NCBI GenBank assembly: GCA_024276275.1
Contig: JAJRXM010000039.1
Location: forward strand, 69,271 to 109,756
Length of the DNA stretch: 40,486 nt
Direction: 5' to 3'
DNA from: Candidatus Zixiibacteriota bacterium
GTDB taxonomy: Bacteria; Zixibacteria; MSB-5A5; GN15; FEB-12
Below are positions 1 through 40,486 of the stretch, in pieces. The notes under the pieces were generated by a model that made no database searches, was not told the DNA's origin, and saw nothing but the letters and a program-made list of their open reading frames with translations. Made by a program: the position numbers and the translations under genes. Position 1 is the stretch's first letter, and each line of letters starts with the position of its first letter.

Positions 1-483
1 ATTACAAACCAGTGGGTCAATTCATACAAGCGGTTAGTTCCGGGCTATGAAGCTCCTGTTTATATCAGTTGGGGAAGACGGAACCGTTCCAGCATGATTC
101 GAGTTCCGATGTATCGCGTCGGCAAAGAAAAAGCGACTCGTATAGAACTTCGTTCACCGGACCCGGCAGCTAATCCATACTTAACATTTGCGATGCTCTT
201 GGCAGCAGGGATGAAAGGTATTGAAAAAAAATACGAACTGACTGCTCCAATTGAAGAAAATATCTTCGGTATGACTGCTGAACAGAAAGAAAAGTTAGAT
301 ATCGAGACTCTACCAAATTCACTTGAAAATGCTATTATCGAATTTGAAAATTCAGAACTTGCCAAAGAAACTTTAGGTGAACATATCCACGCCAAACTTA
401 TTGAAAATAAAAAGTTGGAATGGGATGAATACCGTATTCATGTAAGTAAGTTTGAAAACGACAAATATCTCAGTATGCTGTAA
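1..483 (+). CDS. glnA: Glutamine synthetase type I, C-terminal part (5' end outside window)
   Basis: This is the last 160 residues of a type I glutamine synthetase, which makes glutamine from glutamate, ammonia and ATP in the cytoplasm. The frame is open from base 1 and ends at TAA. Visible family motifs are YKRLVPGYEAPVY, the active-site stretch RRNRSSMIRVP, and the ELRSPDPAANPYLTFA block. The end WDEYRIHVSKFENDKYLSML is a normal GSI C-terminus, so only the 5' part is missing. At the usual adenylylation position the sequence is ENIFGMT, with Phe in place of Tyr, as in the non-adenylylated GSI-alpha group. A terminator-like hairpin follows at 578-607. An internal ATG at 94 lies inside the conserved core and is not the start. 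Confidence 0.96.
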   Translation: MTNQWVNSYKRLVPGYEAPVYISWGRRNRSSMIRVPMYRVGKEKATRIELRSPDPAANPYLTFAMLLAAGMKGIEKKYELTAPIEENIFGMTAEQKEKLDIETLPNSLENAIIEFENSELAKETLGEHIHAKLIENKKLEWDEYRIHVSKFENDKYLSML

Positions 484-543
484 GATTTAATTATACTTCG
501 ACTCCGCTCAGTATGACAGATTATAAGCTGCTGGCTTTCAAGT

Positions 544-565
544 CACCCTGAGCGGAGTCGAAGGG
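544..565. repeat. Intergenic repeat, CCTGAGCGGAGTCGAAGG family, with inverted partner at 496-511
   Basis: The core CCTGAGCGGAGTCGAAGG recurs at 21351-21369 and 31014-31035, with a close variant at 20123-20143. The copies here and at 31007-31035 are identical over 29 bases including the 5' flank. The reverse complement of the core occurs at 496-511, so the two copies here could fold into a long hairpin downstream of glnA. Confidence 0.8.
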
Positions 566-577
566 TCAGAATTGTAG

Positions 578-607
578 GGCAGGTCTTTCTGAGACCTGCC
601 TTTTTTT
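578..607 (+). terminator. glnA: Rho-independent terminator after glnA
   Basis: Nine-base perfect stem GGCAGGTCT / AGACCTGCC with a five-base loop, followed by seven T. It is preceded by TTGTAGG, the constant flank of the palindromic repeat family described in the findings. Confidence 0.85.
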
Positions 608-671
608 ATAAAATAAGCAAAGAAACTTTGCCTTCTGGTTTACGCAATACTTGCTCCATATCCTATAATTC

Positions 672-700
672 TTGACTAAAATTGTTTTTTCGTGTATTTT
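672..700 (+). promoter_or_regulatory. Candidate sigma70-type promoter for the BNR/dockerin gene
   Basis: TTGACT (672-677), a 17-base spacer and TATTTT (695-700), about 67 bases before the proposed TTG start at 767. No experimental support; inferred from similarity to other TTGAC-N16-18-TAnnnT pairs in this window. Confidence 0.45.
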
Positions 701-766
701 ACTGTATCTCAAAAATAGGTAGGGAAAATTGGTTTATGGTCTACCGTAACGAAATGTATATCAAGA

Positions 767-1924
767 TTGAACGAGGGTATAAATTTGTTTAAATTTATAA
801 TTTTTGTTCTACTGTTTGCAACTTTTGGATTTTCACAGTCAGTTTTATCGGTTTCCAAAAAGAAACAGAATAAAAAAAGAACCTCAATTCAAAAAAAAAC
901 CTTCTCACCGCTTGCAGGTGGGGAAGATGAACAGCAAAAAAGTACAGCCGTCAATACTCCTTATTCGTCATCAGAACCTATTAAAAGTACATCAGCTCTT
1001 TCACCCGGTGTTCCGGTCGGTAATACCTGGTATGATTATCAGCATAACGGTTCGATGGGGAGGATGATTGATTGGGGTCCTCACTCCGGCGGTTCAGGTG
1101 ATGCGATAGTACATTTTGGATGGATGCGTTTACCCGGAGCAGCACTTGATAATCGACACTATGCCTATAATTATTATAACGCATCAACAGGCGTATTAGG
1201 AACAACTATTGAAGTATTACCTTATGATGATGAGGGCGGGTATGTAAACTTGCAATCAACTGCTAATTCAATACCTGTTATTGGTGGATATAGAAAAACA
1301 GGACTTTTTGGCAGTAATCAGACCCATCTTTATTGGGATGTTCTGTCGGGGTTCGGTGTTAATTCTGTCTTAACTGATTCGGTAGCATCGTATGGCAGTA
1401 ATCCGGGTAAACGAGCTTTGTGGCCGAAATTTGCTTACCAAGAAGGAACCGATACGGTTACTCATGTTATTGCTACTGTAATATATGACCCGATCAATAG
1501 TGCAATTTTTTACTTTCGAAAAGTAGGTTCTGATAGTATCGGCAGTTGGGATTACCCGCCGTATATTATAGACACAATTGATGCTATTTCACACGATATA
1601 GTCGCATCACGCATATCCGATAAAGTTGTTATTGCCTGGACAGCCAATCTAAACTACGACTCAAACGGTGACCAATATCCGGTCGGTGTTTGTGATACTT
1701 GTTCAGGTTATTCACCATACGCAGTTCAATGGGACAATGATGTATATTTTCAAACTTCTGATGATCAGGGGCAGACTTGGAACCCACGAATCAATGTTAC
1801 TAAATACCGTTTGGGTGAAGCAGGATTTCGTGCCTACACCGATATATCCACTCTTATAGACAGCAACGATGATTTTCATGTTTTATGGAATGCTGTTCCG
1901 TGGTTTCCGATATTGCTGATTTGA
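767..1924 (+). CDS. Secreted BNR/Asp-box protein, N-terminal fragment of a frameshifted gene
   Basis: Starts with a TTG codon; the two nearby ATGs are in another frame that closes quickly. Residues about 6-24 form a signal peptide (FKFIIFVLLFATFGFSQ), so the product is exported. The rest looks like a sialidase-type BNR or propeller region, with the Asp-box motif TSDDQGQTWNPRINVT near residue 330. The frame closes at 1922-1924 just after DDFHVLWNAVPWFP, while the coding sense continues in the next frame as DIADLTLDNSSRLFHYSEN. Adding one G (CCGAT to CCGGAT near 1909) would join the two parts into a protein of about 1,090 residues. Whether the lesion is real or an assembly error cannot be decided here. 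The exact substrate or role is unknown. Confidence 0.75.
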   Translation: MNEGINLFKFIIFVLLFATFGFSQSVLSVSKKKQNKKRTSIQKKTFSPLAGGEDEQQKSTAVNTPYSSSEPIKSTSALSPGVPVGNTWYDYQHNGSMGRMIDWGPHSGGSGDAIVHFGWMRLPGAALDNRHYAYNYYNASTGVLGTTIEVLPYDDEGGYVNLQSTANSIPVIGGYRKTGLFGSNQTHLYWDVLSGFGVNSVLTDSVASYGSNPGKRALWPKFAYQEGTDTVTHVIATVIYDPINSAIFYFRKVGSDSIGSWDYPPYIIDTIDAISHDIVASRISDKVVIAWTANLNYDSNGDQYPVGVCDTCSGYSPYAVQWDNDVYFQTSDDQGQTWNPRINVTKYRLGEAGFRAYTDISTLIDSNDDFHVLWNAVPWFPILLI

Positions 1925-4050
1925 CCTTAGACAACTCAAGCCGACTCTTTCATTACTCGGAAAACAGTTCCAACATACGAACTGTAGCAAGTGCCGAGTG
2001 GCCGACTGACAGCGTTAGCTGTGGACCTGGTGCCTGGAATATAAATATAGCCAAAATGTCTCTCTCGGAATGTAATGGCAAGCTATATGCCTTATGGACA
2101 CAATTTAATGATGTCCCAAACGGTATTACTGATGATTGTGCATCATGGTCATCTTCTCAATATAGCGGTTCTGCAAATGGAGAACTATTTGTTTCAATTT
2201 CATCTGATAACGGTACTCTATGGGATATCCCAAGAAATCTGACAAATTCGTACACTCCAAACTGTGACCCGTCAATCGGCTATGATTGTGAGTCCGACAA
2301 CTGGGCATCTATGGCTCGGTATGGAAGGCAAAACCAAGCAGGCGATGATTGGTCGGGAGCGGTCGTTGTTGACCCATCCGGTTCTTACAGCGGTGATTAC
2401 TTCCTTGATTTTCAATATGTACATGACCGTGATGCCGGTGGAATTATTCAGGGAGAAGGGTCATGGCAGTTATCAAATATTAACTGGTTCCGTTTAACGT
2501 GTGTAGATCCTATTTATTCACCCGGACCGATTATTTTAACTCCTAATAATATTGATTTACCTACTTGGGTAAAACCAAATGTAGAACTTACAATAGACTT
2601 AACAATTGAAAACCTTGGCAATGCAGATGTTTCATATAATATATCTGTTGAAGAAGACAACGGTCCTGCTGGGTGGTTAGCCGTATCAGGTTTTTCAGGA
2701 ACTGTTCTATCAGGACTTTCTAACATAGAAATCGGCACTCTACATTTGAATACTGCAGGTGTACAAACATCCGAAGCAGGTTTATATGGACGAGTTATTT
2801 TCAACTCAAATTCGGTTTCATCACCCGATACGATTCCCGTTTATCTTGCTGTTGTTGATACTTTAGTTACCCCCTCAATAGATTCTATTTTAGGTTATAT
2901 GAGTTTGGTTGTTTCAAATAACGGTAACTACGGCAATATGGGAAATAATGGGACAGGACGTTTAAATTTTGATTATACCGCAAATTCTCTTGATTGTGAC
3001 ACTACCGCTGATATCTATCTCTATGATGCTTCACCTTTACTTGGGAAAATAGAAGGTGTTGATACAATTTTTTATCATTCATTCAGGCAAGACAATTGGC
3101 TTAATCCAAATTCTTTCAGACCTATAGGTGGGCAAGCCTTGGGGAATGGAACCAAATATAATTGGTATTCAACCGGTATACTCACAACTCCCGACACTAC
3201 TATTGCTCTCGAGCAAACTTTTTATGCTCCGACAACAATAGGTGCCAACTATATGATTAAAAAGTTGAAAATCTGGTCTGCTGATGGTGCTGCTCATAAC
3301 GGGTTACGAATTGGTGATGTTGTCGACTGGGATATTCCGTCCGATACCAATGCTTGGAACAGTTCTGCTTTTGATCCTACACGTAACTTGATTTATCAAA
3401 TTGGCGGTGAGTTCGATCAAGACAATCCGCAAGGGGATGATTGTATAGATTCTGACAGACGTTTTGGAGGTATGGCATTTCTAAAATCGGTTCTAAACGG
3501 GACTGAATATAAGACAATAACGTACTCTACCTATACTGCTCCAAATAACCAATTTATCGAACCGACAGGTAATTTAGTTTCGGGTGAACTTTGGAATAAT
3601 ATGGGACAACCCGGTTTCTCTGTTGAAACCGGTGTTTATGATCAGCATACTGTTATCTGTTATGAGCCGTCATTTGATTTAGGGGCTACTGACACAATCG
3701 TGTTTTGGACATCTCTGCTGTCAGTTTACGATGGGACAGTATCCGATATTTTGGTAGCAGCTGATAGTGCTTTTGAACTTGCAAGCTGTTTGAATACATT
3801 TCCGAGTGATTGTAATCCTGTTGGAAGTTGCTGTGTAGCAAATAGAGGGAATGTTGACGGTGATGCACTCGACGAAATAGATATTTCTGACTTAGTTGCT
3901 CTGGTAGCATACATGTTTCAAGGAAGTGCTACTCCTGTATGTTTGGAAGAAGCAGATATAGACGGTAGTGGCGGTATTGATATTTCCGATTTAGTAACAC
4001 TTGTTGCTTTTATGTTCCAAGGCGGAGCCGCACCTGCAGCCTGCCCGTAG
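1885..4050 (+). CDS. Secreted BNR/Asp-box protein with dockerin-like C-terminus, C-terminal fragment of a frameshifted gene
   Basis: This is the continuation of the gene starting at 767; the ATG at 1885 overlaps the end of the first fragment and is probably not a true start. It carries a second Asp-box (SSDNGTLWDIPRNLT, around residue 107), then an Ig-like or BACON-like stretch (ENLGNADVSYN ... GWLAVSGFSGTV, around 235-320), then a long extracellular region without a recognised fold. Residues 647-721 are a two-repeat dockerin-like module: NVDGDALDEIDISDLV..VAYMFQG and DIDGSGGIDISDLV..VAFMFQGG, each with a calcium-loop pattern, preceded by a CC pair. Dockerins bind cohesins in cellulosomes, but in several uncultured phyla this tail seems to act as a general surface or secretion tag. 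No cohesin is visible in the window. Confidence 0.8.
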   Translation: MECCSVVSDIADLTLDNSSRLFHYSENSSNIRTVASAEWPTDSVSCGPGAWNINIAKMSLSECNGKLYALWTQFNDVPNGITDDCASWSSSQYSGSANGELFVSISSDNGTLWDIPRNLTNSYTPNCDPSIGYDCESDNWASMARYGRQNQAGDDWSGAVVVDPSGSYSGDYFLDFQYVHDRDAGGIIQGEGSWQLSNINWFRLTCVDPIYSPGPIILTPNNIDLPTWVKPNVELTIDLTIENLGNADVSYNISVEEDNGPAGWLAVSGFSGTVLSGLSNIEIGTLHLNTAGVQTSEAGLYGRVIFNSNSVSSPDTIPVYLAVVDTLVTPSIDSILGYMSLVVSNNGNYGNMGNNGTGRLNFDYTANSLDCDTTADIYLYDASPLLGKIEGVDTIFYHSFRQDNWLNPNSFRPIGGQALGNGTKYNWYSTGILTTPDTTIALEQTFYAPTTIGANYMIKKLKIWSADGAAHNGLRIGDVVDWDIPSDTNAWNSSAFDPTRNLIYQIGGEFDQDNPQGDDCIDSDRRFGGMAFLKSVLNGTEYKTITYSTYTAPNNQFIEPTGNLVSGELWNNMGQPGFSVETGVYDQHTVICYEPSFDLGATDTIVFWTSLLSVYDGTVSDILVAADSAFELASCLNTFPSDCNPVGSCCVANRGNVDGDALDEIDISDLVALVAYMFQGSATPVCLEEADIDGSGGIDISDLVTLVAFMFQGGAAPAACP

Positions 4051-4361
4051 AAAATAGTAGGTCGGGTTCAAGTAGATGCTGAAACCTGACAAAGATAAAA
4101 AATTTGTAGGTACCGTCTTTCCAAGACCTAAAATTGTTGTGTTAAAATCTTTTGAACTCCTCTCCGTGCTTGACACGGAGTCCAGTGCAGAATAAAGTTA
4201 AACAAATTTTTCGAGACAACAGCTACTTTGTTTCTGTACCGGGTCCAAATCAAGTTTGGGATGACAGAGAAGAAGAGTAGTTGCGAAAATATGGTGAGGT
4301 TCTCGAAAATGTTCAGGCAGGCCTGAACCCTACAAAGAATTTTAGTTTTGTTTTTATATTT
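4051..4361. repeat. Gene-free stretch filled with short palindromic repeats
   Basis: No coding frame. It holds an imperfect hairpin at 4061-4090 following GTAGG, a decayed copy (TTGTAGG at 4104) running to 4129, a 35-base element at 4158-4192 that recurs inverted at 21481-21515, a small hairpin CCAAA/TTTGG at 4245-4259, and a palindrome GTTCAGGC/GCCTGAAC at 4311-4328 followed by CCTACA (TGTAGG on the minus strand). The last lies just downstream of the minus-strand gene ending at 4362. Confidence 0.8.
4158..4192. repeat. 35-bp repeat, inverted copy at 21481-21515
   Basis: The 35 bases are a perfect reverse complement of 21481-21515. The core is a hairpin CTCCGTG-CTTGA-CACGGAG. Both copies are intergenic, and similarity stops abruptly at both ends. 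Confidence 0.9.
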
Positions 4362-4946
4362 TTACCCGACGTCTATTTTGCCTTTGGTAAGGGCTTTGAT
4401 ACGCTGTAAGCATTCCAAATAGATCTTCTCGGCTTTAAAGCGAACTGTTTTGTCAGAGATTGATAAATCAAAAATCAGGATTTCAGATTTACCGTCAAGA
4501 TATGACATCATAACATTCGGTAAAATAGTTTTGCTCGCATTAAAATAGAAGGTCCGCATCGTATCAGTAGTTGCCGATTGAATCGCTTTGACCTCTGATA
4601 TCTGAATATCTTTTCCATAATGTTTTCTGATAGCGGTTGTATCTCCCTCTATCAGTTTCTCAAGCGAAAAAGAATTGTTTCTGTTTTCTTTGATTTTGAA
4701 AATATTAATTCCGATAATCACAGATGCTTCCGAATAATTCTCTCCATTCGGAATAAATGCAAACGAGTAACCGTCATCGGTGGACTCAACAGTATTCATC
4801 TGAAAGTCAACCGGGGGTGAGATTATGTAATTATAAGTTTTTCCCTCATAAAAGGCAGTATTATTTTCATAGAGAGAATCCGCCTCAGATGCTGAAAGGC
4901 TGTAAGTTACGAAAAAGAGTATTAGGATTGTATATATGTTTTTCAT
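4362..4946 (-). CDS. Small exported protein of unknown function
   Basis: 194 residues with an N-terminal signal peptide (MKNIYTILILFFVTYSLSAS), so probably periplasmic. The mature part is a mixed alpha/beta sequence with motifs such as YNYIISPPVDFQ, GYSFAFIPNGENY and MMSYLDGKSEILIFDLSIS. I do not recognise a family with certainty; the layout is similar to small exported proteins that report on stress or lipid binding, but this is only an impression. Codon use is like the neighbours. It stands alone: repeats lie on its 3' side and a bidirectional terminator (4984-5018) separates it from the next gene upstream. Confidence 0.75.
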   Translation of the reverse strand: MKNIYTILILFFVTYSLSASEADSLYENNTAFYEGKTYNYIISPPVDFQMNTVESTDDGYSFAFIPNGENYSEASVIIGINIFKIKENRNNSFSLEKLIEGDTTAIRKHYGKDIQISEVKAIQSATTDTMRTFYFNASKTILPNVMMSYLDGKSEILIFDLSISDKTVRFKAEKIYLECLQRIKALTKGKIDVG

Positions 4947-4983
4947 TTTACAAATATCGGCAAATTTTGATTGAAAACCACAT

Positions 4984-5018
4984 AAAAAAACCCATCCGAC
5001 TAGGCGGACGGGTTTTTT
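4984..5018 (-). terminator. Terminator of the DNRLRE lipoprotein gene (bidirectional)
   Basis: Stem ACCCATCCG / CGGACGGGT with one mismatch, flanked by seven A on one side and six T on the other, so it can act on either strand. It lies about 25 bases past the TAA at 5043, not past the earlier TAA at 5355. This supports the longer reading as the original gene end. Confidence 0.75.
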
Positions 5019-5042
5019 GGGATATATATTCAGGTATTTTTA

Positions 5043-5354
5043 TTAGTGACCGTCACCGCCGTCGTCATCGTCATCGTCTTTGTCTTTTTTGTTGTCCTTT
5101 TTATCTTTATCTTTGTGATCTTTTTTGTCTTTGTCTTTGTCTTTTTTATCTTTGTCGTGATGGTCATTGTCATCATCATTACAGCTTCCTTCATGATCAC
5201 CGTCGTGATTGTCAGAATCGTGTCCGTCATGATCGTCATATTCATCAGAGTCGTGACCGTCGTGGTTGTCAGAATCGTGGCCGTCATGGTTATCATATTC
5301 ATCAGAGTCATGACCGTCGTGATTGTCAGAATCGTGGCCGTCATGGTTATCATA
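5043..5354 (-). pseudogene. Asp/His/Lys-rich C-terminal tail cut off by an in-frame TAA
   Basis: After the TAA at 5355-5357 the same frame stays open for 103 more codons, to TAA at 5043-5045. It encodes tandem copies of NHDGHDSD grouped in a 19-residue (57-base) unit, EYDNHDGHDSDNHDGHDSD, then a C-containing linker and a run of DK-rich sequence. In the other units the first codon is GAA (Glu) where this one has TAA, so a single G-to-T change explains the truncation. The tail is extremely acidic and histidine-rich, which suggests metal ion binding (inference). The opposite strand also looks open here, but only because of the repeat composition. Confidence 0.75.
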
Positions 5355-6077
5355 TTAATCAGAGTCATGACCGTCGTGGTTGTCTGAGTTATGGTCGTCA
5401 GAATCACAATCATCTTCATCGTCGTTAGTATTGCCCGGGTTTAAAGCGATATCAAATTTCAACAGAGTTTGTTTTTCCAAATCATAAGAGGCAAACCAAC
5501 CGGTGTAAAGTCTGTCGCTGCTGCCATTGTTAACATCCGGAGCATTTTCCCAGATATATGTATCGGCTATTACTTCAGTTTGAACGCATGTTGTAACACC
5601 GTTTTCAGTATAGCAGACTTCAAGGAAAGGTCTATTCTTATAAAACTCTTTACTGAAATAGATAGCTCTTGGAAAAGTCATATCGACCTGATCTAAAAGC
5701 AGACCGAAATTGTCATAAGTACCGTCAGTCCAACTATTAAAGAGCGGTGTAATATCTACTATGTTCCAACCTGCGGTAGATACAAAAGAACCTTCTACTG
5801 TTGGATTAAAAGCTCCGCTAAAAGAATTCCAGGTAACAACAGTTTCGTTCCAATCGGAAGTTACCCGGTGGATGTTAATAGGCTGATTATTGCCGATGTA
5901 AGTATTGATATTTAGTTTTGCCGATGTAATAGTTGCATTGGTCGGCAGAATAACGGGTGCCAAACCTAAACCACTTACATTTAAATCAGGGCTGACTGAA
6001 TTTTGTTCGGATGAACAACCGACAAGCATAATACCGGTTAGGGTAAGGACTAACATGAGGAAATTAAGTTTTTTCAA
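5355..6077 (-). CDS. DNRLRE-domain lipoprotein, truncated before its Asp/His-rich tail
   Basis: Predicted surface or periplasmic lipoprotein of 240 residues. I place the start at TTG 6077 because AAGGAG (6086-6091) lies eight bases upstream; this puts the lipobox LVGC at Cys21. The body has the pattern of DNRLRE/CBM96-like beta-sandwich domains: LPTNATITSAKLNINTYIG, VTSDWNETVVTWNS, WNIVDITPLFNSW, GLLLDQVDM and RPFLEVCY, and a second half beginning VIADTYIWENAPDVNNG. Such domains occur in secreted surface and carbohydrate-associated proteins. The frame ends at TAA 5355-5357, inside a tandem repeat whose other units have GAA at this place, so the original protein was probably 344 residues, ending at 5043. 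It looks monocistronic. Confidence 0.85.
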   Translation of the reverse strand: MKKLNFLMLVLTLTGIMLVGCSSEQNSVSPDLNVSGLGLAPVILPTNATITSAKLNINTYIGNNQPINIHRVTSDWNETVVTWNSFSGAFNPTVEGSFVSTAGWNIVDITPLFNSWTDGTYDNFGLLLDQVDMTFPRAIYFSKEFYKNRPFLEVCYTENGVTTCVQTEVIADTYIWENAPDVNNGSSDRLYTGWFASYDLEKQTLLKFDIALNPGNTNDDEDDCDSDDHNSDNHDGHDSD

Positions 6078-6158
6078 AGGACGGGCTCCTTCTAGTTCTG
6101 TTAATATTGTTATCTGTCTTATGTATTGACTAAGAATAATTTTATCTATTGTTATCAC

Positions 6159-6513
6159 TTAATTAAGCAAGATATTTGCCAAAATTAGAGTAAATTTAGA
6201 ATAGTTTATGAGAATCAAATTATTAAAGCTATAAGTAGAATTACGAGCAGTTCTGTACAAAATTATTGATAAATTATATATCTGAATAGATTTATTATAT
6301 CTCTATTATGCAATTAGATGCAATTTTTTCTACCGAGAAAGCATTTAAAAGCAGGTTTTTCAGATAAAGGGGATTAATATCTCGATAATTGGTGTCGAAT
6401 TGGTATAAATGGTAATTACTTTACAAAAAAGTTATATTTACTTATATTTGACAACTGTGTATGTAACCTGTTGTTATGTACTGGGAAACAATATGTTATA
6501 AGGAAAAAGAAGT
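6159..6513. promoter_or_regulatory. 355-bp intergenic region before the carboxylase operon
   Basis: Very AT-rich and without a gene. Three direct copies of AATTGGT-like sequence lie about one helical turn apart (6387-6393, 6398-6404, 6407-6413), followed by a candidate promoter: TTGACA (6448-6453), 18 bases, TGTTAT (6472-6477), and by the RBS AAGGA (about 6500) before the TTG start at 6514. The phased repeats may be a regulator site; this is inference. Confidence 0.45.
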
Positions 6514-8328
6514 TTGAAAAAGAAAATACGTATCGGAAATTCCGGCGGTTATTGGGGAGATGATCTCTCAGCCTTTAGAAGACAATTAACCGGCGGCCCG
6601 CTTGACTATATTACCATGGATTTTTTGGCCGAAATTACGATGTCAATTTTACAACGTCAAAAAATGAAGAACCCTGAACTCGGTTATGCTGTTGATTTTT
6701 TGAAACAACTTGATGAGTCTTTAGAATTAGTAATCAAGAAAAAAGTACGGGTGATTTCAAATGCAGGTGGAATAAACCCGATAGGTCTCGGGCGGAAAAT
6801 TATAGAGTTGGCAAAATCAAAAAAACTTGATATCAAAGTCGGGGTTGTCTACGGTGACGATATTGTCAATCAGTTATATGAACTAACAACAGCGGGTGAA
6901 AAATTCACTAATATGGAAACAGGTCAGAAGTTTGACAATGTCCGTTCTAAAATTTCATCTGCAAATATTTATCTCGGTGCAGAGCCGGTTGTCAAAGCGT
7001 TAGAACTCGGTTGTGATATTATTGTAACCGGTCGGGTAACCGATACCGGTATTACACTGGCACCGATGATTCATGAGTTCGGATGGGCAAAAGATGATTG
7101 GGATAAGTTAGCCTCGGGTGTTATCGCAGGTCATATTATCGAATGCGGTGCACAAGGGTCCGGCGGTAATATTACTGACTGGGAAGATGTCAAAACATTT
7201 CATAATATCGGTTATCCGATAATCGAAATGGAAGCTTCGGGCGAGTTTACCGTTACCAAACATAAAAACACAGGCGGACTTGTCTGCGAAAAATCGGTGA
7301 AAGAACAACTTGTCTATGAGATGGGTGACCCGTCTAATTATATATCTCCCGACGGTGTTGCTTGTTTTGATACAATTCAACTCAAAGATGAGGGGAACAA
7401 CAGAGTTCGAATATATGGAATCAAAGGGAAACCGGAACCTGAAATGTTAAAAGTATCGATGTCGTTTGATGACGGTTACAAAGCAAGCGGGACGTTATTG
7501 ATTTCAGGTCCTGATGTTTATAAAAAAGCAAAAACTATCTCTGATATATTTTGGAAAAAGGTCGGACACGAATTTGAGGAGTCCCGCACCGATTTAGTCG
7601 TAACAGGTTCTATATGGCCGACACAACTTGGACGGGCCGATACTGATGAAATCTATTTGAAGTTTTCTGTCTTAGACAAAAGCTATAAAAAAGTAAATGA
7701 CTTCGGAACTATGCTTCCTGCTCTTATTTTGTGCGGACCGTCAGGTATGGCTGTTACCGGAGGAGGCAGACCTAAGCCTTCAACAGTTGTAGCCTATTGG
7801 CCTGCTCTTATGAAACGTGATAACTGCCGAGCAAAAGTTTTGACTATTGACACAAGTGACAAAGAAGAATTTTTTGAAATTGAATTTACGATTGTACAAC
7901 ATGCTCCTGTTGATCTGCCTAAAAAGATAAGAGCAAAAAAATCTAAAAAAGCATCGGGTGCTTTACAGAAAATCAAACTACGTCAGATTTGTTATGCCCG
8001 CTCAGGTGACAAAGGTGATACTGCAAATATCGGGCTCTTAGCAAGAACCCCCGAAATTTATAATTGGATTGTAGAGAATATCAGCTCAAAAGTAGTGAAA
8101 AACTTTTTCAAAGGAATTACATTTGGCAAAGTTATCCGTTATGAACTAGATAATCTACATGCTTTAAATTTTCTATTAGAAGAAACTTTAGGCGGAGGCG
8201 GAACAAAATCACTGATGGTCGACCCTCAGGGGAAAACATTGTCACAGGCTTTGCTTGAAATGGAAATTAAAGTACCGTCATCATTACTCAAAAGTACAAA
8301 GGTAAAAAATAGCCTATGTATAGAATAG
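6514..8328 (+). CDS. AtuA-like (DUF1446) acyl-CoA metabolism protein
   Basis: 604 residues, the usual size for the acyclic terpene utilisation AtuA family. The N-terminal AtuA domain shows [40 protein letters not shown] and [19 protein letters not shown]. The C-terminal ferredoxin-like AtuA domain shows [17 protein letters not shown]. The biochemical reaction of the family is not established to my knowledge; members often sit beside methylcrotonyl-CoA or geranyl-CoA carboxylase genes, as here. Start is TTG with AAGGA about nine bases upstream. The end overlaps the next gene by 13 bases, so it is the first gene of a tightly packed operon. The rest of the operon looks like leucine rather than terpene breakdown, so I leave the gene symbol empty. 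Confidence 0.9.
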
Positions 8329-9926
8329 AAACAAAAATAGACAAAGGCTCTGTTGTTTATAAAGAGAACTTTGAGAAAAATAAAGCACAGCACTTGGAGT
8401 TTAAAGAACGGCTTGATAAAGTAAAGCAAGGTGGACCGGAACGATCAAGAAAACGTCACACCGACCGAGGTAAAATTCTTCCTCGCGAACGAATCGCAAA
8501 ACTGCTTGACCGTAATTCTCCTTTTTTGGAAATGTCTTCTCTTGCCGCATATGAAATGTACGACGGTGCCGCTCCTGCGGCAGGTTTAATTACCGGAATC
8601 GGTTCGGTTCATGGCAGAGAGTGCATGATAATTGCCAACGATGCAACCGTAAAAGGCGGAACATATTTTCCGATGACGGTTCTCAAACATGCCCGTGCTC
8701 AGGAAATTGCCGAGACTAATCATCTGCCATGTATATATCTGGTTGAATCTGGCGGCGTTTTTCTTCCGCTTCAATCCGGTGTTTTCCCCGATAAAGACCA
8801 TTTTGGAAGATTATTTTATAACCAGGCCAGAATGTCTGCCAAAGGAATTGCACAGCTTTCAGTAGTAATGGGTTCCTGTACCGCAGGTGGTGCTTATGCT
8901 CCTGCCATGTCTGATGAAACAGTCATAGTTCGGAAACAGGGAACTATCTTTATCGGTGGACCTCCTCTTGTCAAAGCTGCGACCGGTGAGATTGTCACCG
9001 CCGAAGAGCTTGGCGGTGCCGATGTGCATTGCCGTACTTCAGGAGTTTCCGACCATTATGCACAGGATGACAGCCACGCTCTACAAGTCTGTCGAAACAT
9101 TGTCGAAAATTTAAACCGTCCGAAACCGTTTGAACTCGACCGCAAAGAACCTGAAGACCCGTACTATGATACTGAAGAATTATATGGTCTCGTCTCAAAT
9201 GATATCCGGAAACCGTTTGATGTAAAAGAACTGATAGCTCGTATTGTTGACGGTTCGAAATTTCATGAGTTTAAAGAATTGTACGGTTCGACCTTAGTTT
9301 GCGGATTTGCTCATATCATGGGATATCCGGTCGGTATTATCGGTAACAACGGGGTTCTTTTTCCTGAATCTTCACAAAAAGGTGCTCACTTTGTGGAACT
9401 TTGTTCGATGCGAAAAATTCCTCTTATCTTTTTACAGAACATTACCGGTTTTATGATTGGTAAACAATATGAAGCTGCCGGAATTGCCCGTGATGGTGCC
9501 AAGATGGTGCATGCAGTTGCCAATGCGCAAGTTCCTAAGTTTACGGTAGTTGTCGGTGGTTCTTACGGAGCAGGGAATTATGCCATGTGTGGTCGGGGAT
9601 ATTTTCCTCGTTTGATGTGGATGTGGCCGAATTCAAAAATCTGTGTCATGGGCGGTGAACAGGCTGCCGATGTTTTGGCTCAAGTTAAAATCGAACAAAT
9701 TGAACGGGAAGAAAACAGAAAACTTTCTGCTGAAGAAATCAAGGCAATACGTCAGCCGATTATTGAAAAATATGAGAGTGAATCAACACCGTACTATTCC
9801 GGGGCAAGACTCTGGGATGACGGTATGATAGGTATGACGGAGACTCGACAGATGCTTGCCTTGGCAATTTCAATGTCGTTGAATGCACCGATACCGGATC
9901 AAAAGTTCGGTGTCTTTAGAATGTAG
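8316..9926 (+). CDS. liuB: Methylcrotonyl-CoA carboxylase-type carboxyltransferase (beta) subunit
   Basis: 536 residues, the normal length for MCC beta subunits. It transfers the carboxyl group from biotin to a branched enoyl-CoA (3-methylcrotonyl-CoA in leucine breakdown). Motifs include [115 protein letters not shown] and [19 protein letters not shown]. The HC..SGV.DHYA block fits MCC better than propionyl-CoA carboxylase. Geranyl-CoA carboxylase (AtuC) is the main alternative because of the AtuA neighbour, but the downstream methylglutaconyl-CoA hydratase favours MCC. It overlaps the upstream gene by 13 bases, implying translational coupling. Confidence 0.92.
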
Positions 9927-9932
9927 AGAACT

Positions 9933-10724
9933 ATGATGAAATTTAAAACGATCAAATATATAAAAGAAAGTCGGGTCGCTAATATTATATTTAACCGTCC
10001 TGAAATTCATAATGCTTTTAACTCTGTTGTCATCGATGAAATGATACAGCTTTTTGACCAGCTTGAAAAAGACACTGATCTGCGTGTTGTTGTGATAACA
10101 GGAGCAGGAAAATCTTTTTGTGCAGGTGCCGATTTAAACTGGATGCGTTCGGTAGTCGACCAATCATTTGAAGAAAACTTAATTGAATCTAACCGTCTTG
10201 CGGAATTGTTTTATAAAGTGTACAGTTTTAAGCTACCTGTGATAGGTAAAGTAAACGGTGCTGCAATCGGAGGCGGAACAGGATTTATTGCTGTATGCGA
10301 TATAGCAATTGCCGCCAAGTCAGCAAAGTTTTCATTTTCAGAAGTAAAAATCGGAGTAGTCCCTGCCTGTATCGGGCCGTATGTTATTAAAAAAATGGGT
10401 GAGGGAAAAGCCCGTGAATTGTTTATCACCGGTGAACGTATGTTAGCCGAAAGAGCTTTTGAAGTCGGACTGGTCAATAAATTTGTTGATGATGCCGAAC
10501 TAGATGCATCGGTTGATGAATTGGTGCAGACAATTTTATCTTCGGGGCCCGAAGCGGTTAGTATGGCGAAAAAACTTGTCAGCGAGGTTCCTTCTATGAC
10601 TCCAGAACAATTTAAACCGTATACTGCCGAGATGATTGCCAAACTTCGGATTTCAGATGAAGGTCAGGAAGGTATGGATGCGTTTCTAAATAAACGCAAA
10701 CCGAACTGGGTGACCGGTGAGTAA
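9933..10724 (+). CDS. liuC: Methylglutaconyl-CoA hydratase (crotonase family)
   Basis: 263 residues of the enoyl-CoA hydratase/isomerase superfamily. The oxyanion-hole motifs are TGAGKSFCAGADLNWMRSV and GAAIGGGTGFIAVCDIAIA. The FCAGADLNWM signature and SEVKIGVVPACIGPYVIKK are typical of LiuC, which hydrates 3-methylglutaconyl-CoA to HMG-CoA in leucine degradation. It follows the carboxylase beta subunit after six bases and overlaps the biotin carboxylase gene by eight bases (GTGAGTAA). ATG at 9933 is directly followed by a second in-frame ATG at 9936; either could be used. A terminal thioesterase or isomerase role is less likely given the context. Confidence 0.9.
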   Translation: MMKFKTIKYIKESRVANIIFNRPEIHNAFNSVVIDEMIQLFDQLEKDTDLRVVVITGAGKSFCAGADLNWMRSVVDQSFEENLIESNRLAELFYKVYSFKLPVIGKVNGAAIGGGTGFIAVCDIAIAAKSAKFSFSEVKIGVVPACIGPYVIKKMGEGKARELFITGERMLAERAFEVGLVNKFVDDAELDASVDELVQTILSSGPEAVSMAKKLVSEVPSMTPEQFKPYTAEMIAKLRISDEGQEGMDAFLNKRKPNWVTGE

Positions 10725-12228
10725 AAAAATTGAAAAAATTCTCATAGCCAATCGTTCAGAGATTGCAGTTCGGGTTATCAATGCCTGTCAAGCGATGGGA
10801 ATAAAATCGGTAGCTGTTTATTCCGATGCTGATATAAACGCTAAACATAAATTGATTGCCGATGAGGCTGTATACATTGGAGAAGCGGCTCCTCAAAAAT
10901 CATATTTAGATATAGAAAAAATTATCAATGCTGCCAAAGAAACAAATGCCGATGCGATTCATCCGGGCTACGGTTTCTTAGCAGAAAATCAACAATTGGC
11001 TATTCGTTGTGCCGAGGAAAAGATTATTTTTATAGGACCTACAGCAGATGCGATAAATTTACTCGGTAATAAAGTTGAGTCTCGTATCAAAATGGCTGAT
11101 GTCGGTATTCCTCTGATTCCCGGAATGAAAAAATCTGAAACTGATATAGAAATTTATAAAAAAGCAGCCGATGATGCCGGTTATCCTGTAATGGTCAAAG
11201 CTGCCGCAGGAGGCGGTGGTAAAGGGATGCGGATTGTTCATAAAGCTGAAGAATTAAAAGATGCCGTCGAGGCTGCCAAAAGAGAAGCAAAAAATGCTTT
11301 CAACGATGACTCTGTTTACTTAGAAAAATATATTGTTAATCCTCGTCATATTGAATTTCAGATTTTAGCCGACACACACGGAAATACGATACATCTATTT
11401 GAACGAGAATGTTCTATCCAACGAAGACATCAGAAAATTATAGAAGAAACACCGTCGGTCGCAATGACAGATGAACTGCGAACCCGTATGGGAGCAGATG
11501 CTATTCGTGTTGCACAAGCAGCAGGATATGTCAATGCAGGTACGGTTGAGTTTTTACTTGATGAAACAGGCCACTATTACTTTTTAGAAATGAATACCCG
11601 TATTCAGGTTGAACATCCGATAACGGAAATGGTTACCTCGACTGATTTAGTTATTGAACAAATTCGTATTGCCCAAGGTGAATCTATTGAGCATCTGAAA
11701 AATGCTCAACAAAACGGTCATGCGATTGAGTGCCGTATCTATGCCGAAGACGGTGAGAATAACTTTATGCCGTCAACAGGTGATATTTTACACTACACAG
11801 AACCTTCCGGTCCCGGTGTGCGGGTTGATTCTGGTGTAAAATCAGGAACCGAAGTTACTATAGATTATGACCCTATCATGGCAAAACTAATAGTACATGC
11901 ACCTTCTAGAGATATTGCGATATCAAAAATGATTCAAGCTCTGCATCAGTTTAAAATTCTTGGTGTGAAAACCTCTAAGAAGTTTATGGTAGATGTTTTA
12001 GAACATGCAGAATTTAAAGCAGGGAATACATTTACAGATTTCATAGAAAAACAGATGAGTGACCGAAAAGACTATACCGAACAATTTAAAGAACTTGCTG
12101 TTTCATCAGCCGCAGTTTGTGTCTCGCAAGCAAATTCAGTAAACTCTCACACCTCTTCTCAAGAGAGAATAGCAACACCTTGGCATACTTTAGGTGCTGT
12201 ACAAATAGGAGACTCTATCAATGAATAA
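10717..12228 (+). CDS. Biotin carboxylase subunit of the acyl-CoA carboxylase
   Basis: 503 residues containing a complete biotin carboxylase: the N-terminal domain (ILIANRSEIAVRVINACQAM), ATP-grasp loop AAAGGGGKGMRIVH near 160-173, the catalytic block RECSIQRRHQKIIEETPS, and LEMNTRIQVEHPITEMVT. It carboxylates the biotin on its partner carrier protein using ATP and bicarbonate. In classical MCC alpha subunits this domain is fused to the carrier; here the protein stops after the C-terminal domain and the carrier is the next gene, overlapping by eight bases (ATGAATAA). Residues 1 onward come from a GTG start inside the stop region of the hydratase gene (GTGAGTAA), another eight-base overlap. 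Standard ACC AccC is an alternative by sequence alone, but the context argues for an MCC subunit. Confidence 0.92.
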   Translation: MSKKIEKILIANRSEIAVRVINACQAMGIKSVAVYSDADINAKHKLIADEAVYIGEAAPQKSYLDIEKIINAAKETNADAIHPGYGFLAENQQLAIRCAEEKIIFIGPTADAINLLGNKVESRIKMADVGIPLIPGMKKSETDIEIYKKAADDAGYPVMVKAAAGGGGKGMRIVHKAEELKDAVEAAKREAKNAFNDDSVYLEKYIVNPRHIEFQILADTHGNTIHLFERECSIQRRHQKIIEETPSVAMTDELRTRMGADAIRVAQAAGYVNAGTVEFLLDETGHYYFLEMNTRIQVEHPITEMVTSTDLVIEQIRIAQGESIEHLKNAQQNGHAIECRIYAEDGENNFMPSTGDILHYTEPSGPGVRVDSGVKSGTEVTIDYDPIMAKLIVHAPSRDIAISKMIQALHQFKILGVKTSKKFMVDVLEHAEFKAGNTFTDFIEKQMSDRKDYTEQFKELAVSSAAVCVSQANSVNSHTSSQERIATPWHTLGAVQIGDSINE

Positions 12229-12718
12229 TCTTGCATTTCTGCTTGATGGGGAAACTGTAACGGCAGATGTAGAAAAATCTCAAAACGGATTTGTAGTCAA
12301 AAGTGGTGAGAACGAATTTGTTTTTGAACCTGCAGGCGAAAATCTTTATTATGTCAAAGTGAACGGACACAAACATCTTGTTGCCGTTGTTTCGCACAAA
12401 GGAAAATACTTTATTGATATTGATTCGATGCTGTTTGAACTGTCTGATCATCAAGCAGACAGTGTTTCAGGTGGAGCAGGAGGGCATGCAGGAGAAAAAG
12501 ATAAAATCTTTGCTCCTATGCCGGGTAAAGTTGTCAAGCTGTTGGTAGCTGTCGGTGATGAAGTCGTTGAAAAACAGCCGATGGTTGTTGTCGAGGCTAT
12601 GAAAATGGAAAATCAGGTAAATTCATTGGCAAAAGGAATAGTGAAAGCGATTAACTTTGCCGAGGGAGACCAAGTTGATACTGAAAATCCGATTATAGAA
12701 CTTGAGTTGGATGAGTAG
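12221..12718 (+). CDS. Biotin carboxyl carrier protein of the acyl-CoA carboxylase
   Basis: 165 residues. The C-terminal half is a biotinyl domain with the motif EAMKMEN, putting the biotinylated lysine at Lys128, and FAPMPGKVVKLLVAVGDEV before it. The N-terminal 80 residues resemble the BT-type region of carboxylase alpha subunits, which docks the carrier on the carboxyltransferase, and a Gly-rich linker (SGGAGGHAG) joins the two. Splitting carboxylase and carrier in this way occurs in several FCB-group bacteria. The gene overlaps both neighbours by eight bases (ATGAATAA upstream, ATGAGTAG downstream). Biotin supply may come from BioY at 25573. Confidence 0.93.
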   Translation: MNNLAFLLDGETVTADVEKSQNGFVVKSGENEFVFEPAGENLYYVKVNGHKHLVAVVSHKGKYFIDIDSMLFELSDHQADSVSGGAGGHAGEKDKIFAPMPGKVVKLLVAVGDEVVEKQPMVVVEAMKMENQVNSLAKGIVKAINFAEGDQVDTENPIIELELDE

Positions 12719-13349
12719 AGAATATTTAGAATTATACGAATTTACAAATGCATTTGACTATCTGAAAAAAACTAAATTATTTTTGGATAATCAAAATGAT
12801 GAATATTGGGCAAAATGGGTGAGCTTGTCACTTTCAGATGCATTATATCATTTTATGTTGTGTGCATTAGGTTATCCAGACCCACGTGAAATTATAGACT
12901 ATGAAAGACTAAATAAAACAAAAAGAGAAATACTTGATTCTTTACCTGATAACTATACTGCTGATGAAAAATATAAATATAATACAATGAGAAATTCCTA
13001 TATTTCTTCTGGTAAAGGTAAAGTTATTACTTTTAATAAAGCACTAGATAGAATTCAAGAGAGAAAATATCTACACAATTTAAGTATTATTAGCAGTATT
13101 GTAATTTCTTCTGATGAAATAGATCATGCAATAAAATTAAGACAATCATTTAGAAACTACTTTCAACATTATCAGAAAAAAATTTGGGATATTGAACTTC
13201 AGTATTTAAAACCATTGTTTCGGGCGACTATCTCAATTATTCAAAAAGTATTTGAATCTAAAAGTTTGATTGGCTATAGAAGTAATGCAGAGTATGATAA
13301 TCTTAAAGTTCTAATTGATGATGTAAAAGATAAAATTGAAGAGATTTAG
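12711..13349 (+). CDS. HEPN-like protein at the end of the carboxylase operon
   Basis: 212 residues, starting at ATG 12711 inside the stop region of the carrier gene (ATGAGTAG); a TTG at 12702 is possible but breaks the overlap pattern. The sequence is helical and contains RNYFQH at 148-153, matching the R-N-X3-H signature of HEPN ribonuclease-type domains. Other blocks (WAKWVSLSLSDALYHFMLCA, FNKALDRIQERKYL, WDIELQYLKPL) resemble a widespread uncharacterised HEPN family. HEPN proteins are often toxins, defence or RNA-processing factors, so its place in a metabolic operon is unexpected. It is AT- and Lys/Asn-richer than its neighbours, suggesting later acquisition. Function unknown; the RNase assignment rests on a short motif. 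Confidence 0.65.
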   Translation: MSREYLELYEFTNAFDYLKKTKLFLDNQNDEYWAKWVSLSLSDALYHFMLCALGYPDPREIIDYERLNKTKREILDSLPDNYTADEKYKYNTMRNSYISSGKGKVITFNKALDRIQERKYLHNLSIISSIVISSDEIDHAIKLRQSFRNYFQHYQKKIWDIELQYLKPLFRATISIIQKVFESKSLIGYRSNAEYDNLKVLIDDVKDKIEEI

Positions 13350-13397
13350 CTTCGTAGAGTAGAATCCTTTAGCGGTTCTGCCGAAAAGAGATGCAAT

Positions 13398-13428
13398 AAA
13401 AAAAGGACAGACAAAACGCCTGTCCTTT
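13398..13428 (-). terminator. Terminator between convergent genes
   Basis: Stem AAAGGACAG / CTGTCCTTT with a loop rich in A, and a run of seven A before it that becomes a T tract on the minus strand. It would stop transcripts of the minus-strand gene 13453-14082 and, less efficiently, the carboxylase operon from the other side. Confidence 0.8.
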
Positions 13429-13452
13429 CTGAATATATATCTTAATTACTTT

Positions 13453-14082
13453 TTAAAACTTAATTCCGAATGATACCGGAATGTATTTTATTTTGTTATC
13501 TTCTTCACCTACAATTGGAACTTCAATCCGTTCAGCTGTGAAGCCCATATAACGTGCCTGAATGAAAAACTTAAACGGACCACCGCCGAATTCAAGACCG
13601 GCACCTAAGTTGTAATACATTTTTGTTTTCTTATCCAATTGGTTATTGTATAAAGAATTTAATAAACCTGAGCCGGAAATAGTAATATCAGCCTCAGATA
13701 TTTTAGCTAATCCGACACCGGCAAAAACAAACGGTTTGATAGGGGCAAGTGGTGCACCGATAGCTGCTCTGGCATCAAGACCGAATGTTAAAATTCTAAC
13801 ATTACCTCCATCAAGCGGACTGTTTGGAATCAATGCCCAGTCTTTTGCCATAACCTGTATGCCTGCTTTACCGACAATTTCTACAAACGGGAAAACTTTA
13901 AAACCGATACCGCCCTCGGCATGATATCCGAGTTTATGGTAATCTTTGAACCAGTCCGGTGATGATGTAGATTGCAATCCTGCATCAAGATAGATAGAAA
14001 ACGGTTTACCCGGAATTTGTGCTGATGTGGAAGCTACGACTCCAAAAAGAAGTACAACCAGTAATAGAGCAAATTTATTCAT
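13453..14082 (-). CDS. Outer-membrane beta-barrel protein
   Basis: 209 residues with a signal peptide (MNKFALLLVVLLFGVVASTSA) and a pattern of alternating hydrophobic, Gly-rich strands ending in a C-terminal aromatic residue (IPVSFGIKF), typical of small outer-membrane beta-barrel proteins. AAGGAG-type RBS sits before the ATG. It is a paralogue of the next gene upstream (14228-14779): both begin MNKF and end in (I/F)P(V/I)S(F/L)GIKF, and both have a central FGL/GGLTK..D strand pair. The role is unknown; such proteins are usually adhesion, transport or structural barrels. Confidence 0.85.
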   Translation of the reverse strand: MNKFALLLVVLLFGVVASTSAQIPGKPFSIYLDAGLQSTSSPDWFKDYHKLGYHAEGGIGFKVFPFVEIVGKAGIQVMAKDWALIPNSPLDGGNVRILTFGLDARAAIGAPLAPIKPFVFAGVGLAKISEADITISGSGLLNSLYNNQLDKKTKMYYNLGAGLEFGGGPFKFFIQARYMGFTAERIEVPIVGEEDNKIKYIPVSFGIKF

Positions 14083-14179
14083 ATTATTCTCCTTTAGAAT
14101 ATAAAAACTGTTTTTTTATATATTGGCATATATTTATCTGTTTTTTATGAATAAAGAGAATAATTAGAGAAAACAATAT

Positions 14180-14206
14180 AAAAAAAACCACCGAATTAAC
14201 GGTTTA
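14180..14206 (-). terminator. Terminator-like hairpin between beta-barrel paralogues
   Basis: Imperfect stem AAACCACCG / CGGTTT around AATTAA, with a long A run on one side that reads as T on the minus strand. It falls just past the stop of the gene at 14228-14779. Confidence 0.5.
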
Positions 14207-14227
14207 TTTATATTATAATTAATTTTC

Positions 14228-14779
14228 TTAGAATTTAATCCCGAGAGAGATTGGAAAAATTCGGGTAGGTGAATCGGAAGTTCCAATACTTACATATCTT
14301 GCCATAAAAAAGAATGATTTAAAATCAATATCGCCGCCTAATTCATAGTAAAATTTTGTTTCATTATACGATATATATGGATAATTGATATTGGTTCTAT
14401 CCCATAATGTTTTTGCCATTCCTATACCGGTAATTATAAATAGTTTTGTTGAAGCTGATGGAACACCAAGATCAAGTTTAGTAAGACCGCCAAACATCAG
14501 AACGGAGAATCTTTTACCTTTACGAGAAGGGGTACGTTTATTCAAAGAGAAAGTATGATATTCTATCTTGCCGACCAATTGTGTAGAAGGTCTTGTATTG
14601 AACCCAATCCCAAAAATTCCATGGAATCCTGTTTTATATAAATTATTAGGTACATTAAGTGATGAGGGGATACTAGCTCCGATATTAAAATAACCGGTAG
14701 ATGATATTTCCTGTTTCTGTGCTGATGTTGGATTTACTGTTCCGAAAACAAAAACAATTATTATAATAAATTTATTCAC
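14228..14779 (-). CDS. Outer-membrane beta-barrel protein, paralogue
   Basis: 183 residues with a signal peptide (MNKFIIIIVFVFGTVNPTSA) and a short beta-barrel-type pattern ending FPISLGIKF. It is clearly related to the gene at 13453-14082 (same start, same end, same strand layout: GFHGIFGIGFN against GYHAEGGIGFK) but more AT-rich and shorter, so it is a diverged duplicate. The third barrel gene upstream is more distant. Function unknown. Confidence 0.8.
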   Translation of the reverse strand: MNKFIIIIVFVFGTVNPTSAQKQEISSTGYFNIGASIPSSLNVPNNLYKTGFHGIFGIGFNTRPSTQLVGKIEYHTFSLNKRTPSRKGKRFSVLMFGGLTKLDLGVPSASTKLFIITGIGMAKTLWDRTNINYPYISYNETKFYYELGGDIDFKSFFFMARYVSIGTSDSPTRIFPISLGIKF

Positions 14780-14790
14780 TTTCTTCCTTA

Positions 14791-14826
14791 AAAAAAAATC
14801 AAACCCGCCTAAATGACGGGTTTTTA
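14791..14826 (-). terminator. Terminator of the third beta-barrel gene
   Basis: Stem AAACCCG / CGGGTTT followed on the minus strand by a long T tract (A run at 14790-14798). It separates the third barrel gene from the paralogue at 14228. Confidence 0.75.
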
Positions 14827-14846
14827 GAGTATTAAATATCTATAAC

Positions 14847-15410
14847 TTAAAAAAGAAAACTTTCGATTCCTAGTCCAACCATAAGCCTGTGTCCGCTTCT
14901 TTCTGTGAGAGGAGAGCCATAGAAAGAATAATACTGTTTGCCTTCTATTTTGTCATAGGAATATGAAATGCCAAAATCAAGCCCGATATGTTGGTTCAAC
15001 ATTTTCAGAAAGCCTAAATTAAGCCCTAAATACTTAAAATCAGCACTGTTGGATTTTCCTTTTGTCGCAAAAAATCTCATATATGGAACTACAGTTTTTG
15101 TTAAGTCATCCAAACTGTTTTGAGTCGGAAAATAAAATTCTACTATCGGTCCGATAGACCAATTTGTGTTACTTCTATATTTCTCAATTTGTGTGTTTAT
15201 TCCAATAAAAAAACCGTTATTGACGGCATAACTTGCTGACGGAGTAAAATTAAATATTGTGACATCAGAATACGCATCACCGGTAAACCGTTGAAAAGAG
15301 ATACTTCCGCCTATACGTACTGCTCCTTTATCAAGAGCATTTTCAGAAGCAAAAATTGTTGAACTTAAGGTAAAAAGAAAGATTGTGATTAGTAATAAAA
15401 GTTGTTTCAT
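14847..15410 (-). CDS. Outer-membrane beta-barrel protein
   Basis: 187 residues from the ATG at 15410, chosen because GGAGG lies five bases upstream and the product then begins with a signal peptide (MKQLLLLITIFLFTLSSTIF). The mature part has alternating strands (GGSISFQRFTG, YAVNNGFFIGINTQIEKY, HIGLDFGISYSYDKIEG) and ends in an aromatic residue (GIESFLF), as expected for a small outer-membrane barrel. A TTGACT / TATATT promoter pair lies upstream (15445-15474). An ATG further upstream would add residues lacking signal-peptide character and without a ribosome binding site. Confidence 0.85.
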   Translation of the reverse strand: MKQLLLLITIFLFTLSSTIFASENALDKGAVRIGGSISFQRFTGDAYSDVTIFNFTPSASYAVNNGFFIGINTQIEKYRSNTNWSIGPIVEFYFPTQNSLDDLTKTVVPYMRFFATKGKSNSADFKYLGLNLGFLKMLNQHIGLDFGISYSYDKIEGKQYYSFYGSPLTERSGHRLMVGLGIESFLF

Positions 15411-15444
15411 ACATCCTCCGCTGGTTGTTATAAGTTGAAAGAAG

Positions 15445-15474
15445 AATATATATTCCATATTGTAAAAAGTCAAT
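15445..15474 (-). promoter_or_regulatory. Candidate promoter of the third beta-barrel gene
   Basis: On the minus strand, TTGACT (15474-15469), 18 bases, TATATT (15450-15445), about 35 bases before the start codon at 15410. Confidence 0.45.
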
Positions 15475-15509
15475 TTTCTTCGTAGAAAAAAGAGGAAATA
15501 CTATCTTAT

Positions 15510-15550
15510 TGTGAACATATTCACTTGATTTCTGTCGGATATTGTATAAT
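15510..15550 (+). promoter_or_regulatory. CRP-like operator and -10 box of the thiolase operon
   Basis: TGTGA-ACATAT-TCACT (15510-15525) is a near match to the CRP half-site arrangement TGTGA-N6-TCACA. Perfect -10 TATAAT follows at 15545-15550, while no good -35 box is present at the right distance. The operator centre falls about 40 bases before the likely start point, the spacing used by activators of the CRP/FNR family that replace the -35 contact. Confidence 0.55.
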
Positions 15551-15597
15551 ATATACGTTCTTAGTGAGTATTATTGAATTAAAATCTGTTTTATAAT

Positions 15598-15623
15598 GTC
15601 ATTTCTTCCTATACGAAAATGAC
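15598..15623 (+). promoter_or_regulatory. Hairpin in the 5' leader of the thiolase mRNA
   Basis: GTCATTT (15598-15604) and AAATGAC (15617-15623) can pair around a 12-base loop directly before the ribosome binding site of the thiolase gene. It might affect translation; function not shown. Confidence 0.35.
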
Positions 15624-15641
15624 GATAATAGAGGATTTATC

Positions 15642-16832
15642 ATGGCTGAAAAAAAAGAAGCATATATCATCTCTGCCTGTCGTTCGGCAATAGGTGTTTT
15701 ACATGGCGGACTGGGCAAACTTACAGCATCTCAATTAGGTGCTTTGGCAATCAAAGAATCAATCAAGCGTTCTTCTGTTGACGTTGCTGATATCGAAGAA
15801 GTTATTATGGGACATGTTGTACAAGGCGGATGCGGTCAGGCGACTGCTCGTCAGGCTTCAATTCATGGGGGAGTTCCTCCTGAAGCTGCCGCACTAACAA
15901 TTAACAAAGTTTGTGGCTCCGGTCTCAAGGCTGTTATGTTGGCGGCTCAATCTGTTCGTGCCGGTGACCAAAATGTTCTTATCGCCGGCGGTATGGAATC
16001 AATGTCGAATACTCCATTAGTTTTACATGGAGCCAAAACAGGAGTCAGATTTGGTCATCAGAAGATGATGGACATTATGATTACCGACGGTCTTTGGGAT
16101 TCTTTTAATAATTTCCACATGGGTTCTGCTGCCGAACTGACCCGTAAAAAAGCCAACATCACCCGCGAAATGCAAGATGAGTTTGCATATAACTCTCACA
16201 AAAAAGCAACCGAGGCATGGGCAGCAAATAAATTTGATGCCGAGATATTTGATGTTGAAGTTCCTCAACGCAAGGCTGACCCGATTATTTTTAATAAAGA
16301 TGAAGGCTTCCGTCCAGATATCTCTATTGAAAAACTTGCTCGTTTACGTCCTGCGTTTGAAAAAGACGGTACAGTTACGGCAGGTAATGCTCCCGGACTG
16401 AACGACGGTTCTTCAGCTATGGTTGTTGTCTCAGGTGATTATATGGAATCGAAGAGTTTGAAACCGCTCGCAAAAATTGTTGATTATGCAACCGCAGGTA
16501 CTGAACCGGCCGATCTGTTTTTTGCTCCGATTTATGCCGTTGAAAAACTTATGAAGAAAATGCAAGTTGATATAAATCATTTTGATTTAATAGAAGCCAA
16601 CGAGGCGTTCGCCGCACAGGCACTCGCAGACGGTCAAGGTTTGAAATGGGATTGGGCTAAAGTAAATGTCAACGGTGGTGCTATTGCTTTAGGTCATCCG
16701 ATTGGTGCTTCGGGTACCCGTATTTTGACAACATTGATTTACGCTTTAAAAGATCGCGGACTTAAAACCGGTATGGCTACACTTTGTCTCGGCGGCGGTA
16801 ATGCGGTTGCTCTTTCAATTGAAATTTGTTAG
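15642..16832 (+). CDS. Acetyl-CoA C-acetyltransferase (thiolase)
   Basis: 396 residues, standard length. Thiolase makes or splits acetoacetyl-CoA. The nucleophilic cysteine sits in INKVCGSGLKAVM (Cys91), the remaining motifs are GGMESMSN, EANEAFAAQ, NGGAIALGHPIGASG and the C-terminal TLCLGGGNAVALSIEIC containing the second catalytic Cys. The sequence is of the AtoB/ThlA degradative or fermentative type. It is the first gene of an operon with 3-hydroxybutyryl-CoA dehydrogenase and two acyl-CoA dehydrogenases, and has a CRP-like site upstream. A role in short-chain acyl-CoA or leucine (acetoacetate) breakdown is likely; the direction of flux cannot be told from sequence. Confidence 0.95.
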   Translation: MAEKKEAYIISACRSAIGVLHGGLGKLTASQLGALAIKESIKRSSVDVADIEEVIMGHVVQGGCGQATARQASIHGGVPPEAAALTINKVCGSGLKAVMLAAQSVRAGDQNVLIAGGMESMSNTPLVLHGAKTGVRFGHQKMMDIMITDGLWDSFNNFHMGSAAELTRKKANITREMQDEFAYNSHKKATEAWAANKFDAEIFDVEVPQRKADPIIFNKDEGFRPDISIEKLARLRPAFEKDGTVTAGNAPGLNDGSSAMVVVSGDYMESKSLKPLAKIVDYATAGTEPADLFFAPIYAVEKLMKKMQVDINHFDLIEANEAFAAQALADGQGLKWDWAKVNVNGGAIALGHPIGASGTRILTTLIYALKDRGLKTGMATLCLGGGNAVALSIEIC

Positions 16833-16850
16833 GAAATAAAGGTTTGTTAA

Positions 16851-17711
16851 ATGAATATAAATGATATTAAAAATGTGACCGTTGTCGGCGGCGGGACTAT
16901 GGGTAACGGTATTGTTCAAGTCTTTGCATCGTTTGGTTACAATGTTACTTTGGTCGATTTAAGCCAAGATGTGTTAGCCAATGCTGTTGCAGGTATTTCA
17001 AAGTCTTTAGACAGATTTGTTAAAAAAGAAAAAATAACTGCCGAACAAAAAGAAACAACTCTTGCACTAATTTCAATCTCAACTGATTTAAATAGTGCCA
17101 AAGATTCACAATTAGTTATCGAAGCTGTTTCAGAAAATTTAGCTGTGAAACTTAAGATTTTTGAACAGCTCGAATCAATTTGTCCTGCTGATACGATTTT
17201 TGCTTCAAATACATCCTCACTTCCGATTACCCAACTAGCCTCGGCAACAAACCGCCCGTCGCAGTTTATCGGAATGCATTTTATGAACCCGGTACCGATG
17301 ATGAAACTTATTGAGCTTATTCGGGGTATGGCTACCTCTGATGAAACATTTAAGTTAATCAAGGAATTGTCCGAAAAACTTAACAAGACACCGGTTGAAG
17401 TAAACGATTTCCCCGGATTTATCGCAAACCGTATTTTACTTCCGATGATAAACGAAGCAATTTTTGCTCTCTTTGAAGGAGTAGGTACTGCAGAAGCTAT
17501 CGACGATGTAATGAAACTCGGAATGGGACACCCGATGGGTCCGCTTCAATTAGCTGATTTTATCGGTCTTGATGTCTGCTTAGCTATTTTAGAAGTAATG
17601 CATGACGGTTTAGGTGATTCAAAATACCGCCCGTGTCCGCTTCTGAAAAAGATGGTTCAGGCAGGGTATCTCGGTCGGAAATCCGGTCGTGGTTTTTATG
17701 AATATAATTAA
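16851..17711 (+). CDS. hbd: 3-hydroxybutyryl-CoA dehydrogenase
   Basis: 286 residues, the size of short-chain 3-hydroxyacyl-CoA dehydrogenases. It interconverts acetoacetyl-CoA and 3-hydroxybutyryl-CoA with NAD(P). The NAD-binding Rossmann motif is VVGGGTMGNGIVQVFASFG (from residue 11). The catalytic block MHFMNPVPMMKLIELIRG and the C-terminal domain PGFIANRILLPMINEAIF with LGMGHPMGPLQLADFIGLD are intact. It lies 18 bases behind the thiolase gene and 13 bases before the acyl-CoA dehydrogenase, forming one transcription unit. Confidence 0.95.
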   Translation: MNINDIKNVTVVGGGTMGNGIVQVFASFGYNVTLVDLSQDVLANAVAGISKSLDRFVKKEKITAEQKETTLALISISTDLNSAKDSQLVIEAVSENLAVKLKIFEQLESICPADTIFASNTSSLPITQLASATNRPSQFIGMHFMNPVPMMKLIELIRGMATSDETFKLIKELSEKLNKTPVEVNDFPGFIANRILLPMINEAIFALFEGVGTAEAIDDVMKLGMGHPMGPLQLADFIGLDVCLAILEVMHDGLGDSKYRPCPLLKKMVQAGYLGRKSGRGFYEYN

Positions 17712-17724
17712 AGGAGTTTTATAG

Positions 17725-18867
17725 ATGGATTTCAAATTAACAGAAGATGATCTCGAATTTAAAGAGATGGCACGTGAGTTCGCAGAAAAAAGACTCTATC
17801 CCAATGCCGAAGAATATGACGAAAAAGGTACAACTCCAAAAGAGTTAATTGAAGAGTGTGGTGAATTAGGATATTTTGGTTTTATAGTTCCCGAAGAATA
17901 CGGTGGCTTAGGTCTGTCGACAACATCATTTATGGGTGTAGTAGAAGAAATCTCAGGTGGATGTGCAGGGTTTGGTATTATGCTATCAGTTCATAATTCT
18001 CTTACCTGTGAAATTGTGAAAACATTCGGGTCTGAAGATTTAAAGAAAAAATATCTTCCTGCTATGGCAGCCGGTGAAAAAATCGGTTCCTATTGTCTTA
18101 CCGAACCAAATGCCGGTACTGATGTTGCCTCTATTGCTACAACAGCAGAAGATAAGGGAGACCATTACTTAATAAATGGTACAAAAACTTTTGTTACATC
18201 TGCTATGTATGCCGGCGTGTTTATTGTATTTGCTAAAACAGACCCCGAGGCAGGCTACAAAGGTATCAGCTGTTTTATAGTTGATGCTGACTCAGACGGT
18301 GTTACTCTCGGTGTAGCCGAGAAAAAAATGGGTATCAAAGCATCCGACACAAGAGAAGTATCTTTTGTAGATGTTAAAGTACCAAAAGAAAATCTCTGTG
18401 GTGAACTTGGCAAAGGTTTCAGACAGGCTGTTACTATTTTAAACTCAGGACGTATCGGTGTTTCTTTCCAAGCTATCGGAATTGCTCAAGCAGCTTTTAA
18501 CGAAGCTCTCAAGTATTCCAAAGAGAGAAAACAGTTCAACCAACCGATAGCTAATTTCCAGGCTATACAATTTAAACTTGCCGACATGCAAACAAATATC
18601 GATGCTGCCCGTCTGATGGGTTATCGTGCTGCTCAACTAAAAGATGCCGGTGAAGCATGTCATCGTGAATGTTCTATGTCTAAATTGTTCTCTACACAAA
18701 TGGCAAATGCTGTGTGTAACGAAGCTGTTCAGATTCATGGCGGATACGGTTATATAAAAGAGTATGCTGTTGAACGATATTTTCGTGATGCTCGCGTTAC
18801 TGAATTATACGAGGGAACTACTGAAGCACAAAAAATGGTTATATCAAAAGATTTGTTGAAGGAGTAA
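17725..18867 (+). CDS. Short-chain acyl-CoA dehydrogenase (butyryl-CoA type)
   Basis: 380 residues. Flavin enzyme that forms the 2,3 double bond of short acyl-CoA, passing electrons to ETF. Motifs: GYFGFIVPEEYGG, YCLTEPNAGTDVAS, ISCFIVD, FVDVKVPKENLCG, and the catalytic base in RVTELYEGTTEAQ (Glu363, the position used by short- and medium-chain enzymes). RBS AAGGAG precedes the ATG. The acyl-chain specificity is inferred from the operon: its partners are thiolase and hydroxybutyryl-CoA dehydrogenase. No etfAB genes are in the window. Confidence 0.93.
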   Translation: MDFKLTEDDLEFKEMAREFAEKRLYPNAEEYDEKGTTPKELIEECGELGYFGFIVPEEYGGLGLSTTSFMGVVEEISGGCAGFGIMLSVHNSLTCEIVKTFGSEDLKKKYLPAMAAGEKIGSYCLTEPNAGTDVASIATTAEDKGDHYLINGTKTFVTSAMYAGVFIVFAKTDPEAGYKGISCFIVDADSDGVTLGVAEKKMGIKASDTREVSFVDVKVPKENLCGELGKGFRQAVTILNSGRIGVSFQAIGIAQAAFNEALKYSKERKQFNQPIANFQAIQFKLADMQTNIDAARLMGYRAAQLKDAGEACHRECSMSKLFSTQMANAVCNEAVQIHGGYGYIKEYAVERYFRDARVTELYEGTTEAQKMVISKDLLKE

Positions 18868-18870
18868 GGC

Positions 18871-19464
18871 TTGCTTGAGAAAAAACACCTCGAATATAGA
18901 GAAGACATCAGAGACTTCTGCTTAAAACAAATTGAACCGGTTGCGAAAATTATTGATGAAGAACAACGGTTTTTACAAGAACATATCCAACCGTTAACTG
19001 ACAAAGGTCTGTTCTCGGTTTTTATCCCCGAAGAATACGGAGGTAAACCGGTTGATACTATTTCCTATGCTATAGCAGTTGAAGAACTTTCCCGTGTCTG
19101 CGGTTCCACAGGCATTACCGTAGCTGCCCATAACTCGCTTGGAACTTTTCCGATTTTAGCATTTGGCAACGATGAACAAAAGAAACGATTTTTACCTCGT
19201 GCCGCCAAGGGCGAACTGTTAGCATTTGGTCTTTCAGAACCGGATGCCGGTTCCGACGCAGGAGGTACCCGTACCTATGCAAAAAAAGTTGACAAAGGAT
19301 GGGAAGTAAACGGTTCTAAATGCTGGATTACATCGGCAACCAAAGCGTTTGCCTCTATAGGTACTGCTAAAACTTCCGAAGATGCCAATGATAGAAGAAT
19401 CACCACACTTATAATGGAAAAGATTGTGACGGTTATGCTGTCGGAAAAAAAGAAAATAAAATAG
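18871..19464 (+). CDS. Acyl-CoA dehydrogenase, N-terminal fragment of a frameshifted gene
   Basis: Starts at TTG three bases after the previous stop, with AAGGAG six bases upstream (the RBS lies inside the upstream gene). It carries the N-terminal and middle domains: LFSVFIPEEYGGKPVD, AHNSLGTFPILAFG, FGLSEPDAGSDAGG and NGSKCWITSA. The frame is lost after ITTLIMEK. Adding one G at 19422 (AAGAT to AAGGAT) restores EKDCDGYAVGKKENKIGLRGSD and continues in the fragment 19506-20018. The joined protein would be about 382 residues, the normal length. Whether the loss is biological or an assembly error is unknown. Confidence 0.85.
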   Translation: MLEKKHLEYREDIRDFCLKQIEPVAKIIDEEQRFLQEHIQPLTDKGLFSVFIPEEYGGKPVDTISYAIAVEELSRVCGSTGITVAAHNSLGTFPILAFGNDEQKKRFLPRAAKGELLAFGLSEPDAGSDAGGTRTYAKKVDKGWEVNGSKCWITSATKAFASIGTAKTSEDANDRRITTLIMEKIVTVMLSEKKKIK

Positions 19465-19505
19465 GCCTTCGAGGTTCTGATACTGCCTTCTTACATTTTG
19501 ATGAT

Positions 19506-20018
19506 ATGTTTGTACCTGATGAAAACCTGCTAGGTAAAGAGGGGGAAGGGTTTAAGCAGATGCTTATCACTCTTGACGGTGGACGAATTTCTATCGGTGC
19601 GATGGCACTTGGTCTCGGACAAGGTGCTTTGGATGTTGCCTTAAAATATGCGGCTGAACGTCATCAATTCGGAAAACCGATTATTGCCAATCAGGCAATT
19701 CAACACAAACTTGCTGATATGTCAATGGAACTAGAGGCTGCCCGTCTGTTGATTTATGATTGTGCAAGACGAAAAGATGCTAAAGAAAACTATACCCGCT
19801 ATTCTGCTATATGTAAATTGTATGCTTCAGAAGTAGGACGAAGATGTGCCGAACATGCGATTGAAATTCTCGGTTCTGTTGGAATTCTCACAGGTAAATA
19901 TACTGCCGAACGAATTTGGCGTGATGTCAAACTGTGTGAGATTGGTGAAGGAACCTCCGAAGTCCAACGCCTTGTTATCGCCCGCGAACTCCTCAAAGAA
20001 TTAGAAGCACAAAAATAG
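19506..20018 (+). CDS. Acyl-CoA dehydrogenase, C-terminal fragment of a frameshifted gene
   Basis: Continuation of 18871-19464; the coding frame actually reopens at about 19422, and the ATG at 19506 is an internal methionine (DDMFVPDENLLG). It contains the C-terminal helical domain: LDGGRISIGAMALGLGQGAL, RHQFGKPIIANQAIQHKLA and the catalytic-base region ERIWRDVKLCEIGEGTSEVQ. The GEGTSE pattern places a Glu at the short/medium-chain position, whereas isovaleryl-CoA dehydrogenases read GAGTSE, so this does not look like the leucine-pathway enzyme. Ends before a cluster of hairpins. Confidence 0.85.
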   Translation: MFVPDENLLGKEGEGFKQMLITLDGGRISIGAMALGLGQGALDVALKYAAERHQFGKPIIANQAIQHKLADMSMELEAARLLIYDCARRKDAKENYTRYSAICKLYASEVGRRCAEHAIEILGSVGILTGKYTAERIWRDVKLCEIGEGTSEVQRLVIARELLKELEAQK

Positions 20019-20078
20019 AATATTAATTTGTAGTGACAGGGCATTGCCCTGTCTGAATAATTATAATACAATCTGTAG

Positions 20079-20114
20079 GGCGGAACCCAGCGAGCTAGTG
20101 GTTCCGCCTTTTTT
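20079..20114 (+). terminator. Terminator of the thiolase/acyl-CoA dehydrogenase operon
   Basis: Nine-base perfect stem GGCGGAACC / GGTTCCGCC followed by six T, 60 bases after the last stop of the operon. It carries the TGTAGG flank of the repeat family, so a repeat copy appears to serve as the terminator. Confidence 0.8.
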
Positions 20115-20285
20115 CATGTTGTCACCCTGAGCTTGTCGAAGGGCTTTCCAAAATGTCATACCAGCGAAGACTGGTATCCAATACAATTGTAGGTCAGGTC
20201 TTTCAGAGACCTGTCTTTTTTATGTGTAGATAGTAGGGTGGAATCCTTTAGTGGTTCCACTTTTTTAAAATAATAAAATAAATTC

Positions 20286-20314
20286 TTGAGAAAATTAATA
20301 TTACATTATATCTT
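20286..20314 (+). promoter_or_regulatory. Candidate promoter of the GNAT gene, possibly leaderless
   Basis: TTGAGA (20286-20291), 17 bases, TATCTT (20309-20314). The ATG at 20320 begins about where transcription should start, so the mRNA may have almost no leader; no ribosome binding site is visible upstream. Confidence 0.35.
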
Positions 20315-20319
20315 TTATC

Positions 20320-21342
20320 ATGTACAAAATCATATCCATTACATCAAAAGAATTCTCAGATACAGATTGGCAGAGGTACTATATATTATTGAAATCTTTA
20401 AAAGCTAAATATGATTGTCAGCTTAACTCAGAATCTTGGGAGACATTGAAATCAAGAATTACTTTATACACCAATATCAATAAACACTATCAGGAATATG
20501 CTGTCTTCGAAAATGATAAAGCAATTGCGTGGTTTGCGGTGAATCTTATGATGCAGGGAACAGATGATGAGTTCCTGGCAATGTACTTAGAATTTAATTA
20601 TGACAACATCCCGGAGCAGTTGAATAAGTGTATAGTTGAATACTTAGTCGACTGTATCAAAGAACTTAAACATCATAAAATATACTACATGGCGGCGGAT
20701 AAGCGAAATACGTCGGCAGCTTTAAGGTGGGGAGCAGAATTGTATGGTCATGTGAATGAGTCGAAATTGTATAAAGATAAAGCAAACAGCCTACTGATGC
20801 AGGAGTGGGTGGATACAATACCGAAATTAAATCAAGAACTGACTCTCAAACCATATCGACAGCTACCTGAAAAATATATCGATCAATATGTCGCATTGTA
20901 CTCACAGTCTATTCAGGATATACCAGAAGATAAAAGCTCTGATGTAAATTACGAGTTGACAGCCGATGTTTTCAGAAATGATGAAGAGTTAAGCAGAAAA
21001 AACGGTATCGTAAAATATAATTTTATAATTGTTAATGAATTGGACGAATTAATTGGGTTATCTTCTGCTTATATAAGCAGTAAAAATACCGATGTAGTGG
21101 ATCAAAATATGACTGGAGTTAATAGAGAATATAGAGGGAGATCTCTTGCTAAATGGTTAAAAGCTGCTGTGTTTTTTTCTGTCGAAAAAAAATATCCAGA
21201 TTTCAAAATGTTTTACACACAAATGCGATCTGTGAATGAACCTATTCAACATATAAATAAAAAGATGGGTTATGTTAATACGAGAGAAGGCTGCGAATTT
21301 TGGATAACAGTTGAATCTTTTGAGAAATTTTTAAATACATAG
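20320..21342 (+). CDS. Tandem GNAT-type acetyltransferase
   Basis: 340 residues that look like two GNAT domains, as in mycothiol-synthase-like proteins. The second domain has the acetyl-CoA binding motif GVNREYRGRSLAKWLKAAV near residue 270 and the following strand/helix MFYTQMRSVNEPIQHINKKMGY. The first half (YAVFENDKAIAWFAVNLM) has the fold pattern but lacks a clear pyrophosphate-binding loop. Substrate unknown. It is AT-rich, stands alone between repeat-filled spacers and may be a recent arrival. Start ATG 20320 has no visible RBS. Confidence 0.7.
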   Translation: MYKIISITSKEFSDTDWQRYYILLKSLKAKYDCQLNSESWETLKSRITLYTNINKHYQEYAVFENDKAIAWFAVNLMMQGTDDEFLAMYLEFNYDNIPEQLNKCIVEYLVDCIKELKHHKIYYMAADKRNTSAALRWGAELYGHVNESKLYKDKANSLLMQEWVDTIPKLNQELTLKPYRQLPEKYIDQYVALYSQSIQDIPEDKSSDVNYELTADVFRNDEELSRKNGIVKYNFIIVNELDELIGLSSAYISSKNTDVVDQNMTGVNREYRGRSLAKWLKAAVFFSVEKKYPDFKMFYTQMRSVNEPIQHINKKMGYVNTREGCEFWITVESFEKFLNT

Positions 21343-21480
21343 TTATATCTCCTGAGCGGAGTCGAAGGGTTTTCTATAAATCATTCCCGACTTGAATGGA
21401 AATCCAGTAAGAGAAGTAAAGTAGTTACTATGTTATAAAAGTTCTATAAAGATAAAGATTCTGTAATGGTTGCTGAATGT

Positions 21481-21515
21481 TTCTGCACTGGACTCCGTGT
21501 CAAGCACGGAGAGGA
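21481..21515. repeat. 35-bp repeat, inverted copy of 4158-4192
   Basis: Perfect 35-base reverse complement of 4158-4192, containing a CTCCGTG/CACGGAG hairpin. Both copies lie outside genes, 17 kb apart, with no similarity beyond the ends. Confidence 0.9.
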
Positions 21516-21540
21516 ATAGTGAAGAGTTTATCGTATGGAT

Positions 21541-21574
21541 AATAAAAAGGCAGGTCTTAAAAGCGAGACCTGCC
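21541..21574 (-). terminator. Terminator of the NrfD operon
   Basis: Nine-base stem GGCAGGTCT / AGACCTGCC, the same arms as the glnA terminator at 578-600, followed on the minus strand by TTTTT. It lies 30 bases beyond the stop at 21603. Confidence 0.8.
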
Positions 21575-21602
21575 TTGCTAATCTGTATTTATAAAACAAA
21601 TC

Positions 21603-22838
21603 TTAAACTGATTCAGTAGCAGACATCTTTGCCACTTCTTTCTGGACCTTTCCCATTTCATTCCAAGGAGGAAGTATTTTTGTCAGTACCCATAATATCC
21701 CGATAGGAGCAATTAACAAAGCTATAGACACTAAGAGACCTTCAATACCGAAGATGTCCAACTTGTATGTAGTCAGTCCTCTGAGAGATTTTGAGAATAA
21801 TTGTCCGCCAATAACAACATTCCAACGAGTTGAGAAAATACCAACTTGTACCAATATCGCCGAGATAAAATAAATCATCCTTCGCAATTCATCGGGAAGT
21901 TTTCCAAACCGTGCAAAAACTAAACCTAACATCGGCATCAATGAACCGATAATAATTTGTGTGATGATAAGACTTATAAACAAACGGCTTGAAATCATTT
22001 CAGAAAGAATCGAAATCGATTCTTCCGATTCATAGAGCCTGTGAATAAAGTCTAATGTTTCAAGCGAAAAATCTATAAGCATTGCGTAGAGTAAAAACTC
22101 GGCAAGTTTGTTAAGACATTTCATACTCATAGTTGTCCAGCGAACCATCGAGGTAATCATATAGACTAAAAGCATTAGTGCGATACCCGAAACGATTGCC
22201 GAGAATAAAAATACAATCGGTATCAGCACAGAACTCCACCACGGATTTGCTTTAATTGACCCGAAGATAAACCCGACATATCCGTGTAGTAAAAATGCTG
22301 ACGGTATACCGATGATAGTAATAACTCTTCCGATTTTATGATCAAACGCTACAGCTTTTTCAGAAATATCGGTTGCTCCTAAAGTAAGCAGTTTATAGAA
22401 ATACTTTACGATACCTTTTTTTTCGTTTGACCAAATCACGATATCTTTGCGGTAGTCAAACCAAATTTCCAGTAGTAAAACAACCATCAGATACCACGCA
22501 TATACAAAGCCGAACATCGCCATTGCCGATGCTGTGTGCGGTGTTAAAAACATCTCGAACGAACGTTCAGGATGTCCAAGATGTGCCAGCAACGGAAGGG
22601 GTGCTATAATCATAAATGACAAAGCAGTCAACAGAGAAAGACGGTAAATCGGTTTTAGTGCTGAAACTTTAAAAACTCTTTCAAGTGATGCCAAAATAAA
22701 TGCACCTGCAACTAAACCGGTAAGATACGGATATATGACAATCAGTATTGACCAGTGCAGTTCATATTCATTCGGGAATACATACCCCGATAATCCGGGC
22801 ATACTGTTTAACAAAGGAAAAATTATAGAGTACAACAT
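21603..22838 (-). CDS. NrfD/PsrC-family membrane quinone-interacting subunit
   Basis: 411 residues with about ten hydrophobic membrane segments, matching the NrfD/PsrC/HmcC type of integral membrane protein that exchanges electrons with menaquinone. Family-like features: YPYLTGLVAGAFILASL in the first segments, LLAHLGHPERSFEMF, and GVIWVL-like segments near the C-terminus. It is the last gene of a three-gene operon with a four-cluster ferredoxin (stop 22840, one base before this start) and an octaheme cytochrome. RBS GGAGG lies inside the upstream gene. No catalytic molybdopterin or nitrite reductase subunit is nearby, so the partner is unknown. Confidence 0.88.
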   Translation of the reverse strand: MLYSIIFPLLNSMPGLSGYVFPNEYELHWSILIVIYPYLTGLVAGAFILASLERVFKVSALKPIYRLSLLTALSFMIIAPLPLLAHLGHPERSFEMFLTPHTASAMAMFGFVYAWYLMVVLLLEIWFDYRKDIVIWSNEKKGIVKYFYKLLTLGATDISEKAVAFDHKIGRVITIIGIPSAFLLHGYVGFIFGSIKANPWWSSVLIPIVFLFSAIVSGIALMLLVYMITSMVRWTTMSMKCLNKLAEFLLYAMLIDFSLETLDFIHRLYESEESISILSEMISSRLFISLIITQIIIGSLMPMLGLVFARFGKLPDELRRMIYFISAILVQVGIFSTRWNVVIGGQLFSKSLRGLTTYKLDIFGIEGLLVSIALLIAPIGILWVLTKILPPWNEMGKVQKEVAKMSATESV

Positions 22839-22839
22839 A

Positions 22840-23625
22840 TTATATAACCTCCCCGTCTAAACCGGCATAATACACTTTCGGTTTTGTATTCAGTCCGGGC
22901 TTTAATGTATGAATTTCGTTGAAGCGGAAGAAACGACGTAAGGGAGAACTTTTCTGCCCTTTCTCACCGAATATTCTTGCCTGTGTCGGACAAACTTCTA
23001 CACAGACAGGAAGTTTACCATCGGTTATACGATGGTAACAAAATGTACATTTGTCGGCGACATTTGTTTCAGGATGTAAATATCGAGCACCATACGGACA
23101 TGCCTGAATACAGTAACGACAACCGACACACCATTTTGGATCAACCAATACGACACCGTCTTTAGTGTTAAATGTCGCACCCACCGGGCAAACCTGCACA
23201 CAAGGTGCTTTGACACAATGGTTACAAAGTTTCGGAACAAAGAATGTTCGTTGGATATGCAATTTTTGACTTATTTCCGGGTATCCGTCTATACCACCGT
23301 TAGGGCTGTCTACAATCGGTTCACCTTCTTCCGGGATAACATACCGTTCAACCCATGTACGGAAAAAATGAGGTTTGCGGGGAACTTTGTTTTCGCTTTT
23401 ACAGGCATCGGCACATCTAGCACAACCGATACATTTTTTGATATTTATACCCATGGCATAATTATGTTCAGTCGGGTCATAGACACCGTTTTCTTTTGCC
23501 ATTAATTGTTGTACATCAAAACTTGCAACAAGCAGCAAGAGGCTCGGCAAAGTTTTTGAACAATTTTTTAAGAATGCTCTTCTTTCTATTTCCGGACGAA
23601 TCAGCTTGTCAGTAATAGTTTTCAT
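22840..23625 (-). CDS. Tat-exported ferredoxin with four [4Fe-4S] clusters (NrfC/DsrO type)
   Basis: 261 residues from ATG 23625, chosen because GGAGG (23633-23637) lies seven bases upstream and the ATG overlaps the cytochrome stop (TAATG). The N-terminus carries a twin-arginine motif (IERRAFLKN at 13-21) and a hydrophobic stretch, so folding happens before Tat export. Sixteen cluster cysteines occur in four groups: CIGCARCADACK, CNHCVKAPCVQVCP, CVGCRYCIQACP and CTFC..CVEVCP. It should pass electrons between the membrane NrfD subunit and the octaheme cytochrome. A tatC gene lies at 31822. An earlier ATG would extend the protein into the upstream gene without RBS support. Confidence 0.9.
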   Translation of the reverse strand: MKTITDKLIRPEIERRAFLKNCSKTLPSLLLLVASFDVQQLMAKENGVYDPTEHNYAMGINIKKCIGCARCADACKSENKVPRKPHFFRTWVERYVIPEEGEPIVDSPNGGIDGYPEISQKLHIQRTFFVPKLCNHCVKAPCVQVCPVGATFNTKDGVVLVDPKWCVGCRYCIQACPYGARYLHPETNVADKCTFCYHRITDGKLPVCVEVCPTQARIFGEKGQKSSPLRRFFRFNEIHTLKPGLNTKPKVYYAGLDGEVI

Positions 23626-24368
23626 TAAAATGCCTCCGGATAGTGTGGGTAATGACAATCCCAACAGAGATAACGATCTGAATGTAATTCTACATTTATT
23701 TTTGGTGCTGCCTTTTTAATAGTAGAACCTTTTTCATGACAGTATGCACAGGTTGAATTATCAATCGGTTTATGTGCTTTTGAAAATTTAGGTGAGGTCT
23801 TGTGACCTTTTTCTATAGTATGACACTGCGTACAGGGAAGAGTCGCATGATGTGAAACTATCTTTACGCTTGCGATTTCCTGATGACAGGCTGAACATTC
23901 CTCGGGAGCGTGAGGAAGTAAAGGGTTATGCGGGTCATGGCACGACATACACGCTTTACCAGGATTGTGCCGTTCAGGATTTATCTGGGGGAAACCTGAC
24001 GGTCTGGAAGGGTTATACCCGTGACATAACGGACAATAACCTCGCCCTCGTGGGGCATCCGGAATAAATTCATCGGGAGCTTCAACGTGTTGTGAGGCAG
24101 GTCCGTGACAAACTTCGCAACTTAAACCTTTGTGGTATGAGTCGGATTTTATCTCGGCAACGTCATCGTGACAATCATAACAAGCATCTGCACCGGCATA
24201 CACTTGTTCTAAATCCATATTTTCCTGAATGGCTTCAGTACGGAAATGACCCTGTTCACCAAATGAGGACGGAACAAAAATGTTCTTGGCGGCAATAAAT
24301 GAACCGACGACAATCATCAAAATGATAACTATAGGGATTATTTGTTGTGGGATTTTAGACATCTTCAC
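23625..24368 (-). CDS. Membrane-anchored octaheme c-type cytochrome
   Basis: 247 residues with one N-terminal membrane segment (IVIILMIVVGSFIAA) and eight CXXCH heme sites: CYDCH, CEVCH, CPLCH, CMSCH, CSACH, CTQCH, CAYCH and CWDCH. The periplasmic domain would carry electrons to or from the ferredoxin and NrfD subunits encoded next. The set recalls the electron-transfer part of Nrf, Qrc and Dsr-type complexes, without the catalytic subunit. The GTG start at 24368 gives the residues MKM; an ATG six bases downstream is equally possible since AGGTGA is close to both. A TTGACA/TTTAAT promoter pair is upstream. Confidence 0.9.
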   Translation of the reverse strand: MKMSKIPQQIIPIVIILMIVVGSFIAAKNIFVPSSFGEQGHFRTEAIQENMDLEQVYAGADACYDCHDDVAEIKSDSYHKGLSCEVCHGPASQHVEAPDEFIPDAPRGRGYCPLCHGYNPSRPSGFPQINPERHNPGKACMSCHDPHNPLLPHAPEECSACHQEIASVKIVSHHATLPCTQCHTIEKGHKTSPKFSKAHKPIDNSTCAYCHEKGSTIKKAAPKINVELHSDRYLCWDCHYPHYPEAF

Positions 24369-24406
24369 CTATTTTTTTTTATTGCGTTTTAATTTTAGTA
24401 TGTTTT

Positions 24407-24435
24407 ATTAAAACTAATATAGAACAAGTTGTCAA
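24407..24435 (-). promoter_or_regulatory. Candidate promoter of the cytochrome/NrfD operon
   Basis: On the minus strand, TTGACA (24435-24430), 17 bases, TTTAAT (24412-24407), about 40 bases before the start codon. Confidence 0.45.
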
Positions 24436-24556
24436 TAATAAAATTAGATAAATAGAGCAACATAGCAATAATAATGTTGAGGCTGATATCGGCAAAAAAC
24501 ATATATCTGAAATCTAGCCTGTTGTTTGCTTAATATATAAAATAGAAGGTTTAGTT

Positions 24557-24748
24557 ATGAGTAATGAAGTTATTCTATTATTAGTTTGTTTAGGGGGAGG
24601 AACAATACTGAGCGTATTTTTGCTATTTAAAATAGTTATTGAAATTCGGAAGCTGCGAAAAGAACATTCTCGGCTAAATGAACTTGAAACAACACAACTT
24701 CAAAACGAAACTTTAGAAAAACGAAGTAAAAACATAGAAGAAGAATGA
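24557..24748 (+). CDS. Small single-span membrane protein with coiled coil
   Basis: 63 residues: an N-terminal membrane segment (VILLLVCLGGGTILSVFLLF) followed by a charged, helical region (EIRKLRKEHSRLNELE) that looks like a coiled coil. AGAAGG precedes the ATG at 24557. The length and composition resemble small accessory proteins of membrane complexes or phage-shock systems, but I do not recognise a family. It sits between divergent genes and may belong to neither operon. Confidence is moderate because short frames like this arise easily. Confidence 0.5.
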   Translation: MSNEVILLLVCLGGGTILSVFLLFKIVIEIRKLRKEHSRLNELETTQLQNETLEKRSKNIEEE

Positions 24749-24771
24749 TTCTTTGTTGTAGTGAGTTGTTA

Positions 24772-25428
24772 CTATTCCATCTCTTTTAGTTTCACATTCA
24801 CAACACCGATTCCGCAGTGAGGGGCAATACCTTTATTGAGGAAATAGTCCTGATGGTAATCTTCAGCTTTATAATATGTAGCAGCTTTGGTTACTTCGGT
24901 GACAACAGGACGATCAAAAAATTTCCCGTCTTCAATTTGTTTGAGAGCATCTAATGCTTTCGCTTTTTGGTCCTCGTCATTATAGAAAATAGCAGAACGA
25001 TACTGGGTGCCTACATCGGGACCCTGTCGGTTTACAGTTGTAGGGTCGTGGAGAGACAAGAATACCGAAAGCAGGTCGGTATAGCTGATGACATTCGGGT
25101 TGTATATGATTTCGCATACTTCGGCATGGTTAGTTTCGGAATAGCAGACATCTTTGTATGTCGGGTTTTCTGTATTACTACCCATATAACCGACTGATGT
25201 TTCGATAACACCTTCTAACTTTTGAAAGGTTGCTTCAACTCCCCAAAAACAACCGGCTCCGAAAGTTGCTTTCTTCTGATTCATATTTGACATTTTTTCT
25301 CCGATTTGTTTTTTTTCGTTCTTCTCTTTTGACTCTGAAGAAATAACATTTATACCGACAAAAATCAACAAGGTAGCTAAAATTAATATTTTATATTTAA
25401 TTATATTTTCCTTTGTTTTATAAAACAT
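24772..25428 (-). CDS. msrA: Peptide methionine sulfoxide reductase MsrA, exported form
   Basis: 218 residues. Residues 53-218 form a complete MsrA domain with the catalytic cysteine in GAGCFWGVEATF (Cys60), and further motifs YKDVCYSETNHAEV, HDPTTVNRQGPDVGTQYRS and EDYHQDYF. It reduces methionine-S-sulfoxide in proteins. The N-terminal 30 residues include a membrane segment (YKILILATLLIFVGINVIS), so the enzyme is probably exported and anchored, repairing envelope proteins. The membrane segment and spacer precede the domain, so the full frame from 25428 was kept; an internal methionine at residue 46 or 49 would give the cytoplasmic form. Confidence 0.9.
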   Translation of the reverse strand: MFYKTKENIIKYKILILATLLIFVGINVISSESKEKNEKKQIGEKMSNMNQKKATFGAGCFWGVEATFQKLEGVIETSVGYMGSNTENPTYKDVCYSETNHAEVCEIIYNPNVISYTDLLSVFLSLHDPTTVNRQGPDVGTQYRSAIFYNDEDQKAKALDALKQIEDGKFFDRPVVTEVTKAATYYKAEDYHQDYFLNKGIAPHCGIGVVNVKLKEME

Positions 25429-25572
25429 TATAATTTATGTTCGGTTCCAATTAAATCAGAGCATACTTAGACAGGCTCTGTTTGACAGGTTATAAAGTGT
25501 TAATTCTTACTTGTTTTCAAATTGTTATCTATCTACATTTATACGTTGATTATGATAAAAAACGGAGAAAAA

Positions 25573-26145
25573 ATGACTACAAATACAACCGCAATTTATA
25601 GTAGAATTCAACCGAATTCTCTTTTGGCTGAATTACCTTTGCTGGCGACATTTAATATGATTTTAATCGCCTGTTCATACCTCACAATAAATATTCCATT
25701 TTCACCTGTACCAATCACAGGTCAGACATTTGGCATCTTGTTAGTGGCAATTGCTCTCGGTCGGGTTCGGGGAACAGCGGTTGTGATGGCATACTTATTA
25801 GAGGGTGCGATGGGACTACCTGTCTTCGCGGGCGGTTCTGCAGGAATTGCTAAATTTGTCGGTCCTACCGGTGGTTATCTTGTCGGTTTTGCAGCATCGG
25901 CATATCTGGTCGGATATCTTGCTGATAAGGGATGGGACAAAAATTTCGGTAAAACTACAATTGCTATGGTGCTTGGAACGGCACTTATTTTTATCACAGG
26001 GCTAGCCCAACTTTCGTTTTTTGTACCGTCTGAAACAGTTCTTACAATCGGTTTCATGCCGTTTATCCCGGGTACGATTATTAAAATTGCGGTAGCATCG
26101 GTCATTCTTCCGTTAGTATGGAAGTTTATAAACAATGTGAAGTAG
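25573..26145 (+). CDS. bioY: Biotin transporter BioY
   Basis: 190 residues from ATG 25573, where GGAG (25564-25567) precedes by five bases; an upstream ATG at 25522 adds a Tyr-rich tail without RBS. The protein is a small polytopic membrane protein with the BioY pattern: INIPFSPVPITGQTFGILL, MAYLLEGAMGLPVFAGGSAG and FVGPTGGYLVGFAASAYLVG. It takes up biotin as the substrate-binding S-component of an ECF-type or solitary transporter; no ATPase genes are next to it. Biotin is needed by the carboxylase at 8316-12718. I see no convincing BirA operator upstream. Confidence 0.92.
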   Translation: MTTNTTAIYSRIQPNSLLAELPLLATFNMILIACSYLTINIPFSPVPITGQTFGILLVAIALGRVRGTAVVMAYLLEGAMGLPVFAGGSAGIAKFVGPTGGYLVGFAASAYLVGYLADKGWDKNFGKTTIAMVLGTALIFITGLAQLSFFVPSETVLTIGFMPFIPGTIIKIAVASVILPLVWKFINNVK

Positions 26146-26186
26146 TATTTCACCTTATCTGTATAACTTATTGGAACATATATTGA

Positions 26187-26222
26187 TATAATGCGTTAAA
26201 TGTATATATGAAAGAACGCATT
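26187..26222 (+). promoter_or_regulatory. Inverted repeat overlapping a -10 box upstream of ilvE
   Basis: AATGCGTT (26190-26197) and AACGCATT (26215-26222) form an inverted repeat with a 17-base centre. The left arm overlaps a perfect TATAAT (26187-26192). It looks like an operator or hairpin for regulation of the ilvE-rpiB unit; inference only. Confidence 0.35.
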
Positions 26223-26348
26223 GATGTGATTAATTGTTTTGTGAAAATAGTAACAATCTTATGTTTTCGATTGAGTTTCCGCTGAAATTATATTATTATA
26301 TATCAATGAAAAATATAAATTTATATAGATACAAGGAGGTTTACTTTA

Positions 26349-27287
26349 ATGCAACCTACTGAATATATTTGGATGAATGGTAAAATGGTTAAATGGGATG
26401 ACGCCAAGATTCATGTTTGCTCTCACGTTATCCACTACGGCTCATCAGTATTTGAAGGAATGCGGGTTTACAAAACTGACAAAGGCTCGGTTTGTTTCAG
26501 ACTTCGGGACCACTCGGAAAGACTTTTAGACTCAGCAAAAATATATCGTATGCCTATGAAATGGACAGCCGACGAGATTGATCAAGCTACCTTAGATATA
26601 ATCGGTGTAAATAATATGGAAGAATGCTATGTTCGTCCTGTTGCATACCGTGGCTACGGTACTCTTGGTGTTGATCCGTCAAAGTGTCCGGTAGACTTAT
26701 CTATTGCTGTATGGCCGTGGGGAAAATATCTTGGTGATGATGCTTTAGAAAATGGTGTCTCTGTCTGTGTTTCATCTTGGAATCGAATTGCTCCCAACAC
26801 AATGCCAGCAATGGCAAAAGCAGGGGCAAACTATATGAACTCACAGCTTATAAAACTCGAAGCTCTTTCACACGGCTATGTCGAGGGGATTGCTTTGGAT
26901 ATCCATGGAAATGTTTCAGAAGGTTCCGGTGAAAATATATTTTTAGTTCGTAAAGGAACCCTTATAACTCCGACATTCTCGGCATCGATTTTACCGGGTA
27001 TAACTCGTCGTTCAGTTATTCGAATAGCTGAAGATTTAGGAATAAAAGTTATCGAACAAAATATCCCTCGTGAAGCACTTTATCTTGCCGATGAAGTTTT
27101 CTTTACCGGTTCGGCTGCTGAAATTACTCCAATTTCAGAAATTGATAAAATAAAAATAGGTTGCGGAAAATGCGGACCGATTACCAAACAATTACAGAAA
27201 GCTTTGTTTGATATTCTAGAAGGTCGTTCCGAAGACAAATACAACTGGCTTACCTATGTACCGGAATATAAAAAGGTACCTGTCTAA
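26349..27287 (+). CDS. ilvE: Branched-chain amino acid aminotransferase
   Basis: 312 residues, fold type IV PLP enzyme, at the normal length. It transfers amino groups between leucine, isoleucine or valine and 2-oxoglutarate, in biosynthesis or as first step of breakdown. Motifs: YIWMNGKMVKWDDAKI, HYGSSVFEGMRVYKT, the PLP lysine in MPAMAKAGANYMNSQL (Lys157), VSEGSGENIFLV, PGITRRSVIRIAEDLG and FFTGSAAEITPISEID. RBS AAGGAGG is strong. The stop overlaps the next start by one base (TAATG). The link to the leucine-type operon at 6514 is suggestive but it lies 14 kb away. Confidence 0.96.
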   Translation: MQPTEYIWMNGKMVKWDDAKIHVCSHVIHYGSSVFEGMRVYKTDKGSVCFRLRDHSERLLDSAKIYRMPMKWTADEIDQATLDIIGVNNMEECYVRPVAYRGYGTLGVDPSKCPVDLSIAVWPWGKYLGDDALENGVSVCVSSWNRIAPNTMPAMAKAGANYMNSQLIKLEALSHGYVEGIALDIHGNVSEGSGENIFLVRKGTLITPTFSASILPGITRRSVIRIAEDLGIKVIEQNIPREALYLADEVFFTGSAAEITPISEIDKIKIGCGKCGPITKQLQKALFDILEGRSEDKYNWLTYVPEYKKVPV

Positions 27288-27724
27288 TGCGGGTTGCTAT
27301 CGGTTCTGATCATGCAGGTCTTGAGTGGAAAGAAAAAGTCAAAGAGATTCTCACAAGTTTTGGCTATGAAATAACAGACTTTGGAACAAAATCAAAAGAC
27401 TCGGTAGATTATTCTGACTTTGGTTTAAAAGTCGCTCATGCAGTTGCTGACGGTGATGTTGACTATGGGGTCAATGTCTGTGGAACCGGAAACGGTATGG
27501 CGATGGCATCAAACAAAGTCAACGGAATTCGTGCCGGGTTAGCATTGAATGCCGAAATGTCGCATCTGACCCGATTACATAACAATGCCAATGTCTTAAT
27601 CCTTGCCCAAAGATATACTCCCGAAGATGAACTTGAGGAAATTCTGAAACAGTTTTTTAATACAAAATTTGAAGCGGGACGACATGTTCAGCGTATTAAA
27701 AAGTTCATGGAGGAAGAGGGGTAA
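27287..27724 (+). CDS. rpiB: Ribose 5-phosphate isomerase B
   Basis: 145 residues of the RpiB/LacAB family, which interconverts ribose 5-phosphate and ribulose 5-phosphate in the pentose phosphate pathway. Motifs: VAIGSDHAGLEWKEKV, DYSDFG and the catalytic cysteine in VCGTGNGMAMASNKVNGIRA (Cys65). The ATG overlaps the ilvE stop by one base (TAATG), so the two genes are translated from one mRNA. Confidence 0.95.
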   Translation: MRVAIGSDHAGLEWKEKVKEILTSFGYEITDFGTKSKDSVDYSDFGLKVAHAVADGDVDYGVNVCGTGNGMAMASNKVNGIRAGLALNAEMSHLTRLHNNANVLILAQRYTPEDELEEILKQFFNTKFEAGRHVQRIKKFMEEEG

Positions 27725-28079
27725 GGGGGAGAAATTGTCAAAAGCGGGCTGCTACTACAACGAATTACCGGAACAGGCAAGTCTGTTCCCTACAGTAGTC
27801 GTTGAATGTTAATAACACGTTAGATGTCAGCAAGATAGCTTGTAATCACATTTTTATTTAATGTGGTCTATTGGTGTAAAATGCTCGTTTAATGCGTGAA
27901 AAAGAATAAACCTTCAAAAAATCCCTTGCATAATGTGGATATTTGGCGATATTATATAGTAGAGTTACATTTCTAATTGCAATCACTAAAAAAAACACCT
28001 CGGTTCTCTTTTATTTTAAACACAAATACTTTTTAAATTATACAATGGACGTATACTTTATAACCAATAAGGAGGTTGT
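27725..28079. other. 355-bp spacer: one palindromic repeat and a possible promoter
   Basis: No gene. A hairpin GGAACAG/CTGTTCC at 27770-27789 is followed by CCCTACA, so it is an inverted member of the TGTAGG family. Further along, TTGCAT (27926-27931), 18 bases and TATTAT (27950-27955) could be a promoter for the PilZ gene, leaving a leader of about 115 bases. The rest is AT-rich without visible structure. Confidence 0.5.
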
Positions 28080-28463
28080 ATGGATAAAATCAGATCTACG
28101 AACCGTTCTCGGGTAATTTCCTTTGTGAAAGTTATTGCTGATGCAAGCAAAACCGAATGCGGACGGGTTATAGACATCTCATCGAAGGGGATGAGAGTCC
28201 GAAGCAAGAATCCATTTCGAACCGACCGACCTTTTCATTTTTCTATGTTAATACCTAATGTAAATTTCCGTGAAAAGGTAATCAAGTTTGACGCTTCTAT
28301 CGTATGGAGTAGAGAATCTGCAATTGATGGATATTATGAAGCAGGTTTGCACATTGAATCGGTTACATCGAAAGGCAAATCGATAATCGAACAGTTTATC
28401 AAAGATTCTACTCATCGAGACCGTTGGATTCAAGTTGATGAATGTTTTTCACAGGAGCACTAA
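28080..28463 (+). CDS. PilZ domain protein
   Basis: 127 residues forming a single PilZ domain, which binds cyclic di-GMP. The two diagnostic motifs are present: RxxxR (RSTNR, residues 5-9) near the start and D-I-S-x-x-G (DISSKGMRV) about 30 residues later. The rest is a typical beta-barrel with VKFDASIVWSRE- and YEAGLHIES-like strands. No other domain is attached, so it may work as a freestanding receptor on motility or secretion. RBS AAGGAGG lies before the ATG. No cyclase genes are in the window. Confidence 0.85.
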   Translation: MDKIRSTNRSRVISFVKVIADASKTECGRVIDISSKGMRVRSKNPFRTDRPFHFSMLIPNVNFREKVIKFDASIVWSRESAIDGYYEAGLHIESVTSKGKSIIEQFIKDSTHRDRWIQVDECFSQEH

Positions 28464-28492
28464 ATTTCTTTTTTTTATTCTCCTAACTTTTA

Positions 28493-28521
28493 TTGACCTG
28501 AGATAAATTATTTCCTACATT
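28493..28521 (+). promoter_or_regulatory. glyA: Promoter of glyA
   Basis: TTGACC (28493-28498), exactly 17 bases, TACATT (28516-28521), about 35 bases before the glyA start. The same -10 sequence TACATT is used before the gene at 36180. Confidence 0.55.
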
Positions 28522-28556
28522 TGCTCCATAGAAACTAATAATTTGGAGCATATATT

Positions 28557-29810
28557 ATGTCATATTTAAAACAACTAGACCCTGAAATATATAAAGCAAT
28601 TTCCCAAGAAACCAACCGTCAAACGACAAAGCTCGAACTAATCGCCTCTGAAAATTTTACTTCTGAAGCGGTCATGGAAGCTGCCGGTGGTGTTATGACC
28701 AACAAATATGCCGAGGGGTATCCGGGGAAACGGTATTACGGCGGATGCGAGTTTGTTGACATTGCCGAAGATATAGCTCGTGACAGACTAAAACAGATTT
28801 TCGGATGCGACCACGCTAATGTACAACCCCACTCAGGCTCACAGGCAAACATGGCGGCGTATTTTACTGTTTTAAATCCGGGAGATAAAGTGATGGGGCT
28901 TGACTTGTCTCATGGTGGGCATCTAACCCACGGACACCCGATAAATTTCTCGGGGAAACTATATCAGTTCGAAGGATACCAAGTAGACCCAAAGACAGAA
29001 ACTATCGACTATGATAAACTAATCGACCAGGCAAAAAAATATAAACCTAAAATGATTGTTGCAGGAGCCTCGGCGTATCCTCGGTTTTGGGATTTTGAAA
29101 AAATTCGTGAAGCGTGCGATGCAGTCGATGCTATTATGATGGTAGACATTGCTCATATAGCAGGTCTTGTTGCAGTAGGTCTCCATCCATCACCGGTTCC
29201 GTATGCCGACTTTGTAACTTCTACGACTCATAAAACTTTGCGGGGTCCTCGTGGTGGAGTTGTCATGTGTAAAGAGCAGTATGCTGCAGACCTTGACCGT
29301 ACTGTTATGCCGGGAATACAAGGCGGACCGTTGATGCACATTATCGCTGCCAAAGCGGTGGCATTTAAAGAAGCTCTCACCGATGAATTTAAAACATACC
29401 AGCAACAGGTAATAAATAATGCCAAGGCTATGGCAGAGGCGTTAGCATCAAAAGGACATAAACTTGTATCTGGCGGAACGGATACGCACCTTATGCTTAT
29501 TTCGTTTCTTGATGTTAAGAATGTCTCGGGGAAAAAAGTTGAGATTGCTTTGGACAAGGCAGGTATGACTGTTAATAAAAACACCGTTCCATTTGATACT
29601 GCGAAACCGTTTATAACATCGGGGATTCGTATTGGAACTCCAGCGGTGACAACTCGAGGAATGAAAGAAGCTGAGATGGAATTGATTGCCGACTTTATAG
29701 ATAAGGCAATACAAAATCGTAAAGATGATGATGCTCTTGCGAAAATTTCAGTTGAAGTTTCTACTCTTTGTGAAAAGTTCCCACTCTATAAAGAAAGACA
29801 GGAGGGATAG
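28557..29810 (+). CDS. glyA: Serine hydroxymethyltransferase
   Basis: 417 residues, the standard size. PLP enzyme that converts serine and tetrahydrofolate to glycine and methylene-tetrahydrofolate in the cytoplasm. Motifs: [67 protein letters not shown] and the PLP lysine in [14 protein letters not shown] (Lys226). GGAGC precedes the ATG, and a promoter with TTGACC/TACATT is upstream. Three small genes follow closely (thiamine-binding-like, cutA, nrdR) and probably share the transcript. Confidence 0.97.
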
Positions 29811-29813
29811 ATA

Positions 29814-30131
29814 ATGCTATTTCAACTTACAATGTTTCCTTCAGGCTCCAAACGAAAATCAGCCTCGGTTTCTGAACATGTTGCCAAGGTGATTGATATT
29901 ATAGACAAGTCGGGGCTATCGTACAAGATGACACCGATGGCTACTTGTATCGAGGGAGAGTGGAACGAGGTGATGGTGGTGATAAACAAAGCACGCCTGA
30001 TGCTTCGTCGTAAAGGACACGAACGAATTTATATATCTATTACTATCGATGACCGCAAGGGTGCTAAAAAACGTTTAGAAGGTAAAGTCAAATCAATCGA
30101 AAACAGACTGGGAAGAGAGGTCAATAAGTAA
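29814..30131 (+). CDS. Thiamine-binding-like protein (MTH1187/YkoF, DUF77 family)
   Basis: 105 residues of a small alpha/beta family whose members bind thiamine or are of unknown role. Motifs: MFPSGSKRKSASVSEHVAKV and SYKMTPMATCIEGEW, followed by a helical RKGHERIYISITIDDRKG segment. It starts three bases after the glyA stop and overlaps cutA (TAATG) by one base, so translation is coupled. Confidence 0.85.
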   Translation: MLFQLTMFPSGSKRKSASVSEHVAKVIDIIDKSGLSYKMTPMATCIEGEWNEVMVVINKARLMLRRKGHERIYISITIDDRKGAKKRLEGKVKSIENRLGREVNK

Positions 30132-30448
30132 TGTTACATTTAAGAGTTGTTTTTATTACAGTCCCTGTTGAGAGAGCAACAGAACTTGCTAAAAAAATAG
30201 TTGAAACCAAATTAGCGGCATGTGTGAATCTGCTTCCATCTGTTGAGTCATATTATCGATGGGAAGACAAAATTAATTGTGATAAAGAAACGCTTCTTAT
30301 TGTCAAAACGATTGAGCAGAAAATAGAACATTTGATACAGTTTGTCAAAGAGAACCATCCCTTTGATACTCCTGAAATCATAGCACTTCCGATTACAGAG
30401 GGACTACCAAAGTACTTGGATTGGGTTCGAAAAGAGAGCGGCGTTTAG
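30131..30448 (+). CDS. cutA: CutA1 divalent-cation tolerance protein
   Basis: 105 residues, the usual size, with the CutA pattern: VVFITVPVERATELAKKIVE, TKLAACVNLLPSVESYYRWE, KETLLIVKTIEQK and DTPEIIALPITEGLPKYLDW. CutA1 is a trimeric protein linked to copper and other metal tolerance, although its exact function is not known. The first base of the ATG is the last base of the previous stop, and its own stop (TAG) overlaps the nrdR GTG by one base. Confidence 0.93.
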   Translation: MLHLRVVFITVPVERATELAKKIVETKLAACVNLLPSVESYYRWEDKINCDKETLLIVKTIEQKIEHLIQFVKENHPFDTPEIIALPITEGLPKYLDWVRKESGV

Positions 30449-30897
30449 TGAAATGCCCGAAGTGTGGACATGAAGAAGATAAAGTAGTCGATAGTCGTCC
30501 CTCGCAAGACAACGCCGCTATCCGTCGTCGTCGAGAATGTCTCAAATGCCGAGAACGATTTACTACTTATGAATATGTCGAGCAGGGAACTCTGACTGTT
30601 ACAAAATCAGATAGCCGTCGAGAACCGTATGACAAATATAAACTGCTCTACGGAATTAAACTTGCTTGCAACAAGCGTCCTGTTACTCCAAAAGAAATTG
30701 AAACGCTTGCCGCTGAAATTGAATTGCAAATCAAAGGTAAAAATAAAAGCGAAATATCATCGCAGGAAATCGGTGAAATGGTGATGGAGAAACTCCGTCC
30801 GATAGATGAGATTGCGTATGTTCGGTTTGCCTCGGTTTATCGAAAGTTTAAAGATAAAGAAGAATTCTTAGAAGAGATGAAGAAGTTATTGGAATAG
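30448..30897 (+). CDS. nrdR: Transcriptional repressor NrdR
   Basis: 149 residues from the GTG at 30448, which overlaps the cutA stop by one base and gives the standard NrdR start MKCPKCGHEE. NrdR represses ribonucleotide reductase genes, sensing ATP/dATP through its ATP-cone domain. The Zn ribbon has CPKC (3-6) and CLKC (31-34), followed by the ATP-cone (VTKSDSRREPYDKYKLLYGI ... PIDEIAYVRFASVYRKF). An earlier start at 30421 would add residues inside cutA and is unlikely. No nrd genes are in the window. Confidence 0.96.
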   Translation: MKCPKCGHEEDKVVDSRPSQDNAAIRRRRECLKCRERFTTYEYVEQGTLTVTKSDSRREPYDKYKLLYGIKLACNKRPVTPKEIETLAAEIELQIKGKNKSEISSQEIGEMVMEKLRPIDEIAYVRFASVYRKFKDKEEFLEEMKKLLE

Positions 30898-31013
30898 GCA
30901 GAGCAGTTTAATAGTAGGTCGGTGTTCCTATTCTATAAAATATAATTGTAAGAAGCCCGACATATTGTCTACGATTATTCTCTTTTTATAGAGAGGTAAA
31001 ATATAATTCAAGT

Positions 31014-31035
31014 CACCCTGAGCGGAGTCGAAGGG
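31014..31035. repeat. Intergenic repeat, CCTGAGCGGAGTCGAAGG family
   Basis: Identical, with its 5' flank, to the copy at 537-565 (29 bases). A GTAGGTCGG element lies at 30916-30924 in the same spacer. It falls between nrdR and the minus-strand barrel gene. Confidence 0.85.
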
Positions 31036-31049
31036 GACTTGGTTCCTAA

Positions 31050-31706
31050 TCAATCAAACGGCAGAGGTAAAATCAATCCTATAGAATAACTATTAAACCG
31101 TGCAGTTTGCCCAACTTTTTTTATTCCGACATCAGGGTCAAATACTAAAGTATGGTGTAGGTTAAGCACATGGTCATAGGTGAATTCAAACGATAATCCC
31201 CATTTTGGAGTAAAAAACAAATCTGTCCCGATTATTCCACGCCAACCTACCCGAAACTGAGTCTGGTTGTCTTTGGCAAAAACGGTTTCATCGGAATACT
31301 CACTTAACAATAAAGTCTCTGTATTAAAAAAGTAAAGACCACCGGCAAGCCCTGCTTTTGGACGGAAAAAAGAATGACGGCTGTCTGAACCGAGTTGAAC
31401 ACCTAAGTGAAGTGCACCCGAGTATTCTGAAATTCGTTTGCGGGCATAGGAACCGTCAGTAAGTAACACATCTTCAGTTGTAGATGAAAAGAATGATCCG
31501 CTCAAATTTGCAATTCCGCTTAAAGCTTTAAATGAATCCCAATGTGAAATATACCTAATATTACCGTAGAAACCGTTGTCTGTATACTTGTTGAATGTTC
31601 CTTGAGGAAAAGTGATACCGGCACTCACAGAATACTCATTCATATTTTCAGCTTTTGATTTTCCGCCGAAAGGTAGTAGTATAAGTATTAAAACTATTAT
31701 TTTCAT
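31050..31706 (-). CDS. Outer-membrane beta-barrel protein
   Basis: 218 residues from ATG 31706, chosen because GGAG (31713-31716) lies six bases upstream; TTG at 31718 would place this RBS inside the gene. Signal peptide (MKIIVLILILLPFGGKSKA), then alternating beta-strands (YSVSAGITFPQGTF, GALHLGVQLGSDS, FRVGWRGIIGTDLFF, WGLSFEFTYDHVL) and an aromatic end (LPLPFD, penultimate Phe). It is not close to the three barrels at 13453-15410. Function unknown. Confidence 0.85.
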   Translation of the reverse strand: MKIIVLILILLPFGGKSKAENMNEYSVSAGITFPQGTFNKYTDNGFYGNIRYISHWDSFKALSGIANLSGSFFSSTTEDVLLTDGSYARKRISEYSGALHLGVQLGSDSRHSFFRPKAGLAGGLYFFNTETLLLSEYSDETVFAKDNQTQFRVGWRGIIGTDLFFTPKWGLSFEFTYDHVLNLHHTLVFDPDVGIKKVGQTARFNSYSIGLILPLPFD

Positions 31707-31783
31707 CTTTTGCTCCAAAAATATATCTAATTTATTGCTTCAATATCTCATATACGAGGGAAAAAGTAAATTGTTTTTACTCG

Positions 31784-31812
31784 TTGACAAAAGCTTTCTT
31801 TTTTCTGACATT
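31784..31812 (+). promoter_or_regulatory. tatC: Candidate promoter of tatC
   Basis: TTGACA (31784-31789), 17 bases, GACATT (31807-31812), giving a start point only a few bases before the ATG at 31822, so the leader may be very short. No ribosome binding site is visible. Confidence 0.4.
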
Positions 31813-31821
31813 TGCTAACGT

Positions 31822-32574
31822 ATGAGTGAGCAAGAACATGACAGATTAGAAGACGGTATTATAAAAGAAAAAAGTGCTATGCCGTTTCTAGAGCATTTGG
31901 AAGAACTCAGATGGCGGTTAATTAAATCGGTATTAGCTGTTATTGTCTGTGCTTTTGTTGCTTTTAATTTTGCTCATTATCTTGTCGACTTTGTACGGAT
32001 ACCTCTTGGCGATGTAAAGCTGTATAATATCGCCGTTACCGGGACATTCTATGCTTATATCAAGCTATCCCTTATAACAGGTGTGCTGGTATCGCTGCCG
32101 TTCGTTTTTTATCAACTTTGGTCTTTTATCTCTCCGGGGTTATACAAAAAAGAAAGACTGATGGTTATTCCGTTAGTGCTAATTTCGACAATTTTATTTT
32201 TAATCGGGGCAGCCTTTTGTTTTAAGGTCGTTCTTCCGATATCATTTGCTTTTTTAATCGGGTTTGCCGGGGAGCAGATTGAAAATACGATTACAATCGG
32301 TAGTTACATTAGTTTTGTCGGTCTGCTTTTGATGGCTTTTGGATTCGGCTTTCAAATGCCTCTGCTGAGTTATTTCTTAGCAAAAATGGGAGTAATAAAT
32401 GCCAATATGTCGGGAAAAGGAAGACGATACGCTATCGTTATTATTTTAGTAGTCGGTGCGATTATTACACCACCCGATGTATTCACACAGTTTTTGTTAG
32501 CTGTACCTCTTTATATCTTATATGAAATCTCGATTATAATAGTTCGGGTAACTCAAAAGAAAGATTCAGAATAA
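31822..32574 (+). CDS. tatC: Sec-independent protein translocase TatC
   Basis: 250 residues with six membrane segments, the core of the twin-arginine export system. Signature elements: MPFLEHLEELRWRLIKSV (the signal-peptide binding face), SLPFVFYQLWSFISPGLYKKE, GFGFQMPLLSYFL and AIITPPDVFTQFLLAVPLYILYE. No tatA or tatB genes are adjacent. Its known-type cargo in this window is the ferredoxin at 22840-23625. It ends 14 bases before the convergent lipoprotein gene. Confidence 0.96.
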   Translation: MSEQEHDRLEDGIIKEKSAMPFLEHLEELRWRLIKSVLAVIVCAFVAFNFAHYLVDFVRIPLGDVKLYNIAVTGTFYAYIKLSLITGVLVSLPFVFYQLWSFISPGLYKKERLMVIPLVLISTILFLIGAAFCFKVVLPISFAFLIGFAGEQIENTITIGSYISFVGLLLMAFGFGFQMPLLSYFLAKMGVINANMSGKGRRYAIVIILVVGAIITPPDVFTQFLLAVPLYILYEISIIIVRVTQKKDSE

Positions 32575-32588
32575 ATAATCCTGAAAAT

Positions 32589-33713
32589 TTAGAATCTTCT
32601 TACTACTACCGTTATTGTTACAGATAAGCTACCGCTACTACTGCCGGACCCGTCACCGGAATTACCTATTGCTTGCTGATAGGAACCTGCAATAGACCGT
32701 GTCATCAAGTCAAATCCAACTAAATAAAATGTGCTATTAAATGTAACTGAGGATTGACCTGAAACAGGCATATTGTCATTAGAGTGAAAAGAGTCTTCAA
32801 AAGCAGAAAATGAGAATGGAACAGCGGTAGTAAAAAGAGTAGCAAAACAAGTTGATGTATGAATATATAATACGGCTTGAACTTGTGAACCTGCTCTTGA
32901 GATGTCTGTACCGCTTGATGATGCTGAACCTGTTGCTTCCCACGATACAGTAATTTCAACAGAGTCTCTGTCCGGGTTGTCAAATTGGAGAACAAACGGG
33001 TATGTTGTACTTTGAGCGTCAACATTTATTATGCCAAAATTAGAAGAACCGGGAGTTGGAGCATTAACTGTTGCCGATGTTGTTAAAATTACAGTATTTG
33101 TTGTTCTTGTAAATGTAAGAGTTTGATCAACCGATGCAGAACCGCCACCTGCCGAGGCAGCAGCAGATTTTGAGTAACCGTTTTCGATGTCTGTTGAAAT
33201 CAACTTACAGCCGTCAGTTGTATACTCGGAACCATTTCCCGGGTCACTATTAGAATTTGATTCAGTAAACGATGACCCGTCAATAGTAGCTCCGGCAGAA
33301 GTTTTTACTGAACTAAGGTTTAATCTACCATAAATTTTGTAATAGAATCTTGACAGTGCTTGATATGTAATATCGACCGATACTATTTTATTTTCTTCAA
33401 CAAGTATAGTTTGAGACTCGGTTGTCGTTTGTACTGTGTCACCCGAAGTGTCTACTACATCAGAAGTAGTTACCGTATATGTTCCTATTTCCAAACTGTC
33501 GAGTAATGTGTCTTTTGTTATATGATTATTATAACTATTCGGTCCGGATATGTTAATGTCAGCATTCAGACCGGCAGTAAGGCCACTGATAGAAATAAGT
33601 AAACTGCCTAATTTCTTTGGTGATTGATTATTGGGTGTTGTCGGATTGCCACTGTTTCCACAAGAGAGGAAGAATAATATTGTTAGCGTAAATAATATAT
33701 ATAGTTTTTTCAT
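32589..33713 (-). CDS. Modular lipoprotein with one PEGA-like domain
   Basis: 374 residues with a lipoprotein signal (lipobox FLSC, Cys18) and a TTPNNQ linker. Residues about 33-120 form a domain that is about 70 percent identical to the first domain of the next gene upstream: SGLTAGLNADINISGPNSY, LLDSLEIGTYTVT, SQTILVEENK. It resembles PEGA-type surface domains. The C-terminal 240 residues are Ser/Gly/Thr-rich and correspond only loosely to the paralogue (GIINVDAQSTTYPFVLQFDN). It ends SVTITVVVRRF. The two genes are adjacent in the same direction with 16 bases between the proposed frames. Function unknown. Confidence 0.75.
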   Translation of the reverse strand: MKKLYILFTLTILFFLSCGNSGNPTTPNNQSPKKLGSLLISISGLTAGLNADINISGPNSYNNHITKDTLLDSLEIGTYTVTTSDVVDTSGDTVQTTTESQTILVEENKIVSVDITYQALSRFYYKIYGRLNLSSVKTSAGATIDGSSFTESNSNSDPGNGSEYTTDGCKLISTDIENGYSKSAAASAGGGSASVDQTLTFTRTTNTVILTTSATVNAPTPGSSNFGIINVDAQSTTYPFVLQFDNPDRDSVEITVSWEATGSASSSGTDISRAGSQVQAVLYIHTSTCFATLFTTAVPFSFSAFEDSFHSNDNMPVSGQSSVTFNSTFYLVGFDLMTRSIAGSYQQAIGNSGDGSGSSSGSLSVTITVVVRRF

Positions 33714-33729
33714 GACACATTTCTCTTAT

Positions 33730-33900
33730 TTATTTTTGTACTTTTTTTCTTTCTATCCAGATTTGTATATCCGTTGAAAGGGTAAACATGCTGGAGTATG
33801 AGAGTCTATCGACAATATAACTTGACCTAAGAAATCCATTTGCGGGTCTATAGAACTTAATAGAGAGAGTCGGAGTAGTTGATTCTATAATAACTGTATC
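33730..33900 (-). pseudogene. Hidden C-terminal end of the larger lipoprotein gene (other frame)
   Basis: After the frame change near 33900-33905 a second frame stays open for 56 codons (DTVIIESTTPTLSIKF, SSYIVDRLSYSSMFTLSTD, ending TDIQIWIERKKVQK) to TAA at 33730-33732, only 16 bases before the start of the next gene. The sequence has coding character and its ending resembles the C-terminus of the paralogue (LSVTITVVVRRF), so the gene probably extended here before a one-base insertion or two-base loss in GATAGATACA. Confidence 0.65.
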
Positions 33901-35950
33901 TATCTAGACTTATTTGGTTTGTTACTACAGAATCATTCCATGCTATAGCTCCTATTGATAATTGATCAACGGTATCGATAACAGCATATGCATTTGAGCA
34001 ATATGCATAGGAGTATGCAAGAGAACTACCGCATGCAATATAAATATCATCAGGTTCATTAACGGCAGAAAAATCAACCATGGCATTTCCCGTACCGCTT
34101 ACATGAATAAGTATTGTATCTTCAAACGGGTTGTTTATTTCAATTATTAGCGGTTCCAAAGTAAAGTCATTATAGACTTCATTATATTCAGAGTTTACAT
34201 GAAGTAAACCGTATCCATATTCTGAACAAGTCGGTTGGGAAGATTGTCCCTCTATTGTTTTAGAAATTGTAATTTCCCCTAATGATTTATCAACTGCAAT
34301 ATCTTCAGAGATAGAACCTGATGAAAAAGAACCGCCTATTTCATAAAACTTAGATGAAGCTGTCTCAGTAATATCAGCATTAATTACTGTACATATATCG
34401 TATACATAACCGCCTTCAATATTTGAAACAGTATCGGAGTAAAACATGAGCCTTTCCTCATTACCTTCACATTGATCTCTATAAAAGAGCCGTTGTCTCG
34501 GAAACTTCGGGTCTGAAATCACTTTAAAAGAATATCCTTTATATTCAATCTGAATGTCGGTCACGTTTCCGGCGGTAACATTTACTTGAATAGAATCAGG
34601 GTCCGGGAATAAAGAATCTATACCGTTAGGGATAACAGGTGAAGATATGATTGTATAAACGTCTGGTGTAAGAGAATCTAAAGACTCACTTCCGTTTAGC
34701 ACCCAAACTTCGTTATGAGTATTATTTATTATAATTTCTGCATCATTTAAACTATCAGGTAAACCTACAGAAACGATATTTAGAAAACCGAATTTGGGAG
34801 TATATCCTATTGGTTGGGCAATAGTTGTTTCTCCACCACCGACATCAACTGTTTGATATTTGGGCTTAGCTATCCACGTCTGTCCGTCTGGAGCAGTTAA
34901 ATCCCATGCAGTAATAGTATAAGTACCTTCTTCAACGGAGTCTATCAGATAAGAGCCGTCAAATTGATATGTACCTAAAGTCGCAACACTTATTTCAGCA
35001 GAAACATCATTCGGTAGTCCATAGGCTTGCAAGAAAATCTTTCCAAGCCGTGGGAAATAATCAACTGTAATTGCAGATGTGTTTTGATGAGCAACAAATA
35101 CCTGCTGGTAATAATGTTGTGGACGGTAAATATCTCCGTTATTTAGTGTAACATCAATTGCTTCAACTGTATATTGACCCTCTCCTAAGGAATCTATAAG
35201 ACCGCTCTTTTTAATTTCTACATATTCACCGTTAGCAGGTACCCAGGTTGATTTATATACTTTGATAAATCCTTCTTCACCTGAAGGGAGTCCCTCGACA
35301 TTGACCTGTAAACTTCCTATCGCTTCAACATAAGTTATTACAATATTTGTAGTAATCCCTCCGGTAATTGTAACATATATTGTATCAGTATCCGGAACAT
35401 AAAGCCGGTCGTCTAAAGTAGAAACAGAAGCTGTTATAAATGTGTAATTACCTGCTAATATTGAACTAATGATAATTGATTCGGAAATTTCACTATACAA
35501 ATAATGGTCAGATTTCAGCAGACGGGCATAGCCGGTGACTCCATTGGGAAGACCGTTTATAGTAACAGAAAGAGAACCGTATTGAGTTTGAACCGCCTGA
35601 TAGGTAACTGAAATTGAAGCAGTTTTATTTTCTTCGACAAGAATAGTTTGAGACGGAGTAGTAGTTTGTATTGTGTCGCCGGAAGTATCGACAACAGCTG
35701 ATGCAGTAATTGTATATGTACCTACTTCCAAACTATCCAGCAGAGTTCCGTTTGTTAGATGTTTACTGTAATTGTTAGGTCCTGCGACATTAATATCAGC
35801 ATTCAGGCCGACAGTTAATCCACTGACAGCTATGAGTAAACGGCCTAATTGCTTGGTCGGTTGATTGTTAGGTGTAGTAGGGTTATCGCTTGGTCCACAA
35901 GAAAGGAAAAAAATGCCAAGCAGTATTAGAATAATATAGAGTTTTTTCAT
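33857..35950 (-). CDS. Modular lipoprotein with repeated PEGA-like domains, frameshifted near the end
   Basis: 697 residues. The signal peptide ends in a lipobox (FLSC, Cys18), followed by the TTPNNQ linker. At least four to five related beta-sandwich domains of about 85-95 residues follow, each starting with a line like GSLSVTINGLPNGV, GSLQVNVEGLPSGEEG, GKIFLQAYGLPNDVSA or GFLNIVSVGLPDSLND and ending in a YTI/YTV segment (e.g. LLDSLEVGTYTITA). This pattern fits PEGA-type domains. The first 120 residues match the shorter paralogue at 32589 while the rest diverges, suggesting module shuffling. The printed frame stops at 33857, but the coding signal continues in the other frame to 33730. Substrate or ligand unknown. 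Confidence 0.75.
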   Translation of the reverse strand: MKKLYIILILLGIFFLSCGPSDNPTTPNNQPTKQLGRLLIAVSGLTVGLNADINVAGPNNYSKHLTNGTLLDSLEVGTYTITASAVVDTSGDTIQTTTPSQTILVEENKTASISVTYQAVQTQYGSLSVTINGLPNGVTGYARLLKSDHYLYSEISESIIISSILAGNYTFITASVSTLDDRLYVPDTDTIYVTITGGITTNIVITYVEAIGSLQVNVEGLPSGEEGFIKVYKSTWVPANGEYVEIKKSGLIDSLGEGQYTVEAIDVTLNNGDIYRPQHYYQQVFVAHQNTSAITVDYFPRLGKIFLQAYGLPNDVSAEISVATLGTYQFDGSYLIDSVEEGTYTITAWDLTAPDGQTWIAKPKYQTVDVGGGETTIAQPIGYTPKFGFLNIVSVGLPDSLNDAEIIINNTHNEVWVLNGSESLDSLTPDVYTIISSPVIPNGIDSLFPDPDSIQVNVTAGNVTDIQIEYKGYSFKVISDPKFPRQRLFYRDQCEGNEERLMFYSDTVSNIEGGYVYDICTVINADITETASSKFYEIGGSFSSGSISEDIAVDKSLGEITISKTIEGQSSQPTCSEYGYGLLHVNSEYNEVYNDFTLEPLIIEINNPFEDTILIHVSGTGNAMVDFSAVNEPDDIYIACGSSLAYSYAYCSNAYAVIDTVDQLSIGAIAWNDSVVTNQISLDRYSYYRINYSDSLY

Positions 35951-36092
35951 AATGCTTTTTCCTCAATAAATATCACTAATGATTCCTATATATGAGAAAA
36001 TTCAGAGCCGATAACTATTTTATAGGATATAAAGCAACTATAATATATATAAATATGTCTATTTTGTCAAGAATTCTGTCTGTCTATTGCTG

Positions 36093-36120
36093 TTGACAAA
36101 ATCAAAATAAATGATACATT
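36093..36120 (+). promoter_or_regulatory. Promoter before the DUF512-der operon
   Basis: TTGACA (36093-36098), 16 bases, TACATT (36115-36120). The -10 is identical to that before glyA. It lies 60 bases ahead of the ATG at 36180. Confidence 0.55.
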
Positions 36121-36179
36121 GGGGGACTAAAAAAAAGTATTAGTATTACTATATTCATTTATCATAACGTAAGGTTAGT

Positions 36180-37463
36180 ATGAAAATCACCGCAGTTGAA
36201 CCGGATTCACCTCTTTTTGGTTATGTCCGTCCAGGCTATACAATTAAATCTGTAAACGGTAGTTCTATTCTTGATTCTATAGATTTTCGTTTCAAGACTA
36301 CTGTTGAGCAGATTTCTATAGTTTTTGCAGATACAAAAGGGAAAGAGATTGCCTTTGAATTTGAAGAGCAGTATGTCGGAGATTTAGGACTGACTTTAGA
36401 TGATGGGAAAATTAAAGTTTGCCGTAATAGCTGTATTTTCTGTTTTGTGCATCAGCAGCCAAAAGGAATGAGACAAGCTTTATATATTAAAGATGAGGAT
36501 TACCGTCTTTCGTTTACTCACGGGAATTTTGTTACTCTTTCAAATACTACACAGGAAGATCTCGATAGAATTATAGAGCAACGATTATCACCGATATATG
36601 TTTCAGTACACGCTTCTGATGATACTCTTCGCCGCTGTATGTTAAAAAATGAAAAGCTTGCTCCAATCATACCTACATTAAAATATCTGACTCAAAATGG
36701 AATTACTGTACATACTCAGGTTGTGTTATGTCCCGGGGTAAATGATGGAATCTATCTAGAAAAAACAATTGATCAGCTCTCTGAACTTTGTCCGGATGTA
36801 GAAACATTGGCAGTCGTTCCGGTCGGGCTGACTAAATACAGAGAGCATCTTCCCAATTTACGAAATTATAAACCGGATGAAGCTGCAGAAATTATTGATT
36901 ATATAGAAAAAAGACAAAACAAGTTTTTAGAAAAGCAAGGTACTCGTTTTGTATGGGCTTCAGATGAGTTTTATGTCGAAGCAAAACGACCGTTTCCGGC
37001 TCGATATACTTATGAGGAAATGTCTCAATTTGAAAACGGTATTGGGATGGTTCGAGAATTTATTACAATGTTTAACTATCGTAAATCAAAATTGAAATCA
37101 TTACAATCTAAAAAACGGGTTCTCTTTTTAACCGGATATTCGGCATTTCCATTTTTGACCGAAGAAATTTTACCGTATGTAAAAAATGAGTTGAATCTAA
37201 ACTTAGAAATTTTGCCGGTTGAAAATCAGTTTTGGGGTAAGATGGTTACAGTCTCAGGATTACTAACCGGACAGGATATGCTCAGACAAGCTCGGATACA
37301 TCAAGATGAATTTGATACTGTAATCCTTCCTCCCAACTGTATTAACAATGACGATCTCTTTTTAGATAATCTTTCTTTAAAACAGTTTACGACCGCCCTT
37401 AACAAAGAGGTTGTTATCGGACAATATAATTTAGCAGAAACTTTAAAAGAGGTCTTCAATTGA
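36180..37463 (+). CDS. DUF512 radical SAM-like iron-sulfur protein
   Basis: 427 residues of a family found in Clostridia, cyanobacteria and several other phyla. An N-terminal PDZ-like domain (ITAVEPDSPLFGYVRPGY) is followed by a Cys cluster CRNSCIFCFV (pattern C-x3-C-x2-C, a radical SAM-type iron-sulfur ligand), HGNFVTLSNTTQEDLDRI and IYVSVHASDD, then the C-terminal DUF512 region (FLTGYSAFPFLTEEI). The reaction is unknown. In Clostridia this gene commonly sits next to der, as it does here, with a four-base overlap. The TACATT promoter pair is upstream. Confidence 0.88.
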   Translation: MKITAVEPDSPLFGYVRPGYTIKSVNGSSILDSIDFRFKTTVEQISIVFADTKGKEIAFEFEEQYVGDLGLTLDDGKIKVCRNSCIFCFVHQQPKGMRQALYIKDEDYRLSFTHGNFVTLSNTTQEDLDRIIEQRLSPIYVSVHASDDTLRRCMLKNEKLAPIIPTLKYLTQNGITVHTQVVLCPGVNDGIYLEKTIDQLSELCPDVETLAVVPVGLTKYREHLPNLRNYKPDEAAEIIDYIEKRQNKFLEKQGTRFVWASDEFYVEAKRPFPARYTYEEMSQFENGIGMVREFITMFNYRKSKLKSLQSKKRVLFLTGYSAFPFLTEEILPYVKNELNLNLEILPVENQFWGKMVTVSGLLTGQDMLRQARIHQDEFDTVILPPNCINNDDLFLDNLSLKQFTTALNKEVVIGQYNLAETLKEVFN

Positions 37464-38773
37464 AAATCCCTACCGTTGCTATAATAGGACGTCCAAATGT
37501 CGGCAAGTCATCACTGTTTAACAGGTTTTTACAAAAACGTATAGCAGTAGTAGATGAACAACCGGGTGTGACTCGTGATAGAAATTATGCCGTTTGTGAT
37601 TGGGCAGGACGAGAATTTTATCTGATAGATACGGGTGGTATTGTACCTGACTCCTCTGATTTAATGGAAAAACTTATCACCGACCAAACAGATTTTGCAA
37701 TACATGAATCTGATTTAATTCTTCTGGTTGTAGATTCACAAATTGGGATAGACTCGGTAGACCTTAAAATTGCCAAATCTCTCAAAAGAGAGAAAAAAAG
37801 ATGTCTGTTGATTTCTAACAAAGTTGATAATCAAGATTTAGAACTGCAAATTTATGAATTTATGAAACTTGGCTTGGGTGAACCTGTTCCTGTTTCAGCG
37901 ACTATCGGACTGGGTGTCGGTGAATTGCTTGATAAGCTCGTTGATGCTCTGCCTGAGTTAGATGATAGCAGAGCCGCTGACGACGATGCTATTCGTATTG
38001 CATTAGTAGGTCGTCCGAATGTAGGGAAGTCTTCATTTATCAATAAACTAATCGGTCAGGATAGATTGATAGTTACACCGATTGCAGGAACTACCCGTGA
38101 TGCTGTGGACACACCTTTTGAGTACGACGGTGTAAACTATACTCTGATTGATACAGCCGGGTTACGACGAAAATATAAAGTACAGGAGTCAGTTGAGTTT
38201 TATACAAATTTAAGAACTGACAGAGCATTGGAATCCTCTGATGTCGCCTTGATTTTAATTGATGCCGGCGATAAACTTTCCAGCCAAGACCAACGGATTT
38301 TGGATAAAGTTATCTCGATGCGTCGTCCTGCGATTATTGCAATCAACAAATGGGACCTTATTGAAAAGGATACTCATACTGCCGATGCATTTTCAAGAGA
38401 AATCAAAGATATAATCTCTATGTATTCATACCTTCCTCTTATATATATATCAGCAAAAACAGGGCAAAGGCTTGGCAAAGTAATCTCATTATTGAAAGAA
38501 GTTTATGAAGAAAATAACAGACGAATTCAAACTCCTGAGCTCAATGATTTTTTGGAAAGGGTAACAAATCGCACTCATCCTCCTGCCAAAAAAGGAAAAT
38601 ATATTCGTTTTTATTATCTGACACAGTCAGAGGTTGGACCGCCGACTTTCATCTTTTTCTCTAATTTCCCTGAACTTGTAGATAAAGCATACATAAACTA
38701 TCTCTCGAACCAACTCCGTAAAGAGTTTGGCTTTCAAGGGGTTCCGATTCGCCTTAAGTTTAAAAAGAGATAA
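37460..38773 (+). CDS. der: Ribosome biogenesis GTPase Der (EngA)
   Basis: 437 residues with two consecutive GTPase domains and a C-terminal KH-like domain, the full Der layout. It assists assembly of the 50S subunit. Walker A GRPNVGKSSLFNRF occurs at residue 10, and again as VGRPNVGKSSFINKL in the second domain; both have DTGG/DTAG (LIDTGGIVPD and LIDTAGLRRK) and NKVD/NKWD motifs. The TTG start at 37460 overlaps the upstream stop (TTGA); a downstream ATG would truncate the first P-loop. Essential in most bacteria. Confidence 0.96.
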   Translation: MKIPTVAIIGRPNVGKSSLFNRFLQKRIAVVDEQPGVTRDRNYAVCDWAGREFYLIDTGGIVPDSSDLMEKLITDQTDFAIHESDLILLVVDSQIGIDSVDLKIAKSLKREKKRCLLISNKVDNQDLELQIYEFMKLGLGEPVPVSATIGLGVGELLDKLVDALPELDDSRAADDDAIRIALVGRPNVGKSSFINKLIGQDRLIVTPIAGTTRDAVDTPFEYDGVNYTLIDTAGLRRKYKVQESVEFYTNLRTDRALESSDVALILIDAGDKLSSQDQRILDKVISMRRPAIIAINKWDLIEKDTHTADAFSREIKDIISMYSYLPLIYISAKTGQRLGKVISLLKEVYEENNRRIQTPELNDFLERVTNRTHPPAKKGKYIRFYYLTQSEVGPPTFIFFSNFPELVDKAYINYLSNQLRKEFGFQGVPIRLKFKKR

Positions 38774-38871
38774 CGGCACCTGTTTTAATATCTCAATAAT
38801 TCTTCGGAAATATTACAGAAATATCCCCGATTTTATCAGTTTTTTCCGTTTCATGCCGATACAACGGTATT

Positions 38872-39048
38872 ATGGAAACATTACAAACTCTAGAAAATAA
38901 ATATGATGATTTAGAAGGTCGGTTTGCTGAACATAAAGCGAATCTGCAAGACCTTGCTACCATGGGAACGGTGATTACATCAATCCATGAGATTAACTCC
39001 GTTTTGTCAGTTGTTATGGAGATGTCAATTCGTTTAGTGAATGGCTAA
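38872..39048 (+). pseudogene. N-terminal fragment of an RsbU-type phosphatase cut by in-frame TAA
   Basis: From ATG 38872 an open frame encodes 58 residues (METLQTLENKYDDLEGRFAE ... IHEINSVLSVVMEMSIRLVNG) of coiled-coil then GAF-like sequence, and ends at TAA 39046-39048. The same frame then continues without another stop to 40164 (VGGILLHENDEFIGKASWG), so the TAA interrupts one gene. In the expected GAF domain this position would typically be Glu (GAA), so a single G-to-T change would explain it. The ATG has no strong RBS. Confidence 0.65.
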
Positions 39049-39132
39049 GTCGGTGGAATTCTTTTACATGAAAATGATGAATTTATTGGAAAAGCATCGT
39101 GGGGTGTTAATCAGGAATTTCTCAAAACGCTC

Positions 39133-40164
39133 ATGTATGAAGAGGATGTTGATTTAGCATCTCATTGTTTTACAAATCGTGAAACAGTTATTTTACAAAG
39201 TCTCGGAGTCCAATCGGATGATGGGATGACTCTCAATTCAATAATTTGTGCTCCGATACAAACGTCGAAAACATGTTATGGTACCATAATCATAATAAAT
39301 AAAACAGATGGTTCCGATTATAACAAAGATGATCAAGAAATGCTTGAGATGCTTCTTTCGTTTGTTGCAGTAGCGATTGAAAATTCAATTTTAATGAAGG
39401 AGAGATTGGAACGTCAAAAAATTGAACAAGAGATGTTAATTGCAAAACAGATTCAAGAAACAATCCTCCCACAGGATATTGATTGTATCGAAGGTGCCGA
39501 GATTGGTGCTGTTTATTTTCCGGCTCGTGATGTCGGTGGTGACTTTTATGATGTTGTAAAATTAGAGGGGAACAAATTTGTCATAATTATGGGCGATGTT
39601 TCCAACAAAGGTGTTCCGGCGGCACTTGTGATGTCGGCAACATCTGCAATTATAAAGTCGACCCTCAAACAAAATAATGATATTAGTATAGCCGAACTTG
39701 CTGAAACTACAAATGTACTCCTATCCAACGAAATAATAAAAGAGAGAGAAATGTTTGTAACTCTCTTTTTCTGTAAATTTGATTTTGATGAAATGAAAAT
39801 TACATTTTGTAATGCCGGTCATTTGCCGGGGTTATTCTATGATAATACTGAACATAAAATTATTGAACTCGCTGTCGGCGGTCCTATTATCGGTCAATTT
39901 CCTGAGATAAAATATAAACAAGGCGAACAACCGTTTAAAAAAGGTGATAGGTTATTCTTGTTTACTGACGGTCTGACTGAAGCAGCCGATGATACAGGAC
40001 AATTATTCGGAAGAGAAAGAGCAGAACAGGTGTTTTCAATTGAATATCATCTTCCTCCAAAAGAATTTTGCTTAAAAGTAAAAGAGTGGATTGACAACTT
40101 TACTGAAGGTTGTGCTGAAGATATGGTAGATGATTTCACAATTTTACAGGTTAAGGCGGTTTAA
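39133..40164 (+). CDS. RsbU/SpoIIE-type PP2C phosphatase with GAF domain, after internal stop
   Basis: 343 residues as read from ATG 39133, but the frame is open back to 39049 and linked to the fragment at 38872, giving a gene of 430 codons. The remaining GAF domain (SIICAPIQTSKTCYGTIIII) is followed by a helix (KQIQETILPQ) and a complete PP2C SpoIIE domain: PARDVGGDFYDVV, IMGDVSNKGVPAALVMSA, NAGHLPGLFYD, LFTDGLTEA and DDFTILQVK. Such phosphatases dephosphorylate anti-anti-sigma factors in stress and partner-switching systems. The next gene is an RsbW-like kinase, which fits. The 39133 ATG could start a shorter functional phosphatase. Confidence 0.85.
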   Translation: MYEEDVDLASHCFTNRETVILQSLGVQSDDGMTLNSIICAPIQTSKTCYGTIIIINKTDGSDYNKDDQEMLEMLLSFVAVAIENSILMKERLERQKIEQEMLIAKQIQETILPQDIDCIEGAEIGAVYFPARDVGGDFYDVVKLEGNKFVIIMGDVSNKGVPAALVMSATSAIIKSTLKQNNDISIAELAETTNVLLSNEIIKEREMFVTLFFCKFDFDEMKITFCNAGHLPGLFYDNTEHKIIELAVGGPIIGQFPEIKYKQGEQPFKKGDRLFLFTDGLTEAADDTGQLFGRERAEQVFSIEYHLPPKEFCLKVKEWIDNFTEGCAEDMVDDFTILQVKAV

Positions 40165-40165
40165 T

Positions 40166-40486
40166 ATGGCTTCTTACAGCTTTATATATCCATCTGTTTT
40201 GGATTCAGAAGAAAAAATGTTAAGCGACTTAGCATCTGTGTTAACTGAAAATATGATTTTGAATCCTGAAAGATATGGGTTCATGCTCGTAATATCAGAA
40301 GCGTTTACGAATGCTCTTCTGCATGGAAATCAGCTGAATCCTACCAAAAATATATATTTACACGTCGTTATTAAGCCAAATCAGCTAACTGCCGCCATTA
40401 TTGATGAAGGTGAATTAGGCTTACAGCAAATTCAGACAAAAAAACCGTCTGAACTATATGCTGCAAACGGTCGTGGAGTAGATTTA
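40166..40486 (+). CDS. RsbW/SpoIIAB-like anti-sigma kinase (partial at window edge)
   Basis: First 107 residues of a GHKL-type serine kinase that binds sigma factors or anti-anti-sigma factors. The N box is SEAFTNALLHGN, the G1 region is IIDEGELG, and the G2 region NGRGVDL is at the edge. It begins two bases after the phosphatase stop, forming a partner-switch pair. Both the C-terminal part and any sigma factor lie beyond the window. Confidence 0.9.
   Translation, partial: MASYSFIYPSVLDSEEKMLSDLASVLTENMILNPERYGFMLVISEAFTNALLHGNQLNPTKNIYLHVVIKPNQLTAAIIDEGELGLQQIQTKKPSELYAANGRGVDL

Follow-up and report, generated by a model that had tools for sequence, protein, structure and literature searches.

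The lipoprotein gene considered here lies on the minus strand of a 40,486-nt stretch of DNA from a Candidatus Zixiibacteriota bacterium (the window, i.e. the whole stretch analysed). It carries an in-frame TAA at positions 5355–5357, and this stop is probably an error of the assembly or consensus and not a biological feature. The Asp/His-rich tail behind it is, on comparative sequence evidence, the true C-terminus of the protein, and the annotation should give the full-length product, tail included. Two sets of data bear on this: an intact ortholog in a related genome, and the same class of change in essential genes of the same assembly.

The lipoprotein and its repeat array

The part of the gene before the stop (5358–6077, minus strand) has 240 codons, which specify a signal peptide, a lipobox (LVGC), a two-part beta domain and about the first 25 residues of the acidic tail. 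The start codon is a TTG at position 6077, with AAGGAG upstream. Profile scores place the domain in the DNRLRE/CBM96 group and exceed the curated cut-offs in both libraries, with 55.4 bits against a cut-off of 26 for PF24517 (CBM96, Pfam) and 101 bits against 34 for NF033679 (DNRLRE, NCBIfam). An AlphaFold model is confident for residues 41–210, and of low confidence for the linker before them and for the tail from 211 on. A Foldseek search of the domain against the PDB gave no match at E <= 0.001, and a search of the genome for a second copy of the gene found none.

Relatives with this domain are present throughout the family and order, and lipoproteins of the group share with the window gene both the domain above cut-off and the lipobox. 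In most of them the C-terminus is extended by 118 or more residues of a kind unlike the tail of the window gene. The Asp/His-rich tandem-repeat tail is found in the window gene and in its ortholog from genome G003, and in a looser form in G002, G004, G020 (L020, G032) and L074; its sequence shows fast turnover between species. As judged from these sequences, the product is an ordinary surface lipoprotein of the DNRLRE/CBM96 type, from a bacterium of the Zixibacteria group, and has a fast-evolving Asp/His-rich repeat tail.

The tandem array encodes Asp/His-rich repeats in units of 57 bp (19 codons) and spans 5199–5384 on the minus strand (TRF, 3.3 copies, 93% match). The initial annotation had placed the TAA within this array, and this is so, with the refinement that the stop is at a unit boundary, where it ends the first, partial unit, and is not inside a full unit. 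The codon equivalent to it is GAA in the next two units, in agreement with the GAA reported earlier for the other units. Full units 1 and 2 have two synonymous differences only.

Behind the stop the frame stays open for 103 codons (5046–5354, minus strand). They begin with the remainder of the array, which is followed by a Cys, a stretch of Lys and Asp, and an end rich in Asp. There is no further stop or frameshift within these codons. A double TAA at 5040–5045, consisting of the TAA at 5043–5045 and a second one directly after it, is presumably where the gene really ends. A hairpin with a T run, resembling an intrinsic terminator, is situated at 4985–5018 on the same strand; the extent of the open frame and a terminator past the second stop had both been described before, and correctly so. 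A codon count finds no in-frame ATG, GTG or TTG in the tail. Re-initiation inside the tail is ruled out by this lack of a start codon, and the tail could be made only by read-through or if the stop is absent.

Conservation of the tail

It should be pointed out that openness of the frame is weak evidence for coding, since three other frames are likewise mostly open over the same stretch because of its Asp/His/Lys composition. In addition, two of about 30 homologues (L020 and L080) have an open frame of at least 100 codons past the stop without the conserved tail.

The closest ortholog is found in G003, a Zixibacteria MAG, on contig JAJRQO010000034.1 from sample ‘Dive100’. The Dive100 metagenome originates from vents of the Southwest Indian Ridge (PMC9769843). 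The G003 locus is syntenic with that of the window, with AtuA upstream and a 194-aa gene downstream. The ortholog displays 85% identity across the domain and is a single uninterrupted frame of 370 codons, and its stop is also followed by a hairpin with a T run. Its tail has a 57-bp array of its own with a Cys on each side, then a run of Lys and Asp and an end rich in Asp, such that the order of Asp/His repeats, Cys, Lys/Asp run and Asp-rich end is common to both genes. At the site of the window stop, G003 has an Asp (GAC) or an Asn (AAC) codon, depending on the repeat alignment.

The post-stop codons align with G003 wholly in phase, with dN of 0.30 and dS of 1.88; the corresponding values for the domain are 0.077 and 1.34. 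Post-stop differences are distributed 26/22/50 over the three codon positions, and the two other frames of this stretch have no comparable excess of silent change. By these measures of substitution, the aligned post-stop codons show coding constraint. This constraint, together with the intact ortholog, is the reason for regarding the tail as the true C-terminus, and the G003 gene bears out the proposal that a single base is all that keeps the tail from being an intact reading unit.

The array of the window gene (5199–5384) and that of the G003 ortholog (L028 6182–6389) both have 57-bp units, and about half of the residues differ between them. Comparison of the two arrays suggests an old repeat that has been homogenised within each species.

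None of the complete homologues ends at the window stop or directly after the domain. Complete homologue frames are 345–643 aa in length, and their tails, where measurable, have at least 118 residues. The initial annotation had named a homologue with a natural end at this point as evidence against its reading, and none was found.

Perhaps production of the tail is controlled, by phase variation or by programmed read-through of the TAA. A tandem array around the stop and an open frame behind it are what such control might look like, and the initial annotation listed both mechanisms among its options. The 57-bp unit, however, is a multiple of three, and a change in copy number keeps the frame; the stop is absent in G003 and in all other homologues examined; and no start codon is available for re-initiation. 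Also, the base after the TAA is T at this site, a context that is regarded as giving efficient termination in well-studied bacteria. With an in-frame unit and a stop that is not conserved, this option did not hold up and appears very improbable.

Broken genes elsewhere in the assembly

The window genome (G000; the window lies on its contig C3) was compared with its congeners G002 and G003 over about 230 of its 3,388 kb, which included the rest of C3, contig C84, and the contigs with the ribosomal-protein genes and rpoB. Counts of broken genes are based on tblastn output filtered by hand, whereby matches due to antisense ORFs, N-terminal over-extensions and contig ends were dropped. After this hand filtering, genes broken by one base number about 13 of 157 in G000, about 14 of 167 in G002 and about three of 175 in G003. 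The breaks in G000 are eight Glu-to-TAA changes together with frameshifts.

Three other genes in the window are broken, all on the plus strand. An RsbU-like phosphatase gene (38872–40164) has an in-frame TAA at 39046–39048, where G003 has GAG and G002 has GAA. An acyl-CoA dehydrogenase gene (18871–20018) is split by the loss of one base in an A run at about 19418–19421, and its counterparts in G003 and G002 are single ORFs of 382–383 codons. A gene for a BNR/dockerin-like surface protein (767–4050) has a one-base shift at about 1900–1906; the frames of its relatives are about 1,100 codons long.

Of major interest are the breaks in essential genes of G000. The single-copy rpsS, which encodes S19, has a TAA at Glu codon 24 (G000:C92 position 21171; L123/L124). 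This gene was found in 46 of the 54 family genomes searched, and only in G000 does it have an internal stop. The rpoA gene has a TAA at a Glu codon near codon 20 (G000:C92 position 9858; L123/L124), and fusA has a frameshift around 427–451 of L128 (G000:C43). S19, RNA polymerase alpha and EF-G are indispensable to a cell, and therefore these breaks are either wrong bases or are decoded. Additional TAA triplets at Glu codons are at C3:35768, C3:64846, C84:16927 and C84:48356, and contig C84 has further one-base frameshifts. In G002, which is of the same genus, rplB has a TAA at a Lys codon (L126, G002:C4, 19872 of the joined stretch). Contigs C63 and C64 of G002 also contain many one-base deletions, and G003 is nearly free of such breaks.

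The congeners are intact at the positions broken in G000, and the rate of breaks tracks the assembly and not the gene. Error is the simplest account of the breaks because their rate follows the assembly and because one-base indels in short runs are found beside the stops. The prior for an error at 5355–5357 is high, given that the same class of change is present in rpsS, rpoA and fusA, and we infer that the lipoprotein stop and the essential-gene stops have a shared origin. The TAA at 5355–5357 would then result from an incorrect base in the draft consensus and would belong with the numerous substitutions of single bases and indels of one base in the G000 assembly; in the organism the reading frame would run on to the double TAA at 5040–5045. 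A base-call error was among the options first listed for this stop, and it is the one best supported, by the stops in rpsS and rpoA, the fusA frameshift and the three other broken genes of the window.

A real and recent nonsense mutation, another of those options, can be looked at as a possible but unlikely alternative, conceivable for a tail that is probably dispensable. The organism would make a 240-residue lipoprotein with a complete domain and a stub of the tail, and the mutation would be too recent for the downstream stretch to have decayed. Consistent with this, the whole domain precedes the stop, the tail is predicted to be disordered, the 103 codons have no second stop or frameshift, and the tail sequence evolves fast between species, so its loss may be tolerable. 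The near-identical 57-bp units might also recombine and remove the stop. However, that the homologues all continue past this point argues against a real mutation, as does the presence of the same change class in rpsS, rpoA and fusA of G000, where real loss is impossible.

The error reading has a parallel in PMC12007338. As in G000, conserved genes, some of them essential, contain stops due to a single base and indels of one base, frequently within short homopolymers, and the rate depends on the assembly. A difference is the spectrum of substitutions in G000, which consists almost wholly of GAA-to-TAA changes and is narrower than expected. A literature search gave nothing specific on nonsense mutations in the repeat tails of bacterial proteins or on pseudogene errors in MAGs.

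Both G000 (95% complete, 0.3% contamination) and G002 (95% and 2%) look clean by completeness and contamination, yet about one in 12 of the compared genes is broken by one base, and essential genes are among them. Where such genomes seem to show pseudogenes, truncations or phase variation, the essential genes of the same assembly should be checked first.

The GAA bias of the stops

Eight of the nine in-frame stops found in G000 (on C3, C92 and C84) are changes of GAA to TAA. With a symmetric G-to-T/C-to-A error, each stop would fall on GAA with a probability of 0.44. The bias is narrower than random substitution error predicts, which speaks against the error reading. No sequence motif was seen around the TAA sites. 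G-to-T changes on the essential contigs are in excess in G000, with 22 against five and eight. The matching missense errors are lacking, however, which also speaks against the error reading: at sites conserved in both congeners, Asp is changed to Tyr in none of 986 cases and Gly to Cys in none of 1496 in G000, and a looser two-way count gives only four Asp-to-Tyr and two Gly-to-Cys changes.

An improbable reading: UAA as a glutamate codon

This bias raises the question of whether UAA is decoded as Glu at a small fraction of the Glu codons, rpsS and rpoA included, while it is still the main stop; the full tail would then be made. Such a reading draws on the eight stops at Glu codons, among them those of the two essential genes, and on the absence of Asp-to-Tyr and Gly-to-Cys changes at strictly conserved sites. 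It seems highly unlikely nonetheless. None of the 38 typed tRNAs has a UUA anticodon, although a missing tRNA is conceivable in a genome that is 95% complete, and a pattern search for a UUA tRNA was empty even though it recovered tRNA-Lys and tRNA-Leu(UAG). TAA terminates 64% of the G000 genes, compared with 66% and 63% in the congeners, and the terminator of rpoA itself is TAA. Furthermore, in G002, which belongs to this genus, in-frame stops also fall on Lys, Gln and Leu codons, decoding leaves the frameshifts of the G000 assembly unaccounted for, and a few Asp-to-Tyr and Gly-to-Cys changes do appear in the looser two-way count.

A dual meaning of UAA, as Glu and as stop, is known from Blastocrithidia (PMC12153298). 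In-frame UAA at Glu sites and the use of UAA as a stop are common to this organism and G000. Blastocrithidia is a eukaryote, however, whereas the searches for a cognate tRNA in G000 were negative and its terminator usage has not shifted relative to the congeners.

One candidate for a suppressor tRNA, at L053 1500–1588, was rejected: its loop reads CTTATAA and the anticodon is UAU, not UUA. This 89-nt tRNA, labelled Ile, has a long variable arm, which is odd for its type.
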